Shown one piece after another: positions 1 to 59,689 of a stretch of DNA of 59,689 nt. Under the pieces are notes generated by a model, which was not told the DNA's origin, ran no database searches, and saw only the letters and a program-made list of their open reading frames with translations. Position 1 is the stretch's first letter; every line of letters starts with the position of its first letter. This stretch comes from Candidatus Kaiserbacteria bacterium (GTDB lineage Bacteria; Patescibacteriota; Minisyncoccia; Phycocordibacterales; JABAAK01): assembly GCA_028820405.1 (NCBI GenBank), contig JAPPJI010000004.1, forward strand, positions 1-59,689, given 5' to 3'. Both the position numbers and the translations under genes were made by a program.

Positions 1-2
1 AG

Positions 3-71
3 GCACCCGTGCCGACCATCTTCCAGAGGAGAGTGATACCGGGAGGATCCGGGGCGCCGCAGTTGTTTTAG
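3..71 (+). CDS. possible 3' end of an upstream gene (partial)
   Basis: Frame 3 is open from the window edge to TAG at 69-71 and encodes about 22 residues ending APQLF. Its GC-rich codons match the housekeeping genes rather than the AT-rich methylase that follows. Frame 2 is also open and joins the methylase frame, so this stretch could instead be an N-terminal extension of that gene. Too short to assign a family. Confidence 0.3.
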   Translation, partial: APVPTIFQRRVIPGGSGAPQLF

Positions 72-76
72 GGGGT

Positions 77-727
77 ATGTATCGAGTGGACAGAAATAAT
101 TTCTACACCGTACAAAAGAAGGCAACTATCTATACACCAAAGGAAGTGAGTGAATTTCTATTTGATGTTTTGCGGTCGAGTATTCATCAAGATGACGGTG
201 TTATTTTTGACCCTTGTGTTGGAAATGGATCATTGCTTTTGCCATGGAAAAAGAGAGGGTACGATGTGTTTGGGGTTGATATAGAAGATCAAGATTTTCC
301 TAACACAAAAGTGTTGAACTATTTGGAGATGACTAAAAAGGATGTTGACAAAGATGTTTCTCTTGTTGTCATGAACCCACCGTTTAACATTGATGACAAG
401 ACGAAGGAGTATATCAAAAACCAATATGGCGGTAGACCGCTGTTGCCGGAGGTGTGGTTGCAGAAGGTGATAGAGTTGTTGGGTAAAGATATTCCAATAG
501 TTATGTTCACTCCATATGGATTTAGATTAAATCAAACAGAAGTTAGTAAGAGGTGGCAGAAGTTTTCAAGCGGGGAATATCCAGAAATAACAAGTATTAT
601 CTCTCTTCCCAAAGACGTGTTTGACGGCGTGTTGTTTCACAGTGAAATACTCTGTTTTAATTTGCCAAAAATGAAGGGGCATTACTTTGTCCAAACCAAC
701 AGGAGTGAAGGTGTTTTGTTTCGATAA
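77..727 (+). CDS. short adenine-specific DNA methyltransferase
   Basis: 216 residues. An S-adenosylmethionine-binding motif I (DPCVGNGS, residues 45-52) follows an N-terminal YTPKEV segment, and the catalytic motif IV NPPF lies at 100-103, the order of gamma-type N6-adenine methylases. At 216 residues it is shorter than most such enzymes, with little room for a target-recognition domain after motif IV. It lies 10 bp before an EcoRI-family restriction gene, so it is probably the protecting methylase, although it does not look like M.EcoRI. A G-rich run (70-75) sits too close to the ATG to be an ideal ribosome site; the frame is open upstream to the window edge, so the true start may lie outside. 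AT-rich and different in codon use from the neighbours, suggesting acquisition. Confidence 0.75.
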   Translation: MYRVDRNNFYTVQKKATIYTPKEVSEFLFDVLRSSIHQDDGVIFDPCVGNGSLLLPWKKRGYDVFGVDIEDQDFPNTKVLNYLEMTKKDVDKDVSLVVMNPPFNIDDKTKEYIKNQYGGRPLLPEVWLQKVIELLGKDIPIVMFTPYGFRLNQTEVSKRWQKFSSGEYPEITSIISLPKDVFDGVLFHSEILCFNLPKMKGHYFVQTNRSEGVLFR

Positions 728-728
728 T
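723..728 (+). promoter_or_regulatory. -10 element inside the methylase stop codon
   Basis: GATAAT, 9 nt before the restriction enzyme ATG. It would let the nuclease be transcribed apart from the methylase. Single-hexamer evidence only. Confidence 0.4.
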
Positions 729-737
729 GTATATACT

Positions 738-1433
738 ATGGCGACTAGTGATCAACTAAGAGAGAACAAAGAACAGCACAAACCTAAGAATACAGATTCC
801 ATAATTGATGACAGGTTGGCATCGGATGCAATGGAAAGGACGATAAGGTACATCAATGAACGGTTTCCTGACCTGGAGCGGGATGGGTACTATATTGACT
901 ATCAACAGACAGTGCTGTTGGCAGACTTGGTTGCTGTTATAAAAGGGTATGAGAAAAGAGTTGAATATGCCACACTAAACAACAAAGATGCGTTTATGAG
1001 TCCTGATGGTGGGTTATTGATTTTGAAAAAGAAAAGTGACAAAACATATCAACGATTGGTGTTGGTAGTTGAAATGAAGCGTCAAGGAACAAACGACAGG
1101 CGAGAAAAAGAAGGGAAGAAAAAACAGGCACAAGGAAACGCTGTCGAGCGTTTGGGTAAGAATTTGATTGGTATACGATCAACATTGCAGTATGAAAATA
1201 TAACACCATTTGTGTGTTTTGGTTGGGGTGTCGATTTTGTTGAGGGGTCTTCAATCCTAGACAGAATCATCACTATGAATGAGTTTTATGATTTGAACAA
1301 AATTTATGTTTTTAAGAAAGACGGATATAGTCCTGTCTCAATGTTTTTTAGAAAAGAACAATGGTCTGTAGAGGAGTTGTTTGAGGTTATGAAGGAGATA
1401 GCGGAAACAAGTATCAGGAATTACATACATTGA
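738..1433 (+). CDS. EcoRI-family type II restriction endonuclease
   Basis: 231 residues from ATG 738. The catalytic core matches EcoRI: SPDGG (D90), then VEMK (E112, K114), corresponding to EcoRI D91, E111 and K113. Downstream GNAVER (133-138) matches EcoRI GNAIER, which holds the base-contacting residues N141, E144 and R145, so GAATTC specificity is a reasonable prediction. The C-terminal AETSIR also resembles EcoRI STTSLR. The length is slightly below EcoRI (277). The start is chosen because GATAAT (723-728) lies 9 nt before this ATG and the EcoRI-like sequence begins after it; the hexamer overlaps the stop codon of the methylase gene, so the nuclease may have its own leaderless promoter. 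Confidence 0.88.
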   Translation: MATSDQLRENKEQHKPKNTDSIIDDRLASDAMERTIRYINERFPDLERDGYYIDYQQTVLLADLVAVIKGYEKRVEYATLNNKDAFMSPDGGLLILKKKSDKTYQRLVLVVEMKRQGTNDRREKEGKKKQAQGNAVERLGKNLIGIRSTLQYENITPFVCFGWGVDFVEGSSILDRIITMNEFYDLNKIYVFKKDGYSPVSMFFRKEQWSVEELFEVMKEIAETSIRNYIH

Positions 1434-1503
1434 GGGTGTATCGCCTTCTATCTAAGCTGGTTATGAAGAGGGTATCTAAACCTCAATTTGCAGAGGAGGG
1501 TGC

Positions 1504-1998
1504 CTAGACGAAGCTTGCGATGATGTCGATGATGTTCGGTTCAATAGAAGTATTTTTCTTGATGTTGATGCGTCGAAATGCCTTTTCAATATGTTCCATA
1601 GTGACGTCGTAAATAGGGAGGATTTCATTCATAGAGATTATCTTTTCTGTTTGAACAATGAGCCGTGCACGATCACCGGGGATGTCGATAATGTTGTAAC
1701 TACTTATTTTCTCCTTCGGTATGAAGTCGTTGTTCATAAAGAGACCGATATTGGTGATGCTGAAGGTGAGATTTTTAGGTTGTTGTCGACCTATGTAGAG
1801 GAACATGCTGGTTGCCATTGCAACAAGGGCACCAAAGATGTACATGTTTAAGAGGATGGCAATAACAATAACGGTGATGCCGAGGAGACCGATCAATAGC
1901 TCCTTGTCTTTTGACGCTGTTCCTTTTTCCTCAAGGAATTCCCACGTTGCATGTGTCTGTATCGTTGTGTCATCACGGTCCTTAGTGCCGCGTTTCAT
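1504..1998 (-). CDS. two-helix membrane protein, unknown function
   Basis: 164 residues from ATG 1998. A polar N-terminus is followed by two close hydrophobic helices (about residues 33-70), then a cytosolic-looking domain of about 90 residues with alternating beta-type segments, which resembles bacterial PH-like membrane proteins only in general layout. The start is set by TATACT (2012-2007) 8 nt upstream; a longer reading from 2064 would cross that promoter and lacks support. Transcribed divergently from the exchanger operon. No catalytic motif is visible and I do not recognise a named family. Confidence 0.7.
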   Translation of the reverse strand: MKRGTKDRDDTTIQTHATWEFLEEKGTASKDKELLIGLLGITVIVIAILLNMYIFGALVAMATSMFLYIGRQQPKNLTFSITNIGLFMNNDFIPKEKISSYNIIDIPGDRARLIVQTEKIISMNEILPIYDVTMEHIEKAFRRINIKKNTSIEPNIIDIIASFV

Positions 1999-2006
1999 AT
2001 ACTGAC

Positions 2007-2037
2007 AGTATACCGTAGCGATCATGGGTGGTATACT
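2007..2037. promoter_or_regulatory. divergent back-to-back -10 elements
   Basis: TATACT on the minus strand (2012-2007) lies 8 nt before ATG 1998, and TATACT on the plus strand (2032-2037) lies 8 nt before ATG 2046. The identical spacing on both sides predicts start-of-transcription within about 2 nt of each start codon. The -35 region of each promoter would overlap the core of the other, so the two are likely to compete. Confidence 0.65.
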
Positions 2038-2045
2038 TTGCCTAT

Positions 2046-2153
2046 ATGCGTCGTGTACTCTCATATATCAATATTTTTCTCACCGCATTCTTTTTTTCAT
2101 ATAGTATTATCAATTTCGGTGCTCATATTTACTTCTCTTTCATTGTCGTGTAG
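2046..2153 (+). CDS. 35-residue hydrophobic small protein
   Basis: ATG 2046 to TAG 2151-2153. The peptide begins MRRVLSY and is then almost entirely hydrophobic and aromatic (FLTAFFFSYSIINF), so it would form one membrane helix. TATACT 8 nt upstream supports a leaderless start. The stop is 3 nt before the ATG of the exchanger gene, so it may act as a short translated lead-in coupling translation of that gene, or be a small membrane subunit. Too short for family assignment. Confidence 0.5.
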   Translation: MRRVLSYINIFLTAFFFSYSIINFGAHIYFSFIVV

Positions 2154-2156
2154 CAC

Positions 2157-3113
2157 ATGGGGATCACACTTGCAATTATCGCCTTTGCCGTATCACTCGC
2201 TTCGCTCATTGCCTGTGTGCATTTTTTCTTACGGAGCGTTGAGCATATCGGTATCACCATCGGTGTCCGTCCGTTTGTCGTCGGGTCGCTCATTATTGCG
2301 TTCGGAACCACCTCACCGGAGCTCATGATCTCGATATTTGCTGTGCTCAACGGGTCTCCCGGTGTCCCCATTGCACAGGCAGTCGGATCAAACATTGCAA
2401 ACATTCTTTTTGTTCTCGGTATTGCGTCACTGTTTATTCGTCGTGTGTCGGCAACAATGACAAAGCAGGTGTCAAAAATAGACCTTCCGTTTATTGTCGG
2501 CAGTACGTTTCTCTACATTCTGTCGGTGTGGGACGGCGTTGTCTTTTTTTACGAAGGACTCCTCCTCCTTACCGCATTCGGTGTCTATGTCGGTCACATT
2601 TTCTTTTCTCGAGACAACCGATCGTATCCGACGACGACACAGAAGCAGTTGGGTGACATTGTTCGTGTGCCACGATCTGTCGGCATGTTCTTTTTGACAA
2701 TTGTCGGGATTGCACTCGCATCGCACCTTGTTGTTGAGTCTCTGCAGAGTATTGCACATGCGTTCTCTGTTCCTGAAGGGGTTATCGCGGTAACGGTGTT
2801 GGCAATCGGAACATCACTGCCGGAGATTGTTGTTGCGGTGCAGGCGGCACTGCGGAATGAGATAGAGTTGGTGTACGGAAGTATTGTGGGTGCGAACATT
2901 TTCAACCTGCTTGTTGTTGTCGGTATTCCCGCACTCATTACCACACTCTATGTTGATTTTGCCGGATTTTCTCTCCTCATCTTCGTTCTCGCCGGAGCAC
3001 TCCTCCTCTTCGTCATCTCAAGTCTGTCAACGAAGGTGCGTTCGTGGGAGGGAATTATCTTCATTCTTCTCTATGTTTTGCTTGTTATACAGTTGGGCGG
3101 TATACTGACATAA
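2157..3113 (+). CDS. CaCA-family sodium/calcium exchanger-like protein
   Basis: 318 residues with about ten membrane segments. The two alpha-repeats that define this family are clear: the first has GTTSPELMIS followed by GSNIANILFVLG (about residues 46-90), the second has AIGTSLPEIVVAV followed by GANIFNLLVVVG (about 215-260). The inverted-repeat architecture and size match YrbG-type antiporters, which exchange cations such as calcium against sodium or protons at the inner membrane. Substrate is not provable from sequence. It follows a 35-residue membrane peptide by 3 nt and its stop codon overlaps the MscS-like start. Confidence 0.88.
   Translation: MGITLAIIAFAVSLASLIACVHFFLRSVEHIGITIGVRPFVVGSLIIAFGTTSPELMISIFAVLNGSPGVPIAQAVGSNIANILFVLGIASLFIRRVSATMTKQVSKIDLPFIVGSTFLYILSVWDGVVFFYEGLLLLTAFGVYVGHIFFSRDNRSYPTTTQKQLGDIVRVPRSVGMFFLTIVGIALASHLVVESLQSIAHAFSVPEGVIAVTVLAIGTSLPEIVVAVQAALRNEIELVYGSIVGANIFNLLVVVGIPALITTLYVDFAGFSLLIFVLAGALLLFVISSLSTKVRSWEGIIFILLYVLLVIQLGGILT
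3101..3106 (+). promoter_or_regulatory. internal -10 element before the MscS-like gene
   Basis: TATACT, 6 nt before ATG 3113 and inside the 3' end of the exchanger gene. It would give a transcript starting at the A of the start codon. Confidence 0.5.
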
Positions 3114-4105
3114 TGATTTCCGTCGATGCAGGAGCACTCACTGATGCCGCTATCCCGCTCGGAGTTGCCGTAGGTATCGCTCTCTTTTGTGTTGTGCTGA
3201 GAACCATTCTCGTTACCCGTGTTTTTTCGGGGGAAGGAGAACGATCAACCTCTGTTATCCTCACAAGACTCCTCCTTGATCCCCGATTCTTCCCCTTTTT
3301 CGCTTTTCTTTTCGCGTTCCGATTCTTTCTTCCCGCTTCGTACGGTGCTTCGCCGTTTTTGAATAAAGCACTGTTCCTTCTCTTCACGATGCAGTTCATC
3401 GCCATCTCGTGGCGGTTTGTTGACATTGCCGTTGATCGATTTATTACCGGCACGTCAAAAACGGTACGTAGCGGCAGTGTTGTTTTGAAAGCGGTCATTG
3501 CTGCCGTTGCGTTCACGTTCTTGCTTGATAACCTCGGTGTGGCGGTTTCGACGCTTCTCGTCGCTCTCGGTATCTGCGGTGCAGTATTCGCCGTCATGTT
3601 TCGTGACAGCATCGCGAATCTTGCTTCCGCTGCAACCATAGCAATGACCCGGTTGTTTTCCGTCGGTGACGCTGTGTCTGTTCGGGGGAGGCGGGGCACA
3701 GTTCTCTCAATCGGAGGGATTGCAACGAGGATTCAGACAGAGGAGGGCGGTGTGTTGGTGGTGCCAAACCGTGATATGGTGACAAAGGTTGTTACCGTCA
3801 TTGACACCGCCGCGTCAACACTGGTGACGATAACAGTGCCGGTGCCCCGGACAACACCGACGAAACGAATAGAGGAGATACCGACCCTTTTTGAGCAGGT
3901 GGTGTCAGACACGGACAAGGCAGTATTCCGGCATGCAACCGTTGCGTCTGTTGATCCGTCAATGATTTCGTTTGAAGTGGTGTGTCAGGTTGACGGTGAC
4001 CGTGCGACCTGTGCCGCTGTTCGGCACAACCTCGCCGTACAGCTCCTCGCTGCACTGAAGCAGCGGTCATCACCGAGAAAAAAAGGTGATGTTGAGGAAG
4101 AGTAG
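3113..4105 (+). CDS. MscS-family mechanosensitive channel
   Basis: 330 residues. Four or so N-terminal membrane helices are followed by a pore-lining helix rich in Gly and Ala (about residues 160-185, ending AVMFRDSIANL) and the beta domain with VPNRDM (about 222-227), the standard MscS signature. The family opens under membrane tension to release solutes during osmotic downshock. ATG 3113 overlaps the exchanger stop (TAATG) and lies 6 nt after TATACT, so it can be expressed both by read-through and from its own leaderless promoter. A start further upstream would run out of frame through exchanger coding sequence and is less likely. Confidence 0.88.
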   Translation: MISVDAGALTDAAIPLGVAVGIALFCVVLRTILVTRVFSGEGERSTSVILTRLLLDPRFFPFFAFLFAFRFFLPASYGASPFLNKALFLLFTMQFIAISWRFVDIAVDRFITGTSKTVRSGSVVLKAVIAAVAFTFLLDNLGVAVSTLLVALGICGAVFAVMFRDSIANLASAATIAMTRLFSVGDAVSVRGRRGTVLSIGGIATRIQTEEGGVLVVPNRDMVTKVVTVIDTAASTLVTITVPVPRTTPTKRIEEIPTLFEQVVSDTDKAVFRHATVASVDPSMISFEVVCQVDGDRATCAAVRHNLAVQLLAALKQRSSPRKKGDVEEE

Positions 4106-4121
4106 TGCTTCAGTGTAGTAT
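4092..4121 (+). promoter_or_regulatory. promoter of tRNA-Val
   Basis: TTGAGG (4092-4097), 18 bp spacer, TAGTAT (4116-4121). The -10 ends 9 nt before the mature tRNA 5' end, leaving little or no 5' leader. Confidence 0.5.
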
Positions 4122-4130
4122 GAAAAGGTG

Positions 4131-4204
4131 GGGCGATTAGCTCAGTTGGCTAGAGCGTCTGGTTTACACCCAGAAAGTCGCAGGTTCGAGTCCTGCATCG
4201 CCCA
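4131..4204 (+). tRNA. tRNA-Val (UAC)
   Basis: 74 nt cloverleaf: acceptor GGGCGAT pairs with ATCGCCC, D-arm TAGCTCAGTTGG, anticodon stem TCTGG/CCAGA holding loop TTTACAC with anticodon TAC, T-arm GCAGG TTCGAGT CCTGC, discriminator A. No CCA is encoded. The gene for an RluA-type pseudouridine synthase starts 12 nt downstream. Confidence 0.96.
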
Positions 4205-4216
4205 CTAACACGATGT

Positions 4217-4933
4217 ATGACAGAGCCGACAATTCTATATGAAGATGACCATCTCCTTGCGGTGAACAAGCCGTCGGGTCTCGTGGTGCACCGCGGTGTC
4301 GGTGTTGATGAGTCAGAGACCTTGGCGGGCTGGATTTTGCAGCACTACCCGGATATTGCTGACGTTGGCGAGGGACCGGAAGGGGCACCCCGCCGTCCCG
4401 GCATGCCGCATCGGCTCGACAAAGGGACATCAGGGGTTATGATCATCGCAAAACGACAGGAAGTCTTCACCACACTCAAGCGACATTTTCAGAAAGGGCA
4501 GGTGCAAAAGGAGTACCATGCGTTTGTTCACGGTGCACCGAAGCAGGATCGGGGAACGGTCACCCTGCCGCTCGGTCGCAGTGTTCGTGATTTTCGGAAA
4601 CGGTCGGCAAGAAGTATACGGGGGCAAAAGCGGGATGCCTGTACGGAGTATGTTGTTGAGACTCGATGCAAAGACGCTTCTCTCGTTCGCTTCTATCCGA
4701 AAACAGGAAGGACCCACCAGATTCGTGTGCACGCACAGGCACTCCAGTCTCCCATTGTCGGGGATACGCTCTACGCACCGCGTCGACCGGTGCTGTTCGG
4801 CTTCTCCCGACTCGCACTCCATGCATACCGGTTGACACTTACAACACACCTGACCGACAATGAGCCGCTTGACCTCATTGCACCGTACCCTGACGATTTC
4901 CTCGCGGCCAAAGAACAGTGCTCACGCACATAG
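4217..4933 (+). CDS. RluA-family pseudouridine synthase
   Basis: 238 residues. The catalytic motif HRLDKGTSG (about residues 74-82, Asp nucleophile) and the downstream GRTHQIRVH substrate-binding motif (about 165-173) define the RluA/RluD family, which isomerises uridines in rRNA or tRNA. There is no N-terminal S4 domain, so it is closer to the compact RluA/RluC catalytic core. The ATG is 12 nt after tRNA-Val with no separate promoter or Shine-Dalgarno site visible, so it probably shares the tRNA transcript; tRNA 3' processing would leave a near-leaderless mRNA. Exact target base cannot be told from sequence. Confidence 0.9.
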   Translation: MTEPTILYEDDHLLAVNKPSGLVVHRGVGVDESETLAGWILQHYPDIADVGEGPEGAPRRPGMPHRLDKGTSGVMIIAKRQEVFTTLKRHFQKGQVQKEYHAFVHGAPKQDRGTVTLPLGRSVRDFRKRSARSIRGQKRDACTEYVVETRCKDASLVRFYPKTGRTHQIRVHAQALQSPIVGDTLYAPRRPVLFGFSRLALHAYRLTLTTHLTDNEPLDLIAPYPDDFLAAKEQCSRT

Positions 4934-4992
4934 TTTCAAAAAATAATCATCAGTTTTTGTCAAATAGTAATACCAGAAACGTTGTTCTTGTG

Positions 4993-4998
4993 TATACT
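4993..4998 (+). promoter_or_regulatory. -10 element for the 5049 gene
   Basis: TATACT preceded by TGTG; no -35 at standard distance. Unlike most TATACT boxes here it lies about 50 nt before the start codon, and the leader carries a strong Shine-Dalgarno AAGGAGGAGG (5037-5046). Confidence 0.5.
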
Positions 4999-5048
4999 CT
5001 CCAAGAGAGTTGCCCGTATCCATCCATAGGAGAGCAAGGAGGAGGGTT

Positions 5049-5963
5049 ATGCGTATTCGAAGGTATATCGGTGCGATCATCTGCACTGCAGTGATCGTGC
5101 CTGTTTCCGCAGGGAGTCAGGCGATGCCTGATGTTCATACAGCCGTTGACAGTCTCGTCCTCGAAGGGAAGGAACGTGCAGAGCGAGTGCAGGAGCGTAT
5201 CGCTTTGGCACATCGTCCGAATCGATGGATGCTGGACGTTTCATCGTTCCTTGAGCAGGATCGCCTCCATGATGCGGTGATCTGGTACCGATGGTCATCC
5301 GATTCGCTGGAGTACAAGCGGGATGCGGATATTGTACATCGTCTCATTCAGGACAACTACACCAAGACGCTCGTTGATACCCTGTATCAGGTGTACAGCC
5401 ACGTCGGAAAGAAGGTGCAGGCACCTGATGCGAACACCTCGTTTTCGTGGAAGCGGTTTCGCGAGTCAGTGTTGATGGCAGTCCTTAACAACCTGGACGG
5501 CTCTGATGAACGGCTCAAACAGGTGTACCTGGATGCTGACAAGCCGCTTGAGGTTCGTCGTGAAGCGTTCTTCGCCATTACGGATACGGTGTACATCAAG
5601 GAAGCAATCGCCCGCCGGTCTGATCAGCAGCGGCAGGCGAATGCGTACACCATTGAGGTGTCGTACCTTACCCGCCAGGGGCTGAAGCAGGAGGATGAGC
5701 GAATTGTCTCACAGGATCTTGCGGAACGTATTGTGTGGGATGCGTTAAACCAGGAGATGCGGGTTGCCGCTGTTTATGCAATTACGGACAAGGATCGTCT
5801 GGAATATCTCTTTCACCTGTCAGACCACCTTTGCACAACGTCAATGTATCGAAAGTATCGGTTTAACGAGCTTGCGTACGGACCGGCGTTAGTGCACTGC
5901 GGTAACCGGGATGTCAGGAGAATTGCGAGACAGCGTCTCGAACGGCTCTTTCCCGGTGAATAA
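5049..5963 (+). CDS. exported helical protein, unknown function
   Basis: 304 residues. Start ATG 5049 is fixed by the Shine-Dalgarno AAGGAGGAGG just upstream and by a signal peptide beginning MRIRRYIG with a hydrophobic stretch and a likely cleavage after SAGSQA. The mature part is hydrophilic and predicted alpha-helical, with many Arg, Glu and Asp residues and repeated short helical units around residues 150-290 reminiscent of HEAT-like repeats, though I cannot confirm a repeat consensus. Monocistronic: own promoter, terminator right after the stop. Function unknown. Confidence 0.75.
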   Translation: MRIRRYIGAIICTAVIVPVSAGSQAMPDVHTAVDSLVLEGKERAERVQERIALAHRPNRWMLDVSSFLEQDRLHDAVIWYRWSSDSLEYKRDADIVHRLIQDNYTKTLVDTLYQVYSHVGKKVQAPDANTSFSWKRFRESVLMAVLNNLDGSDERLKQVYLDADKPLEVRREAFFAITDTVYIKEAIARRSDQQRQANAYTIEVSYLTRQGLKQEDERIVSQDLAERIVWDALNQEMRVAAVYAITDKDRLEYLFHLSDHLCTTSMYRKYRFNELAYGPALVHCGNRDVRRIARQRLERLFPGE

Positions 5964-5968
5964 CAGAT

Positions 5969-5997
5969 CGCCCCAACCACTGTGTTGGGGCGATTTT
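5969..5997 (+). terminator. intrinsic terminator
   Basis: CGCCCCAAC pairs with GTTGGGGCG (9 bp, loop CACTGT), then ATTTT. Ends the 5049 transcript before the giant surface-protein gene. Confidence 0.85.
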
Positions 5998-6026
5998 CCA
6001 CAGATATAACGCGGTCAATGCTACAA

Positions 6027-6032
6027 TATAGT
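6027..6032 (+). promoter_or_regulatory. -10 element of the giant surface protein gene
   Basis: TATAGT, 8 nt before ATG 6041, overlapping a second candidate TACAAT (6022-6027). Confidence 0.45.
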
Positions 6033-6040
6033 CGTTTTGT

Positions 6041-9000
6041 ATGCACCTTTCCGTCTCTTTTTTGCAAAAAAATTTCCTTTTTTTTATCCCCCTGCTTTGG
6101 TTTTTGCTGCTGCCGACAGTTTTTGGACAAACAAGTGTCACACAGGTCTCACTGCAGGCATATCTCCTCGCCGGTGATACTAACATACCGCTCCCGTCAA
6201 ACAACAGTACGATTCATCCGGGAGATCGTGTTCTCTTAGTTCTCAACGCAACACCTGCTCCTCAACAGCAAATTGCACCACACCTTCAGTGTGACCTCAC
6301 CAGTCTTGACGGTACGAAACGGACGATTGTTGACAGTGCACGAAAATTTCCTCAATCACGTCAGGTGACGATGAATATTGACGCCCGATCGGGGAGCGGG
6401 GAGGTTGTCTGCAGGGTTTCGGTCGGCTCTGACGCGTCAGCCGGCTATGTTATCGGAACACCGACGCACACCTTTCTCGTGGAAGCGAAGCCTGCGGTCT
6501 CCATCACGCCGTACGGAAGAGTGAAAGAAGGGAAACAGCCTGCAAGATTTTTGATAGAGGTGGTGGACATCATTAAAGGAATATCGGTTGACGTCGGTTA
6601 TGCCTGTTCCCGTAACGGTAACAGAATTATTGAGCGTTCCGGACAGGGTGCCCCCACCTTCACCGATACGAACCGCCGCCGCACGATCGAAGTTCCGGTG
6701 AACGAGTCGGATGGTGATGGTGACATTGTCTGTACAATACATGAGAGTAGTGCGTACCGAATTGTGCGGGGATCAGCAACGGTAGCGGTCGATGAGGATA
6801 TTCCCCTCGTTTCCCTCGACACAAAAGACAGGGTTGACCAGGTGAATGAACGTGATGCACGGATTGTTTTTTCTGTGCAGCTGAACAAGCCGGCACCGAG
6901 GGGCGGTCTGACCATTGACCTCTCTTGCAGAGGTTCCGGGTTCTCAGGCAATCTTCTCGACATACCGCTCGGCAATCGCGTTGTGCAGTCCGGGAGAAAG
7001 TTGCTCGCATTCCCGGTCAACTTCTCACATGTTCATGTTGCCCATAACCGCTCAAGTGCATCAATCACCTGTTCGCTCAAGAAGAGTGCCCTGTATGACG
7101 TGAACAGCCAGAAGCGGTCAAAGCGGGTGCAGGTGCAGGCGAAACCGCTCGTCTCACTTACCGCTCTGCCGGGTGTCTCGAGTGTGTACGCAGGAAGTGA
7201 GGCGGTTTTCAAGCTTTCTGGGGCGTATCTGACGAGTAGTCTGCTCGTGTCCCTGTCCTGCACTCACAACAAGGTGCCAATTAATATCGGGAGCAGCACC
7301 CTGTTATCAAAACAGCAGCCCGCACGATTCGTTACGATCCCTACCAATCAATTGGAAGAGGGACCGATCACGTGTAGCGTCAGCGATAACCCGGAGTACA
7401 ACGTGGAGAATCGTAAGGCGGAGATTCGGGTACTGAAAGCATCAGCCATTCCTGTTGTCTCCATTGATCCTGATGTCTCGCCGGTGACGATGACATTTGC
7501 AGGCAGCAAACCTTCTTCCGGTGGGTCGGCAAATATCGGGTTTGTTGTCCGTGCACAGTCGTCAGGAGCTGCTGGTGCGGATAGTGTGTTTGTTGACCTC
7601 TCATGCGGTCTCGGCACTCGCGGGTCGGCAGGAGAGTCAGCGCTGCGAAGGAGGGAAACAATCTCCGTTCCGATCAACGATCCGAGAGGACACACGGTAT
7701 CAATTTCCCTCACCAGACTTCCGTTCCGGGGAACGTTCGTCTACTGCAGATTGGAGGAGTACGGTGAAGGAAATAAAGGATCACTCTTTCAGGTAGGGAC
7801 ATCGAGATCGGCTGAGGTGGCGGTTAATCCGTTACCAGCTGTCTCACTGCAGACGAACAAAACAACAGCACTGTCAGTGAATGACATTGTCGAGGTACAA
7901 CTCCACTCTTTCTACACCGAAGGTCTCTCCGGTCCGGTACCGATTTCATGGAACTGCTCATTCCCCTCCGATGACGTTCGGGTGAGGAGAGTTGCAGTCA
8001 AAGGTCAGCAGGAGGTTGGTTCGTACGGCGGGAGAGCGGTGGTGACGAATAGTCCCGGGCTGACGGTTGTCGGACGTTTTCTTGTTGTCGGGTTGGGGAG
8101 CAGTCCGGGGCGAGGTTCTGTTGCTTGCTCACTTGAGCCGCAGACAGATTCCGATATTGTCTATCTTGATGACACCTTTGCCCTCGCAGTCACGTCGCCG
8201 CCCGCACTCTCAATCCATGCAGTTGTCAATGGTCCTGTGTATACCGACGGCATTGCACGATTTTCTGTCCGATCCAACGCTGCATCTGCTGCTGATATTT
8301 CTGCACGAGTTTCCTGTCGGTACGGTAGTGGCGGTGCGGTGCGGACCAGTCTTGCCAACAGCGGCGGATTTGCACTCATTCGGTCAGGGCTCCGGTCAAC
8401 AGATTTTACCGTTGATCTTCGGCTCGGTCACCGGCAGCAGTCACAGGTTGTCTGTTCACTGCAACCGGGCGGCGATTACGCAGTTATCGGCAGGCAGGCA
8501 TCCGTCACCCTTACCCAGCCAAGTGACCGGCCGATTATCAGCATTACTCCCCGCGACCCGGTGATCGGAAAAGAGAACGGCCGATTCCAAAACGCTGTTT
8601 TTGTCATCAACGGCACACGAATTCCTGCTGGCGGAGTAACCGTCGGTTTAAAGTGTCAGACACAAGACTTGTTCGTGCGAGATTTTCAAAAGACCGTTGA
8701 CCTCTCGCCCGGGTATTCGTCGGTAGCGCGTGTTGTGTCAATACAGAGGCTGCACGTGAGCCCCGGATACATTGCCTGTGCACTGCGTCCTTCTGAGAAT
8801 CGTCAGTATGATATCAGGGGATCACTGTCAGAGGCACTTGTGACCGTTGAGTATGAAGAAGGAATTTGTGGGCCGACCGGGTACTCTTGCGAGAGCGGGA
8901 AGCAGTATTGGGTCGAAGGTTATTACGGACCGAATACGTCCGCACTCAAGTGTCTCGGCGTCGGCGGCGGTGTCGACAGTGCAGTTTGTTTGGACGATAT

Positions 9001-11974
9001 TGTTCCGGCGACCCCCGATCCCGAACAACCTGGACCGCAGCCACCAACAGACACATGCCCGCTGCCATCAATATCTTTTGTTACCAAGACACCGGCAGTG
9101 AGGGAATCAGAGATGAATCGCACGATACGATTTGGTGTTCGGACTGACGTTTCAGGGCTAGAGACAAGATGCATCCCCACGTCAATATCCCTCTATTGTA
9201 AGGCGGTCGGCAGTGATGTGGAGATATTCCCGTCAGGGTCCCGTACGGCTGTTCCGGTTCGGACGCAGGGGAGTGGTGAAGTTGCCGTTGCGGTTGAGGT
9301 GGTGAGGGGAAATGTTCGTGATGTTGTTGTTGAATGCGGTATTGATGGCGGACCGAAACAAACGTTCATTGTTCCCGGATCCTCTCCTCAGGACCCTGCC
9401 ACCGATGCGTGTGTGATTCCAAGACTGGGCAGTATTGTTTCAGGTCAGTCTCTCTGTGCCGGTGGGTGGGCGATGTCAGGCGGTGTGAATGTGAGGATTA
9501 TCGGAGGTGATGCTACGTATGTTTGGAGTTGTACGGATGGTTCCGGGAATAGTCAAGAGTGTAAGCATGGGGTGAGAGAGGATGTTCCCGTTGAGCTGCG
9601 AGGGTATTACAAGATAGTAAATCATTCCGGTCCTGGTCGCGTTGATGTCGGACCTGAGCTGGTTCTGCAAAAAAATCAATCGACGCAGCTCTTTTTGCGT
9701 GCGTCTACGTTAGACGGAAGTCGGTTTGGGTTTGACATAAGGGACGTGAAGATAAGTTGCTACTATGAAAAGACAGAATCTGATCAGAGAGAATTCGTAT
9801 TTCCTGTAGGACCCGGAGGACCGGCTGTTTTTGTTACAATTCCTGCCGGCAGCAGTGAGAGCGCAGAGGTGCCTACTACTATTAAAGGTGCGGAACATCT
9901 GCAAGGATCTGACCTGACCTGTCGTATTGAGTTACACGGCAACAGCAATAATATCTACAATCCATCAGGCGGTGACATTGTTGTGGCAATTAATGGCGGT
10001 AAACGAGGAATTGGGGAATTTGAGCAATGCTGGATTGTGTTTTATGACAAGAGGGGGGCGGGAGGTATTCCGGACATCAATCCGGTAATCTCTGATGAGG
10101 GTGATTGCTACTACTATGTACAGAGGTGTGGCGGTCAAAGTTCAAGTGTGCCGAGAGATGGGATTGGAATCACGAGAACAATAGATAATTGTTACACCAT
10201 CGATCAGGTAAGAAAAATAGGAGCGTACATAAAGATCGGAGATCAGCCGTTGACTTGTGGGTGTCCGGGTAGAGGTTGTCAAAACTATGTTCCGCGAAAA
10301 ACAGATGGCAGTGCACAACTGTTTGATCCGGTTTCTGTTAATAATTTGATCAGGAACTACTTCTCGATACTGCATCCAGACTACCAAAACTCAATGGGCT
10401 GCACTCAGTTCAGGAGTGCGTATGCGAAAGGTAGCGGAGACTTTGACGGGAAGGACGGAGAAATAGCATATCCGTTTATCCCGGGTTCAGAACTGTACGG
10501 ATTTGTTTCGGAATCACCCACAGATTCTGGTTTCCGTCGACATTTCAGCAAACCAAGAACAGCACGAGCTATTTTTGACCGGCTGAGAACAAATGCGTTG
10601 CGGAATCCGTTTATGCATGGATTTGTCAAAGACCTTGAAGGATTTAGTGTTACCAGTACCGGTGACGATTCCTGTAACTTTAAAAAGAATGGTCAAACGG
10701 CAGCGATAGGTGCTGTTAATAGAAATCCAGATACCCAAGCAGTCTTTTCTTGCACAAATAGTATTGTGGGTCGTCAAGAAGGAGGTTATGCGTTCCCTGC
10801 ACAGATCGCATACTTTACTGAGCACAGAGGCGATACGGTTGGCGGCACAGAAGATGGAGAAGGATACGTTCTTGATGATTTGGTAATGGCAGTTTCTTTT
10901 GTTGAAAAGATTCGCGAGGGATCCGGTAGCAGCGGATTCTCGGTAGATAACCTACATATTAAGTGCTATGACAAAGAAATTGGCAGGAGTCCGGAATTAA
11001 TTTTTGATTCAAAGTATTCAGAAGGAGGGTTTGGGGTGAGTTATTTTGTTAAACATGACACAAAAAGATTAGGGTCGCCACACCTGGCATGGCTTGATTT
11101 ATATTCAGGATCATACTTTACTGAATACTGGAGAGACTTGTATTTTGGAGAAGTGAATAGGAAGAGTTTGTACTATCGGTACGCAGAGGTTATAGATGCT
11201 GTGATGTATGATTCCCTAAACAGAGCCGGGTTTATTGAACTATACTTGGGTGCTGGCACAAAAGAAGGTACGCCTAGATATGGGTATCATAAGCACAACA
11301 CGAAAGATCGTGACAGGGCCATTGTCCCAAGAATTTTTAATGCATTCATCCAGGGTTTGATTGATCCTGATGACCTTGATGAAGGTCCCGACTACTTTGA
11401 CCCGTTGGATCTGGTAACATCAACAGTGTTAACCGGAACTCCTCTTTTTGATACTTTTACCAAATTATTGCAGAATAAAAAGTCAATTAACAGTTACCCG
11501 TTGAGTAAAAACTATCTTATTTTACTCAACGGTTCGTGGAGAAATGATCGTTCATTGAAAAAACGGGATGTTATTGGCAGGAACATCTTTAACAGAACCC
11601 ACGCCGTGTTTGTTACCATACCAAGGAGTAAGTTTGGAAATAATGCGAAGTATATAGAAGGATCGTCTGCTATTCAATGTAGTTTGATACCAAATGGGTA
11701 TCATGTGTATGAAGACTATAACCACGGTATGTATGCAAATGTTCATTTCAACCTGGAACAGGTAGTATCACCACAAAATCAGAGTGCTGGCGGGACATCA
11801 GATAATCAACCCGTTTGTCCGGTACAGGTTAGTAATCACGATCTAGAAAACGAAGCAGATTGTTGCGAGATTCTTTTTGGTGGAGATACTGATCCTGATG
11901 ACAGTACGGGATGTCGACGGGTGATAGATACGTGGATAGAGTCGCAGCGAAATGGTTTGGGGGGGGGTAGGTAA
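6041..11974 (+). CDS. giant repetitive surface protein (1977 residues before frameshift)
   Basis: A signal peptide (MHLSVSF..., hydrophobic FFIPLLWFLLL, cleavage near FGQ) leads into at least seven related domains of about 110-120 residues (roughly residues 35-980). Each has a start like VSI.P, a central V.L.C, a strand ending I.C.L and a Tyr near the end; the two conserved Cys suggest disulfide-bonded immunoglobulin-like beta sandwiches. A Pro-rich linker (about 1000-1010) and a less regular, Tyr/Gly-rich region with many Cys follow. Codon use changes at about 9.5 kb, from GTC/ACC/CGT-rich to AGA/ATA/GTA-rich, so the second half may have a different origin. The frame ends at 11972-11974 just after nine G; with eight G it would continue to 12557. 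Probably a cell-surface adhesin or S-layer-like protein; the ligand is unknown. Confidence 0.8.
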   Translation: MHLSVSFLQKNFLFFIPLLWFLLLPTVFGQTSVTQVSLQAYLLAGDTNIPLPSNNSTIHPGDRVLLVLNATPAPQQQIAPHLQCDLTSLDGTKRTIVDSARKFPQSRQVTMNIDARSGSGEVVCRVSVGSDASAGYVIGTPTHTFLVEAKPAVSITPYGRVKEGKQPARFLIEVVDIIKGISVDVGYACSRNGNRIIERSGQGAPTFTDTNRRRTIEVPVNESDGDGDIVCTIHESSAYRIVRGSATVAVDEDIPLVSLDTKDRVDQVNERDARIVFSVQLNKPAPRGGLTIDLSCRGSGFSGNLLDIPLGNRVVQSGRKLLAFPVNFSHVHVAHNRSSASITCSLKKSALYDVNSQKRSKRVQVQAKPLVSLTALPGVSSVYAGSEAVFKLSGAYLTSSLLVSLSCTHNKVPINIGSSTLLSKQQPARFVTIPTNQLEEGPITCSVSDNPEYNVENRKAEIRVLKASAIPVVSIDPDVSPVTMTFAGSKPSSGGSANIGFVVRAQSSGAAGADSVFVDLSCGLGTRGSAGESALRRRETISVPINDPRGHTVSISLTRLPFRGTFVYCRLEEYGEGNKGSLFQVGTSRSAEVAVNPLPAVSLQTNKTTALSVNDIVEVQLHSFYTEGLSGPVPISWNCSFPSDDVRVRRVAVKGQQEVGSYGGRAVVTNSPGLTVVGRFLVVGLGSSPGRGSVACSLEPQTDSDIVYLDDTFALAVTSPPALSIHAVVNGPVYTDGIARFSVRSNAASAADISARVSCRYGSGGAVRTSLANSGGFALIRSGLRSTDFTVDLRLGHRQQSQVVCSLQPGGDYAVIGRQASVTLTQPSDRPIISITPRDPVIGKENGRFQNAVFVINGTRIPAGGVTVGLKCQTQDLFVRDFQKTVDLSPGYSSVARVVSIQRLHVSPGYIACALRPSENRQYDIRGSLSEALVTVEYEEGICGPTGYSCESGKQYWVEGYYGPNTSALKCLGVGGGVDSAVCLDDIVPATPDPEQPGPQPPTDTCPLPSISFVTKTPAVRESEMNRTIRFGVRTDVSGLETRCIPTSISLYCKAVGSDVEIFPSGSRTAVPVRTQGSGEVAVAVEVVRGNVRDVVVECGIDGGPKQTFIVPGSSPQDPATDACVIPRLGSIVSGQSLCAGGWAMSGGVNVRIIGGDATYVWSCTDGSGNSQECKHGVREDVPVELRGYYKIVNHSGPGRVDVGPELVLQKNQSTQLFLRASTLDGSRFGFDIRDVKISCYYEKTESDQREFVFPVGPGGPAVFVTIPAGSSESAEVPTTIKGAEHLQGSDLTCRIELHGNSNNIYNPSGGDIVVAINGGKRGIGEFEQCWIVFYDKRGAGGIPDINPVISDEGDCYYYVQRCGGQSSSVPRDGIGITRTIDNCYTIDQVRKIGAYIKIGDQPLTCGCPGRGCQNYVPRKTDGSAQLFDPVSVNNLIRNYFSILHPDYQNSMGCTQFRSAYAKGSGDFDGKDGEIAYPFIPGSELYGFVSESPTDSGFRRHFSKPRTARAIFDRLRTNALRNPFMHGFVKDLEGFSVTSTGDDSCNFKKNGQTAAIGAVNRNPDTQAVFSCTNSIVGRQEGGYAFPAQIAYFTEHRGDTVGGTEDGEGYVLDDLVMAVSFVEKIREGSGSSGFSVDNLHIKCYDKEIGRSPELIFDSKYSEGGFGVSYFVKHDTKRLGSPHLAWLDLYSGSYFTEYWRDLYFGEVNRKSLYYRYAEVIDAVMYDSLNRAGFIELYLGAGTKEGTPRYGYHKHNTKDRDRAIVPRIFNAFIQGLIDPDDLDEGPDYFDPLDLVTSTVLTGTPLFDTFTKLLQNKKSINSYPLSKNYLILLNGSWRNDRSLKKRDVIGRNIFNRTHAVFVTIPRSKFGNNAKYIEGSSAIQCSLIPNGYHVYEDYNHGMYANVHFNLEQVVSPQNQSAGGTSDNQPVCPVQVSNHDLENEADCCEILFGGDTDPDDSTGCRRVIDTWIESQRNGLGGGR

Positions 11975-12557
11975 TATCAGTACGGATCCTGCTATTGATC
12001 CGACAGATACCACCGCACCAACTATTACCGTCGCCCGTCCGTATGATATTTTGGCTAATCGTCCTGAAGGCAGGGTCTACCTCAGAGGTCTCTATGCGAC
12101 TGACGATGATGGTGATCCAACAACCTGGGTATATGTCAATGTGGCAAACGCTCAGTCCAAAACCAGTTGTGCGGCGAGTGATTTCAATTTGTCGATACCG
12201 TATACCGAAGCAGGCGGTCTCTCTTTCAACCCTGAGACGGACGGTAACAGCAAGGTCTGTTTTCGGTCAACAGATGCCAATGGTAACCATGGTTACGGGA
12301 TATCCGATCTCATCGGCAATACCGGTGATACGGAAATTCCTCGTAACAATTGTCCAAAATGGCTCGTTGACTACAATTCAGAAAACGGAGTTGATTGTTG
12401 CAGTGCCTATCAAGAGGCTGATCCCAGCGCTTTCTTTTATCAGGATACCGATCCTTCTACTGATGACACTGAGTGTGTCAGGATGATATGTGAGTACCTT
12501 AAAAAAGAAGAAACTTTTCTCAGTGAATTGCAGGCAGACTATTGGTGTTCAACATAA
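11952..12557 (+). CDS. out-of-frame C-terminal part of the giant surface protein
   Basis: This +1 frame continues the surface protein if one G is lost from the run at 11959-11967, reading NGLGGVGNIS... It holds a beta-rich domain (TAPTITVARPYD...) and a C-terminal Cys-rich motif DCC...DTDP.TDDTEC followed by a helix. That motif closely resembles DCCEILFGGDTDPDDSTGC at the end of the first frame, so the two belong to one protein architecture. It lacks a promoter or a convincing ribosome site of its own: the only ATG (11952) lies inside the preceding gene. Likely expressed only by slippage or in a cell whose tract length differs. Confidence 0.65.
   Translation: MVWGGVGNISTDPAIDPTDTTAPTITVARPYDILANRPEGRVYLRGLYATDDDGDPTTWVYVNVANAQSKTSCAASDFNLSIPYTEAGGLSFNPETDGNSKVCFRSTDANGNHGYGISDLIGNTGDTEIPRNNCPKWLVDYNSENGVDCCSAYQEADPSAFFYQDTDPSTDDTECVRMICEYLKKEETFLSELQADYWCST
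11959..11967 (+). repeat. G9 homopolymer in a surface-protein gene
   Basis: Nine G between TTT and TAG. Tract lengths of 8, 5 or 11 would join the two frames; 9 stops translation at 11974. Possible phase-variation switch, or a read or assembly error. Confidence 0.6.
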
Positions 12558-12568
12558 TTGTTTCTCAG

Positions 12569-12652
12569 TGCCCAGGAGAGGACTTGAACCTCCACAGGAT
12601 TGCTCCCATACGCTCCTGAAGCGTACGCGTCTACCAATTTCGCCACCTGGGC
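12569..12652 (-). tRNA. tRNA-Leu (CAG)
   Basis: 84 nt class II tRNA: acceptor GCCCAGG/CCTGGGC, discriminator A, long variable arm (TGGGAGCAATCCTGT region), anticodon stem TACGC/GCGTA with loop TTCAGGA, anticodon CAG. No CCA encoded. The body is almost identical to the tRNA-Leu(GAG) gene at 48399-48482. Confidence 0.95.
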
Positions 12653-12662
12653 AATTACTTGA

Positions 12663-12668
12663 AGTATA
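12663..12668 (-). promoter_or_regulatory. -10 element of tRNA-Leu (CAG)
   Basis: TATACT on the minus strand (12668-12663), 10 nt before the mature 5' end. Lies between rplS and the tRNA, so the tRNA can be transcribed separately from rplS. Confidence 0.55.
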
Positions 12669-12673
12669 TCGTA

Positions 12674-13126
12674 TTACGCCGTTTCCTCCTGTGCTTCTGA
12701 CTCTTCTGTTGCTGTTGATTCTTTTTCCTCCGGCTTCTCTTCGACAGATGGTTCGGTGCCGATGCCAAGACTGAGTACCCGCCGGAGTTTCTCTCGCACC
12801 TGTCGCGGTGTCTTGTCCCTCAGGAAGTAGATCTTTGACCGCCTTGTTTTTGTTTCTCGGGACACCTCAATCTTTTCTATGGTCGGTGAGTAGAGGGGGA
12901 ATATTTTTTCGACCGCAATACCGTCTGATCCGACCCTTCGAACGGTGAACGTTGCCCCTGGTTCGGTGCCGTGTTTTCGTGCGATAACGACTCCTTCAAA
13001 TACCTGACTTCGCTTCTTGTCTCCTTCGACGATTTTTTGATGAACACGCACCGTATTACCTGCTGAAAGTCGCAGGGTTTTTCGCTCTTCCAGGTCTTTC
13101 GATATTGCGTAGTCGGCTGTTGTCAT
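12674..13126 (-). CDS. rplS: 50S ribosomal protein bL19
   Basis: 150 residues. The bL19 core is clear: GNTVRVHQKIVEGDKKRSQVF style N-terminal strand region (about residues 23-45), FEGVVIARK, FTVRR...GIAVEKIFPLYSP and the basic end SRETKTRRSKIYFLRDK, where the family contacts 16S rRNA at the subunit interface. After about residue 115 there is an extra acidic tail rich in Glu (EEKPEEKEST...), not present in typical 115-residue bL19. TAGTAT (13140-13135) lies 8 nt before the ATG, so the mRNA should be leaderless. A tRNA-Leu gene follows on the same strand. Confidence 0.95.
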   Translation of the reverse strand: MTTADYAISKDLEERKTLRLSAGNTVRVHQKIVEGDKKRSQVFEGVVIARKHGTEPGATFTVRRVGSDGIAVEKIFPLYSPTIEKIEVSRETKTRRSKIYFLRDKTPRQVREKLRRVLSLGIGTEPSVEEKPEEKESTATEESEAQEETA

Positions 13127-13134
13127 AGGTATGC

Positions 13135-13140
13135 ATACTA
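13135..13140 (-). promoter_or_regulatory. -10 element of rplS
   Basis: TAGTAT on the minus strand, 8 nt before ATG 13126. Confidence 0.55.
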
Positions 13141-13283
13141 ACGTATAGCAGAGTTTTCCGCAATTTTATTTGGTGAATTCTCATTAGAAGCACACATCAC
13201 ATTGGATAGAGAGGGTGGGGGGTTTTGCAGTGCAAGTTCTCACAAGGTAGGAACAGGCAAGCATGTCTGATAATGAGAGTTTG

Positions 13284-13400
13284 AAAAACCCGCATAAAAC
13301 AAGGATTTTATTCCCATGCACAAATTTTTGTATGCATAAGAATCTAAAAAACCCGCATAAAACAAGGATTTTATTCCCATGCACAAATTTTTATATGCAT
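13284..13400. repeat. two tandem 54-bp repeats with internal hairpin
   Basis: Copies at 13284-13337 and 13347-13400 are nearly identical (AAAAACCCGCATAAAACAAG...TTTTTxTATGCAT). Copy 2 contains a perfect 11-bp inverted repeat, ATTCCCATGCA...TGCATGGGAAT, with a 12-nt AT-rich spacer; in copy 1 the right arm reads TGCATAAGAAT. They fill much of the 310-bp gap between rplS and the broken AlbA_2 gene (13127-13436). The remainder of that gap shows no gene that I can support. Confidence 0.85.
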
Positions 13401-13436
13401 GGGAATCCGGACCACTCCTACTCTTAAGCACCTCTC

Positions 13437-14891
13437 TTATTTAGGTTTGGACATCGTTTTGCCCTTTATTTCGAAAGATGTCTTGAAATCAGGCAAAACG
13501 TAATACGTATACCGCTTGCTTTTTCCTCGGGTAATTTTTCGTAAAAGCCCTTTTTTATGCCATTCCTTCAGCATGCTTGACATTTCGTTTCTTTGTGTAA
13601 TCCCGGTAATCTCCCTCGCTGTTTCATTTTTTATATAATCTTTTTTCTCCAAATATTCCTTCACCCGCTCCCATTCGCTCGGTGCCTCTTCATTACTTAA
13701 GATTAGTTTGACAGAATTTTCTATGTCAGGGTGTGTCACAAAACTCGGCATATACAGGTTCTTCTTCTTCATTTCACTACGCATTGCCTTAACGCCTTCA
13801 TTCATATCAAGGTTTGGCGGATTCGGAAATTCACGTAATGTTTTTACCATCAGATCATTTCTGTACCTTGACGCTCGGTCAATGCCTATGTTTTTCTTCG
13901 TAATGTTAAATGGAAACAGTCCCGGACTCAAAATCTCAACCCTATCACCGAACACTTTGATTTCTATGTCTTATTTTGTGTAATAATCTCGATGTATCAC
14001 TGCATTTGTGATCCCTTCCTTCACCGCCCTTTCTGGCAATTTAAATGTTGTTCTGAAACCGGAAGATATTTCAACCCCTCCACTCAAAAGGTCTAACACA
14101 TACTCCTGTGCCTCTGCTATCATCTTATGAACAGGACCTTGTACAAGTTTGGGGACTTTGAAAAAATTTGGTGTTTCATGATATTCCTCCTCGTTGCCGT
14201 GATATGTCATGATTTTAATAGCACACTTCATGTCAGTGAGATGGGTTGGGTGTTCAGCAAATAATAACACTGCTGCTCTTGTCGGCTTCAAAACACCATC
14301 GTCTTCTCGGACCAAGCCCTTTGATCGGAGAACGTGCTCAATACCTTTATTTTCAGGATCCAGACCTCCTCTTTCTTTCCAGGTTCGGTAATGCTCTGTA
14401 TCCAATAAATCAATCTTAACATCATCAACCAACTCTTTGTCAGCCATCCTAAAACCTTTCGCATAATCAAATTGAAGAATCTCATGCGGTGTCAATTTCT
14501 TATTGCTTTTTTGTAGACGGATCCAAACTTCATCACTAACTGTGTGGAAAGAGTCAGTAGATTTCTGGATGGTTAACAGCACAACCGTTTTTTCTCCGCA
14601 ACTGATTTCAGAAAACTCTATGCTTACCGGAAGTCTTATGCTCCTCAATTGTTGGTGTATCTCATCAAAGTTTTCTTTGTTCTCTTCAATGCCAAAAACT
14701 CTTTCCACACCCTTCATCTTTGTCTTCTCAGGGTCATCAATGCCCAGGATAATAACACCACCATCAGTGTTTGCCATAGCAGCAACAGTTTGAATAACCC
14801 TTTTGACAACGCCGTCGCCGTCAATTCGCTTGAACTCAATGTCTTTTGTTTCTTCAGGGATGTTCAGTATTTTTTCCAGTATTTTTTCCAT
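13437..14891 (-). pseudogene. AlbA_2-domain regulator/helicase-like protein, interrupted by in-frame TAA
   Basis: Read from ATG 14891, the N-terminus carries the AlbA_2 (Schlafen-type) domain: DIEFKR, then AAMANTDGGVIILGID (about residues 17-52). A C-terminal ATP-binding-like part with HRDYY follows. The frame meets TAA at 13973-13971, but the same frame resumes at once as DIEIKVFGDRVEILSPGLFP, the usual next segment of this family, and runs to 13437, ending in a winged-helix-like region (AREITGITQRNEMSSML...). One base change (for example AAA or GAA to TAA) explains the break. A GTG at 13955 could restart a 172-residue fragment. Probably a recent pseudogene. TATACT (14921-14916) lies 24 nt before the ATG. 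Confidence 0.8.
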
Positions 14892-15008
14892 AATTTTCCA
14901 TACACAATCATAATCAGTATACCGTGTGTCGTGGCCTGGGGAGACTGCATCAGCAATCTCTTATTTTGTAAAGGGTAGGCTGCCTCGCAATCTGCCCCTG
15001 GTGTGCGG

Positions 15009-15014
15009 TATACT
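15009..15014 (+). promoter_or_regulatory. -10 element of nrdB-nrdA
   Basis: TATACT, 7 nt before ATG 15022; sets the nrdB start and predicts a leaderless mRNA. Confidence 0.55.
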
Positions 15015-15021
15015 TGAGGTG

Positions 15022-16035
15022 ATGCCTACAGAAGCGACTCTTGGAAACAGTACAGGGAATACGGAGCCGCTTCTCTCCGAGAACAAAGACCGATTCGTTC
15101 TTTTTCCCATTGAACACGACGACATTTGGGATTTTTATCGGCGTGCAGTTGCAAACTTTTGGGTACCGGAGGAAGTAAACTTTTCAGATGACATTGAACA
15201 CTGGAACAATCGATTGAATGATGACGAGCGTCATTTCATCAAGCATGTCCTTGCGTTCTTTGCTGCGTCCGACGGGATTGTAAACGAAAATCTTGCTGAA
15301 GATTTTCTCTCACAAGTGCAGTACACCGAAGCAAAATTCTTTTACGGCTTCCAGGTTGCGGTTGAGAATATTCACTCGCACACGTACTCACTCTTCATTG
15401 ACACCTATGTAAATGACAAGAAGGAGCAGGATCATCTTTTGCACGCAATTGAAACGATTCCGTCGGTTAAAAAGAAGGCGGACTGGGCGCTTCGATGGGT
15501 TGAGCAGGGAAGTTTTGTCGAACGACTCATCGCATTTGCAGTTGTTGAGGGTATTTTTTTCTCCGGCAGTTTCTGTTCCATCTTCTGGCTGAAGCATCGG
15601 GGTCTCATGCCCGGTCTCTCGTTCGCCAACCAGCTTATTTCCCGGGATGAAGGACTGCATCGGGACTTTGCGTGTCTTCTGTACCGTAACCACATTGTTG
15701 AGCAGATGCCGAAGGAGACACTCTACGGCATTATCAAAGAAGCCGTCGCATTTGAAAAAGAATTCATCACTGAATCATTGCCGGTTCGACTCATTGGTAT
15801 GAATGCTGACAGTATGTCCACATACATCGAGTACGTGACCGATCACCTCCTCGTTGAGCTCGGACTGCCAAAAATGTTCAACGTAAAAAACCCGTTTGAT
15901 TTTATGGATATGATTTCTCTTGAAGGAAAAACCAACTTTTTCGAACGACGGGTGTCAGAGTATCAGAAGTCGGGTGTTGCGACCGGCGGTGTGACCGCCG
16001 ATCACAGCGACTTCACTCTCGATCAGGATTTCTAG
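15022..16035 (+). CDS. nrdB: ribonucleoside-diphosphate reductase class Ia, small subunit R2
   Basis: 337 residues. Supplies the tyrosyl radical for reduction of ribonucleotides by NrdA. Di-iron ligands and the radical Tyr are all present: D84 ([10 protein letters not shown]), E115 and H118 (ENIH), Y122, E176 (VVEGIFFSG), E210 and H213 (SRDEGLH). The sequence is strikingly like eukaryotic R2: [35 protein letters not shown], and a C-terminus ending FTLDQDF like mouse FTLDADF, the tail that docks on R1. The start follows TATACT by 7 nt. nrdA begins 3 nt after the stop. Confidence 0.96.
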
Positions 16036-16038
16036 CAT

Positions 16039-18411
16039 ATGTACGTTATTAAGCGGGATGGAAGCAGGGAGGAAGTTCGATTTGACGCTATCGTTGAGCG
16101 TATCACCGCACTGACCAATGGATTGGATACCGCCTTTATTGATCCGACAGAAATTGCCCAGCGTGTTGTTGACGGACTCCATGACGGTATCACAACTGCC
16201 GAGCTCGACATCCTTGCGGCTCAAACCTGCGCGTCACTTGCAACGGTGCACCCTGATTTTGCAAAATTGGCAGCCCGTATTACCGTTTCAAACCTGCACA
16301 AGAATACCGATGCATCGTTCACAGAAACGGTGAAAAAGTTGCATGCATACATTGAGCCGAGAACGGGTCTTCATGCACCGTTTGTCTCAGACGAACTCTT
16401 GCATATAGTCACGATGCATGGGGACAAGATTGATGCTGAGATTGACCACGATCGCGATTACGAGTTCTTCGAATTCTTCGGTATCAAGACGCTTGAGAAG
16501 GGGTACCTCATGTCATTCGGCAGCAAGATCATCGAGCGGCCGCAACACCTATTTATGCGGGTTGCGCTCGGCATTCATGGTGACGATCTGTCGACCGCAT
16601 TTGAGACGTACCGCCACCTTTCCAAAAAGGACTTCACGCATGCAACGCCGACACTGTTTAACGCGGGGACACCGATTCCGCAGATGAGCTCCTGCTTTCT
16701 CGTCGCGATGTCGGATGACAGTATCAAAGGTATCTACAAGACACTTTCCGACGTTGCACTTGTCTCTCAAAGTGCAGGCGGTCTCGGCATCAACGTGCAC
16801 AACGTTCGGGCAAAGGGAAGCTTCATCGCAGGATCAAGAGGTGTTTCAAACGGACTGGTGCCGATGCTGAAAAATTTCAACGAAACCGCTCGGTACGTTG
16901 ATCAGGGTGGTGGGAAGAGGAAGGGGGCATTTTGCATCTACCTTGAACCGTGGCATGCTGACGTGCTTGATTTTTTGGAACTCAGGAAGAATCACGGAGC
17001 GGAAGAGCTTCGTACCCGTGACCTCTTTCTCGCACTTTGGATCCCGGATGAGTTTATGCGGCGCGTTGAAGCGAACGAGTCATGGACACTGATGTGTCCT
17101 CGTGAGTGTCCGGGACTGCACACGTCGCACGGTGAAGCATTTGAAGAACTGTACCGGCGATATGAGCGTGAAGGGAGAGGGAAGAAGACCGTTCCGGCAC
17201 GGGAGATGTGGAGCAAGATTGTTGATGCACAGATTGAGACCGGAAATCCGTTCATGCTCTACAAAGATTCAGCAAATGCGAAGTCAAACCAACAGAACAT
17301 CGGAACCATTCGGAGCAGTAATCTGTGTACGGAGATTATTGAATACTCTGATGAAAAGGAGACTGCGGTGTGCAACCTCGCATCAGTCTGCCTCAACCAG
17401 TTTGTGCAAGATGACGGAACGTATGATTTCAAGCGGTTGCATGAGGTGGTCCGTGTCATGTGTCGAAATCTCAATCGGGTTATCGATCGGAACTACTACG
17501 TTGTGCCGGAGTCAAAATACTCAAACCTTCGGCACCGACCGATCGGTATCGGGGTACAGGGGCTGGCTGACACCTTTGCACTCATGAAACTTTCATTTGA
17601 TTCGCCGGAAGCACGTGAGCTTAATAAGCATATTTTTGAAACAATCTACCATGGTGCAGTTGCAATGTCGGTTGACCTTGCGAAGCAGGACGGGGCGTAC
17701 GAGACGTTCAAAGGATCCCCCGCATCGGAGGGGAAATTCCAGTTTGATCTCTGGAACACATTACCGGATTCCGGTCTGTGGGACTGGGAGTCGCTGCGGA
17801 AAGAAATGGTTGCACACGGACTGCGAAACTCGCTCCTCATTGCACCGATGCCGACTGCAACGACGGCACAGATTTTTGGCAACAATGAGTCTATTGAGCC
17901 GTTCACCTCAAATCTCTACGTGCGACGGGTGCTCTCCGGTGAATTCATTGTCATCAATAAACACCTGTTGAGAGATTTGCAAGAAGCCGGTGTGTGGAAC
18001 GAAGACCTCCGCCATAAACTTATCGCGTCTCGGGGGTCCGTACAAAATATTGAAGAGATTCCGGAAGTGCTGCGGCATCGATACCGAACTGTGTGGGAGA
18101 TACCGCAACGACATATTATTGACATGGCAGCAGAACGGGCTCCGTATATTTGCCAGAGTATGAGTTTGAATATTCACATGCGTGACGCAACGGCGGGCAA
18201 GCTGACAGCACTTCACTTTCATGCATGGAAGAGCGGTTTGAAAACGGGTATGTACTATTTGAGAAATACGCCGGCGGTAGAAGCAGTGCAGTTTACGGTG
18301 GATAAGACGAAGGTTGGGAAACGCGGTGGTGAGAAACAGCAGGAAGAAAAAGTCCCGGTGCAAGAAGAGAACGCGGATGATCCGAACATGTGTATTTCGT
18401 GTGGCAGCTAA
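16039..18411 (+). CDS. nrdA: ribonucleoside-diphosphate reductase class Ia, large subunit R1
   Basis: 790 residues. An N-terminal ATP-cone (MYVIKRDGSREEVRFD..., residues 1-90, allosteric activity site) precedes the ten-stranded barrel. Visible motifs: PQMSSCFL (redox Cys), SQSAGGLGINVHNVRA, NLCTEI (second part of the active site, with Asn, Cys and Glu), and the C-terminal NMCISCGS thiol pair that re-reduces the active site. Overall it resembles the eukaryotic R1 branch, matching the eukaryote-like R2. With nrdB it converts NDPs to dNDPs in the cytosol. Followed by a strong terminator. Confidence 0.96.
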   Translation: MYVIKRDGSREEVRFDAIVERITALTNGLDTAFIDPTEIAQRVVDGLHDGITTAELDILAAQTCASLATVHPDFAKLAARITVSNLHKNTDASFTETVKKLHAYIEPRTGLHAPFVSDELLHIVTMHGDKIDAEIDHDRDYEFFEFFGIKTLEKGYLMSFGSKIIERPQHLFMRVALGIHGDDLSTAFETYRHLSKKDFTHATPTLFNAGTPIPQMSSCFLVAMSDDSIKGIYKTLSDVALVSQSAGGLGINVHNVRAKGSFIAGSRGVSNGLVPMLKNFNETARYVDQGGGKRKGAFCIYLEPWHADVLDFLELRKNHGAEELRTRDLFLALWIPDEFMRRVEANESWTLMCPRECPGLHTSHGEAFEELYRRYEREGRGKKTVPAREMWSKIVDAQIETGNPFMLYKDSANAKSNQQNIGTIRSSNLCTEIIEYSDEKETAVCNLASVCLNQFVQDDGTYDFKRLHEVVRVMCRNLNRVIDRNYYVVPESKYSNLRHRPIGIGVQGLADTFALMKLSFDSPEARELNKHIFETIYHGAVAMSVDLAKQDGAYETFKGSPASEGKFQFDLWNTLPDSGLWDWESLRKEMVAHGLRNSLLIAPMPTATTAQIFGNNESIEPFTSNLYVRRVLSGEFIVINKHLLRDLQEAGVWNEDLRHKLIASRGSVQNIEEIPEVLRHRYRTVWEIPQRHIIDMAAERAPYICQSMSLNIHMRDATAGKLTALHFHAWKSGLKTGMYYLRNTPAVEAVQFTVDKTKVGKRGGEKQQEEKVPVQEENADDPNMCISCGS

Positions 18412-18446
18412 AGAAAAACCACCGCACATCTGTGCGGTGGTTGTTT
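18412..18446. terminator. bidirectional intrinsic terminator
   Basis: ACCACCGCA pairs with TGCGGTGGT around CATCTG, with A-rich and T-rich flanks. Serves nrdA and the convergent 18445-18888 gene. Confidence 0.85.
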
Positions 18447-18888
18447 AGAGGGAAATAATGCTTTCTCGAAGGACGTGAAGCGGCACCTTTACTTCCAGCC
18501 ATGTTTTCTTTGGTTCGACCAAGATGTTCATATTTCCTTGGATTGAATGAATCGGTGTGCGTACTTGAAGACGCCACGTACCTTTTGACCAGAGAAAAAA
18601 GTCGGCGGTTCCGTCACGCACCCGAAGGGGGGTGTGAAATCGAAAATGCCAATTCTTTGGTGACTGAAAAGAGAGGTTCGCGCCCCGTCCTTTTATGTTG
18701 AACCGCCATCCCTTCTTGACCGACATGTGGCGCGAAACCGTTTGTACGGTTCGTGTCACAATGTCCCTTTTTTTCAGCGACAGTGTTGTCGGTTGGGATG
18801 GGGGTTTGGGTACCGGCAGCAGCTCCTCCGCAGGCAGTGCCTGAAAGGTAATCATTGCGGTCAGTATTCCCAGAAGCAGTCGGGTCAT
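18445..18888 (-). CDS. small exported protein, unknown function
   Basis: 147 residues. N-terminal signal peptide (MTRLLLGILTAMITFQALPAEE, cleavage probably after LPA) then a Pro-rich linker and a basic, beta-rich domain (about residues 50-147) with several Trp and repeated 'W.F..K' and 'W.L.V..P' patterns. A Shine-Dalgarno AAAGGAG lies about 8 nt before the ATG, and a consensus promoter (TTGACA) is upstream, unlike the leaderless housekeeping genes. No Cys in the mature part. Family not recognised; probably a periplasmic or surface protein. Confidence 0.75.
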   Translation of the reverse strand: MTRLLLGILTAMITFQALPAEELLPVPKPPSQPTTLSLKKRDIVTRTVQTVSRHMSVKKGWRFNIKGRGANLSFQSPKNWHFRFHTPLRVRDGTADFFLWSKGTWRLQVRTPIHSIQGNMNILVEPKKTWLEVKVPLHVLRESIISL

Positions 18889-18912
18889 GAGGGGGCTCCT
18901 TTCTGGGATATA

Positions 18913-18941
18913 GAATATAATATTGTTGTAAATATGTCAAA
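18913..18941 (-). promoter_or_regulatory. sigma-70-type promoter
   Basis: Minus strand: perfect -35 TTGACA (18941-18936), 17 bp spacer, -10 TATTCT (18918-18913), for the exported protein at 18888. Confidence 0.75.
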
Positions 18942-18972
18942 TATGTGGTTTTTGCAGAAGGGGAGGGGGTAT

Positions 18973-19007
18973 AAAAAAAGACCCTTGCGCTGGTATACGC
19001 AAGGGTC
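18973..19007 (-). terminator. intrinsic terminator
   Basis: Minus strand: GACCCTTGCG/CGCAAGGGTC 10-bp stem followed by seven T. Ends the 19512 transcript. Confidence 0.85.
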
Positions 19008-19014
19008 GTAATGG

Positions 19015-19512
19015 TTACTTTGCTTCTGTGGCGACGATGTGAATCCGTCCTGCAAGCGATGCGGTCTGCCGTTTGATCTGGTGAATAACGTCGCTGCTAC
19101 TCCTGAGTTTTCCTTTGTGGAATATCAGGGTTACAACGGTCAACGTGCCGTCATCGTCTGTCGCGGTCTGGACCTTAATCTGTCGGATCCCCTTTCCTGC
19201 ACTGCCAAGGCGTTCTCCGGCGGTGAACATGACCGCCTTGTCAGAGACAGCGTGTACCCACGGACCGGGGGGAATAATTCCGTCAAGGTCCTTAATGAGT
19301 GCCCGCATCTCAATCGGCAGAGAAGCAGCAAGGACAGAATCAGTCCTCGATGACTGCCCTGCCCGTGATGCCACCGTGCGATAGAGTATGGGGTTTTTCG
19401 TCACCATGTTATAGCGCCGAAGCACCTCTTGCAGGGCGCGGTCAGAGACTTCGTCTGCCTGACCCGGCAGAGCAAATGTCAGAAGCAAACAGGTTGTTGC
19501 GATTAAGAGCAT
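19015..19512 (-). CDS. small exported protein, unknown function
   Basis: 165 residues from ATG 19512. A signal peptide (MLLIATTCLLLTFALPGQADE, cleavage near GQA) precedes a mature domain of mixed helix and strand. The last 70 residues are basic and beta-rich (RQIKVQTATDDDGTLTVVTLIF). The start is chosen because AGGAGG lies 6 nt before it; an upstream ATG at 19542 would bury that ribosome site inside the gene. It has its own promoter and terminator. Sits between the exported 18445 gene and the divergent ABC exporter. No recognised family. Confidence 0.72.
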   Translation of the reverse strand: MLLIATTCLLLTFALPGQADEVSDRALQEVLRRYNMVTKNPILYRTVASRAGQSSRTDSVLAASLPIEMRALIKDLDGIIPPGPWVHAVSDKAVMFTAGERLGSAGKGIRQIKVQTATDDDGTLTVVTLIFHKGKLRSSSDVIHQIKRQTASLAGRIHIVATEAK

Positions 19513-19561
19513 GCATCCCCTCCTCTTTTTAGCAGGCATCATTACCTACCAACCTACTATC

Positions 19562-19590
19562 TTTATACAACAAAACGGGTGGTAAGTAAA
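19562..19590 (-). promoter_or_regulatory. sigma-70-type promoter
   Basis: Minus strand: TTTACT (19590-19585), 17 bp, TATAAA (19567-19562), about 50 nt before ATG 19512. Confidence 0.65.
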
Positions 19591-19609
19591 AGACTGATGT
19601 CATATGTGG

Positions 19610-19615
19610 TACAGT
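19610..19615 (+). promoter_or_regulatory. -10 element of the ABC exporter operon
   Basis: TACAGT, 9 nt before ATG 19625. Confidence 0.45.
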
Positions 19616-19624
19616 AGCAATAGT

Positions 19625-21136
19625 ATGCGTCGATCCTTCGTTGTTATTGTCAGTACCCTTTGTTTACTCCTCCTTGCGTACTTCGCTGTCCCGATTGTTA
19701 TGCCCCGTCACAATCTTGTCCCTATTGTCGCGACAAAACAACAAGGATTTATTCTTGCTACTGGCAGTATTGAGGCACGTGATGATGTCGTGCTTGCATT
19801 TGAGGGAGGCGGCGTGGTGCGCGATGTTGAGCACGTCGTTGGCGATCTCGTGCAGGCGGGAGATGTTATCGTGTCACTCGATGCCGGTACACTTCGTGCT
19901 GACGTTGAAGCACAGCGTCTGCGGGTACAAAAAGAAGGTATTCGCTTGGGAAGCTTCAAAGGTCCTGAAGAGAAGGAGCGGGCACAAATTGATGCGAGTG
20001 TTGCGGTTGCTGAGCGGCAGGCTGAGAGCAAGACACACATCGCACTAACCTCGGCACAGCAGATTGCCGGTGAGATTGAGAACATGATTCGAACAGAGGT
20101 TGATGTGCTGTTTGAGAATCCTGATACGAATCCTCGGCTAACCAGTAAACATATCTCAGTGGACGATCGTCGCAGTGTTAGTCAGACACGAAGTGACTTT
20201 GAGCAATTATTTGCAAAGTGGCGTACGTGGTCCGGCGTCGGCAGCGTGTCACATGCCCGGGTGTCGGGTGTGTTGCGGGAATTTGAGTCAGATCTTCGGT
20301 ACATGCACGGCGGCATCGTCACCTTCTATGACACACTTTTACAATACAGAGGATTGAGCGACGAAAATAATCAGGCCTTTCTCCTCATTACAAATGTTCG
20401 ATCAGAACTTTTGAAGCACACCGTCGCCATTTCGCAGCATGCACAAAGTGTTTCAGTTGCTCATGCTGAGCGAAACCTTGCCAGAGCGCAGTCAGACAGA
20501 CAGCTCTCCGGCGGCACCGAGGCGGACCGCCTTGCCCAGTCAGCACAGGTTGATGTAGAACGCGAACAGCTGCGTCGACTTGAACTGCAGCTTGCCAAAA
20601 CGCAGATTCGTGCACCGTTCTCCGGTGTGATTGGTGACATCTTTGTGCAACAGGGTGAGTTTGTTGCTGCCGGTGCCGGTGCCGTTCGTCTCGTCTCTCA
20701 GGGAGGGTTTGACCTGTCTGTTGATGTTACCGAGGTTGATGTTCAGAATGTTGCTGTCGGTCAGGATATGGTTGCAGAGGTTGAAGCAACCGGTGAAGAG
20801 CTCACTGCGACGGTTCGAACCATCAGCGAAGCTGAGAAGCGGGTTGATGATGTTCCGGTCTATACCGTCACCTTTGACCTTGCAGAATCAGATACTGCCC
20901 TTCGCCCCGGCATGACCGTTGATGTACAGGTGCCGACGGGTGATCCGATGCAGGCGTTTATCGTGCCGAGGTCTGCCCTGGTGAGTGACGGCGGCACCCA
21001 TTCCGTATCAGTGCAACGGGGTGGTGTGGTGATATCGGTAGAGGTGATGGTCGGGTCAACCGTAACCGGTGATCACATTTTGGTAACGGGAGAGTTTCAG
21101 GACGGCGACCTTGTCATTGACGAAAAAGGACGATGA
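19625..21136 (+). CDS. HlyD/MacA-type periplasmic adaptor subunit
   Basis: 503 residues. One N-terminal membrane anchor (about residues 5-25), a split biotinyl-lipoyl domain (VLAFEGGGVVRDVEHVVGDLVQAGDVIVSLD, and later IRAPFSGVIGDIFVQQGEFV), a long alpha-helical hairpin between them (about 90-300) and a beta-barrel C-terminal part. This is the membrane-fusion layout that links an inner-membrane ABC transporter to the exterior. The hairpin is longer than in many MacA proteins. The start at 19625 places TACAGT 9 nt upstream. The stop overlaps the permease start, so the three genes form one operon. Confidence 0.88.
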   Translation: MRRSFVVIVSTLCLLLLAYFAVPIVMPRHNLVPIVATKQQGFILATGSIEARDDVVLAFEGGGVVRDVEHVVGDLVQAGDVIVSLDAGTLRADVEAQRLRVQKEGIRLGSFKGPEEKERAQIDASVAVAERQAESKTHIALTSAQQIAGEIENMIRTEVDVLFENPDTNPRLTSKHISVDDRRSVSQTRSDFEQLFAKWRTWSGVGSVSHARVSGVLREFESDLRYMHGGIVTFYDTLLQYRGLSDENNQAFLLITNVRSELLKHTVAISQHAQSVSVAHAERNLARAQSDRQLSGGTEADRLAQSAQVDVEREQLRRLELQLAKTQIRAPFSGVIGDIFVQQGEFVAAGAGAVRLVSQGGFDLSVDVTEVDVQNVAVGQDMVAEVEATGEELTATVRTISEAEKRVDDVPVYTVTFDLAESDTALRPGMTVDVQVPTGDPMQAFIVPRSALVSDGGTHSVSVQRGGVVISVEVMVGSTVTGDHILVTGEFQDGDLVIDEKGR

Positions 21137-22452
21137 ACCGGTCAGATGTTACATTAGGATTTTTTCTCACCTTTCGATACCTTCGTCGATCAAATCCCTG
21201 GACGACCATCCTCATCACCTTTGTCATGGTTCTCACCTTCCTCAACCTCACCGTTATCGGCGGGCTTCTTGAGGGCATCGTTGTCGGATCGTTTGTCGGA
21301 CTTCGTGATCGGGCGATCGGTGACGTTGTCGTCTCGGTAAAGTCGGGTGAGACATACGTTGGCCGATCACAGCATATTATCCGATCATTGCGCGGTGACT
21401 CGCGGGTTGCTTCACTCTCTCCCCGGTACAGCACCACCGTTGAAGTTATCGCCGAGGGAGATGTGTATAACGTGACAAACGCGAATGATCAGCGTCGGTC
21501 GGTAAAGACGGTTGCGTTCGGTGTTGATGCTGATGCGGAGCGATCCACCATCAATCTTCCGGACAGCATTATCGAAGGATCCTATTTTAGCGGTAATAAC
21601 CGGAAAGAGTTGCTGATTGGCAGTGCACTCCTTGAGCGGTATTCACCGTTTGGGAGTGAAGTACTTCCGGATGTTCATTCCGGCGATTACGTGTATCTTC
21701 GAAAGATAAGCTCTGCTCAGGGTCTGGTGAGCGGGTCACAGTATCAGAGTGTGCAAAACAGTGCCGACGCACTCTCCTCTCCTTTGCAAAAATATATTGT
21801 GCGCGGTATCTATCGCACCAAGGCGGGGGAAATTGATATTGCACTCATGATGGACCAGAACGAAGTTCGGTCTGTTGGAGTTAATCCGGGGAATAACGTG
21901 AACAGTATTGCGGTTCGGCTGAAGAATCCGGACGACGCGGTGGCGGTTCGGGACTCACTCTATGCACAGGGGTTCGGTCGGTATGCAAAGATCGAAACCG
22001 TTAATGATGCGATCGGTCCTTTTCTTGATGACATCAGAACGGTCTTTCGTCTCCTCGGGTCCATCGTCGGTGCAATTGGTCTTGCGGTTGCCTCTATCAC
22101 CATCTTTATCATTATTTTTGTCACCGCGGTTTCCCGAAGCCGGTACATCGGTATTTTGAAGGCAATCGGTATTACCCCAAGTGCAATTCGCCTCTCATAC
22201 GTTTTTTATGCACTCTCGTTTGCCGGTATCGGCTGTGCCATCGGTCTCACCCTTCTCTTCGGTCTTTTTGTTCCGTTCTTTGAGGCGAATCCGATACCGT
22301 TTCCGTTCAGTGATGGTATCCTGTACGTGACACCGACAACGGTATTGATTCAGGTTGCACTCATTATTGTTGCGACGGCGATTGCCGGACTCATTCCGGC
22401 TCACCGGGTGGTACGACGACCGTCAATTGATTCCGTTCGCGGTCGGGAATAG
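21133..22452 (+). CDS. MacB/LolC-type ABC transporter permease
   Basis: 439 residues. One N-terminal membrane helix, a large extracytoplasmic domain (about residues 45-290) and three C-terminal helices with the FtsX-type fold: GAIGLAVASITIFIIIFVTAVSRSR, ILKAIGITPSAIRLSYVFYALS, and a final helix before HRVVRRPSIDSVRGRE. This is the type VII ABC permease topology, which drives mechanotransmission rather than transport through the membrane pore. Start overlaps the adaptor stop (ATGA). Substrate unknown; in the family it is lipoproteins, peptides or macrolides. Confidence 0.9.
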   Translation: MNRSDVTLGFFLTFRYLRRSNPWTTILITFVMVLTFLNLTVIGGLLEGIVVGSFVGLRDRAIGDVVVSVKSGETYVGRSQHIIRSLRGDSRVASLSPRYSTTVEVIAEGDVYNVTNANDQRRSVKTVAFGVDADAERSTINLPDSIIEGSYFSGNNRKELLIGSALLERYSPFGSEVLPDVHSGDYVYLRKISSAQGLVSGSQYQSVQNSADALSSPLQKYIVRGIYRTKAGEIDIALMMDQNEVRSVGVNPGNNVNSIAVRLKNPDDAVAVRDSLYAQGFGRYAKIETVNDAIGPFLDDIRTVFRLLGSIVGAIGLAVASITIFIIIFVTAVSRSRYIGILKAIGITPSAIRLSYVFYALSFAGIGCAIGLTLLFGLFVPFFEANPIPFPFSDGILYVTPTTVLIQVALIIVATAIAGLIPAHRVVRRPSIDSVRGRE

Positions 22453-22454
22453 TT

Positions 22455-23156
22455 ATGGAGTATCTTTTGCAAACGAAAGGGTTGATAAAAACATTTATTG
22501 ACGGTTCACAAGAGACGGAGGTGCTGAAAGGGATAGATCTCTCAATTGCGTCCGGTGAGTTTGTCGCGGTTACCGGTGCGTCGGGGACCGGTAAAAGTAC
22601 CCTGTTGCACCAACTCGGTTTGCTTGACGACCCGACGGGCGGGTCGGTTTTTATTGACGGCACGAATGCATCCGACCTCTCAACGGTACAGCGGTCCGAA
22701 CATCGACTGCGCCGTTTTGGGTTTGTGTTTCAGGACTACGCCCTGATACCGGAACTTACCGCGTGGGAAAACATCGCCCTCCCCGTTCTCATGCGCGGTG
22801 CCTCTCGGTCACTTGCAAAGAATCGTGCGGTTCGTGCACTGAAACAGCTTGGTATGGAGGATCGGGCAACTTACCGACCGAGCCAGCTCTCCGGCGGTGA
22901 AAGTCAGCGGGTTTCTGTCGCACGGGCTATCGTGCACAAGCCGGACATACTGTTTGCTGATGAGCCGACGGCGAACCTTGATTCCGAACGATCTCGGCAA
23001 ATTATTGACATCTTTCACGACCTGCACAAAAGCGGTCAAACCATTGTCATGGTGACGCATGAAATTGAGTACGCAAAGGAAGCGACACGGCTTATTGTAT
23101 TGCATGACGGACGTGTTCAGCAGGACAAAAAACTGCGCCGGCGTCGTTCCCGCTGA
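22455..23156 (+). CDS. ABC transporter ATPase (LolD/MacB type)
   Basis: 233 residues. Walker A GASGTGKST (about residues 40-48), Q-loop VFQDYALIPELTAWEN, signature LSGGESQRVSVARA, Walker B ILFADEPTANLD, and H-loop MVTHE are all intact. Size and motif order fit the LolD/MacB/FtsE group that pairs with type VII permeases. Third gene of the adaptor-permease-ATPase operon, 2 nt after the permease stop. Confidence 0.93.
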   Translation: MEYLLQTKGLIKTFIDGSQETEVLKGIDLSIASGEFVAVTGASGTGKSTLLHQLGLLDDPTGGSVFIDGTNASDLSTVQRSEHRLRRFGFVFQDYALIPELTAWENIALPVLMRGASRSLAKNRAVRALKQLGMEDRATYRPSQLSGGESQRVSVARAIVHKPDILFADEPTANLDSERSRQIIDIFHDLHKSGQTIVMVTHEIEYAKEATRLIVLHDGRVQQDKKLRRRRSR

Positions 23157-23161
23157 CGGTA

Positions 23162-23167
23162 TATACT
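23162..23167 (+). promoter_or_regulatory. -10 element before the 23177 gene
   Basis: TATACT, 9 nt before ATG 23177. Confidence 0.5.
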
Positions 23168-23176
23168 GTCAGTGCT

Positions 23177-23428
23177 ATGGCTTTTTTCAAACCGATTTCA
23201 TTTCTGTTGGTGGCTGTTGCCGTCATCTTTTTCTTCATCATCTACAGCGGCGGTCTCTCAAAGGGAATTGAGACAGTTCGTGACATTGTCGGTGACAAGC
23301 ATGCCGCAGCACTCCTCATGTTTAGTGCCGTTGTCGCTGTGCTCATCATCTTCGGTGCAGGTGTTGTCCGAGACAACGTTACTATCAGAGACATCCTATT
23401 CATTCCGCAGCATGAGTCCGAAGAGTAA
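23177..23428 (+). CDS. small two-helix membrane protein, unknown function
   Basis: 83 residues: helix 1 at about residues 6-24, a Gly-rich and polar loop, helix 2 at about 46-65, and a short charged tail. TATACT 9 nt upstream fixes the start. The last 17 nt overlap the start of the endonuclease III gene, indicating translational coupling. No recognised family; its size and two helices resemble minor secretion or pilin-like subunits, but nothing diagnostic is seen. Confidence 0.7.
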   Translation: MAFFKPISFLLVAVAVIFFFIIYSGGLSKGIETVRDIVGDKHAAALLMFSAVVAVLIIFGAGVVRDNVTIRDILFIPQHESEE

Positions 23429-24080
23429 GCGGGAGCGAAAAGAACGGGTGAAAAAACTCATCACTGTTTTACGAAAACACTTTCCAAATGCAAAGCTTGC
23501 ACTGAAGTACAAGACGCACTGGCAGCTGTTGGTGGCGGTGCAGCTGTCTGCACAATCAACAGACAAGAAGGTAAATGAAATTATGCCGTCGTTTGTAAAG
23601 CGGTTTCCTACCATGCAAGACTGTGCGACGGCTGATGTTGCAGACATTCAGGATGCGGTGAGTTCTGTGCTCTACTACCGAAACAAAGGGAAAAATATTC
23701 ACGCTGCCGCGAATACTATTATTACCAACTTCAATGGTCGGCTTCCGAGGACGATGGAAGAAATGCTCACTATTCCCGGGGTTGCGAGAAAGACGGCAAA
23801 TGTTCTTCTCGGAACACTGTTCCATGGTATGGAAGGTATTGTTGTTGATACCCATATGATTCGGTTTGCAAGACGATTCGGTCTGACAGATTATAAAGAT
23901 GCCGTTCGTATTGAGCGGGATTTGATGGAGATCGTTCCGAAAAAGGAGTGGTACCAATTTTCCTACTTTGTTGTTGAGTACGGCCGTTCATACGGAAATC
24001 CGCGGGGAAAAAAAGCACTGCATGCATCAGACCCGCTTGTTGCCGTGTATCCGAAGTCGGATAACTTCTGGCCGCGGTGA
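23412..24080 (+). CDS. endonuclease III-like DNA glycosylase lacking the [4Fe-4S] ligands
   Basis: 222 residues. The helix-hairpin-helix LTIPGVARKTANVL (119-132) with catalytic Lys127 and the downstream VVDTH with catalytic Asp146 mark the Nth family, which excises oxidised pyrimidines and cuts the abasic site. The C-terminal loop that normally holds four Cys of the iron-sulfur cluster is present in length and outline (YGRSYGNPRGKKALHASDPLVAVYPKS) but has no Cys: the ligand positions appear as H, D and Y. No reading frame across the A-run at 24003 restores all four, so this looks like true loss. ATG 23412 overlaps the previous gene. Confidence 0.9.
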   Translation: MSPKSKRERKERVKKLITVLRKHFPNAKLALKYKTHWQLLVAVQLSAQSTDKKVNEIMPSFVKRFPTMQDCATADVADIQDAVSSVLYYRNKGKNIHAAANTIITNFNGRLPRTMEEMLTIPGVARKTANVLLGTLFHGMEGIVVDTHMIRFARRFGLTDYKDAVRIERDLMEIVPKKEWYQFSYFVVEYGRSYGNPRGKKALHASDPLVAVYPKSDNFWPR

Positions 24081-24121
24081 TGAAGTGTTGACAGAAAACG
24101 GCAGTACGGTTTGTTGCACGA

Positions 24122-24127
24122 TATACT
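24122..24127 (+). promoter_or_regulatory. -10 element of the pilT-like gene
   Basis: TATACT, 10 nt before ATG 24138. Confidence 0.5.
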
Positions 24128-24137
24128 GCAAAGTAGT

Positions 24138-25220
24138 ATGGAACCTCGAAAAGAGTTGCAAGACTACGTTGACTTACTCGTCGCACGGTCTGCTTCAGAT
24201 ATCCACCTCGTTGTCGGATCAAAGCCGATTATGCGCGAGAAGCGTGAACTCGTTCCTATTATTCAAAAAGAAGTCATTACCGGCGATGACACAGCAGCAC
24301 TGTTCAGAATCTTGTGCGGCACATCCGTTGAGAGAGATGAAGACGTTCTCCGGGAGAGCAAGCATCTCTTGTTCGGTTACCAGCATGAGATTGAGGGCGG
24401 TCGGAAGGTTAATTTCCGCATCACCGCCTACATGGAACGGCAACACATCGCCATTGCAATGCGTCTCGTGCAGGAAACCGAGACGACGATTGAAGAGTTA
24501 GGACTGCCGCCAATATTAAAGTCCATCATGCAAGAGCCTGACGGACTCTTTCTCATTACCGGTCCGTCGGGGAACGGAAAATCAACGACGCTGACGGCGA
24601 TGATCAGTCACTGTAACAATACGATGCGAAAACACATCGTAACAATTGAAGACCCGATAGAGTTTATCTACCAGGACAAGAAGTCGATCATTTCACAGCG
24701 CGAAGTACCGATTGACGTTGAAACATTCCGTTCGGGAATTGACACCGCCTTGCGGTCTGACGCTGACATAATCATGATCGGAGAAATGCGAGAGATTGAC
24801 ACAATGCGAGCTGCGATGACGGCGGCAGAGGTCGGGCATCTCACCCTTTCAACGGTCAGTTCGAGCGGTGCGGCAAATACCGTGCATCGAATCATCGACT
24901 CATTTCCGGCGGATCAGCAGCCGCAAATCATCAGTCAACTCGCCAGTTCACTGCTCGGTGTCTGCTCTATCCGGCTCCTCCCCCGAATTACCGGCGGTCT
25001 TATTCCCGTGTGTGAGGTGTTGATAAACACACCGGCGGTCGGGAATCTGATTCGTGAGAACCGAATCACCAGTATCAAAACAGCCATTCAAACCGGTCGG
25101 GAAGAGGGGATGATCAGCCTTGAGCAGTCACTTGCCGATCTGGTGAAGGGGGGCGAGGTAGCCCTTGAGACCGCGACAGTTCATGCGAATGATGAACAGG
25201 AGCTCATGAAGTATTTGTAA
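24138..25220 (+). CDS. PilT-like type IV pilus ATPase
   Basis: 360 residues. N-terminal PAS-like region, Walker A GPSGNGKST (142-150), Asp box and Walker B ADIIMIGEMREIDT, and the PilT-type arrangement throughout. The position of the His box, normally (G/S)TLHTNSA, reads STVSSSGA, so the conserved His is missing; the PilB at 44023 keeps it. The C-terminal region after RLLPR also differs from the AIRNLIRE motif of retraction ATPases, though NLIREN is present. Likely a pilus retraction or accessory ATPase, possibly with altered activity. Start set by TATACT 10 nt upstream. pilC follows 7 nt after the stop. Confidence 0.85.
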   Translation: MEPRKELQDYVDLLVARSASDIHLVVGSKPIMREKRELVPIIQKEVITGDDTAALFRILCGTSVERDEDVLRESKHLLFGYQHEIEGGRKVNFRITAYMERQHIAIAMRLVQETETTIEELGLPPILKSIMQEPDGLFLITGPSGNGKSTTLTAMISHCNNTMRKHIVTIEDPIEFIYQDKKSIISQREVPIDVETFRSGIDTALRSDADIIMIGEMREIDTMRAAMTAAEVGHLTLSTVSSSGAANTVHRIIDSFPADQQPQIISQLASSLLGVCSIRLLPRITGGLIPVCEVLINTPAVGNLIRENRITSIKTAIQTGREEGMISLEQSLADLVKGGEVALETATVHANDEQELMKYL

Positions 25221-25227
25221 AAGACGT

Positions 25228-26424
25228 ATGCAATTTACGTACAAAGTATTAAACAAAGAAGGGAAAGAGGTGAAAGGGCGTGTTGAAGCGACAAGTCGTT
25301 CGAATGCGATCAGCCTCCTGCAGGAAAACGGCTATACCGTTCTTGAGATTAAAGAGGACTTGGGGAAGTCTTTCAATTTTAATCTGTTCCTTCGGGTGAA
25401 GACCCAGGATATCATTGTTTTTTCCCGGCAGATTGCAACGCTCTTTGAGGCGGAGATTTCCGCACTTCGTGCATTTAATCTGGCTGCGGAAAATATGCCG
25501 AATAAGTATTTTCAGGGAATCTTGCTGGACATCGCTCGGAGCGTCGAGTCAGGGGTGACTGTTGAGAAGGCGTTCTGGAAACACAAAGACGTCTTCGGTG
25601 AGTTCTTTATTGCGGTCGTCTCGGTCGGTGAGCGGTCAGGAACACTGCCGCACTCTTTTACCTACATTGCCGATCATCTGGAGCGCACCTCTGAGATCAC
25701 GTCAAAACTCAGGAAAGCACTGACCTATCCGATATTTGTCGTTGTTACCTTCATTGCGGTGATGGTGTTGGTAATGGTGACGGTTATTCCGCAAATATCA
25801 ACCATCCTGACCAGCTCGGGAGCCGAATTGCCCACAGTCACCAACGTTGTGATCGGTATCAGCAACTTCATGCAGGATAATCTTTTTACGATGGCAATCG
25901 TTATTCTTTTCTCTATAGCCTCACTTATCTTCTACGCCAGGACAGAGGACGGAAAAGAGACGATTGACAGTGTTGTTCTGACATTCCCGCTCATCGGTCC
26001 CCTCCTTCAAGAATTCTATCTCGTCAGATTCTCCGGTAACCTCGGTGTCATGCTTGCAAGCGGTGTTCCGATTGTTTCATCACTGCAGATTTTGAGTCGG
26101 GTGATGATTAACAAAGTGTATCGTGACATGGTGCAAGACATCGCCAGTCGAGTGCGGCAGGGTGCGACATTGTCAACGGCACTGAAAGGGCATGAGTATG
26201 TCAGCAGAAATGTGGTGAGCATTATTAAAATTGGTGAAGAGGCGGGTGAGTTGAAAAAAATGGTTATGGTCATTAACAATTTCTATCAAAGAAAACTGCA
26301 AGATACCATCGATGTGATGATTGACCTGATTCAGCCGACAGTGATTGTCCTCCTCGGTCTCGGCGTCGGTCTCCTTATCGGGTCTGTCATCATCCCGATC
26401 TACTCTATCTCGAGTGCACTCTAG
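25228..26424 (+). CDS. pilC: type IV pilus inner-membrane platform protein PilC
   Basis: 398 residues. Two copies of the T2SSF domain (about residues 60-185 and 265-390), each with a long hydrophilic helical bundle followed by membrane helices, as in PilC/GspF. Typical motifs: FSRQIATLFEAEISALRAF, FRGSLPHS-like segment, and the final GLLIGSVIIPIYSISSAL helix. The N-terminal MQFTYKVLNKEGKEVKGRVEA is the usual PilC start. It forms the platform turned by the pilus ATPases. Operon with the pilT-like gene, while pilM-N-O-B lie 15 kb away. Confidence 0.95.
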   Translation: MQFTYKVLNKEGKEVKGRVEATSRSNAISLLQENGYTVLEIKEDLGKSFNFNLFLRVKTQDIIVFSRQIATLFEAEISALRAFNLAAENMPNKYFQGILLDIARSVESGVTVEKAFWKHKDVFGEFFIAVVSVGERSGTLPHSFTYIADHLERTSEITSKLRKALTYPIFVVVTFIAVMVLVMVTVIPQISTILTSSGAELPTVTNVVIGISNFMQDNLFTMAIVILFSIASLIFYARTEDGKETIDSVVLTFPLIGPLLQEFYLVRFSGNLGVMLASGVPIVSSLQILSRVMINKVYRDMVQDIASRVRQGATLSTALKGHEYVSRNVVSIIKIGEEAGELKKMVMVINNFYQRKLQDTIDVMIDLIQPTVIVLLGLGVGLLIGSVIIPIYSISSAL

Positions 26425-26442
26425 TATGGTGGTGCAAAAGAA

Positions 26443-26476
26443 AAACACCCGCACAGTACGTGCGGGTGTTTGTTTT
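26443..26476. terminator. bidirectional intrinsic terminator
   Basis: AAACACCCGCAC pairs with GTGCGGGTGTTT (12 bp, loop AGTAC), with T-rich flank on the + side. Serves pilC and the convergent 26477 gene. Confidence 0.85.
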
Positions 26477-27337
26477 TCACCGCATCTTGACCTTTCCCCA
26501 GCTTGTTGATTCGACACCTGTCGGGAACGGTGTTTGTTTTTCATACAGTCCCCAATCAGAGATGAAAACAGTGTGGGGGAATCCGTCACTGCCCTCTTCT
26601 TCGAGAGAGACAAAGACTATGAGTTGGCACCTCTCATCGAACAGACCAATGGCGCCTTCCGAGAGGATGACCCATGTTCCGCCGTTTTCATAGATGACGG
26701 AACCGTCATCTCGAACAGACCACTTCCACGTCCAGGAATTGTCCTGCTGTTCGAGAGTGAGGGATCCTCCTTTGCCGCCGGAATCGTAGGTGTACTGACC
26801 AGTGAAGCGTCGGTAATCATCAGCATCAGCGGTAAAGAAGGTAAATGTGTCTGCGTCAAAATCTCCCTCGCTGCAATAGGTTGAGGGCTCACCCTGAGCG
26901 GTACCTGTCGGGGATGGTGTTTGTTTTTCATACTGCCCCCAATCATAGGCGAACATGAAATTAGGAAATGCACCGTCACCCTCTCCTTCAAGAGTGATGA
27001 AACTGATGAGATTACAGTCCTCGTCAAACAGGCCGAGGGCATCGTCCGAGAGAATAACCCACGTTCCGCCATCTTCATAGACGGTGAGACCGTCATCTTG
27101 GATGACCCACCTCCATGTCCAGGCATTATCCTGCCGCTGGAAGGTCAGCACCTTCCTTCTGTCACCGGAATCGTAGGTGTACTGACCGGTGAGGCGTCGG
27201 TAATCATCAGCGGTAAAGGAGGTGAATGGACTTACATCAAAGTTTCCCTCGCCACAGCGGTGACTGACGGGTTCATTTTGAGCAACAGAGATTGTTGCCC
27301 AAAGGACGGATGCTGCCAACAGAACGATGCGTGCCAT
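26477..27337 (-). CDS. exported protein with two tandem Trp-rich domains
   Basis: 286 residues from ATG 27337. A signal peptide (MARIVLLAASVLWATISVAQ) is followed by two tandem copies of a domain of about 110-120 residues. Each copy has CxEGxFD, TADDYRR.TGQYTYDSG, a W.W...DDG block, GGTWVILS, GLFDE.C.L and WG.YEKQTP.PTG. The copies are also alike at DNA level (about 26560-26880 and 26930-27290), suggesting recent duplication. The C-terminus VESTSWGKVKMR closely matches that of the next gene. Start set by the Shine-Dalgarno AAGGAGAAGG. Family unknown; secreted beta-rich fold likely. Confidence 0.78.
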   Translation of the reverse strand: MARIVLLAASVLWATISVAQNEPVSHRCGEGNFDVSPFTSFTADDYRRLTGQYTYDSGDRRKVLTFQRQDNAWTWRWVIQDDGLTVYEDGGTWVILSDDALGLFDEDCNLISFITLEGEGDGAFPNFMFAYDWGQYEKQTPSPTGTAQGEPSTYCSEGDFDADTFTFFTADADDYRRFTGQYTYDSGGKGGSLTLEQQDNSWTWKWSVRDDGSVIYENGGTWVILSEGAIGLFDERCQLIVFVSLEEEGSDGFPHTVFISDWGLYEKQTPFPTGVESTSWGKVKMR

Positions 27338-27379
27338 AGCCTTCTCCTTGTGAGTGTGTGAGTGTTCACGCCTACTTAC

Positions 27380-27408
27380 ATTATACGCAGGCACCGTTTG
27401 TTTCACAA
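27380..27408 (-). promoter_or_regulatory. sigma-70-type promoter
   Basis: Minus strand: TTGTGA (27408-27403), 17 bp, consensus TATAAT (27385-27380). About 42 nt before ATG 27337, giving a real leader with Shine-Dalgarno. Confidence 0.8.
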
Positions 27409-27446
27409 TGTTTTTGAAGGGTATCACGTGTCGGTGAGTGCAAAAG

Positions 27447-27484
27447 AAAACCCCCCGCACGGTATGTGCAGGGGGTGTTGTTAT
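27447..27484 (-). terminator. intrinsic terminator of the 27481-28056 gene
   Basis: GTGC-A-GGGGG pairs with CCCCC-GCAC, followed on the minus strand by T-rich sequence (TTTTCTTTTG). Confidence 0.7.
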
Positions 27485-28056
27485 CGGGACAGCGATTTTA
27501 TCTGTCCCCAGCTCACCGATTCGACGGCTGTTGGGACCAGGTACAGTCTTCGGTCAAGGGAATATGAAAGACCTTCACGATGGATAGACACCAACTCAGA
27601 AAAAGATCCTTCACTGAAAACAAAAGATTCCACAAGTTGACCATACTCATCCAGCAGACCAATGCCACCAAATGGGAGCACAACCCACTCTCCACGGTCG
27701 TCGGAGAGTCCGAGGTCGCCAAACCAGACAACCTTTCGCCATGACCAGGAGGTTCCTCCTTGATCTCCGTTCAGGGTAAGGGCGACGGTCCGATCGCCTT
27801 TTTCGAAGACGTAGTAGCCGACGAATAGGTGACCAATATTAGACGGGTTTCGCAGATCAATGTCAATTCCTTCGCCACGAAGTGCCGCAAGGGGACTGTG
27901 GTCCTCGAGAGAGCACTCTTCGACGGCCGCTTGACCGCATACATTGGTCCAAAACACCTCCATCCAGGTCCAGTATTTGGGAACAGTACTGTCCCTGTTT
28001 TGAGCAACAGAAACCGTCGCCAAGAGGGTCAAAGATAAGGCAATAATGCGTAGCAT
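27481..28056 (-). CDS. exported single-domain paralogue of the 26477 protein
   Basis: 191 residues. Signal peptide MLRIIALSLTLLATVSVAQ, an N-terminal insert with two Cys, and one copy of the Trp-rich domain: VFEKGDRTVALTL, SWSWRKVVW, GEWVVLPFGGIGLLDEYGQLV. The end AVESVSWGQIKSLSR matches GVESTSWGKVKMR of the downstream gene, so this short tail is conserved and may be functional. Shine-Dalgarno GAGGAGG precedes the ATG and a strong promoter lies upstream. Probably arose with its neighbour by duplication. Function unknown. Confidence 0.75.
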   Translation of the reverse strand: MLRIIALSLTLLATVSVAQNRDSTVPKYWTWMEVFWTNVCGQAAVEECSLEDHSPLAALRGEGIDIDLRNPSNIGHLFVGYYVFEKGDRTVALTLNGDQGGTSWSWRKVVWFGDLGLSDDRGEWVVLPFGGIGLLDEYGQLVESFVFSEGSFSELVSIHREGLSYSLDRRLYLVPTAVESVSWGQIKSLSR

Positions 28057-28100
28057 GTTCTCCTCCTCAATAAGGTAGGGGTAAATGTCCGTATGTATAT

Positions 28101-28129
28101 TTTATACAATAAATCTTGATATTTGGCAA
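28101..28129 (-). promoter_or_regulatory. sigma-70-type promoter
   Basis: Minus strand: TTGCCA (28129-28124), 17 bp, TATAAA (28106-28101), about 45 nt before ATG 28056. Confidence 0.75.
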
Positions 28130-28413
28130 CTATTCACCCCTTTTTGTGTGAGGGAGATGGCAGAAGAGGGGTCATTTTCCTGAAAATAAAGGGCTTTTGG
28201 AGCGAAAAAGGGTGTTTGTGAGGGGCATGGGTAAAAACAAGTCTTCCCTACTGGATAAGTTGATAAAATCCCCTTATTTAAAGCCTTTATTTAGAGAAGT
28301 AAAGGGTTTTTCGGGGGGGGGCTAGCATTTTTCCCCATTTAATGATATTGTGTGATACAAGCCTGTGTGTGCATTTCGGCTTCGGGATGCATATGCATGG
28401 CGATTAACTGAGT
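28130..28413. other. AT-rich spacer with inverted repeat and G9 run
   Basis: No gene seen. An imperfect inverted repeat pairs AAATAAAGGGCTTT (28184-28197) with AAAGCCTTTATTT (28280-28292). A run of nine G lies at 28313-28321, the second G9 in the window. It is upstream of the sigma-region-4/HARE-HTH gene, whose own promoter I cannot place with confidence. Confidence 0.5.
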
Positions 28414-29427
28414 ATGAAAATCCAAATCAAACAATCAGTCGACCAAGCTCTACAAGCGCTCAACAAACAACAGCGTGAGGTCATCTCATTGCGTTTTGGT
28501 TTGGAGGATGGAAAGAAATGGGTACTCCAGGAAATCGCTAATGAATACAATCTGACCCGTGAGCGAATACGGCAAATCCAGAACACGGCACTGAAGCAGC
28601 TGCGAAAGGACCCCTGTGTCCAGTCGCTCTCTGAGGTAGTCAGCCATGTTGAGGACACCCTTCGTCTGTGTGGCGGTGTGTCATCCGAGGAGCGTCTGTG
28701 TCTGTCATGTGAGGCATCAACAAAGGCAGAGAAAAACTATGTACACCTGCTTCTGACGATTGCTGAGCAGTTCTCTCAGGCATCTGAAACCGACCACGCT
28801 GAAAAGCATTGGTACCTCGACGAGGAGAGTCGGGATCGGGCACACGGCATACTGGAACATCTCCATACGGAGATTGAAAAGAAGAAAGATGCGGTACTTG
28901 AGTCTCAGGAAGTGGAAGGGGTGCTTGCAAACGCACCGTACCAGTGTCCGGCAGACTATACCGTTATCACCGACCTCTCAAAGAAGGTAAGCCGAAACTA
29001 TCGCGGTGAGTGGGGAATCAAAGGTCACCCGGAGATTGCACTCAACACACTTGCCGGTTACATCACCGTTGTTCTGCGGACAGAAGGGAAGCCGCTTCAC
29101 TTCACAGAAATCTCAAAGAAGATTTCAGAGGCGAAGGGTTCACCGTGTCACCAGGAGAGCTGTCACAACGAACTGGTCCGACGAAAGGAGTTTATCCTCG
29201 TTGGTCGTGGTATGTATGCCCTTGCCGGTATGGGATACCGTTCCGGTACCGTTGCTGACATCATTCTGGCAATCCTCAAGGAGAAGGGTCCGATGACTCA
29301 AGCGGTTATTATCGAGCGCGTAAAGAAAGAGCGATTGGTGAAAGATCAGTCAATTGTTTCTGTTCTGAACAACAACAAGCAGTTCGTAAAAAACGAAGAT
29401 AAAGAGTACTGTTTGGCTGAGGAATAA
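28414..29427 (+). CDS. sigma-region-4 / HARE-HTH regulator
   Basis: 337 residues. Residues 1-65 form a sigma-70 region 4 helix-turn-helix, including LNKQQREVISLRFGL and LQEIANEYNLTRERIRQIQNTALKQLR, the segment that reads -35 elements and touches the beta flap. Regions 1 to 3 of a real sigma factor are absent. A long helical linker is followed by a HARE-HTH winged-helix domain (about residues 210-335, with ILKEKGPMTQAVIIERVKKE). This combination acts as a transcription regulator or RNA polymerase accessory factor in some bacterial lineages. It lies alone between the exported-protein locus and a membrane-protein operon. Confidence 0.8.
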   Translation: MKIQIKQSVDQALQALNKQQREVISLRFGLEDGKKWVLQEIANEYNLTRERIRQIQNTALKQLRKDPCVQSLSEVVSHVEDTLRLCGGVSSEERLCLSCEASTKAEKNYVHLLLTIAEQFSQASETDHAEKHWYLDEESRDRAHGILEHLHTEIEKKKDAVLESQEVEGVLANAPYQCPADYTVITDLSKKVSRNYRGEWGIKGHPEIALNTLAGYITVVLRTEGKPLHFTEISKKISEAKGSPCHQESCHNELVRRKEFILVGRGMYALAGMGYRSGTVADIILAILKEKGPMTQAVIIERVKKERLVKDQSIVSVLNNNKQFVKNEDKEYCLAEE

Positions 29428-29449
29428 GAAACTGGTGTATAACTAGGGT

Positions 29450-30931
29450 GTGTACCCGGTCTTCAGGAATAACATCTATACTCCTTTTGTTCGAATCGGA
29501 TTCGTCTGTATATTCCTGTCGTACGTTGCGTTCATCACCTACAACATAACCACGCCCGGCTATATCATCGAGGCATTCTTCACTAACCCGTCATTCTTTG
29601 TCGCTCTGCGATTCCTCTCCGTTTACCTCGTGCTTGCCTCTCTCGTTATCCTCACTGTTGCCGCTGTTATCTACGCATACATTGAGATCGGGAGATACAA
29701 GCAGCAGGTTGCATACCTGACCGAGGATCGTAAACTGCTTGAAGTTCGACTGCCGGAAGACACCCAAGAAACACTCTCGTCCATGGAGGCGGTGCTGGAG
29801 ATGATTGCATATACCGGCGGTGAAGGGCTGTGGTTTCCCGTGTGGTGGTTTGGAAAGAAACGGCCGATGTATTCATTTGAAATTGTGTCAAAAGGCGGTA
29901 TCGTTTCTTTCCTTATCCACACGAGGGCAAACCTTGCACCGGCGGTGATGTCTGCCATATACGCTTTTTACCCCCGTGCACAGGTCAACGAGGTTGATGA
30001 CTACACGCACGACTTTGAGTATGATAAAGAAAAGGTCTCGGTGTTCTCATTTGAGTGGAAACTGCTGCAGGACAACAATCCGTTGCCGATAAAGACGTAC
30101 GTTGAGTTTCAACTGGAGCGGTATCCGGGAACGAGTGGTTTGCCGCCGGATGTGGTCGGATCTGCCATGCAGCCGACGCGACCGCTTGTTGACCCGCTCG
30201 CCCCTCTCTATGACCTGTTCGGGTCAATTGGTGGTGATGAGCAATTGTGGGTGCAGTACGTATTCCGTGCACAAAAATATGCACGGTCCCGGGAAGATGT
30301 TGCAAGTGACCCGGTTACCGTAGACTACTGGAACAAACAGAAGCTGCCTGATGAGATTCGGGACGCACTCTTTGACCTTGAAAAGAGGGTGAAGGAGGGG
30401 CGTGCCGCTGACACGGATCCCGCAATTCTCAGTTCAGCAGAACGTCGACTGCAGGCGATCGGTCCAAGACTTATCGAAAAACAGGCAGTTGAAGTCGGTA
30501 TTCGTATGATGTACGTAACCCCTGCCGGATCGTTTAATCCTGCCCGCCTTGCACCGCTGACGGCGGTGTACAAGCTGACAAACGCAGATGAGAATGCCCT
30601 CATTCCGCACGGGACACTCCTGACTGACAAGTTTGAGGTGCCTGCCCTTGAGCCGCCGCGACAGGACAAGGAGGCGGAGAAACAACTGCTTCTCCAGTTG
30701 TACCGTGACCGTCTATTCTGGTATGCTCCTGCACTGTTTATGTATCAGATATCAGACGGAAAACGGTGGTCAAAAACGGTGGAAGGTCCGACCAGGCCGA
30801 GAATTGCGTCAGTGATGACAACAGAAACACTCGCAACCATCTGTCACTTCCCGACGGTGTATGTAAAGACGCCGACGGTGAAGCGAATTCTCTCAACGAC
30901 CGTTGAGCCGCCGGAGAACCTGCCGGTATAA
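29450..30931 (+). CDS. membrane protein resembling the N-terminal part of conjugation-type ATPases
   Basis: 493 residues. Two N-terminal membrane helices (about residues 12-30 and 48-72), then a large cytosolic domain. Its C-terminus has TTETLATICHFP and ends near STTVEPPENLPV, a pattern found just before the ATPase domain in VirB4/HerA-like proteins of Patescibacteria. No Walker A or B is present, so this is either a separately encoded N-terminal part or a distinct family. The start is GTG 29450, preceded by TATAAC (29438-29443) with a 6 nt gap. The next gene, mltG-like, has its -10 element inside this stop codon. Confidence 0.6.
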   Translation: MYPVFRNNIYTPFVRIGFVCIFLSYVAFITYNITTPGYIIEAFFTNPSFFVALRFLSVYLVLASLVILTVAAVIYAYIEIGRYKQQVAYLTEDRKLLEVRLPEDTQETLSSMEAVLEMIAYTGGEGLWFPVWWFGKKRPMYSFEIVSKGGIVSFLIHTRANLAPAVMSAIYAFYPRAQVNEVDDYTHDFEYDKEKVSVFSFEWKLLQDNNPLPIKTYVEFQLERYPGTSGLPPDVVGSAMQPTRPLVDPLAPLYDLFGSIGGDEQLWVQYVFRAQKYARSREDVASDPVTVDYWNKQKLPDEIRDALFDLEKRVKEGRAADTDPAILSSAERRLQAIGPRLIEKQAVEVGIRMMYVTPAGSFNPARLAPLTAVYKLTNADENALIPHGTLLTDKFEVPALEPPRQDKEAEKQLLLQLYRDRLFWYAPALFMYQISDGKRWSKTVEGPTRPRIASVMTTETLATICHFPTVYVKTPTVKRILSTTVEPPENLPV

Positions 30932-30932
30932 T
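30927..30932 (+). promoter_or_regulatory. -10 element of the mltG-mnmA operon
   Basis: Consensus TATAAT overlapping the TAA stop of the preceding gene, 6 nt before ATG 30939. Confidence 0.55.
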
Positions 30933-30938
30933 CGTGAT

Positions 30939-31928
30939 ATGCAAATAACAATGACATGGAAACAAAGCGTGCTGCGAGGACTACGATTTCACTGGGTATA
31001 TGTTATTGCCCCGCCGCTCTTTTTCCTCCTCTGTCTCGCCGTATTCTTCTTTGACGCACCGCAGGATAGCGAGCACTATCCGCAGGTGTTTGTCGTCTCC
31101 GAAGGGGAGACAGTTCGGGAGATCGCTACCAGGTTGCAAGAAAAACAACTCATCAATTCAAAAAGCCTTTTCATTATCGCGAACCACATAAACGGGGGAA
31201 AGATTCTCTGGGGGTCATATCACTTTTACAAACCAAAGGGGGTATTCTTCCGTGCACGGGAGATGTACCTCGGCGAGAAGAACATGCCGCTCCGCAGGAT
31301 TAAGGTGCCGGAGCGCAGTAACTTCTACCACCTCGCTGATTTGTTTGATAAAGAGTTTAACGACTTTGATCGCGACACCTTTGAAGATCTTGCGAGAGAT
31401 CGTCACGGCTACCTCTACCCTGACACGTACCTCTTTTCTGAGGAAGAGGTGACGCCTGAACAGGTTATCGATATTATGATGCGGACGTTTAATCGTCGGA
31501 CCGATGATTTATTCGAAGCATATGACGGACCGCTCTCTCAGGATGAGATTGTTGCCCTTGCCGCTATTGTTGAGCTGGAAGCAAGTCGATTGGATGATCG
31601 AAGGCTTATTGCCGGTGTTCTTTTCAATCGTCTTGAGCAGGACATGCGGCTTGAAGTTGATGTCCCCTTCATTTTTATTGACGGTAAAGATACGTTTGAC
31701 CTCAGTCTTGAAGACCTCCAATCAGATCATCCGCTAAACTTATACAAAAACTACGGGATCCCGCCGATTCCGATTGTGAATCCAAGCCGCGATTCAATTG
31801 ATGCGGTGATCAATCCGACAGAATCAAATTACCTCTACTTTGTCGGTGACGGTCGCAGGACCTATTTCAGTGAAACGTATGCAGAGCATCTTGAAAAGAA
31901 GCGAACGTATGTTGACCCGTACAAGTAG
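30939..31928 (+). CDS. mltG: MltG-like endolytic murein transglycosylase
   Basis: 329 residues. An N-terminal membrane helix (about residues 18-38) precedes a LysM-like segment (VFVVSEGETVREIATRLQEKQLI) and the YceG catalytic domain with AAIVELEAS (catalytic Glu), the RRLIAGVLFNRL helix, and the typical end ESNYLYFVGDGRRTYFSETYAEHL. The enzyme cuts nascent glycan strands in the outer face of the membrane. The family motif is usually SIVEKE; the change to AIVELE keeps the catalytic Glu. Start ATG 30939 lies 6 nt after TATAAT; ATG 30954 is a possible alternative. The stop overlaps mnmA. Confidence 0.92.
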   Translation: MQITMTWKQSVLRGLRFHWVYVIAPPLFFLLCLAVFFFDAPQDSEHYPQVFVVSEGETVREIATRLQEKQLINSKSLFIIANHINGGKILWGSYHFYKPKGVFFRAREMYLGEKNMPLRRIKVPERSNFYHLADLFDKEFNDFDRDTFEDLARDRHGYLYPDTYLFSEEEVTPEQVIDIMMRTFNRRTDDLFEAYDGPLSQDEIVALAAIVELEASRLDDRRLIAGVLFNRLEQDMRLEVDVPFIFIDGKDTFDLSLEDLQSDHPLNLYKNYGIPPIPIVNPSRDSIDAVINPTESNYLYFVGDGRRTYFSETYAEHLEKKRTYVDPYK

Positions 31929-32955
31929 TCCGAAGCGTATTGCAGTAGCAGTTTCGGGCGGCGTTGATTCATCGACAACTGCGCATCTCCTGAAAGAGGC
32001 GGGTCACCGGGTCACCGGAGTCTTCATCACCATCCGAAACCCGTCACACCTCTCCTGTTCATCATCGGAAGATCGGCAGCATGCCATGCGTGCATGTGCG
32101 ACACTTACGATCCCGTTCCTTGATTTTGACGCGACGGAGGTGTATCGGGAACAGGTTATTAATCCGTTCGTTGCTGCATACAAAGCGGGTGAGACGCCGA
32201 ACCCCGATGTTTTGTGTAACAGTGCGGTGAAGTTTGATGCACTTGCATCGTTTGTGTTTGATCGGGGGTTTGATGTACTTGCGACCGGTCACTACGCAAG
32301 GACTCAAAATGCTGACGGGGACACTCGGCTGGTCCGATCGGTTGATGAAGAAAAGGATCAGACCTATTTCATTTACACTATTCCGTCAAGCGTGCTTCAG
32401 AAGACCTGGTTCCCGATTGGCGGGTATACGAAACAGCAGGTGCGATCATTGGCGAAAGATGCAGGACTGCCGGCGGCGGAGAAGAAAGATAGTGTCGGTC
32501 TCTGCTTTCTCGGTGACGTGAGCATGAAGACTTTTCTTTCCGCATACCTGTCTGAAACGGTCGGTGCGGTTGAGACGGAAGACGGCACTAGTATCGGTGA
32601 CCATGACGGTGTCAGATTCTATACCCTCGGACAGCGTCACGGATTTCGTACGTCAGTGCAAAAACCGCAGGTTGTTGTCGGCAGAGATCTGGAGAGAAAT
32701 GTTCTGGTCGTTGCCGATACCGCTGACAGTGCAAAGAAAACCAGTTTTCATTTAAAAAATAGTTTGTTCCGACAGGATCCGACGCATGCAGTTGTTGCAA
32801 GGTATCGTCACCAGGGACCGCTCTGTCCGGTGACTGTTGCGTCAAACGGTACCGAAGTTCGCTTTGCCGATCCGCAGCTCATTGCACCCGGTCAGTCAGT
32901 CGTCCTCTATACCGAAGACGGCGAGTGTTTGGGCGGCGGTGTTGTCTGTCCCTGA
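31909..32955 (+). CDS. mnmA: tRNA-specific 2-thiouridylase
   Basis: 348 residues. PP-loop SGGVDSS (16-22) activates U34 of Lys, Glu and Gln tRNAs; both catalytic Cys are present: C103 in the TPNPDVLCN motif and C199 in DSVGLCFLGD, the same numbers as in E. coli. GHYAR and YTLGQRHG, typical of the family, are also visible, followed by the C-terminal beta-barrel domain. Thiolation requires a sulfur relay from a cysteine desulfurase, not in this window. ATG 31909 overlaps the mltG end by 20 nt, so translation is probably coupled. Confidence 0.95.
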   Translation: MLTRTSSPKRIAVAVSGGVDSSTTAHLLKEAGHRVTGVFITIRNPSHLSCSSSEDRQHAMRACATLTIPFLDFDATEVYREQVINPFVAAYKAGETPNPDVLCNSAVKFDALASFVFDRGFDVLATGHYARTQNADGDTRLVRSVDEEKDQTYFIYTIPSSVLQKTWFPIGGYTKQQVRSLAKDAGLPAAEKKDSVGLCFLGDVSMKTFLSAYLSETVGAVETEDGTSIGDHDGVRFYTLGQRHGFRTSVQKPQVVVGRDLERNVLVVADTADSAKKTSFHLKNSLFRQDPTHAVVARYRHQGPLCPVTVASNGTEVRFADPQLIAPGQSVVLYTEDGECLGGGVVCP

Positions 32956-32961
32956 TATACT
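32956..32961 (+). promoter_or_regulatory. -10 element of the 32971 nuclease gene
   Basis: TATACT beginning right after the mnmA stop, 9 nt before ATG 32971. Confidence 0.55.
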
Positions 32962-32970
32962 GCAAATCAG

Positions 32971-33816
32971 ATGGAGAAGAAAATTGTGAAGCGGGACGGG
33001 ACGGTAGCTGTCTTTGATCGGTCAATTCTTGAACGATCTCTCATGCGAACGGGTGCATCAAAAGAAAGTGCACGGAGTGTCGCGGAAGAAGTTGAGCAGA
33101 ACATGCATGACGGAGACACAACATCACTTGTGTACAAACAGGCGTTTGACCTGCTGTCTCATCAGTCAAAGCATGCGGCAATGCGGTACTCACTGAAACG
33201 GGCATTGTTTAACTTCGGTCCGACCGGATTTCCGTTTGAGAAGTTTGTCGGTGAGCTGTTTCGCCGAAAAGGGTATATCGTTTCAACAAATGTGCACCTG
33301 CAGGGCAGGTGTGTCAGTCATGAAGTTGACGTGTTCGCTTCAAAACCTGACGGGACAGAGCGAACGGCAATGGAGATCAAGTTTCATAACGATATGCATA
33401 CCCGATCCGATGTGAAGTCAGTGCTGTATGTAAAGGCACGGTTTGATGACCTTCTGGGAGTTTCACAATCACGGTTTTCAAGAAAAAAGAGGGGTGCTGT
33501 TGACTCCTGCCTTTTTGTCACCAACACCAAATTTACTAAAAACGCCCTGCAGTATGCGACCTGTGCAGGAGTGTCTATTCTCGGATGGGGGTATCCGTAC
33601 AACAATAACCTGCAGACGTGGGTGCAAGAGGTCGATGCGCATCCCATTACCTGTCTCCCGTCAATTTCATCCTCAGTTGCACGGCAACTCTTTGATCAGG
33701 GGGTTGTCACCTGCCAAGGATTGTTGGAAAACCCTGAGATCTTTCGTTCTCTGCCGAACGCTGATACTATTGCTGATGAGGCGGCACTGCTCTGTCGACC
33801 GTCCGGGCGGCGGTAA
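32971..33816 (+). CDS. ATP-cone / PD-(D/E)XK nuclease-like protein
   Basis: 281 residues. The first 88 residues form an ATP-cone (KKIVKRDGTVAVFDRSILERSL...), a nucleotide sensor known from ribonucleotide reductase and NrdR. Residues about 90-200 look like a PD-(D/E)XK nuclease: HEVDVF (Asp) and MEIKF (E-x-K). The last 60 residues resemble a helix-hairpin-helix DNA-binding unit (SISSSVARQLFDQGVVTCQGLLE). This suggests a DNA nuclease controlled by ATP or dATP level, as in related Mrr-like proteins. The next gene, 5 nt downstream, is another PD-(D/E)XK family protein, so they may act together. Confidence 0.75.
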   Translation: MEKKIVKRDGTVAVFDRSILERSLMRTGASKESARSVAEEVEQNMHDGDTTSLVYKQAFDLLSHQSKHAAMRYSLKRALFNFGPTGFPFEKFVGELFRRKGYIVSTNVHLQGRCVSHEVDVFASKPDGTERTAMEIKFHNDMHTRSDVKSVLYVKARFDDLLGVSQSRFSRKKRGAVDSCLFVTNTKFTKNALQYATCAGVSILGWGYPYNNNLQTWVQEVDAHPITCLPSISSSVARQLFDQGVVTCQGLLENPEIFRSLPNADTIADEAALLCRPSGRR

Positions 33817-33821
33817 CGGGT

Positions 33822-34586
33822 ATGAATAAACACGCAACACGAAAACGAAACATCTTTGATCCGAACAGTGATCGACCATTTGACCTTTCGCGGGGGAAAA
33901 TAGAGTTGTTCATCTCCTGTCCCCGTTGTTTCTATCTTGATCGTCGACTCGGCGTTTCCCCGCCGTCATCATTTCCGTTTAACTTGAATGATGCGGTAGA
34001 CTTGCTGCTCAAAAAGGAGTTTGACACGTATCGGGAAAAACAGGAACCACACCCGCTTTTTGTGCAGGAAAAACTGGATCTTGTTCCCTTTGCACATAAT
34101 GATCTGGACACGTGGCGTGACCCCTTTACCGGTATTCGATATCACCACAAAGAATCAAACTTTGTTGTCTTCGGCGGTATTGATGACGTATGGGTTGATC
34201 CTGAAGGTACGTTGGTAATCGCAGATTACAAAGCAACCAGCAAAGACGGTGAGGTCTCTCTCGACGCTGCATGGCAGCGGTCGTACAAAAATCAAATGGA
34301 AGTGTATCAATGGCTCTTTCGTCAGAACGGATTTTCTGTTTCCGATACCGGATACTTCGTTTACCTCAATGGTGACCGGACCAAAGATGCGTTGAATGAG
34401 ACGCTCCATTTCAAAACAACATGCATTCCGTATACCGGGAAGACAGATTGGATACCGGACACACTCATGGCAGCGAAAGAAACGCTTGTGGCAGATACTG
34501 TCCCGGAGGCCGGTCAGTGGTGCAACCTGTGTCCGTATCGAGATGCGGCAGGAAAGTCATTTCGTGACCATGTAATGAAGAAATAA
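33822..34586 (+). CDS. RecB/Cas4-like PD-(D/E)XK nuclease with four Cys
   Basis: 254 residues. Core motifs: GGIDDVWVDPEGTLVIADYKATS, giving the catalytic Asp, the second Asp and the DYK lysine of the RecB-like fold. Four Cys sit in two pairs, C33 and C36 near the start (SCPRC) and C234 and C237 near the end (WCNLC), as expected for a [4Fe-4S] cluster that staples N- and C-termini in Cas4 and AddB nucleases. No cas genes are near. Starts 5 nt after the ATP-cone nuclease gene. Likely acts on DNA ends; the process is unknown. Confidence 0.8.
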   Translation: MNKHATRKRNIFDPNSDRPFDLSRGKIELFISCPRCFYLDRRLGVSPPSSFPFNLNDAVDLLLKKEFDTYREKQEPHPLFVQEKLDLVPFAHNDLDTWRDPFTGIRYHHKESNFVVFGGIDDVWVDPEGTLVIADYKATSKDGEVSLDAAWQRSYKNQMEVYQWLFRQNGFSVSDTGYFVYLNGDRTKDALNETLHFKTTCIPYTGKTDWIPDTLMAAKETLVADTVPEAGQWCNLCPYRDAAGKSFRDHVMKK

Positions 34587-34597
34587 GTATTCAGAAG

Positions 34598-34614
34598 TCT
34601 TGTTTTTGACAAGA
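34598..34614. terminator. weak hairpin after the nuclease pair
   Basis: TCTTGT pairs with ACAAGA around a T-rich loop; no strong T run follows. Weak terminator candidate. Confidence 0.35.
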
Positions 34615-34714
34615 ACGGACGTCTATTTTCTTGCACAGCGTCTTTGCAATCCACGCAATCCACAGGTGAAAGCGGTGGTGTCTGACAGGGTAGTTCCTTT
34701 ACAATAAGATTGAT

Positions 34715-36166
34715 ATGTCCGCTCCCAATTTTAAAACCGGAACGCTTTTTACAGCAGATAATATTCATATCTTAAGAGGGATGAAAAGTGAATGTATTGA
34801 CCTGATATATCTTGATCCGCCATTTAACAGTAATCAAAACTATGTGAGACCGCTGCCGATAAAGGGTAAAGAAATTTTAGCTGCGTTTAAAGATGTTTGG
34901 AAAAAAACTGATGTTGTGGACGCACATTTTGAAAAGTTGGAACAAGAAGATCCGTGCCTTTATGAGATCATCAAAGGGGTAGAGAAAGCACACTCACCAA
35001 AAATGTTTGCATACTTGGTGTATATGACCGCCCGTCTCAAGGAGATGGAGCGCATTTTGAAGCCGGCAGGAAGTATTTATCTTCACTGTGATCAGACTGC
35101 AAGCCATTATTTGAAAGTGGTGATGGATTGTCTTTTTGGTGAGAAAAATTTTGGCAATGAGATACTCTGGGTGTATGGGGACACTGCAAGGGGCGCGAAA
35201 GCAATCGCAAGACAGTTTGCAAGAAATAATGATACCATTCTTTATTACAGAAAAGGAAAAGATTTTTTGTTTAACAAGACCTATTCTGAAAGAAAAATTA
35301 ATTTCAAAGGTTCTGGGTATAAGAGAGATAAAGATGGTAGGTGTTTCAGAACAGCACCAAGAGGAGATTATACCGATGAGAGTATAAAACAGTTAAAGAA
35401 AGAAGGTCGAATCTATATTACGAAAAGTGGAAAAACTCGTATTAAGTATTACGAAAAATGCGACGAGGACTTTGTTTATGAGCAAAGGATTGTTGGCAAC
35501 GTCTGGAACGATATTCCGGACATGATGCATGTGAGCAGGACCGAGAAAACAGATTACCCAACACAAAAACCCCTTGTTCTCCTTGAAAGAATAATAAAAG
35601 CAAGTACCAATGAAGGAGACATTGTGCTTGATCCTTTTTGTGGTTGTGCTACCGCCATAGTGGCAGCAGAGAAGTTGAATAGGAAGTGGGTGGGTATAGA
35701 TATTTCCCTGTTTGCCAAGTTCTTTGTAAAGCATCGAATGAAGAATGAATTGAAAAAGAGCCCGAAGGACATAAAACCAATTTTTCTTAAGGGGATAAGT
35801 GGAGGGGAAGATATGCCGCCGATTGAGGTCGGCGGAGGTAAAGGGGAAAGACATGATCTGTATAGAGAACAAGATGATGGACATTGTAACGGGTGCGATC
35901 ACCCGTATCACATTAAAGACTTCACCTTCGACCACATAATACCGACATCAAAGGGAGGGCAAGACACGCCAGATAATAGGCAATTGCTTTGTTTCTCTTG
36001 CAATACAACAAAAGGTACTGACACAATGGAAACGCTGTGGCACAAACTTGTTGATGCCGGATTACTTGAAAAGTATGAGGTAGATGAAATTAGAGAAAGA
36101 TTTAATGTTAGGCGAGAAAGGGCGATGGATCGTATCAGAAAAATGATCAAAAACGATAAAACATAG
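34715..36166 (+). CDS. DNA methyltransferase fused to an HNH endonuclease domain
   Basis: 483 residues. Residues 1-350 form a beta-class methylase, with the catalytic DPPF (34-37) before motif I DPFCGCATA (306-314). Residues 390-434 form an HNH nuclease: C391 and C394, D406-H407 (FDHIIPTSKGG), N421, C426 and C429 as zinc ligands, then NTTKG. The two halves are separated by a Gly-rich linker (about 362-380). A methylase and a nuclease in one chain suggests a self-contained restriction-modification enzyme, unlike the two-gene EcoRI-type system at the window start. TACAAT (34700-34705) lies 9 nt before the ATG. AT-rich compared with neighbours, suggesting transfer. Confidence 0.85.
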   Translation: MSAPNFKTGTLFTADNIHILRGMKSECIDLIYLDPPFNSNQNYVRPLPIKGKEILAAFKDVWKKTDVVDAHFEKLEQEDPCLYEIIKGVEKAHSPKMFAYLVYMTARLKEMERILKPAGSIYLHCDQTASHYLKVVMDCLFGEKNFGNEILWVYGDTARGAKAIARQFARNNDTILYYRKGKDFLFNKTYSERKINFKGSGYKRDKDGRCFRTAPRGDYTDESIKQLKKEGRIYITKSGKTRIKYYEKCDEDFVYEQRIVGNVWNDIPDMMHVSRTEKTDYPTQKPLVLLERIIKASTNEGDIVLDPFCGCATAIVAAEKLNRKWVGIDISLFAKFFVKHRMKNELKKSPKDIKPIFLKGISGGEDMPPIEVGGGKGERHDLYREQDDGHCNGCDHPYHIKDFTFDHIIPTSKGGQDTPDNRQLLCFSCNTTKGTDTMETLWHKLVDAGLLEKYEVDEIRERFNVRRERAMDRIRKMIKNDKT

Positions 36167-36445
36167 AACGTTCCTCCAAGAAGAGAGATAGGTCAGGTAA
36201 ATCATTTGCTGGGACAAGAAGGGTGCATGCAAGGGGTCAAGAAGTCACCCTTGTCGAATCTCTTGCCATCACCAACAGAAATGTCAACGGTCCCTGTTGA
36301 GACATCAAAGGGGAAGGTGCGGTATACCGCTCGCACCGCAGGCAGAGACTGCAAGCCGATCTGTTGTTTTAGGATTGATCTTGGTCTACACAAATAAGCA
36401 CAACAATTTTTTCTACATTATGAAAGAGAAGATATACTTTTTATT
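36167..36445. other. unassigned spacer
   Basis: 279 bp between the methylase-HNH gene and the coiled-coil gene. Both strands hold open frames of about 63 codons over 36202-36397 with no convincing start signals; I do not support either as a gene. TATACT at 36433-36438 belongs to the next gene. Confidence 0.4.
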
Positions 36446-36473
36446 GTGCGTGTAGTGAAGGTAGTGTTATACT
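36433..36473 (+). promoter_or_regulatory. two tandem -10 elements serving two in-frame starts
   Basis: TATACT 36433-36438 lies 7 nt before GTG 36446; TATACT 36468-36473 lies 8 nt before ATG 36482. Both start codons are in the same frame, 12 codons apart. Confidence 0.45.
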
Positions 36474-36481
36474 TTACTACC

Positions 36482-36991
36482 ATGGACGGTCAGGTAAAAC
36501 AGGGGATTTGGAATTCCATTCTTGCAGCTGTAAACTTCAGTGAGACAAAGAAAAAGGTTGATAATTTGGACAACAGGATGTCTGAATTAGAGAAAGATAT
36601 CGTGGTATTTAAGGAGTTTAAAGTGCAAACACAAAAATTCATAGACAGTAAGATATTTAGTGCCAAGAGCCCGCTATCGTTGACAGATTTTGGGGTAAAG
36701 CTTGTTGAGGAGAGTGGTTTGGAAAAAATACTTAAAGATAAGACTGTTAAAAAAGATTTGCTTCAAATGCTTGAGGAAAAACAACCACAGACAAGGTATG
36801 ATGTTCAAGAAATGGCACGAGAGTTGATGAATGGTTTGACTGAATACAAGCCGTTTGCCCCAATTAAAGACTATGCCTATGATCAAGGCAAGGACTTTCA
36901 GCAGATACTTCGGGCGGGAGGAATACTACTGCGAGACACCTATATTGAAAAAAATATGAGCAGGGGTAAGAAGGTGGTCTCGAGGCGGTGA
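36482..36991 (+). CDS. coiled-coil protein of unknown function
   Basis: 169 residues. Residues 15-60 form a coiled coil (ETKKKVDNLDNRMSELEKDIVVFKEF). A helical C-terminal region follows (GVKLVEESGLEKILKDKTVKKDLL) and a basic tail (MSRGKKVVSRR). The same frame is open upstream to GTG 36446 and would add MRVVKVVLYFTT; each start has its own TATACT box. AT-rich like the methylase-HNH gene before it, so the two may have arrived together. It could be a partner of that enzyme, but no motif proves it. Confidence 0.65.
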   Translation: MDGQVKQGIWNSILAAVNFSETKKKVDNLDNRMSELEKDIVVFKEFKVQTQKFIDSKIFSAKSPLSLTDFGVKLVEESGLEKILKDKTVKKDLLQMLEEKQPQTRYDVQEMARELMNGLTEYKPFAPIKDYAYDQGKDFQQILRAGGILLRDTYIEKNMSRGKKVVSRR

Positions 36992-37026
36992 AGGAGGTTT
37001 GTGTGCCGCTATTGCAGTGCGGGTGG

Positions 37027-37032
37027 TATACT
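37027..37032 (+). promoter_or_regulatory. -10 element of alaS
   Basis: TATACT, 8 nt before ATG 37041. Confidence 0.55.
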
Positions 37033-37040
37033 GACCGCAC

Positions 37041-38891
37041 ATGCGTGTACAAGAAGTGCGGGAGAGGTACCTGCAGTACCTCTCTTCACTCAATCACCAT
37101 ATTCTTCCTTCAGCGTCGCTCATTCCGCAGGAAGATGCCACGACACTGTTTACCGGATCCGGTATGCAGCCGCTGGTGCCGTACCTGCTCGGCAAGGATC
37201 ATCAGGCAGGTTCCCGTCTCACCGGATCACAGAAGTGTTTTCGTGCAAATGATATTGATGAAGTCGGTGATCTGCGTCACACGACGTTTTTTGAAATGCT
37301 CGGCAATTGGTCACTTGGTGACTATTTCAAAGAAGAGCAGATTCGCCACTGTTTCCATTTCCTTACCGATCCGAAAGAAGGGATCGGGCTTGATCCTCAG
37401 CGGCTCTACGTGACGGTTTTTTCCGGTGATGCGATGTATGACATTCCGCGTGATGATGAATCGGTGTCGATTTGGCAGGAGGTATTTGCGTCAGTCGGTA
37501 TTGAGGCGAAGGTTGCTGACATCGGGTCAGAAGAGGCAGGTGACAAGCGCGGTATGCGTGACGGAGAACGAATCTTTTTCTATGACGGTAAGAAGAATTG
37601 GTGGAGTCGTGCCGGTGAGCCGGGAGAGATGCCGGTTGGCGAGGTTGGAGGTCCGGACACGGAAGTATTTTACGATGTCGGCTCTGAGCATGCGGATCCG
37701 AATTTTCCGGGAAAGGCACACCCGAACACGGAGTCAGGGCAGTTTTTTGAACTCTGCAACTCTGTCTTTATGCAGTATGTTCGTACCGAGTCCGGGTTTG
37801 CACCGCTTCCCAAAAAGAACATTGACTTCGGCGGCGGCCTTGAGCGAATGGCGGCGGCAACAGAACAAACGCCGGACATTTTTATGATTGACGTGTTCAA
37901 AAACATGATTGACCAACTCGTCAAACAATCCGACGTTTCGTATCAGGACCGGCCGCAGGCATTTCGTATCATTGCTGATCATGTGCGCAGTGCCCTCTTT
38001 CTCATTGCAGACGGTGTGCAGCCGTCAAACACTGATCGAGGTTATGTGCTCCGTCGCCTTATCCGATCCGCTCTGTACCAGCTGCGGCACCGCCTTGCGG
38101 TTTCAGATATGCATCTCTCTGATCTTGTGCACCCGCTCATTACCACCTACCGTGACCAGTACCCTGAGGTTGCAGCCTGTAATGCCGGTATGTGCATTGA
38201 AGAAGAAGAGCGGCGGTTTGAAGCAACACTTGCAAAAGGTATGAAGCACCTCAATACCGCTCTCTCGTCCGGGGCGGTGTCGGGCGACGATGCGTTCTCT
38301 TTGCAGAGCACCTACGGATTCCCCGTTGAACTTACTGAGCAGCTTGCAGGAGAAGCAGGGATATCGGTTGATCGGGAGGCGTACGAGACTGCAATGAAGC
38401 AGCATCGGGATGTGTCACGAAGTGCATCACAGAAAAAGTTTAAAGGAGGTCTTGCGGATACTGATGCGATCTCTGTCCGGTACCATACCGCGACTCACCT
38501 TCTGCACCAGGCACTGCGTGATGTGCTCGGTGATGAGGTGTTGCAGAAAGGGTCAAATATAACCCCGGATCGTCTGCGGTTTGATTTTTCCTTTGAGAGG
38601 AGGCTCACTGATGAAGAGAAACAACGGGTAGAGGCTATTGTCAATGAAAAGATAAAGGATGCACTGCCGGTCACCTATCAGGACATGTCGGCTGACGAAG
38701 CCGAGAAGGTCGGTGCAATCGGGGTCTTCTCCTACGGCGACACCGTCCGGGTCTACTCCGTCGGTGACTATAGTCGTGAATACTGCGGCGGTCCGCACGT
38801 TGAAAATACTGCTGAGTTAGGGGTCTTCCGTATCAAGAAGGAAGAGGCGGTGAGCAGCGGGATTCGGCGTATTCGGGCGGTGCTTGACTAA
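37041..38891 (+). CDS. alaS: alanyl-tRNA synthetase, short form lacking the C-Ala domain
   Basis: 616 residues against about 875 in E. coli. The class II catalytic domain is complete (motif 2 near DIDEVGDLRHTTFFEMLGNWS, GGGLERMAA), the tRNA-recognition helices follow, and the editing domain keeps its zinc ligands HTATHLLH (HxxxH) and REYCGGPH (CxxxH). The protein ends just after the editing domain (IRRIRAVLD), so the coiled-coil and C-Ala part, which aids dimerisation and tRNA elbow binding, is absent. This shortened form is common in Patescibacteria. TATACT 8 nt upstream fixes the start. Confidence 0.95.
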   Translation: MRVQEVRERYLQYLSSLNHHILPSASLIPQEDATTLFTGSGMQPLVPYLLGKDHQAGSRLTGSQKCFRANDIDEVGDLRHTTFFEMLGNWSLGDYFKEEQIRHCFHFLTDPKEGIGLDPQRLYVTVFSGDAMYDIPRDDESVSIWQEVFASVGIEAKVADIGSEEAGDKRGMRDGERIFFYDGKKNWWSRAGEPGEMPVGEVGGPDTEVFYDVGSEHADPNFPGKAHPNTESGQFFELCNSVFMQYVRTESGFAPLPKKNIDFGGGLERMAAATEQTPDIFMIDVFKNMIDQLVKQSDVSYQDRPQAFRIIADHVRSALFLIADGVQPSNTDRGYVLRRLIRSALYQLRHRLAVSDMHLSDLVHPLITTYRDQYPEVAACNAGMCIEEEERRFEATLAKGMKHLNTALSSGAVSGDDAFSLQSTYGFPVELTEQLAGEAGISVDREAYETAMKQHRDVSRSASQKKFKGGLADTDAISVRYHTATHLLHQALRDVLGDEVLQKGSNITPDRLRFDFSFERRLTDEEKQRVEAIVNEKIKDALPVTYQDMSADEAEKVGAIGVFSYGDTVRVYSVGDYSREYCGGPHVENTAELGVFRIKKEEAVSSGIRRIRAVLD

Positions 38892-38911
38892 CCGTTTCTA
38901 ACTAGTATTAT
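38884..38911 (+). promoter_or_regulatory. promoter of the small RNA candidate
   Basis: TTGACT (38884-38889), 16 bp spacer, TATTAT (38906-38911). The -35 overlaps the alaS stop region. Predicts transcription from about 38918. Confidence 0.6.
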
Positions 38912-38917
38912 TGGTTT

Positions 38918-39038
38918 GAGGGCTGTCGTTGGGTGAGACGCACCTATTACTTACAGCCTTTGCAGTAGATTCCCATCGTTGTGGTTGGGAAAAGCCTGCT
39001 GAGGGTCGGTTCACTCTGTTGAACCGGCCCATTTTTTT
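38918..39038 (+). ncRNA. candidate structured small RNA, about 120 nt
   Basis: Three hairpins follow one another. Hairpin 1: GGCTGT (38921-38926) with ACAGCC (38953-38958), enclosing GGTG/CACC. Hairpin 2: GCAG (38962-38965) with CTGC (38996-38999), enclosing TCCCA/TGGGA. Hairpin 3: an 11-bp stem 39003-39013/39020-39030 followed by seven T, an intrinsic terminator. A promoter lies just upstream. No open frame of note. It does not carry the conserved SRP RNA, 5S rRNA, tmRNA or RNase P signatures I know, so it is either undescribed or a divergent form of a known RNA. Confidence 0.6.
39003..39038 (+). terminator. intrinsic terminator
   Basis: 11-bp stem (one G-T pair), 6-nt loop, then ATTTTTTT. 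Also ends alaS read-through. Confidence 0.9.
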
Positions 39039-39082
39039 GTCTAAAGAACATGTGAGGATTGCGTTGCCCGCGGTTCTCTGTG

Positions 39083-39088
39083 TATACT
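39083..39088 (+). promoter_or_regulatory. -10 element of the 39097 gene
   Basis: TATACT, 8 nt before ATG 39097. Confidence 0.55.
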
Positions 39089-39096
39089 GTCCCCAT

Positions 39097-40434
39097 ATGG
39101 CAGACGAGGATGAGAATCCGTTACATTCGATTGAGCGATCAAATCTCAGTAGTGCACAATCAAGTGACTCGATGCGGAAAAAGCCAAGTTCGCGGAAGCG
39201 GTCAGGCGATGACATGCTGGGTGGGTCAAAGAAAGGAAGCCGACGTTCCGGTGGGAAAAAGCGGTCAATATTTGTTCTCATCATCCTCATCGGTGTTGCT
39301 GTATTTTTCATTTCAACAACATTTTCAAAGGCAACGGTGTCGCTGACCCTGGCAAGCAGTGAGGTGGCAATTGACGGTGTGTTCACTGCAGTGCGTGAAC
39401 CGGCACAGGTACCGGATGGTATTTCATACAGCCGACGGGGTCCGTATGAAGAAGTCCGCGAAGCGATCGTGACAAACATCACAAAAGAGCCGAGGAGTAC
39501 GCATGCGAAAGGAGTGGTGACGGTATACAACCCGCACACAGAAGAGCTCAAACTTATTAACAGGACAAGGTTTCAAACAAATGACGGTCGTATCTATCGC
39601 CTGAAAGGGCAGCAGACGGTGCCGGCAGCAAAGAAGAGCGGAGATCAGGCTGTGCCGGGTGAAAAGGAGGTAGAGGTAGAGGGAGATGTCATCGGATCAG
39701 CATATAACTTAACGGAAAAGAATGTTCGCCTCTCAATCCCGGGACTTGCGAACACCCCAAACTTCAAGCAGGCATACGGTGTTTCAAAAGACAAAATCGT
39801 CGGCGGCTTTGACGGTGAACGATTCATTCCGAATGAAGAGGAGGAAAAAGAGAAGCGTGAGCAGCTTCGTGCTGACATTAAGCGGGATCTTCGTGACACG
39901 TTGACGCAGTCGCTTGACAACAACTCACTTAAAGATCGGGTGGTGTTTGAAAACGGTGTCTTCATCGTCTATGAATCGCTTGAGAATGAGCAGCGAGATG
40001 ATAGTGTTGTGTTGCGGGAGAAAGGGACGCTCTATGCGATATCGTTCCGTGAAGCGGAACTCGCAACCCTGCTTGCACAGTACGCTCCTTCAGAAGCTAT
40101 TCCGCAACGCGTCTCTCCGACAAATATTGAAGAGTCCGGTATGACCATGGAGCTTGAGAATCAGGAAGAGTTCGACATTGTCTCTTCAACAGAGTTCCGT
40201 TTCCGACTCAGTGGCGGTGCAAAACTTTTCTGGAACATCGATCCGCTTCTGTTCCTCAGTGATGTTGCCGGAAAAGATCGCTCTGAGGTTGAAGAGGTCG
40301 TTCTCAACCAGTATCCGCAGGTAACTCGCATTAACGACATCTCTGTCTTTCCTATTTGGCGGGCGAGTCTGCCGGGTAACCGGGGGAAAATACAGGTTGA
40401 CGTGAATCACGAAACACCGGAAGAGGACCGCTAA
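39097..40434 (+). CDS. single-pass membrane protein with baseplate-J-like middle region
   Basis: 445 residues. A basic, Ser/Lys-rich cytosolic N-terminus (residues 1-53) precedes one membrane helix (SIFVLIILIGVAVFFIST, about 57-74). The exterior part is beta-rich with a region like baseplate J or VanW-type proteins (ATHAKGVVTVYNPHTEELKL..., EVEGDVIGSAYNLT) and a charged helical insert near residue 250 (EEEEKEKREQLRADIKRDL). Such proteins are common in Patescibacteria and lack a defined role. It stands just before the pilus gene cluster, but is separated from it by the opposite-strand comF-like gene. Confidence 0.65.
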   Translation: MADEDENPLHSIERSNLSSAQSSDSMRKKPSSRKRSGDDMLGGSKKGSRRSGGKKRSIFVLIILIGVAVFFISTTFSKATVSLTLASSEVAIDGVFTAVREPAQVPDGISYSRRGPYEEVREAIVTNITKEPRSTHAKGVVTVYNPHTEELKLINRTRFQTNDGRIYRLKGQQTVPAAKKSGDQAVPGEKEVEVEGDVIGSAYNLTEKNVRLSIPGLANTPNFKQAYGVSKDKIVGGFDGERFIPNEEEEKEKREQLRADIKRDLRDTLTQSLDNNSLKDRVVFENGVFIVYESLENEQRDDSVVLREKGTLYAISFREAELATLLAQYAPSEAIPQRVSPTNIEESGMTMELENQEEFDIVSSTEFRFRLSGGAKLFWNIDPLLFLSDVAGKDRSEVEEVVLNQYPQVTRINDISVFPIWRASLPGNRGKIQVDVNHETPEEDR

Positions 40435-41048
40435 CGTGCAAGTGCAAGTGTGGTAACGGAACGTGCACCGGCACAAAGGAGTGATTGCCGTGCTGCCTTC
40501 AGTGTTGCACCGGTCGTCGTGACATCGTCAAAGATCACGTAGGCAGTCTGTTTCATGATCGGTTTTTCAACAGAGAAGGCATGCTTTACGTTGTGCAGTC
40601 GCTCCTGTTTGGAGAGGGTGTTCTGTCGTCGTACCGTGTGTTTCCACTGAAACAGTGTGGTGTCAATACAGAAATCACCGTCTTCTGAGAGGAGAGCGGC
40701 GAGACAGGAAAGGTGGTCGTAGCGGTACTGCTGCATGCGAATTGCCGTTGCGGGGATAATAGTAATGCAATGGTTGCGGTTGTGCAGGTTGTGATAGTTT
40801 TTGAGGTGTTCAGAAAGAAGTGCCGCTCCGAGGGAAAGGCAACGGGCATCCTGCCGGTGCTTAATACCGACAAGCAGTTGCCTGACTGCCTTATTGCGAT
40901 ACGGGAGAAGTGATTCGTGTCCGCACTGTTTCTTGAGTGCGGAAAGTGATCGTATCGTCTGTTCATCAGAGTGACGTATCATTGGCGGAAAGAGTGCATC
41001 GATGAAAGCGGAAAGGATGGATTTGCTGTGATTATAGATCGGCCACAT
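40431..41048 (-). CDS. ComF-like phosphoribosyltransferase-fold protein
   Basis: 205 residues from ATG 41048. The PRPP-binding motif VIFDDVTTTGATLKAA (about residues 173-188) is clear, and the upstream LVGIKHRQD and the Cys-poor helical part fit ComF proteins, which help DNA uptake in competent bacteria. The N-terminal zinc ribbon typical of ComF (two CxxC pairs) is missing; only one CGH is seen. It overlaps the preceding convergent gene by 4 nt and is divergent from pilM, an arrangement that fits a competence pilus. The start is chosen 12 nt after minus-strand TATACT (41066-41061). Confidence 0.8.
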   Translation of the reverse strand: MWPIYNHSKSILSAFIDALFPPMIRHSDEQTIRSLSALKKQCGHESLLPYRNKAVRQLLVGIKHRQDARCLSLGAALLSEHLKNYHNLHNRNHCITIIPATAIRMQQYRYDHLSCLAALLSEDGDFCIDTTLFQWKHTVRRQNTLSKQERLHNVKHAFSVEKPIMKQTAYVIFDDVTTTGATLKAARQSLLCAGARSVTTLALAR

Positions 41049-41060
41049 AGTACAAGGCAT

Positions 41061-41068
41061 AGTATACT
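41061..41068. promoter_or_regulatory. palindromic AGTATACT shared by comF-like and pilM
   Basis: One 8-bp palindrome contains TATACT on both strands (41063-41068 plus, 41066-41061 minus). It is 17 nt before pilM ATG 41086 and 12 nt before the comF-like ATG 41048. Confidence 0.45.
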
Positions 41069-41085
41069 GTGGACACACTGTCGCA

Positions 41086-42210
41086 ATGATTTTGTCAAAA
41101 CTAACATCCCTGTTCACCGGAGGAGGCGGTCGAGCCGTCGGTATTGATATCGGTTCGTCAACAATAAAAGTGGTACAAATTCGAAAGGAGCGCGGGACCA
41201 TCGTACTTGAGACCTACGGATCCCTCGCCATCGGACCGTATACGGAAGGTGCGGAGATTGGGCAGCAGGCGAACGCAAGTGAGGAGGTCATTGTTACTGT
41301 CCTTGAGACACTTATGAAGGAGTCGAAGGTTCGTGAAGGGGTGGCATGCGTTTCAATTCCCTTTCATGCCAGCCTCATCTCACTTATTGAAGTTCCTCCG
41401 CTCTCTGATGAAAAAATGGCACAAGTAATTCCGTTTGAGGCTCGTCGGTATGTGCCGGTCCCCCTTGAAGAGGTTTCAATGGATTGGTTTGTTATCCCCC
41501 AGGCACTGCTAGAGCGTGATGATGCATCAATCTTTCAGGAGGATAACGAAAAGCCGCAGACTCCCGGAGAAGAGAAGAGGAAAGTGCTCATCATTGCCAT
41601 TCACAACCATGAGCTGATGAAATATCGGAACATATTGGGCAAAACAGATTTGAAGGTGACATCATTTGAGGTTGAGATTTTTAGCACCCTGCGCTCGTCA
41701 GTGTATGAGAGCCACCTCCCCATCATTGTTATTGATATTGGGGCAAGGACAACCAAGTTTTACATCATTGAGCACGGTATCGTTCTCAGGTCATTCTTCA
41801 TTAACCAGGGCGGGCAGACAATCACCAAGGCTATCATGAGCAACGAAGGTATCTCTTTCAAAGAAGCTGAACACAAGAAGCGTGAGCACGGGTTTTCCCT
41901 GCCGAATAAAGATTCGCAGCGGGTCGTCGCGCTTGTTATTGATGAGATTTTTTCCGAGGCGAATAGTGCGATTATTGATTTTGAGCAGCGGTACCGTCAG
42001 TCAGTCTCGAAGATGATCTTGACGGGCGGCGGTGCGGTGATGGAGGGCATGTTGGAAGAGGCAAAGAAGAAAACAAACATCAGTGTTGAGATAGCAAATC
42101 CGTTTGGGAGAATGCAGTATCCTGCTTTGCTCGCTGACTCATTAAAGAAGAATGGGTCCGAATTCTCTGTTGCCGTCGGGGCGGCCATTCGGGCTCTTGA
42201 GGGGAGGTGA
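41086..42210 (+). CDS. pilM: type IV pilus assembly protein PilM
   Basis: 374 residues. Actin-like ATPase fold with the phosphate motifs VGIDIGSSTIKVVQIRK (about residues 18-34) and IVIDIGARTTKFYIIEHG (about 213-230), and an adenosine motif near MILTGGGAVMEGM. It binds the N-terminus of PilN at the cytosolic face. An acidic insert (EDNEKPQTPGEEKRK, about 150-165) is unusual. First gene of pilM-N-O-x-B. Confidence 0.93.
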   Translation: MILSKLTSLFTGGGGRAVGIDIGSSTIKVVQIRKERGTIVLETYGSLAIGPYTEGAEIGQQANASEEVIVTVLETLMKESKVREGVACVSIPFHASLISLIEVPPLSDEKMAQVIPFEARRYVPVPLEEVSMDWFVIPQALLERDDASIFQEDNEKPQTPGEEKRKVLIIAIHNHELMKYRNILGKTDLKVTSFEVEIFSTLRSSVYESHLPIIVIDIGARTTKFYIIEHGIVLRSFFINQGGQTITKAIMSNEGISFKEAEHKKREHGFSLPNKDSQRVVALVIDEIFSEANSAIIDFEQRYRQSVSKMILTGGGAVMEGMLEEAKKKTNISVEIANPFGRMQYPALLADSLKKNGSEFSVAVGAAIRALEGR

Positions 42211-42276
42211 CGGTTGTTCTGCACGACGTTCCGCTGACAGCTCTCCGCCCCCTATATACTGGTAGTGTACCGGCTC

Positions 42277-42909
42277 ATGTTTCCAACATTCTCAAAAGAT
42301 TTTACCAATGAAGCCCAAAAAGGCGGCAGTACTGACCCTGTTCAACAGTCATTTTCAGAAGCACCGAAGGAAGTCAGCTCACCTGTGCGGACTGATGTCC
42401 GGTATGTGATCGCAATCATAGTGTTTGTGGTCTCAATTGTTGCCAGCGGCGGATTGTATGGCGCCAACATGTACCTTGATCAACAGGTCGCATCAATCGA
42501 GAATCAGCTTGTTGAGCAGGATGCCGTCATCAAAACCAATGTCATCGCCAGCCTCGTTTCATTTAGCCAATCAATAGATATTTTCAAAGTGATTGAGTCA
42601 TCTCGGTCCGGGTATGTGCCGGTCATAGAGGAAATTGAAAAAATCGTCGTTCCGGGTGTCCGGTTTTCATCTGCGAAGATAGCACTGACGTCCGATCAGA
42701 CGTACCAGGTTGATGTCAATGGTGTTGCGGATTCGTTAGTTTCATACCTGCAGCAGGTGAACGCCATCACAACGGTAGAAGAAGATGTCCGCTTTGCTGT
42801 CGATGGGCACTCGATTCGAAGGGAGAGTGACGGGAACAGCCGTGTCGTTTTTACCATGAAGGCAACCATACCGGTTGACGCCGTTGTCACGATCGGTGAA
42901 TCAGGATAG
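42277..42909 (+). CDS. pilN: PilN-like pilus assembly protein
   Basis: 210 residues from ATG 42277. A short cytosolic N-terminus (MFPTFSKDF, resembling the PilM-binding FNLLP-type segment), one membrane helix (about residues 42-65), a coiled coil (DQQVASIENQLVEQDAV) and a ferredoxin-like beta/alpha domain as in PilN. GTG 42265 (four codons earlier) is an alternative start; TATACT (42255-42260) lies 4 nt before the GTG and 16 nt before the ATG. Follows pilM with a 66 bp gap. Confidence 0.82.
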   Translation: MFPTFSKDFTNEAQKGGSTDPVQQSFSEAPKEVSSPVRTDVRYVIAIIVFVVSIVASGGLYGANMYLDQQVASIENQLVEQDAVIKTNVIASLVSFSQSIDIFKVIESSRSGYVPVIEEIEKIVVPGVRFSSAKIALTSDQTYQVDVNGVADSLVSYLQQVNAITTVEEDVRFAVDGHSIRRESDGNSRVVFTMKATIPVDAVVTIGESG

Positions 42910-42913
42910 TGGT

Positions 42914-43480
42914 ATGAGTAATTACTTTGTTAAAGCACTTATTTTACTTCTGTTTTCCGCAATAGCGTATGCGGTGTTCATTGGTCCGTGGTATGCCGAA
43001 GCACGTGCAACCTATGATCACGTGCAACATCTCGAAGATGTTATTTCACAGGTACAGGAGTTGGGTGAACGTCGTGATGAACTCCAGGCTGAGTTCAACA
43101 GTATTCCGCCGAACAAGACGGCTCTCATTCAGAATGCCGTTCCGCCGCACTCGTCAGAGAATGTCATTCTCTTCTTCCTTTCTCTTGATGCCTTTATTAC
43201 GCAATCTGGTTTGCCGACTGACACGGCGTATACTATTGACCCTGAAGAGGTTAATCCTGATACCGGTATGGTTGCCATCCCGATTCAGTTTAATTTTGAG
43301 GTGATTGACTATGACCTGTTCAGAAGAATCATTGACAACTTTCAACGGTGGGAGCGGGCGGTGCAAATTACCTCAGTACACATGTGGCCGTCATCCAGTG
43401 ACCAGTTCGGCAACACTATTCGTGCGAGTATTGAGATAGAGGCTCTGTTCTCGGCAGGGCTTTCATCAGAAAACATATAA
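42914..43480 (+). CDS. pilO: PilO-like pilus assembly protein
   Basis: 188 residues. One N-terminal membrane helix (about residues 5-24), a coiled coil (ATYDHVQHLEDVISQVQELGERRDELQAEF) and a ferredoxin-like domain (PIQFNFEVIDYDLFRRIIDNFQRWERAVQI). This is the PilO/GspM layout, which forms a heterodimer with PilN. ATG 42914 lies 4 nt after the pilN stop; Shine-Dalgarno is not evident, so coupling is likely. Confidence 0.8.
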   Translation: MSNYFVKALILLLFSAIAYAVFIGPWYAEARATYDHVQHLEDVISQVQELGERRDELQAEFNSIPPNKTALIQNAVPPHSSENVILFFLSLDAFITQSGLPTDTAYTIDPEEVNPDTGMVAIPIQFNFEVIDYDLFRRIIDNFQRWERAVQITSVHMWPSSSDQFGNTIRASIEIEALFSAGLSSENI

Positions 43481-43483
43481 CCT

Positions 43484-44020
43484 ATGCAGGCACAGAAGAT
43501 AAAATCAATACTCTTTTTTGTCATTATCGGTGCCGGCATGTTCTATTTTGCAAACGTTTTGGTCCGTGTCCCGGAAATGGTCGTCGATGAAGGCGGTGAA
43601 GATCGATCACAGGTATTTCTCAGTTTGGTTGACCGTCTCGCAGTAATCGAATTTGATATCGGCTTCATTGACAGTTTCTCACAAAATCTGTTCATTTCCC
43701 GGTATCCGGATATACAGCGAACGTCACCTAATGTCGGCCGATCAAACCCGTTTGCCGAGTACGACCAATCGTCATCGTTTGATTTTCCCGGAGTGATAAG
43801 TGACGCATCCGGCGGTTCCGGTTTTGTGGAGGAAGATGCAGTGCTCGGTCAGGAAGAATTTATTTTTGAAGAAGATTTTGAGGAGGAAATCTTCTTTGAA
43901 GAAGGAACAGAAGACATCTTGTTAGAGGAAGAGGAGGTATTCTTTGAAGAGGACGTTGAGCAAGATGGTGTGTTTAGTGAAGGTATTGAGGACGGCGGTG
44001 TTTTGCAGTTTGATAATTAA
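43484..44020 (+). CDS. membrane protein with a long acidic tail in the PilP position
   Basis: 178 residues. One N-terminal membrane helix (about residues 7-27), a short folded region of about 80 residues (VFLSLVDRLAVIEFDIGF...) and a tail from about residue 115 that is extremely rich in Glu and Phe (EEFIFEEDFEEEIFFEEG...). It sits where pilP often lies, between pilO and pilB, but shows no lipobox and no PilP-type domain. The tail is probably disordered and strongly negative, suggesting electrostatic binding to a basic partner or to cations. Stop and the pilB ATG are separated by 2 nt. Confidence 0.7.
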   Translation: MQAQKIKSILFFVIIGAGMFYFANVLVRVPEMVVDEGGEDRSQVFLSLVDRLAVIEFDIGFIDSFSQNLFISRYPDIQRTSPNVGRSNPFAEYDQSSSFDFPGVISDASGGSGFVEEDAVLGQEEFIFEEDFEEEIFFEEGTEDILLEEEEVFFEEDVEQDGVFSEGIEDGGVLQFDN

Positions 44021-44022
44021 GT

Positions 44023-45720
44023 ATGAGTCCAACAGAAGAGAATAAAACAGACAGTGCCGGGTCAGGAAAAAAGAAAGTGTCGGAAAAGAAGACCGCACTT
44101 CATGCCCAGGGGAAAGTACGGATAACGGGAAACTATCAAATACCGAGCGATTTATTCAAATATATTCCGAATGAATCCGCAAGTTTGTATAAAATGGTGC
44201 CGCTTGCCATGCATGACGGTGTTCTCTATGTCGGGGCGACGAATCCAAAAGATCTTGACGCTCGCGACGCCCTTAACTTCATCACCACAAATCAAAAGAT
44301 TGACTACGAGATACAAAAAATAACAGAGGATCAGTTCAGCTCGCTCATTCAGCAGTACGGTCAGGCGAATATGGAGATAGCGAGTGCACTTGAAGAACTT
44401 GAAGAACAGGGAAACGTTATTCTCGGTATTGACGACGGTGACCAGGATACAGAAACCGGAGAAGATACCCCTCTTAAAGAAGCGCCGGTTATTAAGTTGG
44501 TGAGCAACGTTCTTGCACAGGCAGTGAGTAAAGAGGTGTCTGACGTTCACATTGAGCCTCTTGAGGATAGGGCTGTTGTTCGATACCGTGTCGACGGTGT
44601 CTTGCAGGAAGAACTTCGGTTTCCTCGGGAATTACACAGTCCGCTTGTTGCGAGAATAAAAATACTGTCAAGCCTGCGACTTGATGAGAGGCGTCGTCCG
44701 CAGGACGGAAGGTTCTCAAGTATAGTACAAGGGAGACGGATTGACTTCCGTGTCGCAACGTTCTCAACGGAGTTCGGTGAGAAGGTAACCCTTCGTGTGC
44801 TGGATAAACAGAAGGGGTTGCGGCAGCTTGAAGATCTTGGTTTTGGAGAAGAGATGTATGAGAAGGTACTGCAGGCAATGAATCGACCGTACGGTCTCAT
44901 TCTCGCGACCGGTCCGACCGGTGCCGGTAAAACGACAACATTGTATGCATTGCTGAATACTGTTGAGCGAACAACAAAGAACATTGTTTCATTGGAGGAT
45001 CCGGTGGAGTATCGGCTTGACGGTGTGAATCAGTCAAGTATTCGTCCGGAGATTGGCTATACCTTTGCGAACGGATTGCGGTCAGTACTTCGCGGTGACC
45101 CGGATCAGATTCTGGTTGGTGAGATCCGTGACAAAGAGACTGCTCACCTTGCGGTGCAAGCTGCACTGACCGGTCACCTCGTGTACTCAACACTCCACAC
45201 GAACACTGCCATCGGTGCGATTTCTCGTCTCATTGATTTCGGCATAGATCCGTTTCTTCTTGCACCAACAATCGCTCTTGTTATCGGCCAACGCATGGTT
45301 CGACTCCTTGACGGTGAAGGAAGAGAGAAGCCGGTCGGACCGGCACTTGCAAAACGGTTAGAAGAGAGATTTGCTGATTTGCCGCAGCGGTATAAAACGG
45401 GTATTCCGTCGTTTACCTCATTCCGGGATGCAGCACAGACGGAGGATAATCCGTCAGGTATGCGAGGGCGAATCGGTGTTTTTGAGGTGCTTATGATCGA
45501 TGACGAGATCAGCGAAATCATTCTCAAAGGACCGTCTGATGTTGAATTCTATCGGTCTGCTCGTAAAAATGGATTTATAACAATGTCAGAAGATGCGATT
45601 ATCAAAGGACTCAAAGGACAAATACCATTTTCAGAGATTATGAAAATTGGCGGGGAGGATATGGTTAGCAAACTCTCTCTTGAAGACGTTGAAACGGAAC
45701 TTCCACAGGTGACTGCGTAA
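44023..45720 (+). CDS. pilB: type IV pilus assembly ATPase PilB
   Basis: 565 residues. N-terminal MshEN-type domain (about residues 38-125), then the GspE/PilB ATPase core: Walker A GPTGAGKT (297-304), Asp box and Walker B VGEIRDKETA, and a complete His box STLHTNT. This is the extension ATPase, in contrast with the PilT-like protein whose His box is degenerate. The four-Cys zinc motif found in many PilB/GspE proteins is not present. Its 3' end overlaps the opposite-strand truB by 56 nt. Confidence 0.94.
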   Translation: MSPTEENKTDSAGSGKKKVSEKKTALHAQGKVRITGNYQIPSDLFKYIPNESASLYKMVPLAMHDGVLYVGATNPKDLDARDALNFITTNQKIDYEIQKITEDQFSSLIQQYGQANMEIASALEELEEQGNVILGIDDGDQDTETGEDTPLKEAPVIKLVSNVLAQAVSKEVSDVHIEPLEDRAVVRYRVDGVLQEELRFPRELHSPLVARIKILSSLRLDERRRPQDGRFSSIVQGRRIDFRVATFSTEFGEKVTLRVLDKQKGLRQLEDLGFGEEMYEKVLQAMNRPYGLILATGPTGAGKTTTLYALLNTVERTTKNIVSLEDPVEYRLDGVNQSSIRPEIGYTFANGLRSVLRGDPDQILVGEIRDKETAHLAVQAALTGHLVYSTLHTNTAIGAISRLIDFGIDPFLLAPTIALVIGQRMVRLLDGEGREKPVGPALAKRLEERFADLPQRYKTGIPSFTSFRDAAQTEDNPSGMRGRIGVFEVLMIDDEISEIILKGPSDVEFYRSARKNGFITMSEDAIIKGLKGQIPFSEIMKIGGEDMVSKLSLEDVETELPQVTA

Positions 45721-46438
45721 CATCGGTGAGGCTGAGATTGCCGACAGCAGTTCGTTTGATATGAGTGGTGACGGTTGGCTGACCAATCTGATTGCCAATG
45801 GCATGCACGAGTGATCGAATGTAAGTCCCTGCCCCTACCGATGCTTGAGCGTGGATCTGGTATACCGATGTCTCCTGTAGGTTTGACCAGTCCTTCAAGA
45901 TAGCTGTTTGCCGAAAGTCTCCTCGGACTCGTCGTATCGACTGTTCCGCTGTGTTGCGAACTGTCGAGAGTGATAGTTGCTCTGCACGCAGAATCTCGAA
46001 AGAGGAAATGGTCATTGTTGTCTCCGGGATAGTCACTGATGCAAGGGTGCCGTCCCGTGCATGTTGGTGCAGCGGTTTTCCTTGAACCGCTTTCGAAGAG
46101 TAGGGAGGGTATGGCATTGTGAGTGACCCCTGCATGCTGCTCACTGCACGGCGGACACGGTGTGCAGTGTCATCCTTTACCGGTTTGTGTTCGGTGATTC
46201 GGCCAAGACAGTCATATGAATCTGTTGCCACACCGACGACAAAACTGAACTGATATGTTTTACTGAGACCGTATGCCGAAGATGCTTTTTTACACTCATC
46301 ATCAACGAGGATGATAAGGAGGCCTTCGGCAAGTGGATCGAGTCTTCCTGCATACGTGTAGGTATGCTTGCTTCTGTCGAACAGTCGGTCGATACATGCA
46401 AGTGGTGTTTCGCCACTATTTTTATACACGGCATACAT
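45665..46438 (-). CDS. truB: tRNA pseudouridine-55 synthase
   Basis: 257 residues. The catalytic segment YAGRLDPLAEGLLIIL (family GTLDPxAxGVL; Asp nucleophile) makes U55 pseudouridine in the tRNA T-arm. TYQFSFVVGVATDSYDCLG and GTYIRSLVHAIG are further family motifs. The C-terminal PUA-like domain is short or absent. The start is the ATG at 46438 (MYAVYKN), 7 nt after TAGGAT (46451-46446); upstream ATGs lie before this hexamer. The 3' end overlaps pilB on the opposite strand. Confidence 0.93.
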   Translation of the reverse strand: MYAVYKNSGETPLACIDRLFDRSKHTYTYAGRLDPLAEGLLIILVDDECKKASSAYGLSKTYQFSFVVGVATDSYDCLGRITEHKPVKDDTAHRVRRAVSSMQGSLTMPYPPYSSKAVQGKPLHQHARDGTLASVTIPETTMTISSFEILRAEQLSLSTVRNTAEQSIRRVRGDFRQTAILKDWSNLQETSVYQIHAQASVGAGTYIRSLVHAIGNQIGQPTVTTHIKRTAVGNLSLTDVTQSPVEVPFQRLQERVC

Positions 46439-46581
46439 ATACCACATCCTAAGTAACGCAGTGTTTTTTGTCCATGTTTTGTTTATCAACAGGTATGCAC
46501 ATTACACACTTGTTATTCTTTTTCATGCTATGCTATGGGTAATAGGGTAATAGGAATCCATTGGACGTCAAACCCTAGGAG

Positions 46582-46610
46582 TAAAAACCACCGCTCGTCG
46601 GTGGTTTTTA
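46582..46610. terminator. bidirectional intrinsic terminator
   Basis: AAAAACCACCG pairs with CGGTGGTTTTT around CTCGT. Lies in the gap between truB and tRNA-Gln, upstream of the tRNA; it could insulate both sides. Confidence 0.75.
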
Positions 46611-46624
46611 CGTTGTCTGTTTGG

Positions 46625-46630
46625 TACAAT
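46625..46630 (+). promoter_or_regulatory. -10 element of tRNA-Gln
   Basis: TACAAT, 11 nt before the tRNA 5' end. Confidence 0.5.
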
Positions 46631-46641
46631 CCACAGAGTAA

Positions 46642-46712
46642 TGCCGGGTCGTCTAATGGTAGGACGCGTGGTTCTGGCCCACGTAATCTAGGTTCGAATC
46701 CTAGCCCGGCAG
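46642..46712 (+). tRNA. tRNA-Gln (CUG)
   Basis: 71 nt cloverleaf: acceptor TGCCGGG/CCCGGCA, anticodon stem CGTGG/CCACG with loop TTCTGGC and anticodon CTG, T-arm CTAGG TTCGAAT CCTAG, discriminator G. The U1-A72 pair is typical of bacterial tRNA-Gln. No CCA encoded. Confidence 0.95.
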
Positions 46713-46736
46713 CTAAGCAAAATAAATTATTTCAGG

Positions 46737-47294
46737 TTACCTTTTGTCTGAGAAGAAAATCGCTACTGCGATGAAGAGAAACGCGGTCAGTGCCATGAGT
46801 GGGATAGTAATGTAGCCGTATTCAAGGAAATAAAATTCTGAGCAGGAAGCACTCATGCCGATTGCATCACACCCGACGACACCGTCAAAGAACCCCGGTG
46901 CACTGCTGTGCAGTCGTTGGCTCACATAGTGGAACAGTGCCGTGATGGTACCGAGTGCGGCAAGGACGTACATGGAAACCTTGTCGATCGCCTTCCCTCG
47001 AATCTGGGCAGTGATGAGCAGTATCGCTATCGGGAACATGAAGATTCTCTGATACCAGCAGAGATTGCATGGCATGAGGTAGTAGATATTTGAGAAGATG
47101 AGTGGTGAGACGAGGGAAACGCTGGCGATAACGGTTGCAACGAGTTGACCGTATTTTTTCAAAAGATTGATGAGGTAGGTGTTGAAACGTCGAACGGGAT
47201 CAAGAGGGAGATATGAGACAGCAAGAAGAACGAAAAGCACATGACTCAGAAGTACAAGAAAACTGACAATGGCGGTAAAAGTGGTGATAGTCAT
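46737..47294 (-). CDS. DsbB-like disulfide oxidoreductase
   Basis: 185 residues, four to five membrane helices. The first Cys pair is PCNLCWYQR (about residues 75-83), the DsbB signature; a second pair lies in the extracytoplasmic loop (GCDAIGMSASCSEF). The enzyme reoxidises a DsbA partner and passes electrons to quinone. The many Cys in the giant surface protein are plausible clients. TATACT (47308-47303) lies 8 nt before the ATG. The tRNA-Gln gene is convergent. Confidence 0.9.
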   Translation of the reverse strand: MTITTFTAIVSFLVLLSHVLFVLLAVSYLPLDPVRRFNTYLINLLKKYGQLVATVIASVSLVSPLIFSNIYYLMPCNLCWYQRIFMFPIAILLITAQIRGKAIDKVSMYVLAALGTITALFHYVSQRLHSSAPGFFDGVVGCDAIGMSASCSEFYFLEYGYITIPLMALTAFLFIAVAIFFSDKR

Positions 47295-47302
47295 TGAGGT
47301 AC

Positions 47303-47308
47303 AGTATA
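47303..47308 (-). promoter_or_regulatory. -10 element of the dsbB-like gene
   Basis: TATACT on the minus strand, 8 nt before ATG 47294. Confidence 0.55.
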
Positions 47309-47332
47309 TACCGCGTTATGTTTGGCTGGTAT

Positions 47333-47411
47333 AAAAAACAGGAGAACCCTCGTAAGAGGGCCTCCTGTACCCTTAGGTTTTACCCTAAGAGGCCTAGGAA
47401 CAAGTCCTAGA
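47333..47411 (-). ncRNA. candidate structured small RNA, about 80 nt
   Basis: Read on the minus strand: promoter, then three hairpins in a row, TCCTAG... arms at 47410-47405/47399-47394, CCTAAG arms at 47389-47384/47377-47372, and a final stem of 12 bp with a small internal loop (47368-47362 plus 47360-47356 with 47351-47347 plus 47344-47338, GTAA-type tetraloop). Six T follow, forming an intrinsic terminator. The whole transcript would be hairpin, with no open frame. Not recognised as a known RNA family. The dsbB-like gene lies downstream with its own promoter. Confidence 0.6.
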
Positions 47412-47418
47412 CACCACT

Positions 47419-47446
47419 AGTATACCCATCCTTCAAAGTATCGCAA
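47419..47446 (-). promoter_or_regulatory. promoter of the minus-strand small RNA candidate
   Basis: TTGCGA (47446-47441), 16 bp, TATACT (47424-47419); predicts initiation near 47412. Confidence 0.55.
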
Positions 47447-47531
47447 GAGGGTCTTGAGGTAGGGTGTGGATAACTCTTTTCTGGTACTGATATCTTGTGC
47501 AATGCCCGTCTATCGGTACAATAGAAGTGTT

Positions 47532-48389
47532 ATGGATACTGGTCTTGATCAATTCTATACCAAGCCAGCCGTTGCTCGCTCTTGTATTGAGCACGTGCAA
47601 TCAGTGCTTAATCAATTAGAGGAAGAACCGGTTGTTTTCGTTGAACCGGCGGCCGGAACAGGGTCCTTTGTTGTCGAGCTTGCAAGTCTCGGACTTCCCG
47701 TTCAGGCGTATGATATTGACCCGCAGTATCCGCGTGTCATTAAACGGGACTTTCTTCAGGACCGTATTCGTCCTCGGGGCAATCGTCGTTCCCGGGTGGT
47801 TGTGGGGAATCCGCCGTTTGGCAAGCGGGGAAGTGTCGCTCTTGCGTTTTTGAATCGGTCACTGTATTGGGCTTCAGTGGTCGGACTTATCCTCCCCCGT
47901 CAATTCATGAAGTACGGTACGCAGAAACAGGTTAGTTCCGCTGCACATCTCGTTCTGCAAGAAACACTTCCTCCCCACTCATTTTCAACAGCAGTGCGAG
48001 ACTCTGTTGATATCGGCTGCGTGTTTCAAGTGTGGACTACCCTTGAGGCTGGTGTTCCTGATCTTCGTCTCGGCGAGAAGCCGGCGATATCGCACCGGGA
48101 CTTTATCTTGTATCAGTACAACAATACAGAAGAGGCACGAAAGTTTTTTGAAAACGATTTTGATATTGCTATTTTTAATCAGGGATACGGCGAGTACCCG
48201 ACGTTTCGAACGAGTGCGTCGAGTTGTGAAAAGAACAAACAATGGCTCCTCGTGAAGACGGCAAACAAAGGAGTGCTTGATCGGATAAAAAAGATGGATT
48301 ACAAAACACTGTCCGAGGGAAACACAACAGTTCCGGGATTTAGAAAAGCCGATTTTGTTCGTGAGTATGTTCGGCTGTATGAGTCGTAG
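47532..48389 (+). CDS. orphan N6-adenine DNA methyltransferase
   Basis: 285 residues. Motif X-like DQFYTKP at the start, motif I FVEPAAGTGSFV (about residues 37-48), acidic YDIDP, and catalytic NPPFG (about 95-99) give the gamma-class order. No restriction gene is adjacent, so this is likely a solitary methylase for regulation or protection. Codon use matches the GC-rich core genes, unlike the two AT-rich restriction-linked methylases. Start chosen at ATG 47532, 9 nt after TACAAT (47517-47522). Confidence 0.85.
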   Translation: MDTGLDQFYTKPAVARSCIEHVQSVLNQLEEEPVVFVEPAAGTGSFVVELASLGLPVQAYDIDPQYPRVIKRDFLQDRIRPRGNRRSRVVVGNPPFGKRGSVALAFLNRSLYWASVVGLILPRQFMKYGTQKQVSSAAHLVLQETLPPHSFSTAVRDSVDIGCVFQVWTTLEAGVPDLRLGEKPAISHRDFILYQYNNTEEARKFFENDFDIAIFNQGYGEYPTFRTSASSCEKNKQWLLVKTANKGVLDRIKKMDYKTLSEGNTTVPGFRKADFVREYVRLYES

Positions 48390-48398
48390 GTGTTATGG

Positions 48399-48482
48399 TG
48401 CTCAGGAGAGGACTTGAACCTCCACAGGATTGCTCCCATACGCCCCTCAAGCGTACGCGTCTACCAGTTTCGCCACCTGAGC
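48399..48482 (-). tRNA. tRNA-Leu (GAG)
   Basis: 84 nt: acceptor GCTCAGG/CCTGAGC, discriminator A, anticodon stem TACGC/GCGTA with loop TTGAGGG, anticodon GAG, long variable arm. No CCA encoded. Sequence nearly identical to tRNA-Leu(CAG) at 12569. Confidence 0.95.
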
Positions 48483-48490
48483 GTATCGTC

Positions 48491-48496
48491 AGTATA
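48491..48496 (-). promoter_or_regulatory. -10 element of tRNA-Leu (GAG)
   Basis: TATACT on the minus strand, exactly 8 nt before the mature 5' end, the same spacing as used for many start codons here. Confidence 0.55.
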
Positions 48497-48542
48497 TACC
48501 GTTTGTCTCAAATGTGCTTTTCCCAGTGTATGATGGTGAGTG

Positions 48543-48941
48543 ATGGATACAGAGGAGAGAAAAGAGAATCTTTCCGAAGAAGCGTGGCGGGTGACGCAAG
48601 AGGGTGCGACAGAGGAACCGTTTACCAACAAGTACTACAAAGAGAAAGCGGACGGTCTCTACCACTGTGCTGTCTGTGATGCAAAATTGTTCGACTCATC
48701 AACTAAGTTTGATTCTTCTTCCGGGTGGCCAAGCTTCTATGACTCGGCTGACAAACAGGCAGTTACGCTCAGCACAGACACGTCAGCCGGCATGGAACGG
48801 ATAGAAGCATCATGTTCGTCATGCGGTGCCCACCTCGGTCACGTCTTTCCCGATGCACCGGACATGCCGACAGGGCAGCGGTTCTGCATCAATTCCTGCT
48901 CTCTTTCACTTAAAGAGAGAAATAATCAGGATTCGTCGTAG
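48543..48941 (+). CDS. msrB: peptide methionine-(R)-S-oxide reductase
   Basis: 132 residues. Zinc-binding pairs HCAVC (C42, C45) and CSSC (C91, C94), the GWPSF motif, GHVF and catalytic C115 in RFCINS identify MsrB, which repairs oxidised methionine. TATGAT (48529-48534) lies 8 nt before ATG 48543; GTG 48540 is a possible alternative. Divergent from tRNA-Leu. Its last 16 nt overlap the convergent Doc-like gene. Confidence 0.95.
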   Translation: MDTEERKENLSEEAWRVTQEGATEEPFTNKYYKEKADGLYHCAVCDAKLFDSSTKFDSSSGWPSFYDSADKQAVTLSTDTSAGMERIEASCSSCGAHLGHVFPDAPDMPTGQRFCINSCSLSLKERNNQDSS

Positions 48942-49396
48942 GGCTTGACGTTCTTTCTGAGAAAAGCGGCAAGTCTCCCGATTTCCTTTTCATCGTCAAT
49001 GGTTTGTGAATCTAGTGCAGCAACCTCTTTTGTCTTGCGGTAGAGGTGGTTTGGTCTGAACGTTGTTCTGTATCCGTTGATGTTGTAGAAGCCAACCATG
49101 CAAAGTATAGAGGATCGTTTGTTCCCGTCTGACAATTTGTGACCTTTGATGACGGAGAACATGATTCGAGCTGCCGCTTCGTGCAGGTTGCTGCCAACAT
49201 AACGCACCCGTGTTTCTACGGTTCTTTGTACAGAGTCCATTCCCTCTATCCACCGATCTTTTTCGGTCGGGAGGAAGGAACCGAATATCTCGGTCAGATA
49301 TTTCTCGTTATATTCTTCTTCGTACAGCTCCAGCAATCCGTCTTGAGAGAAGAATACAACCTTACTCTCTTGAGAGCTTGGCGATGACGTCTCCAT
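48926..49396 (-). CDS. Doc/Fic-domain toxin-like protein
   Basis: 156 residues. The motif HKLSDGNKRSS (86-96) corresponds to HxFxDxNKR of Doc toxins, which phosphorylate elongation factor Tu; the first aromatic is Leu and Ala is Ser here. A small basic protein is encoded just upstream and overlaps by 32 nt, a typical toxin-antitoxin layout. The start METSSPSSQE is not strongly supported by a ribosome site, consistent with translational coupling. Confidence 0.8.
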   Translation of the reverse strand: METSSPSSQESKVVFFSQDGLLELYEEEYNEKYLTEIFGSFLPTEKDRWIEGMDSVQRTVETRVRYVGSNLHEAAARIMFSVIKGHKLSDGNKRSSILCMVGFYNINGYRTTFRPNHLYRKTKEVAALDSQTIDDEKEIGRLAAFLRKNVKPYDES

Positions 49397-49541
49397 ACTC
49401 TTTAACGGTGTGCTTTGCCGCTCTTTTAATTCTCCTACTCATTTCTTCATCACTCAACGTCCCGACCGTTCTTGTAACACGGTCGCCGGGGTTCTGTCTT
49501 CTCGTGAAGAGTGACTGAATGCGAGAGGCAAATGAGTTCAT
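49365..49541 (-). CDS. 58-residue candidate antitoxin
   Basis: ATG 49541 to TAA 49367-49365. The peptide begins MNSFASRIQS, is basic, contains LSDEEMSRRIKRAAKHTVKEYGDVIAKLSRE and overlaps the start of the Doc-like gene by 32 nt in another frame. CATAAT (49555-49550) lies 8 nt before the ATG. Gene order and overlap fit an antitoxin, but it does not clearly match Phd or other named antitoxin families. Confidence 0.6.
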
Positions 49542-49661
49542 GAAATGCTATTATGCCACAGAAGACCTGACTGCCGAGAGAAAATCCACAACAATAGACA
49601 AAAAAGTAAAAATATTGTATTATATAAACAGATATCACGAATCACAGACAGGAGAAGAATA

Positions 49662-49919
49662 ATGGTAGTCATGATAGTTTTAGCAATCCTCATCGGTCTG
49701 CTTCTGCAACTTTCTGATCCAATCGGTTTTGTTGCGAACGCGGTGCTCATGGCAGTTGTCTTGGCAGGAATAGGCATTGTCACGTCCCCAATCCGGCTTT
49801 CTCTGTGGGGGTATCAAACGACGAAGACCTGGTGGAAAAAGAAGCCGGATGACAAAAAGAAGGGTGGTGACGGCAAACAACAAAAAAATAAGAACAGGAA
49901 CAGAGGGAACAAGAAGTAG
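49662..49919 (+). CDS. small membrane protein with lysine-rich tail
   Basis: 85 residues from ATG 49662. Two close hydrophobic helices (about residues 2-42) and a cytosolic tail of about 30 residues made mostly of Lys, Asn, Gly and Asp. Shine-Dalgarno GGAG lies 8 nt before the ATG, and AT-rich TATTATATAA upstream can serve as -10. Terminator immediately after. The tail might bind nucleic acid or acidic polymers; no family recognised. Confidence 0.65.
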   Translation: MVVMIVLAILIGLLLQLSDPIGFVANAVLMAVVLAGIGIVTSPIRLSLWGYQTTKTWWKKKPDDKKKGGDGKQQKNKNRNRGNKK

Positions 49920-49956
49920 AAAAACCCGCTTTCGTATACGGAAGCGGGTTTCTGTT
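49920..49956. terminator. intrinsic terminator
   Basis: AAACCCGCTT pairs with AAGCGGGTTT, with a T-rich stretch after. Confidence 0.8.
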
Positions 49957-49968
49957 TTGCACCTCCCA

Positions 49969-49997
49969 TTGCAATCAGGAAGCGGGTTGTGTATGGT
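49969..49997 (+). promoter_or_regulatory. promoter of rplJ-rplL
   Basis: TTGCAA (49969-49974), 17 bp, TATGGT (49992-49997), predicting a leader of about 93 nt. Confidence 0.6.
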
Positions 49998-50004
49998 GAG
50001 TAGT

Positions 50005-50070
50005 AAGGTCCGAAGACAGTAGGTACCAGCAATGGGTAAAACCTGCCGAGGCATCTATACAAACTGAAGG
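50005..50070 (+). promoter_or_regulatory. ribosomal protein L10 leader
   Basis: The segment GAAGACAGTAGGT...ACCTGCCGAGG (50021-50050 region) matches the core of the L10 leader, an mRNA structure bound by L10(L12)4 to repress translation of rplJ. The arms GTAGGT/ACCTGC pair. One of the few genes in this window with a long structured leader. Confidence 0.75.
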
Positions 50071-50097
50071 AAGCGGGCCGAACTATTATCCATAACT

Positions 50098-50580
50098 ATG
50101 GCACTATCACGGTCACAAAAAGAATCGGCTGTTGCTACGATCAAAGAAAACGTTACCAAGGCAAAGACACTGGTCTTTGTTCGTTTTGACAAGGTAACCG
50201 CTGAGGAGATGAATGCACTCCGAACATCATGTGCTAACGAAGACGTCCATTTCATTGTTGCGAAGAAAACGCTCCTTCGAAAAGCATTTGACGGTGCTGA
50301 CATTGACGGTGAGTTTCCCTCCCTTGACGGGGAAGTGGCACTCGCAAGCAGTGAAGATCTGTTGGCATCGGCACGAATCATGGGAGAGCAGAGCAAGCAG
50401 TTGGAAGACCGCCTGCACATCATCGGCGGTGTTTTTGAAGGCGCGTTTACCCCGGAAGGTCAGATGCAAGTCATTGCTGATATTCCGCCACTTAAAACAC
50501 TGTATGCACAATTCCTCATGGTCATTCGATCCCCGATTCAAGGATTTGTGTCCGTGCTTGATCAAGTTGCCAAGAAATAA
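50098..50580 (+). CDS. rplJ: 50S ribosomal protein uL10
   Basis: 160 residues. Typical uL10: N-terminal MALSRSQKESAVATIKENVTKAKTLVFVRF, the rRNA-binding domain with HFIVAKKTLLRKA, and a C-terminal helix (TLYAQFLMVIRSPIQGFVSVLDQVAKK) that carries L7/L12 dimers. Part of the stalk base with rplL 3 nt downstream. The upstream leader is the expected autoregulatory element. Confidence 0.97.
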   Translation: MALSRSQKESAVATIKENVTKAKTLVFVRFDKVTAEEMNALRTSCANEDVHFIVAKKTLLRKAFDGADIDGEFPSLDGEVALASSEDLLASARIMGEQSKQLEDRLHIIGGVFEGAFTPEGQMQVIADIPPLKTLYAQFLMVIRSPIQGFVSVLDQVAKK

Positions 50581-50583
50581 CGT

Positions 50584-51048
50584 ATGAGCGAAGAAGAAAA
50601 ACAAGAAGAAACAAAGGAGGAAAAGCCACAAGAAGAGGAAGTGGCACCGGAGGACAGTGGAGACACGGCTGAGGTTGAGGTTCCGGAGAAATTTGCAACC
50701 ATTGTCAGTGAAATTGAAAAGCTGAGTGTACTTGACATGCATGAGCTCGTGAAGCTGTTCGAAAAGAAGTTCGATGTCTCAGCAGTTGTTGCGGCAGCAC
50801 CGGCAGACGGGGCATCAGAGGGAGGCGGTGACGACGGTGGATTGGTAACGGTCACACTTGATGATGCCGGAGCAAACAAGATTCAGGTGATCAAGGTTGT
50901 GAAGGAGCTTACCGGTCTTGGTCTCAAAGAGGCGAAGGACTTTGTCGAGAGTGCTCCGAAGCCGGTCAAGGAAGGGATCCAGAAGGAAGAGGCAGATGAG
51001 ATTGTCTCGAAACTTGAAGAGGCCGGTGCAAAGGCTTCTGTTGCGTAG
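50584..51048 (+). CDS. rplL: 50S ribosomal protein bL12 with acidic N-terminal extension
   Basis: 154 residues against about 120-125 for standard L7/L12. The dimerising N-terminal domain ([27 protein letters not shown]) starts only at about residue 38 and is preceded by a Glu/Lys-rich stretch ([19 protein letters not shown]...). The hinge is Gly/Ala-rich, and the C-terminal factor-binding domain is intact ([33 protein letters not shown]). The acidic extension is unusual for a protein whose N-terminus must bind uL10. Confidence 0.96.
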
Positions 51049-51068
51049 AGAAAACGCTTCCGCAGATG

Positions 51069-51098
51069 AAAAACGCAGGTTTTGTGCCTGCGTTTTTT
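51069..51098 (+). terminator. intrinsic terminator
   Basis: AAACGCAGG pairs with CCTGCGTTT, followed by six T; ends rplJ-rplL. Confidence 0.85.
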
Positions 51099-51165
51099 GT
51101 CATGTTCCTGATTCCATGTGTATATGTCATCTCTGAAAAGGGAGGGTGTGTGATACTACAAGGGT

Positions 51166-51810
51166 ATGCTGGTTCGAGAGAGTAAGAAGGATCCGCTTAT
51201 CAGTATCATGGGATGTGAGGTGCGGGCAAAACTTGTTCGTGTCTTCTCGCTTAATAAAGACACCGTTTACATCGCGAAAGATTTTGTCAAAACCTTGCGA
51301 AAACGGGATGCAGTGATCAAGACCGTGTTAAGGAATCTTGAACGGGATGGAATCGTGAAGAAAAAAAAGGTTCCTGCGGCAGAACGACGGAGTAAAGGGA
51401 TACGAGAAACCATGGGATACGGATATAACAAGCGGTACCCGCACCGTGTTTTTTTGGACACGGTTGTGGAAGAGTCAGTACCGACTGAGCAGGAGGTGCT
51501 GGCTAAAAAGATTACCCAGGTACCGGGGGTTCAGTGTGTGGTCACCACCGATGTTTATGTTGATCGACCGGATACCGTTGCCGATATCATCATTGCGTCA
51601 TCGGAAGATAATGAGGACAACCTCAAGGACCTGATCCGAGATGCTGAAAAAATCATCGGCAGGGAACTTCGCTGCGTTTTCCTGACCATCAATGAACTCC
51701 TCTACCGTGCCCAAACGAATGACCGCTTTATCCGTGACACGCTTGACAGTTCCCACCAGGTACATGTTGATAAAACAGGGGTGTTTGTCGGTGAAGGTGC
51801 ATCCGCCTAA
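51166..51810 (+). CDS. winged-helix protein with nucleotidyltransferase-like C-terminus
   Basis: 214 residues. Residues 15-75 form a winged helix (VRAKLVRVFSLNKDTVYIAKDFVKTLRKRDAVIKTVLRNLERDGIVKKK). The C-terminal half (ITQVPGVQCVVTTDVYVDRPDTVADIIIAS... AEKIIGRELRCVFLTINELLYR) follows the strand-helix pattern of small nucleotidyltransferase domains often fused to such HTH units in Patescibacteria, but the GS...D.D metal motif is not evident, so catalysis is doubtful. Likely a transcription regulator. GATACT (51152-51157) lies 8 nt before the ATG. Confidence 0.65.
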   Translation: MLVRESKKDPLISIMGCEVRAKLVRVFSLNKDTVYIAKDFVKTLRKRDAVIKTVLRNLERDGIVKKKKVPAAERRSKGIRETMGYGYNKRYPHRVFLDTVVEESVPTEQEVLAKKITQVPGVQCVVTTDVYVDRPDTVADIIIASSEDNEDNLKDLIRDAEKIIGRELRCVFLTINELLYRAQTNDRFIRDTLDSSHQVHVDKTGVFVGEGASA

Positions 51811-51827
51811 GAGGGCGGTTGGTACGG

Positions 51828-51833
51828 TATACT
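51828..51833 (+). promoter_or_regulatory. -10 element before the 51840 leader ORF
   Basis: TATACT, 6 nt before ATG 51840 and about 60 nt before ATG 51895. Confidence 0.5.
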
Positions 51834-51839
51834 GGAGAC

Positions 51840-51890
51840 ATGTGGCTGGGTCCTCATAGCGGTCCCTCCCACACCATTACAGATCTGTAA
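51840..51890 (+). CDS. 16-residue leader peptide candidate
   Basis: ATG 51840 to TAA 51888-51890, encoding MWLGPHSGPSHTITDL. It begins 6 nt after TATACT, exactly where a leaderless start would lie, and stops 4 nt before the ATG of the channel-like gene. May couple or regulate translation of that gene. Very short, so weakly supported. Confidence 0.35.
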   Translation: MWLGPHSGPSHTITDL

Positions 51891-51894
51891 ATTA

Positions 51895-52581
51895 ATGAAC
51901 ATGATTAATAATTTAGATTTACTTTCTACGAACACGCAGGAGGTACTGCAACTACCACTGATGTTTATTCCTCAGCTGGTTATTGCTCTCTTTATCCTCA
52001 TTGTTGGTTGGATTGTCGGGTGGCTTGTGGAGCGAGTGCTGATTTCAGTTTTCAGGGCGCTCCCGTTCTTTGATGAAGTGCTTCGAAATGTCGGTCTTGA
52101 AGAGGTGACGAAGCGAGCCGGGATGCGAATCAATCTCGGAAAATTCTTCGGCGTTGTCCTGAAGGTATTCATTATCTTCGCGTTTCTCGTTGCAGCAATT
52201 GATGTGCTCGGACTGCAGGCAGTGAACCAGTTCCTCATCTCTGAGGTGCTCGGCTACCTACCGAAAGTCATCTCCGCAGCATTTGTGGTTGTTATCGGTC
52301 TTGTTGTGGCTAACTTTGTCAGCAATATGGTTGCCGGTGCAAGTCGTGCAGTGAAAGTTGAAGGTGGCATTGCAACAAAGATCACGAAGTGGTCAATTGT
52401 TGTCCTCTCAGTCATCGTTGCTCTCGGTGAGCTCGGTATTGCGAATGAGATCATGCAGAGTGTGGTGGTTGGTATTATTGCCTCCATCTCCCTTGCACTT
52501 GGTTTGGCCTTCGGTCTCGGCGGTCAGCAGGCAGCGGCAGATTTCATCAATCGAGTGAAAGACGACATCGGAAGAGGTTAG
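51895..52581 (+). CDS. MscS-related conserved TM-helix protein
   Basis: 228 residues. Four to five membrane helices with the 'conserved TM helix' repeats seen in small MscS-like channels: LVIALFILIVGWIVGWLVERVL, VLGYLPKVISAAFVVVIGLVVANFVSNMV, and a final Gly/Ala-rich pore-like helix ALGLAFGLGGQQAAADFINRVKDDI. There is no cytosolic beta/vestibule domain, so it is shorter than MscS (330 residues at 3113). Function probably channel-like; gating unknown. Confidence 0.8.
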   Translation: MNMINNLDLLSTNTQEVLQLPLMFIPQLVIALFILIVGWIVGWLVERVLISVFRALPFFDEVLRNVGLEEVTKRAGMRINLGKFFGVVLKVFIIFAFLVAAIDVLGLQAVNQFLISEVLGYLPKVISAAFVVVIGLVVANFVSNMVAGASRAVKVEGGIATKITKWSIVVLSVIVALGELGIANEIMQSVVVGIIASISLALGLAFGLGGQQAAADFINRVKDDIGRG

Positions 52582-52604
52582 TCGGAAACGTTTCTGATAT
52601 ATGC

Positions 52605-52636
52605 AAAACACCACCATTTGGTGGTGTTTTGTTTTT
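52605..52636 (+). terminator. intrinsic terminator
   Basis: CACCACC pairs with GGTGGTG around ATTT, then TTTTGTTTTT. Confidence 0.85.
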
Positions 52637-52657
52637 CTCAGCAAGTTTTTGATTTTG

Positions 52658-52666
52658 TGATATAGT
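52658..52666 (+). promoter_or_regulatory. extended -10 promoter of the Csx3-like gene
   Basis: TGA-TATAGT, an extended -10, about 55 nt before ATG 52722. The leader ends in a strong Shine-Dalgarno AAGGAGG (52709-52715). Confidence 0.5.
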
Positions 52667-52721
52667 TATAAAAGTATTCTTTCCCGGTCAAGGGTGACTC
52701 TATCCTGCAAGGAGGTTGAAA

Positions 52722-53105
52722 ATGACAAAGCCCGTATCGGTACTAATTAACGATCGTTATGAATATGCGGTGGAGGACTTTGAGATTCTCGGAGGAACTG
52801 TTACGGTGGTCACGGTTCCTCATGAAGACATCGTGGTGGAATTTGATATCCCCGAAGAAATTGCCCCTGAGGAATTTGCCGGGGCTGTTCGTGAACTCAA
52901 TCTCAATAGCAGAATGGGCATTCTGTTGTCAGGCAAGATGCCTGTGTGGGGGTGGGGGATAGTTGTGCATATCGTGCATGTCACCACCTACATCGCCATC
53001 CTAGATCCCTGCTTGGGAGGGTGTGTCGTCGTGATGGTGCGGCCCGATGAAAAACAAGTAAAAGTCGGTCAGGTTTTACGGATCCCAGGTCTTTCATTAG
53101 GCTGA
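52722..53105 (+). CDS. orphan Csx3/Crn3-like protein
   Basis: 127 residues. Residues 60-115 match the Csx3 core: MGILLSGKMPVWGWGIVVHIVH (65-86) and IAILDPCLGGCVVV (91-104), corresponding to GVVISGRGPIWL and VAVYDPRLG of archaeal Csx3. Csx3/Crn3 degrades the cyclic tetra-adenylate signal of type III CRISPR. H83 and D95 are kept, but the usual Arg of DPRLG is Cys97 and the second His is displaced (H86), so activity may be lost or changed. No CRISPR array or cas gene is in the window. Start set by AAGGAGG 6 nt upstream. Terminator follows directly, so it is monocistronic. Confidence 0.72.
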   Translation: MTKPVSVLINDRYEYAVEDFEILGGTVTVVTVPHEDIVVEFDIPEEIAPEEFAGAVRELNLNSRMGILLSGKMPVWGWGIVVHIVHVTTYIAILDPCLGGCVVVMVRPDEKQVKVGQVLRIPGLSLG

Positions 53106-53108
53106 CTG

Positions 53109-53147
53109 AAAAACCCGCCCTACCTGACTTATGGTATGGCGGGTTTT
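53109..53147 (+). terminator. intrinsic terminator
   Basis: AAAACCCGCC pairs with GGCGGGTTTT; T-rich end. Confidence 0.8.
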
Positions 53148-53241
53148 GTCGTGTTTGTGTAAAGTATAAGGAGAGATGCCGGTCGGCAATCTATTTTCTA
53201 ACCACAGCATCGCAAGGTGCAAAGATAGGGAGACCTGAAAA

Positions 53242-54693
53242 ATGGCAGAAAAGCTGATTGTAAGGGATCGACTTTTGAACAAAATCTTTTTTAAGGAGTT
53301 TGAGCACTCGTCGGGGTTTCGGATTGCCGCAATCTGCAATCGGCAGGTTGATCCGGAGACCTATGCCGCTATTGGCGCAAGTCTCTCCCGGAATCCGTCG
53401 CCGCTGAGGGCTCGGTTGGGGGAGCTCACTGATTTACAGAAAAAGAGGATCATCGGAAGGTATTTTAGGGATTATGGTCACAACTCCGTCGGAGAAATGG
53501 GACACCTCTTTCTTTCCGTTGAAGACATCAGCATGCTCGCTGCAATGCAGTTGATCAGCTTTGCCCGTTTCCAAGGTCAAGAAGCGTCAACGCGATACAT
53601 TGATTTCAGCGAGGTGCGGTATACGCTTCCTTCTCAGATGCAGGAAGATCAGGGTGTCCACGATCTTATGCATGCGTGGTTCGATCTGTACAGCGAGGTG
53701 AACGAACGGTTAGTTGAGCACTATGTTACCAAAGAGGGGATGAAGGAGGGACAGGCACGACCGAGAGCGTTTGATATTGCCGGAGCCTTTCTTCCTTCCG
53801 CGGCAAAAACGAGTGTCGTTATCGCGTGTGACATCAGGAACTTGATTGAGCATGCACGGAAGTTGCGGTCGTACGAAGGTGAGGAGATACAGCATATCAG
53901 CCGGCATCTCCTTGCAGTGATTGACCATCTCTGCCCGAACTCGGTTCGATCGATCGATATGGAAGAAAGTGTGTCGAATGATACCGATCGTCATGCTGTA
54001 TCTTTTTTTGAAGGAGAGTTACAGCGATCCTTTGAGGGTTTCAGAAATAGTGACCCAGAGCCCCGATGGACTCTTCGTCCGTGGGAACTGCGGCCAAAAC
54101 TGTGGGGGAAGACACGGGAGGAAATCATTCGCCTGCTCCGTAGTGAAGAGGTGGGGAGGTACGGTCAGGTTACCTGTGCGGGGAGAGTTTCATTCCGCTC
54201 ACTGAGGGAATTGATGCGTCACCGCCCGAACGTAAAGATCTGGTCGTTTGCATGGAGAGAGCGAGGGACGTCCTCTACGCCTGCGTGGAGAGATGAGTCG
54301 GAGACACTCTACCCACCCCAGTTTTGTCCCTGGTATCTTTTGAGAATTCCCGACACACATCAAGAGGGTATCCGTGAAAGAGTGCAGCAGCTCATGGCGA
54401 CAACCACTGCGATCGGCATTGAGTCATATGTGCGCACAGTCGGCAGGAAGCCGGCCGGCGTTCTCCTCCCCATGGGAGCGGAAGTGCTCTTTGAATTGAC
54501 CGCAACGCTTGATAAGTGGATGTACCTGCTCCACCTTCGATCCGGTCTCAAGGTGCACCCCGAGGTTCGTAATGTGATTCGTTCTTGGGGTCGGGAGATC
54601 TGTGACGGGCTCGGATTTGAGCCGGAGGACCTTGGTCTGAAGTATCTGGAGACACCTGAAACGGATTACGGGAGACGATCAAAAGATGCGTAA
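53242..54693 (+). CDS. duplicated ThyX-like protein
   Basis: 483 residues, about twice the length of ThyX (about 220-250). The first half carries GHNSVGEM (79-86) and SFARFQGQEASTRYIDFS (106-123), which align with HxSxxEH and the RHR..S.NE.S.RY motif of flavin-dependent thymidylate synthase, but the RHR itself reads ARF. The second half has LRELMRHRPN near residue 330, an RHR, with other ThyX-like spacing. The two halves together may rebuild one active site. A plausible dTMP-synthesis enzyme, fitting the nrdAB pathway, but activity is uncertain. A weak ribosome site (GGGAGA) precedes the ATG. Confidence 0.75.
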   Translation: MAEKLIVRDRLLNKIFFKEFEHSSGFRIAAICNRQVDPETYAAIGASLSRNPSPLRARLGELTDLQKKRIIGRYFRDYGHNSVGEMGHLFLSVEDISMLAAMQLISFARFQGQEASTRYIDFSEVRYTLPSQMQEDQGVHDLMHAWFDLYSEVNERLVEHYVTKEGMKEGQARPRAFDIAGAFLPSAAKTSVVIACDIRNLIEHARKLRSYEGEEIQHISRHLLAVIDHLCPNSVRSIDMEESVSNDTDRHAVSFFEGELQRSFEGFRNSDPEPRWTLRPWELRPKLWGKTREEIIRLLRSEEVGRYGQVTCAGRVSFRSLRELMRHRPNVKIWSFAWRERGTSSTPAWRDESETLYPPQFCPWYLLRIPDTHQEGIRERVQQLMATTTAIGIESYVRTVGRKPAGVLLPMGAEVLFELTATLDKWMYLLHLRSGLKVHPEVRNVIRSWGREICDGLGFEPEDLGLKYLETPETDYGRRSKDA

Positions 54694-54716
54694 GATGGTC
54701 GCTATCGGTCATCTCT

Positions 54717-54747
54717 ACCCGGGAGCCAGCATGGTCCCGGGTATTTT
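54717..54747 (+). terminator. intrinsic terminator
   Basis: ACCCGGG pairs with CCCGGGT, then ATTTT; ends the ThyX-like gene. The gap 54748-54926 shows no gene I can support. Confidence 0.75.
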
Positions 54748-54926
54748 GTTTGATTTACTGAAGTGCCGCGGTCATGTACGCTTTTATGTCTGACGGGGTC
54801 CATTTTATTGCAGGCAAGAAGGTAAAGTCTGCTGATGCCAAATGATATCGAACAGAATCTTCCCTTTCTGTTACTCGTTCTTGTTTTTCTGTGGATGCAG
54901 TTTTAGGTATTATGGGGATCATCAGG

Positions 54927-55319
54927 TTATTTTTTTTTCAGGTAGTTTTTCCATAGCTGTTCCATCTCTTTATCAACTTCCTGATTCAGCAGTTCGGGCG
55001 CATCGTTGTCTTGGGTCGCCGTGATGTATTCTCCTATCTGCTCGTCCAGCGTTGCCTTTGCAGTGCGGGAGTCTTTTGCACTCACCGTTATGTTAAGCTC
55101 AAGGGCCGTTGCATAGTAGAGACCTTCTTTGTCGTCAAGAATTTGATATACGAGAGACCGTATCACCAATCTTTCAAATGAGTTGACTGGACCACCTTCC
55201 ATATTTTCACAGTATACGTTACGTAAGTACCGAAGAGCAGGTGTGTATATTTTCTTTACATGGAAATTGACAAGAAAATCTACATTATTTACACTATGGG
55301 CATCTTCATCAACTGCCAT
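54927..55319 (-). CDS. helical protein, possibly exported, unknown function
   Basis: 130 residues from ATG 55319 (MAVDEDAHSV). It is acidic and mainly helical (GPVNSFERLVIRSLVYQILDDKEGLYYATALELNI, then LNQEVDKEMEQLWKNYLKKK at the end). The frame is open upstream and encodes a hydrophobic stretch (PSVLLLLCFFGT) that would be a signal peptide if a TTG or GTG start at about 55370 or 55352 is used; only a weak GGAA precedes the ATG. Family not recognised. Confidence 0.55.
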   Translation of the reverse strand: MAVDEDAHSVNNVDFLVNFHVKKIYTPALRYLRNVYCENMEGGPVNSFERLVIRSLVYQILDDKEGLYYATALELNITVSAKDSRTAKATLDEQIGEYITATQDNDAPELLNQEVDKEMEQLWKNYLKKK

Positions 55320-55539
55320 GGTTCCAAAAAAGCAAAGAAGCAATAACACGCTTGGGAAGTTTATCCAACAGCAATGAACCAAGCAAAAAAAGAGAACGAG
55401 TGAGGAGGTGTGTGAAAGAGAAGGGGTAGAGGAAGGGTCTTTTTGCAAAAACACCACTGTTGTCTTTTCAACCTTCTCTTTGATTGAGTCCGTGAGTGAA
55501 TCTTTCTTTTTACACAAATCTCACAAGAGGCATCGCTTC

Positions 55540-56787
55540 TTATTTTTCTTCCAGTCCGGGAGTGAAGCCCTGATGTTCAAGTATGCCGATAATACTTCGT
55601 ATAAGATATTTATTGCTAGCAAGTGAAACGTTATATATCCGCCCATCTTTTTCAACAGGAATAAGTATATTTTTTTCTTTCAGGCGTTTTATCATTCTTG
55701 AAATTTTAACAGAGTCGTCTGTGCTGAATAGACCTTTAAGATCAGATGCTTTCAAGAATTCAATCTTTTTCTTAAAAACAAAAGACAAAACGGCGTGTTC
55801 GTCAACATCAATATAACGACGATCCTTCGCATCTTTGATTGCGGGAGTGAGTATGTGTTTTTCCAGGTATTCATAATCCAACAGCTTATCTATCTTTTCT
55901 ATCTCTGAAAGAAGTCCTGTCAAGACGTACTCACACCATGCTAGAACATCCCCCTTCTTTCCAGAATCAGCTTGTCCCAACATCTGATAATATTTTTTCC
56001 TGTCTACACAAAATATTGCGGTTGGATTTAGAATCCTCCCGGTGCGTTCAATATCCTTCTTGTCCTCCACCCCTTTATCTCTGACCTGGAATCCGTATCG
56101 TAACAGGAGTGCGTAAGTAAAGAGGCGAACAACGCGACCGTTTCCGTTCTCAAAAGGATGTATGAAGGCAAACCGGTGATGTGCTATGGCGACCCGCAAT
56201 AACTGATCTCGGGTTTCAACGGTACCATTTACGAAATCAAGCAACTCTTCAATATAATCATTTACTTGAGTAAAGTCAGGCGGATGAAGGTCTGAATGCT
56301 TTATCCATACTTTTTTCATCCTGAAGTTGCCGGGATTACTCACCCCCTCACCTCCGTCTTCAGGAACACGCAGACCGTCGGTAATAATTGTATGCATTTC
56401 AAACAAGAGTTTTTTCGTAATACGCGTGTTGACCTCTACGACATCTTCCACATGCCGCATTGCTTTCTCTATGTTAAGAATTTCCTTCAACTGTTCATCT
56501 TTCCTGTCCAAAGAATCTTTACTCATGTCTTCCGTAATCCGCTCAATTAATTCTGACAAAGTCGTTTGATTGCCCTCTATGCGACCAGAACCGAGACTTT
56601 CTAGTTTATGGAAGATACTCTTCAGTTCAAAAAAAAGATGTGGCGGCGTGCTTCCGTCTATGACTTGGATCTTCAGCTTTTCTAGTTTTATTATGGCTTC
56701 AATGAGATGGGGGTTGGATTCCCAGTCTGGTTGTATTGAATTGAGCGGATAGATTTTTTGCTCATTATTTTCACAGGCTTGATTCAT
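55540..56787 (-). CDS. Fic-domain AMP transferase with inhibitory helix
   Basis: 415 residues. Core Fic motif HPFENGNGR (210-218) with catalytic His and the phosphate-binding loop. An inhibitory motif (S/T)xxxE(G/N) is present as SGRIEG (67-72) ahead of the core, making this a self-inhibited class II Fic protein. A C-terminal winged-helix region (LKGLFSTDDSVKISRMIKRLKEKNILIPVEKDG) is typical of stand-alone Fic proteins. Fic enzymes add AMP to target proteins. TATTAT (56801-56796) lies 8 nt before the ATG. AT-rich. Confidence 0.9.
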   Translation of the reverse strand: MNQACENNEQKIYPLNSIQPDWESNPHLIEAIIKLEKLKIQVIDGSTPPHLFFELKSIFHKLESLGSGRIEGNQTTLSELIERITEDMSKDSLDRKDEQLKEILNIEKAMRHVEDVVEVNTRITKKLLFEMHTIITDGLRVPEDGGEGVSNPGNFRMKKVWIKHSDLHPPDFTQVNDYIEELLDFVNGTVETRDQLLRVAIAHHRFAFIHPFENGNGRVVRLFTYALLLRYGFQVRDKGVEDKKDIERTGRILNPTAIFCVDRKKYYQMLGQADSGKKGDVLAWCEYVLTGLLSEIEKIDKLLDYEYLEKHILTPAIKDAKDRRYIDVDEHAVLSFVFKKKIEFLKASDLKGLFSTDDSVKISRMIKRLKEKNILIPVEKDGRIYNVSLASNKYLIRSIIGILEHQGFTPGLEEK

Positions 56788-56795
56788 TATTTAAC

Positions 56796-56801
56796 ATAAT
56801 A
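56796..56801 (-). promoter_or_regulatory. -10 element of the fic gene
   Basis: TATTAT on the minus strand, 8 nt before ATG 56787. Confidence 0.5.
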
Positions 56802-57204
56802 TACTAAAATATGTTGAAAAATAAGAGTTTTACACAAATAAGAAAAGAACGTTATTTATCATCCTCCAAAATATTATTTATCACTTTTATATACAGCAAT
56901 GAATATAAATAAATATGTCAAGATCCTTTAGTGGGTGGTAATTATCAGAGTCCGAAGCCTTTTATTTTCAGGAATTTTGATCTCGAGTGCTTGTTGAGTG
57001 GTTTCTTGTTCTATGTTTTTAGAAGACGTGCACATCCCCGTTTGCGTATCCACCCTCGGTCAGGTACACTAATGAATGTGTGAATATGGGGCTGTGCCCC
57101 TTACTCACTGTTGATCTTTTTTACAATTAATTCAATAGTTTATATTGCAAAGAGCATGGGCAATTCTGTTTACCAAAATGGTGAAAAGAAAAGCGGTTAG
57201 TGAT
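56802..57204. other. spacer upstream of 23S rRNA
   Basis: About 400 bp, AT-rich at the left end. It holds a short GGGG/CCCC hairpin followed after some bases by TTTTTT (57090-57122), and GATTTCT/AGAAATC flanking CACG at the presumed 23S 5' end (57200-57218). No tRNA, no 16S rRNA end and no gene is seen, though the rRNA promoter must lie here or further left. Confidence 0.5.

Positions 57205-59689
<2,485 letters not shown>

Follow-up and report, generated by a model that had tools for sequence, protein, structure and literature searches.

The DNA analysed here, the window, is a stretch of 59,689 nucleotides that makes up one contig (C24) of a Candidatus Kaiserbacteria genome of 636.6 kb in 27 contigs. 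On its forward strand it carries a very long open reading frame that breaks at a run of nine G, followed by a second frame that continues for a further 195 codons or so. The features to which we refer below are as follows (basis in brackets).

6041–11974 (+): giant secreted-protein frame, ATG start, 1,977 aa when the tract is G9 (ORF translation)
11810–11950 (+): Cys motif copy 1 (CP..EN..DCC..DTDP..C.R.I), the last module before the break (alignment, profile)
11959–11967 (+): G9 tract, frame break (tract-length computation)
11968–12557 (+): downstream frame, about 195 codons, a C-terminal extension when fused (domain match, coding bias)
11972–11974 (+): TAA stop of the G9 state (translation)
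12006–12317 (+): predicted Ig-like (beta-sandwich) domain, paralogous to the tandem copies on contigs C10, C11, C20 and C26 (profile, AlphaFold2)
12339–12530 (+): Cys motif copy 2, the end of the fused protein (alignment, profile)

The giant protein begins with a hydrophobic, signal-peptide-like stretch, and its residues 44–942 hold about eight degenerate repeats in tandem, each ~110 aa long and with a single Cys pair. A preliminary description, made from the letters alone, had called it a 2000-residue surface protein; its length and signal-like N-terminus bear out a large, secreted, repeat-rich product, which is presumably displayed on the cell surface. Searches of Pfam, NCBIfam and PDB sequences returned no family for either frame. 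Comparison with relatives, which the preliminary description had proposed, gave no homologue of the giant protein in 40 relatives, nor did IMG/VR, while the domain family of the downstream frame proved to be conserved. In the same-genus genome G002 the giant gene is missing at the syntenic place, where tRNA-Val lies no more than about 3 kb beyond L19 and tRNA-Leu, and two short genes are all that separates them.

The G9 tract falls in the 3′ part of the coding region, with 1,973 of about 2,171 codons before it. The TAA that ends the giant frame starts at the fifth base 3′ of the tract, as had been noted before, and the second frame, open from 11940 to 12557 (+), lies at +1 relative to the giant frame, such that the loss of one G fuses both. 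Its length of 201 aa, counted from an ATG at 11952, or about 195 codons past the tract, agrees with the ~200 residues first given for it. Direct computation shows that tracts of n = 8 or n = 11 yield a single fused protein of 2,171 or 2,172 aa, and that tracts of n = 7, 9, or 10 yield a protein that ends at 1,975–1,977 aa; the G8 product of 2,171 aa confirms that removal of one G is sufficient to join the frames. The length of the tract is above chance given the decay of run counts in the window, in which G/C runs of 4, 5, 6, 7, and 8 nt number 183, 48, 6, 0, and 0, followed by two runs of 9.

The two frames end alike. The Cys-rich motif that precedes the break and the one that closes the downstream frame, whose resemblance had been noticed at the outset, are 37% identical, with 18 invariant columns that include C-P, E-N..D-C-C, and DTDP. 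A profile built from the two copies hits exactly two sites in the genome, one ending each frame, and gives only weak, chance-level matches (E > 0.02) in the 40 relatives.

Between the tract and the second Cys motif, the downstream frame encodes a domain of ~100 residues with a conserved Cys pair, which matches the profile of the genome's 25+ tandem copies with E = 4e-32. These copies occur as tandem arrays at four other places in the genome (C10, C11, C20, and C26), always within long secreted proteins; the giant frame itself holds zero copies, and no signal peptide is present in the downstream frame. AlphaFold2 predicts a confident all-beta structure, with pLDDT mostly 80–97 over the core. 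The domain has no Pfam match, and Foldseek finds weak matches to intimin, FN3, PKD, and Ig domains (best E = 0.06); therefore, "Ig-like" describes the predicted fold, rather than established family membership. A scan of the genome collection with P0002 as the query found no homologues of the downstream frame, and a query with the domain alignment returned a single distant match, L054. Coding bias amounts to 0.07 bits per codon in the downstream frame versus 0.10 in the giant frame and is maximal in that reading frame, and the stretch runs for its full length with no stop or further frameshift and with the conserved domain residues kept. By these measures, the downstream frame is genuine coding sequence. 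Since it codes, contains an Ig-like domain that the genome otherwise has only in large secreted proteins, and ends in the same Cys motif as the giant frame, the simplest reading of the sequence is that both frames are one gene split at the tract.

Two of the genes with tandem copies, the surface-protein genes on C20 (L030) and C26 (L032), run off their contig ends within identical tandem Ig-like repeats, and their products begin alike (MITxPF).

G-tracts elsewhere in the genome and in relatives

The genome contains 13 G-runs of 8–10 nt (5 G8, 4 G9, and 4 G10). Runs of at least 9 nt number 8, versus about 0.14–3.3 expected from the decay of shorter runs, an excess with p from 4e-12 to 0.02 depending on the decay ratio; these statistics draw on the window, further stretches of the same genome, and whole-genome pattern counts. 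Four of the 13 tracts lie at Ig-repeat genes, the window locus included, and one is in a methyltransferase gene. At three of the four other Ig-domain loci, all at genes with signal peptides, a G8–10 tract stands on the coding strand 25, 59, or 93 nt upstream of the likely start, a placement for which 0.14 cases are expected (p = 3e-4, window excluded). As judged from its placement, the tract set appears to be concentrated at genes for secreted proteins and at a DNA methyltransferase, as a repertoire of contingency loci would be.

Several of these tracts may be promoter elements. A −10-like box directly follows 5 of 12 G8+ runs in the genome versus 12 of 163 G5–7 runs (p = 0.0025), and the same enrichment after G8+ runs is seen in relatives (p = 0.0014). 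A good TTGACA-like box 16–21 nt before the −10-like box was found in four cases from order-level relatives (L076, L078, L102, and L103); no good −35 box was found at the tracts of the genome itself. Intergenic G9–G11 tracts between TTGACA-like and TATAAT-like boxes are present in these four and in others among L055–L118. The second G9 of the window (28313–28321) is intergenic, is followed by a TAGCAT box, and lies about 90 nt upstream of a gene (28414–29427) with sigma-70 region 4 and HARE-HTH domains. The split-gene tract was also considered as a promoter, with TAATAT 4 nt 3′ of it, but this was rejected, as the best −35 box matches at only 3/6 positions; the lack of a signal peptide in the downstream frame was a further ground.

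Several other tracts have distinctive surroundings. The element TTTAyACACACATGA-G8/10-yAGGTCTTTA is common to L032 6819–6860 (C26), upstream of the surface repeat gene, and to the minus strand of L034 at 7900–7935 (C21), upstream of a tRNA-synt_1b gene (class I, W/Y type). On the minus strand of L033, at the end of contig C16, a G10 (138–147) lies in the 5′ region of a putative lipoprotein gene, and a G9 (253–261) lies in frame within the signal peptide of the same gene. A repeated TTTCACATGAAA, resembling ParB sites, occurs on the minus strand of L035 (5450–5610) just upstream of a G10 tract. In genome G054, G9+ runs cluster within about 100 nt of the ends of contigs C4, C11, C15–C18, and C23, several with the same flank; these end-proximal tracts may be a repeated element or may have arisen artefactually in sequencing or assembly.

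The window locus is not the only gene broken at a G-tract. At C10:11068–12010 (−; L125 569–1511), the frame of an M.HhaI-like C5 DNA methyltransferase is broken exactly at a G8 (C10:11323–11330), which is one G longer than the in-frame length. The part before the break matches PF00145 with E = 2e-68, and the last 88 codons, in another frame, match PF00145 with E = 7e-8 and residues 234–311 of M.HhaI with E = 5e-20. Since the intact methyltransferase is a known family, the break at its G-tract is certain as sequence, and the gene is a candidate phase-variable methyltransferase. An EcoRI-family restriction endonuclease (PF02963, E = 2e-10) is encoded in the window at 687–1433.

In the same-genus genome G001, the paralogous lipoprotein genes L047 (contig C2) and L049 (contig C5) each contain a run of nine C shortly past the lipobox, about 28 codons after the start; the run keeps the frame in L049 but breaks it in L047, where a 200-codon open frame follows. 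The gene for a ~1,370-residue protein in G002 (L052) has an in-frame G8 directly after the signal-peptide region, and the genome under study has in-frame G-tracts on C16 (G9) and C21 (G8). As in-frame tracts exist beside broken ones, both on and off states are represented in the set. Two of four coding G-runs of at least 8 nt are broken, versus 0 of 20 A/T runs (p = 0.02, a small sample). The on/off mixture fits contingency loci, although each case alone could be mutation or error.

Explanations for the broken frame

The window locus is probably, though by no means certainly, a site of C-terminal phase variation (a contingency locus). In this mechanism, the G9 would be a hypermutable contingency site in the gene for a large secreted repeat protein, with slipped-strand mispairing altering the tract length. 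At G8 or G11, translation would continue through the extra Ig-like domain and the second Cys motif to give about 2,171 aa, whereas a tract of G7, G9, or G10 would end translation just past the first Cys motif, at about 1,976 aa. Expression would thus persist in either state, the switch only adding or removing one terminal Ig-like domain, and the Cys motif would close both forms. The locus shows what is expected of such a switch at the sequence level, namely an over-long homopolymer in the 3′ part of the coding region whose different lengths change the C-terminus or fuse a genuine frame. Phase variation had already been suggested in the preliminary description, and the split gene, the coding tail, and the repertoire of tracts at secreted-protein genes and a methyltransferase make that reading plausible and better supported than it was there. 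The mechanism would imply that tract length varies within the population, and that changing the tip of a surface protein in contact with a host cell or phages brings some advantage. A single tract allele was seen, and a search of the assembly itself and of the viral contigs in IMG/VR found no second one. G9 is among the shorter of the tracts proven to switch, which counts against switching.

It is unlikely that the break is instead a fixed frameshift, in which the gain of one base in the poly-G truncated the gene in this lineage, non-reversibly and with a decaying tail. A G-run is a mutation hotspot even when there is no selection for switching, and the gene is lineage-specific, with no relatives, both of which are compatible with such an event. 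A decaying tail, however, is not what is seen over some 195 codons that are free of stops and frameshifts and retain coding bias and the conserved residues of the domain. The genome's further tracts, which lie at promoter regions and in a second gene of phase-variable type, also argue against it.

A sequence or assembly error, such that the true tract has eight G and the gene is intact, was the main alternative in the preliminary description and now seems rather unlikely. The terminal 55 bases of contigs C20 and C26, within the repeat array, are identical, and a stretch of exactly 100 N is present in C11, from which we infer a k = 55 de Bruijn short-read assembly with scaffolding. Single-base run errors are rarer in short-read than in long-read data; therefore, this signature makes a homopolymer error less likely. 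In 175 kb of the genome's own sequence, the frame runs uninterrupted through 129 coding homopolymers of at least 6 nt, 20 of which are A/T runs of 7–9 nt, and the sole +1 break in the scan is the G9 of the window. Three other frame switches at A/T runs were set aside, as their −1 geometry is that of chance frames or of ordinary genes that overlap or adjoin. The frame is restored by one base fewer, and the G8 of the methyltransferase is likewise one G too long, the pattern expected from systematic over-call; both broken genes could thus reflect one G too many. Such an over-call of G-runs is, however, not obvious, as the C16 G9 and the C21 G8 are in frame.

Programmed slippage, either of RNA polymerase on the G9 or as a ribosomal +1 shift, would make both products constantly from one allele. 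The site reads GGG-GGG-GGT-AGG-TAA, so that the less common AGG codon (39/6,349) and a stop adjoin the G9, and the change needed is precisely a +1 shift or the loss of one G. The commoner type of programmed frameshift is −1, but here a −1 shift runs straight into a TAG, and we regard this explanation as improbable. Finally, two separate genes overlapping at the tract are highly improbable: an ATG (11952) does lie shortly before the tract in the appropriate frame, but it is preceded by no Shine-Dalgarno-like sequence, its product would have no signal peptide despite a domain with a conserved Cys pair that is elsewhere found only in secreted proteins, and the Cys motif ties both frames together.

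Known systems and the lineage

Ribosomal protein L30 is missing in 60/60 genomes of the order, this one included, and is found in 13/14 controls; the genomes of the order measure 0.3–1.1 Mb. By its small size and the absence of L30, the genome almost certainly belongs to the Patescibacteria (CPR) lineage. Little is known of how surfaces vary in the Patescibacteria, which are believed to live attached to other microbes. Among the open-access papers searched, none connects Patescibacteria or CPR in this sense with phase variation, phase-variable genes, or slipped-strand mispairing, which is weak evidence of novelty; the nearest concerns a gracilibacterium (PMC6851277).

Late poly-G tracts are known to give C-terminal phase variation in Helicobacter canadensis, with read-level length variation (PMC2823697). 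As proposed for the window locus, a poly-G late in the coding region changes the C-terminus there without stopping expression. Most such changes involve between a few and 35 residues, two reading frames are joined in one case, and the candidates have G10 or more (PMC2823697), whereas the window locus, known from one assembly allele, would gain or lose a whole Ig-like domain and a Cys motif. In Neisseria gonorrhoeae, C-terminal phase variation occurs in NGK_1211/NGK_1212, pilin, and mafB; one of the three frames of NGK_1211 fuses to NGK_1212, as backed by strain comparison, and G8 varies in some gonococcal genes (PMC5320596). The fusion of one frame with a downstream coding sequence is shared with the window locus, which is known from a single genome. 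Promoter poly-G phase variation is exemplified by porA of Neisseria meningitidis (PMC3639595), and the G-tracts between −35 and −10 boxes, clearest in the relatives L076, L078, and L103, resemble it; the porA tract acts on the level of expression, whereas the window tract sits within a coding region. In a gracilibacterium, a hypervariable surface gene with repeats shows synonymous variation of 9-mer repeats (PMC6851277). This is likewise local hypervariability of a secreted-protein gene in Patescibacteria/CPR, but with no homopolymer frame switching.

Late poly-G switching of the C-terminus is therefore already known in Helicobacter and Neisseria, and the more interesting part here is the repertoire of tracts in a Patescibacteria-like genome. 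We tentatively suggest that this bacterium and its order may run a poly-G phase-variation programme, with reversible tracts in the promoters and reading frames of genes for secreted repeat proteins, lipoproteins, and a methyltransferase (a possible phasevarion), in which the window locus toggles a terminal domain while keeping its Cys ending. Gene calling in such genomes splits real large surface proteins at G-tracts. If the tracts switch, a genome of 0.6 Mb devotes several loci to stochastic surface variation, with a possible bearing on host range and on escape from phages in clonal populations.
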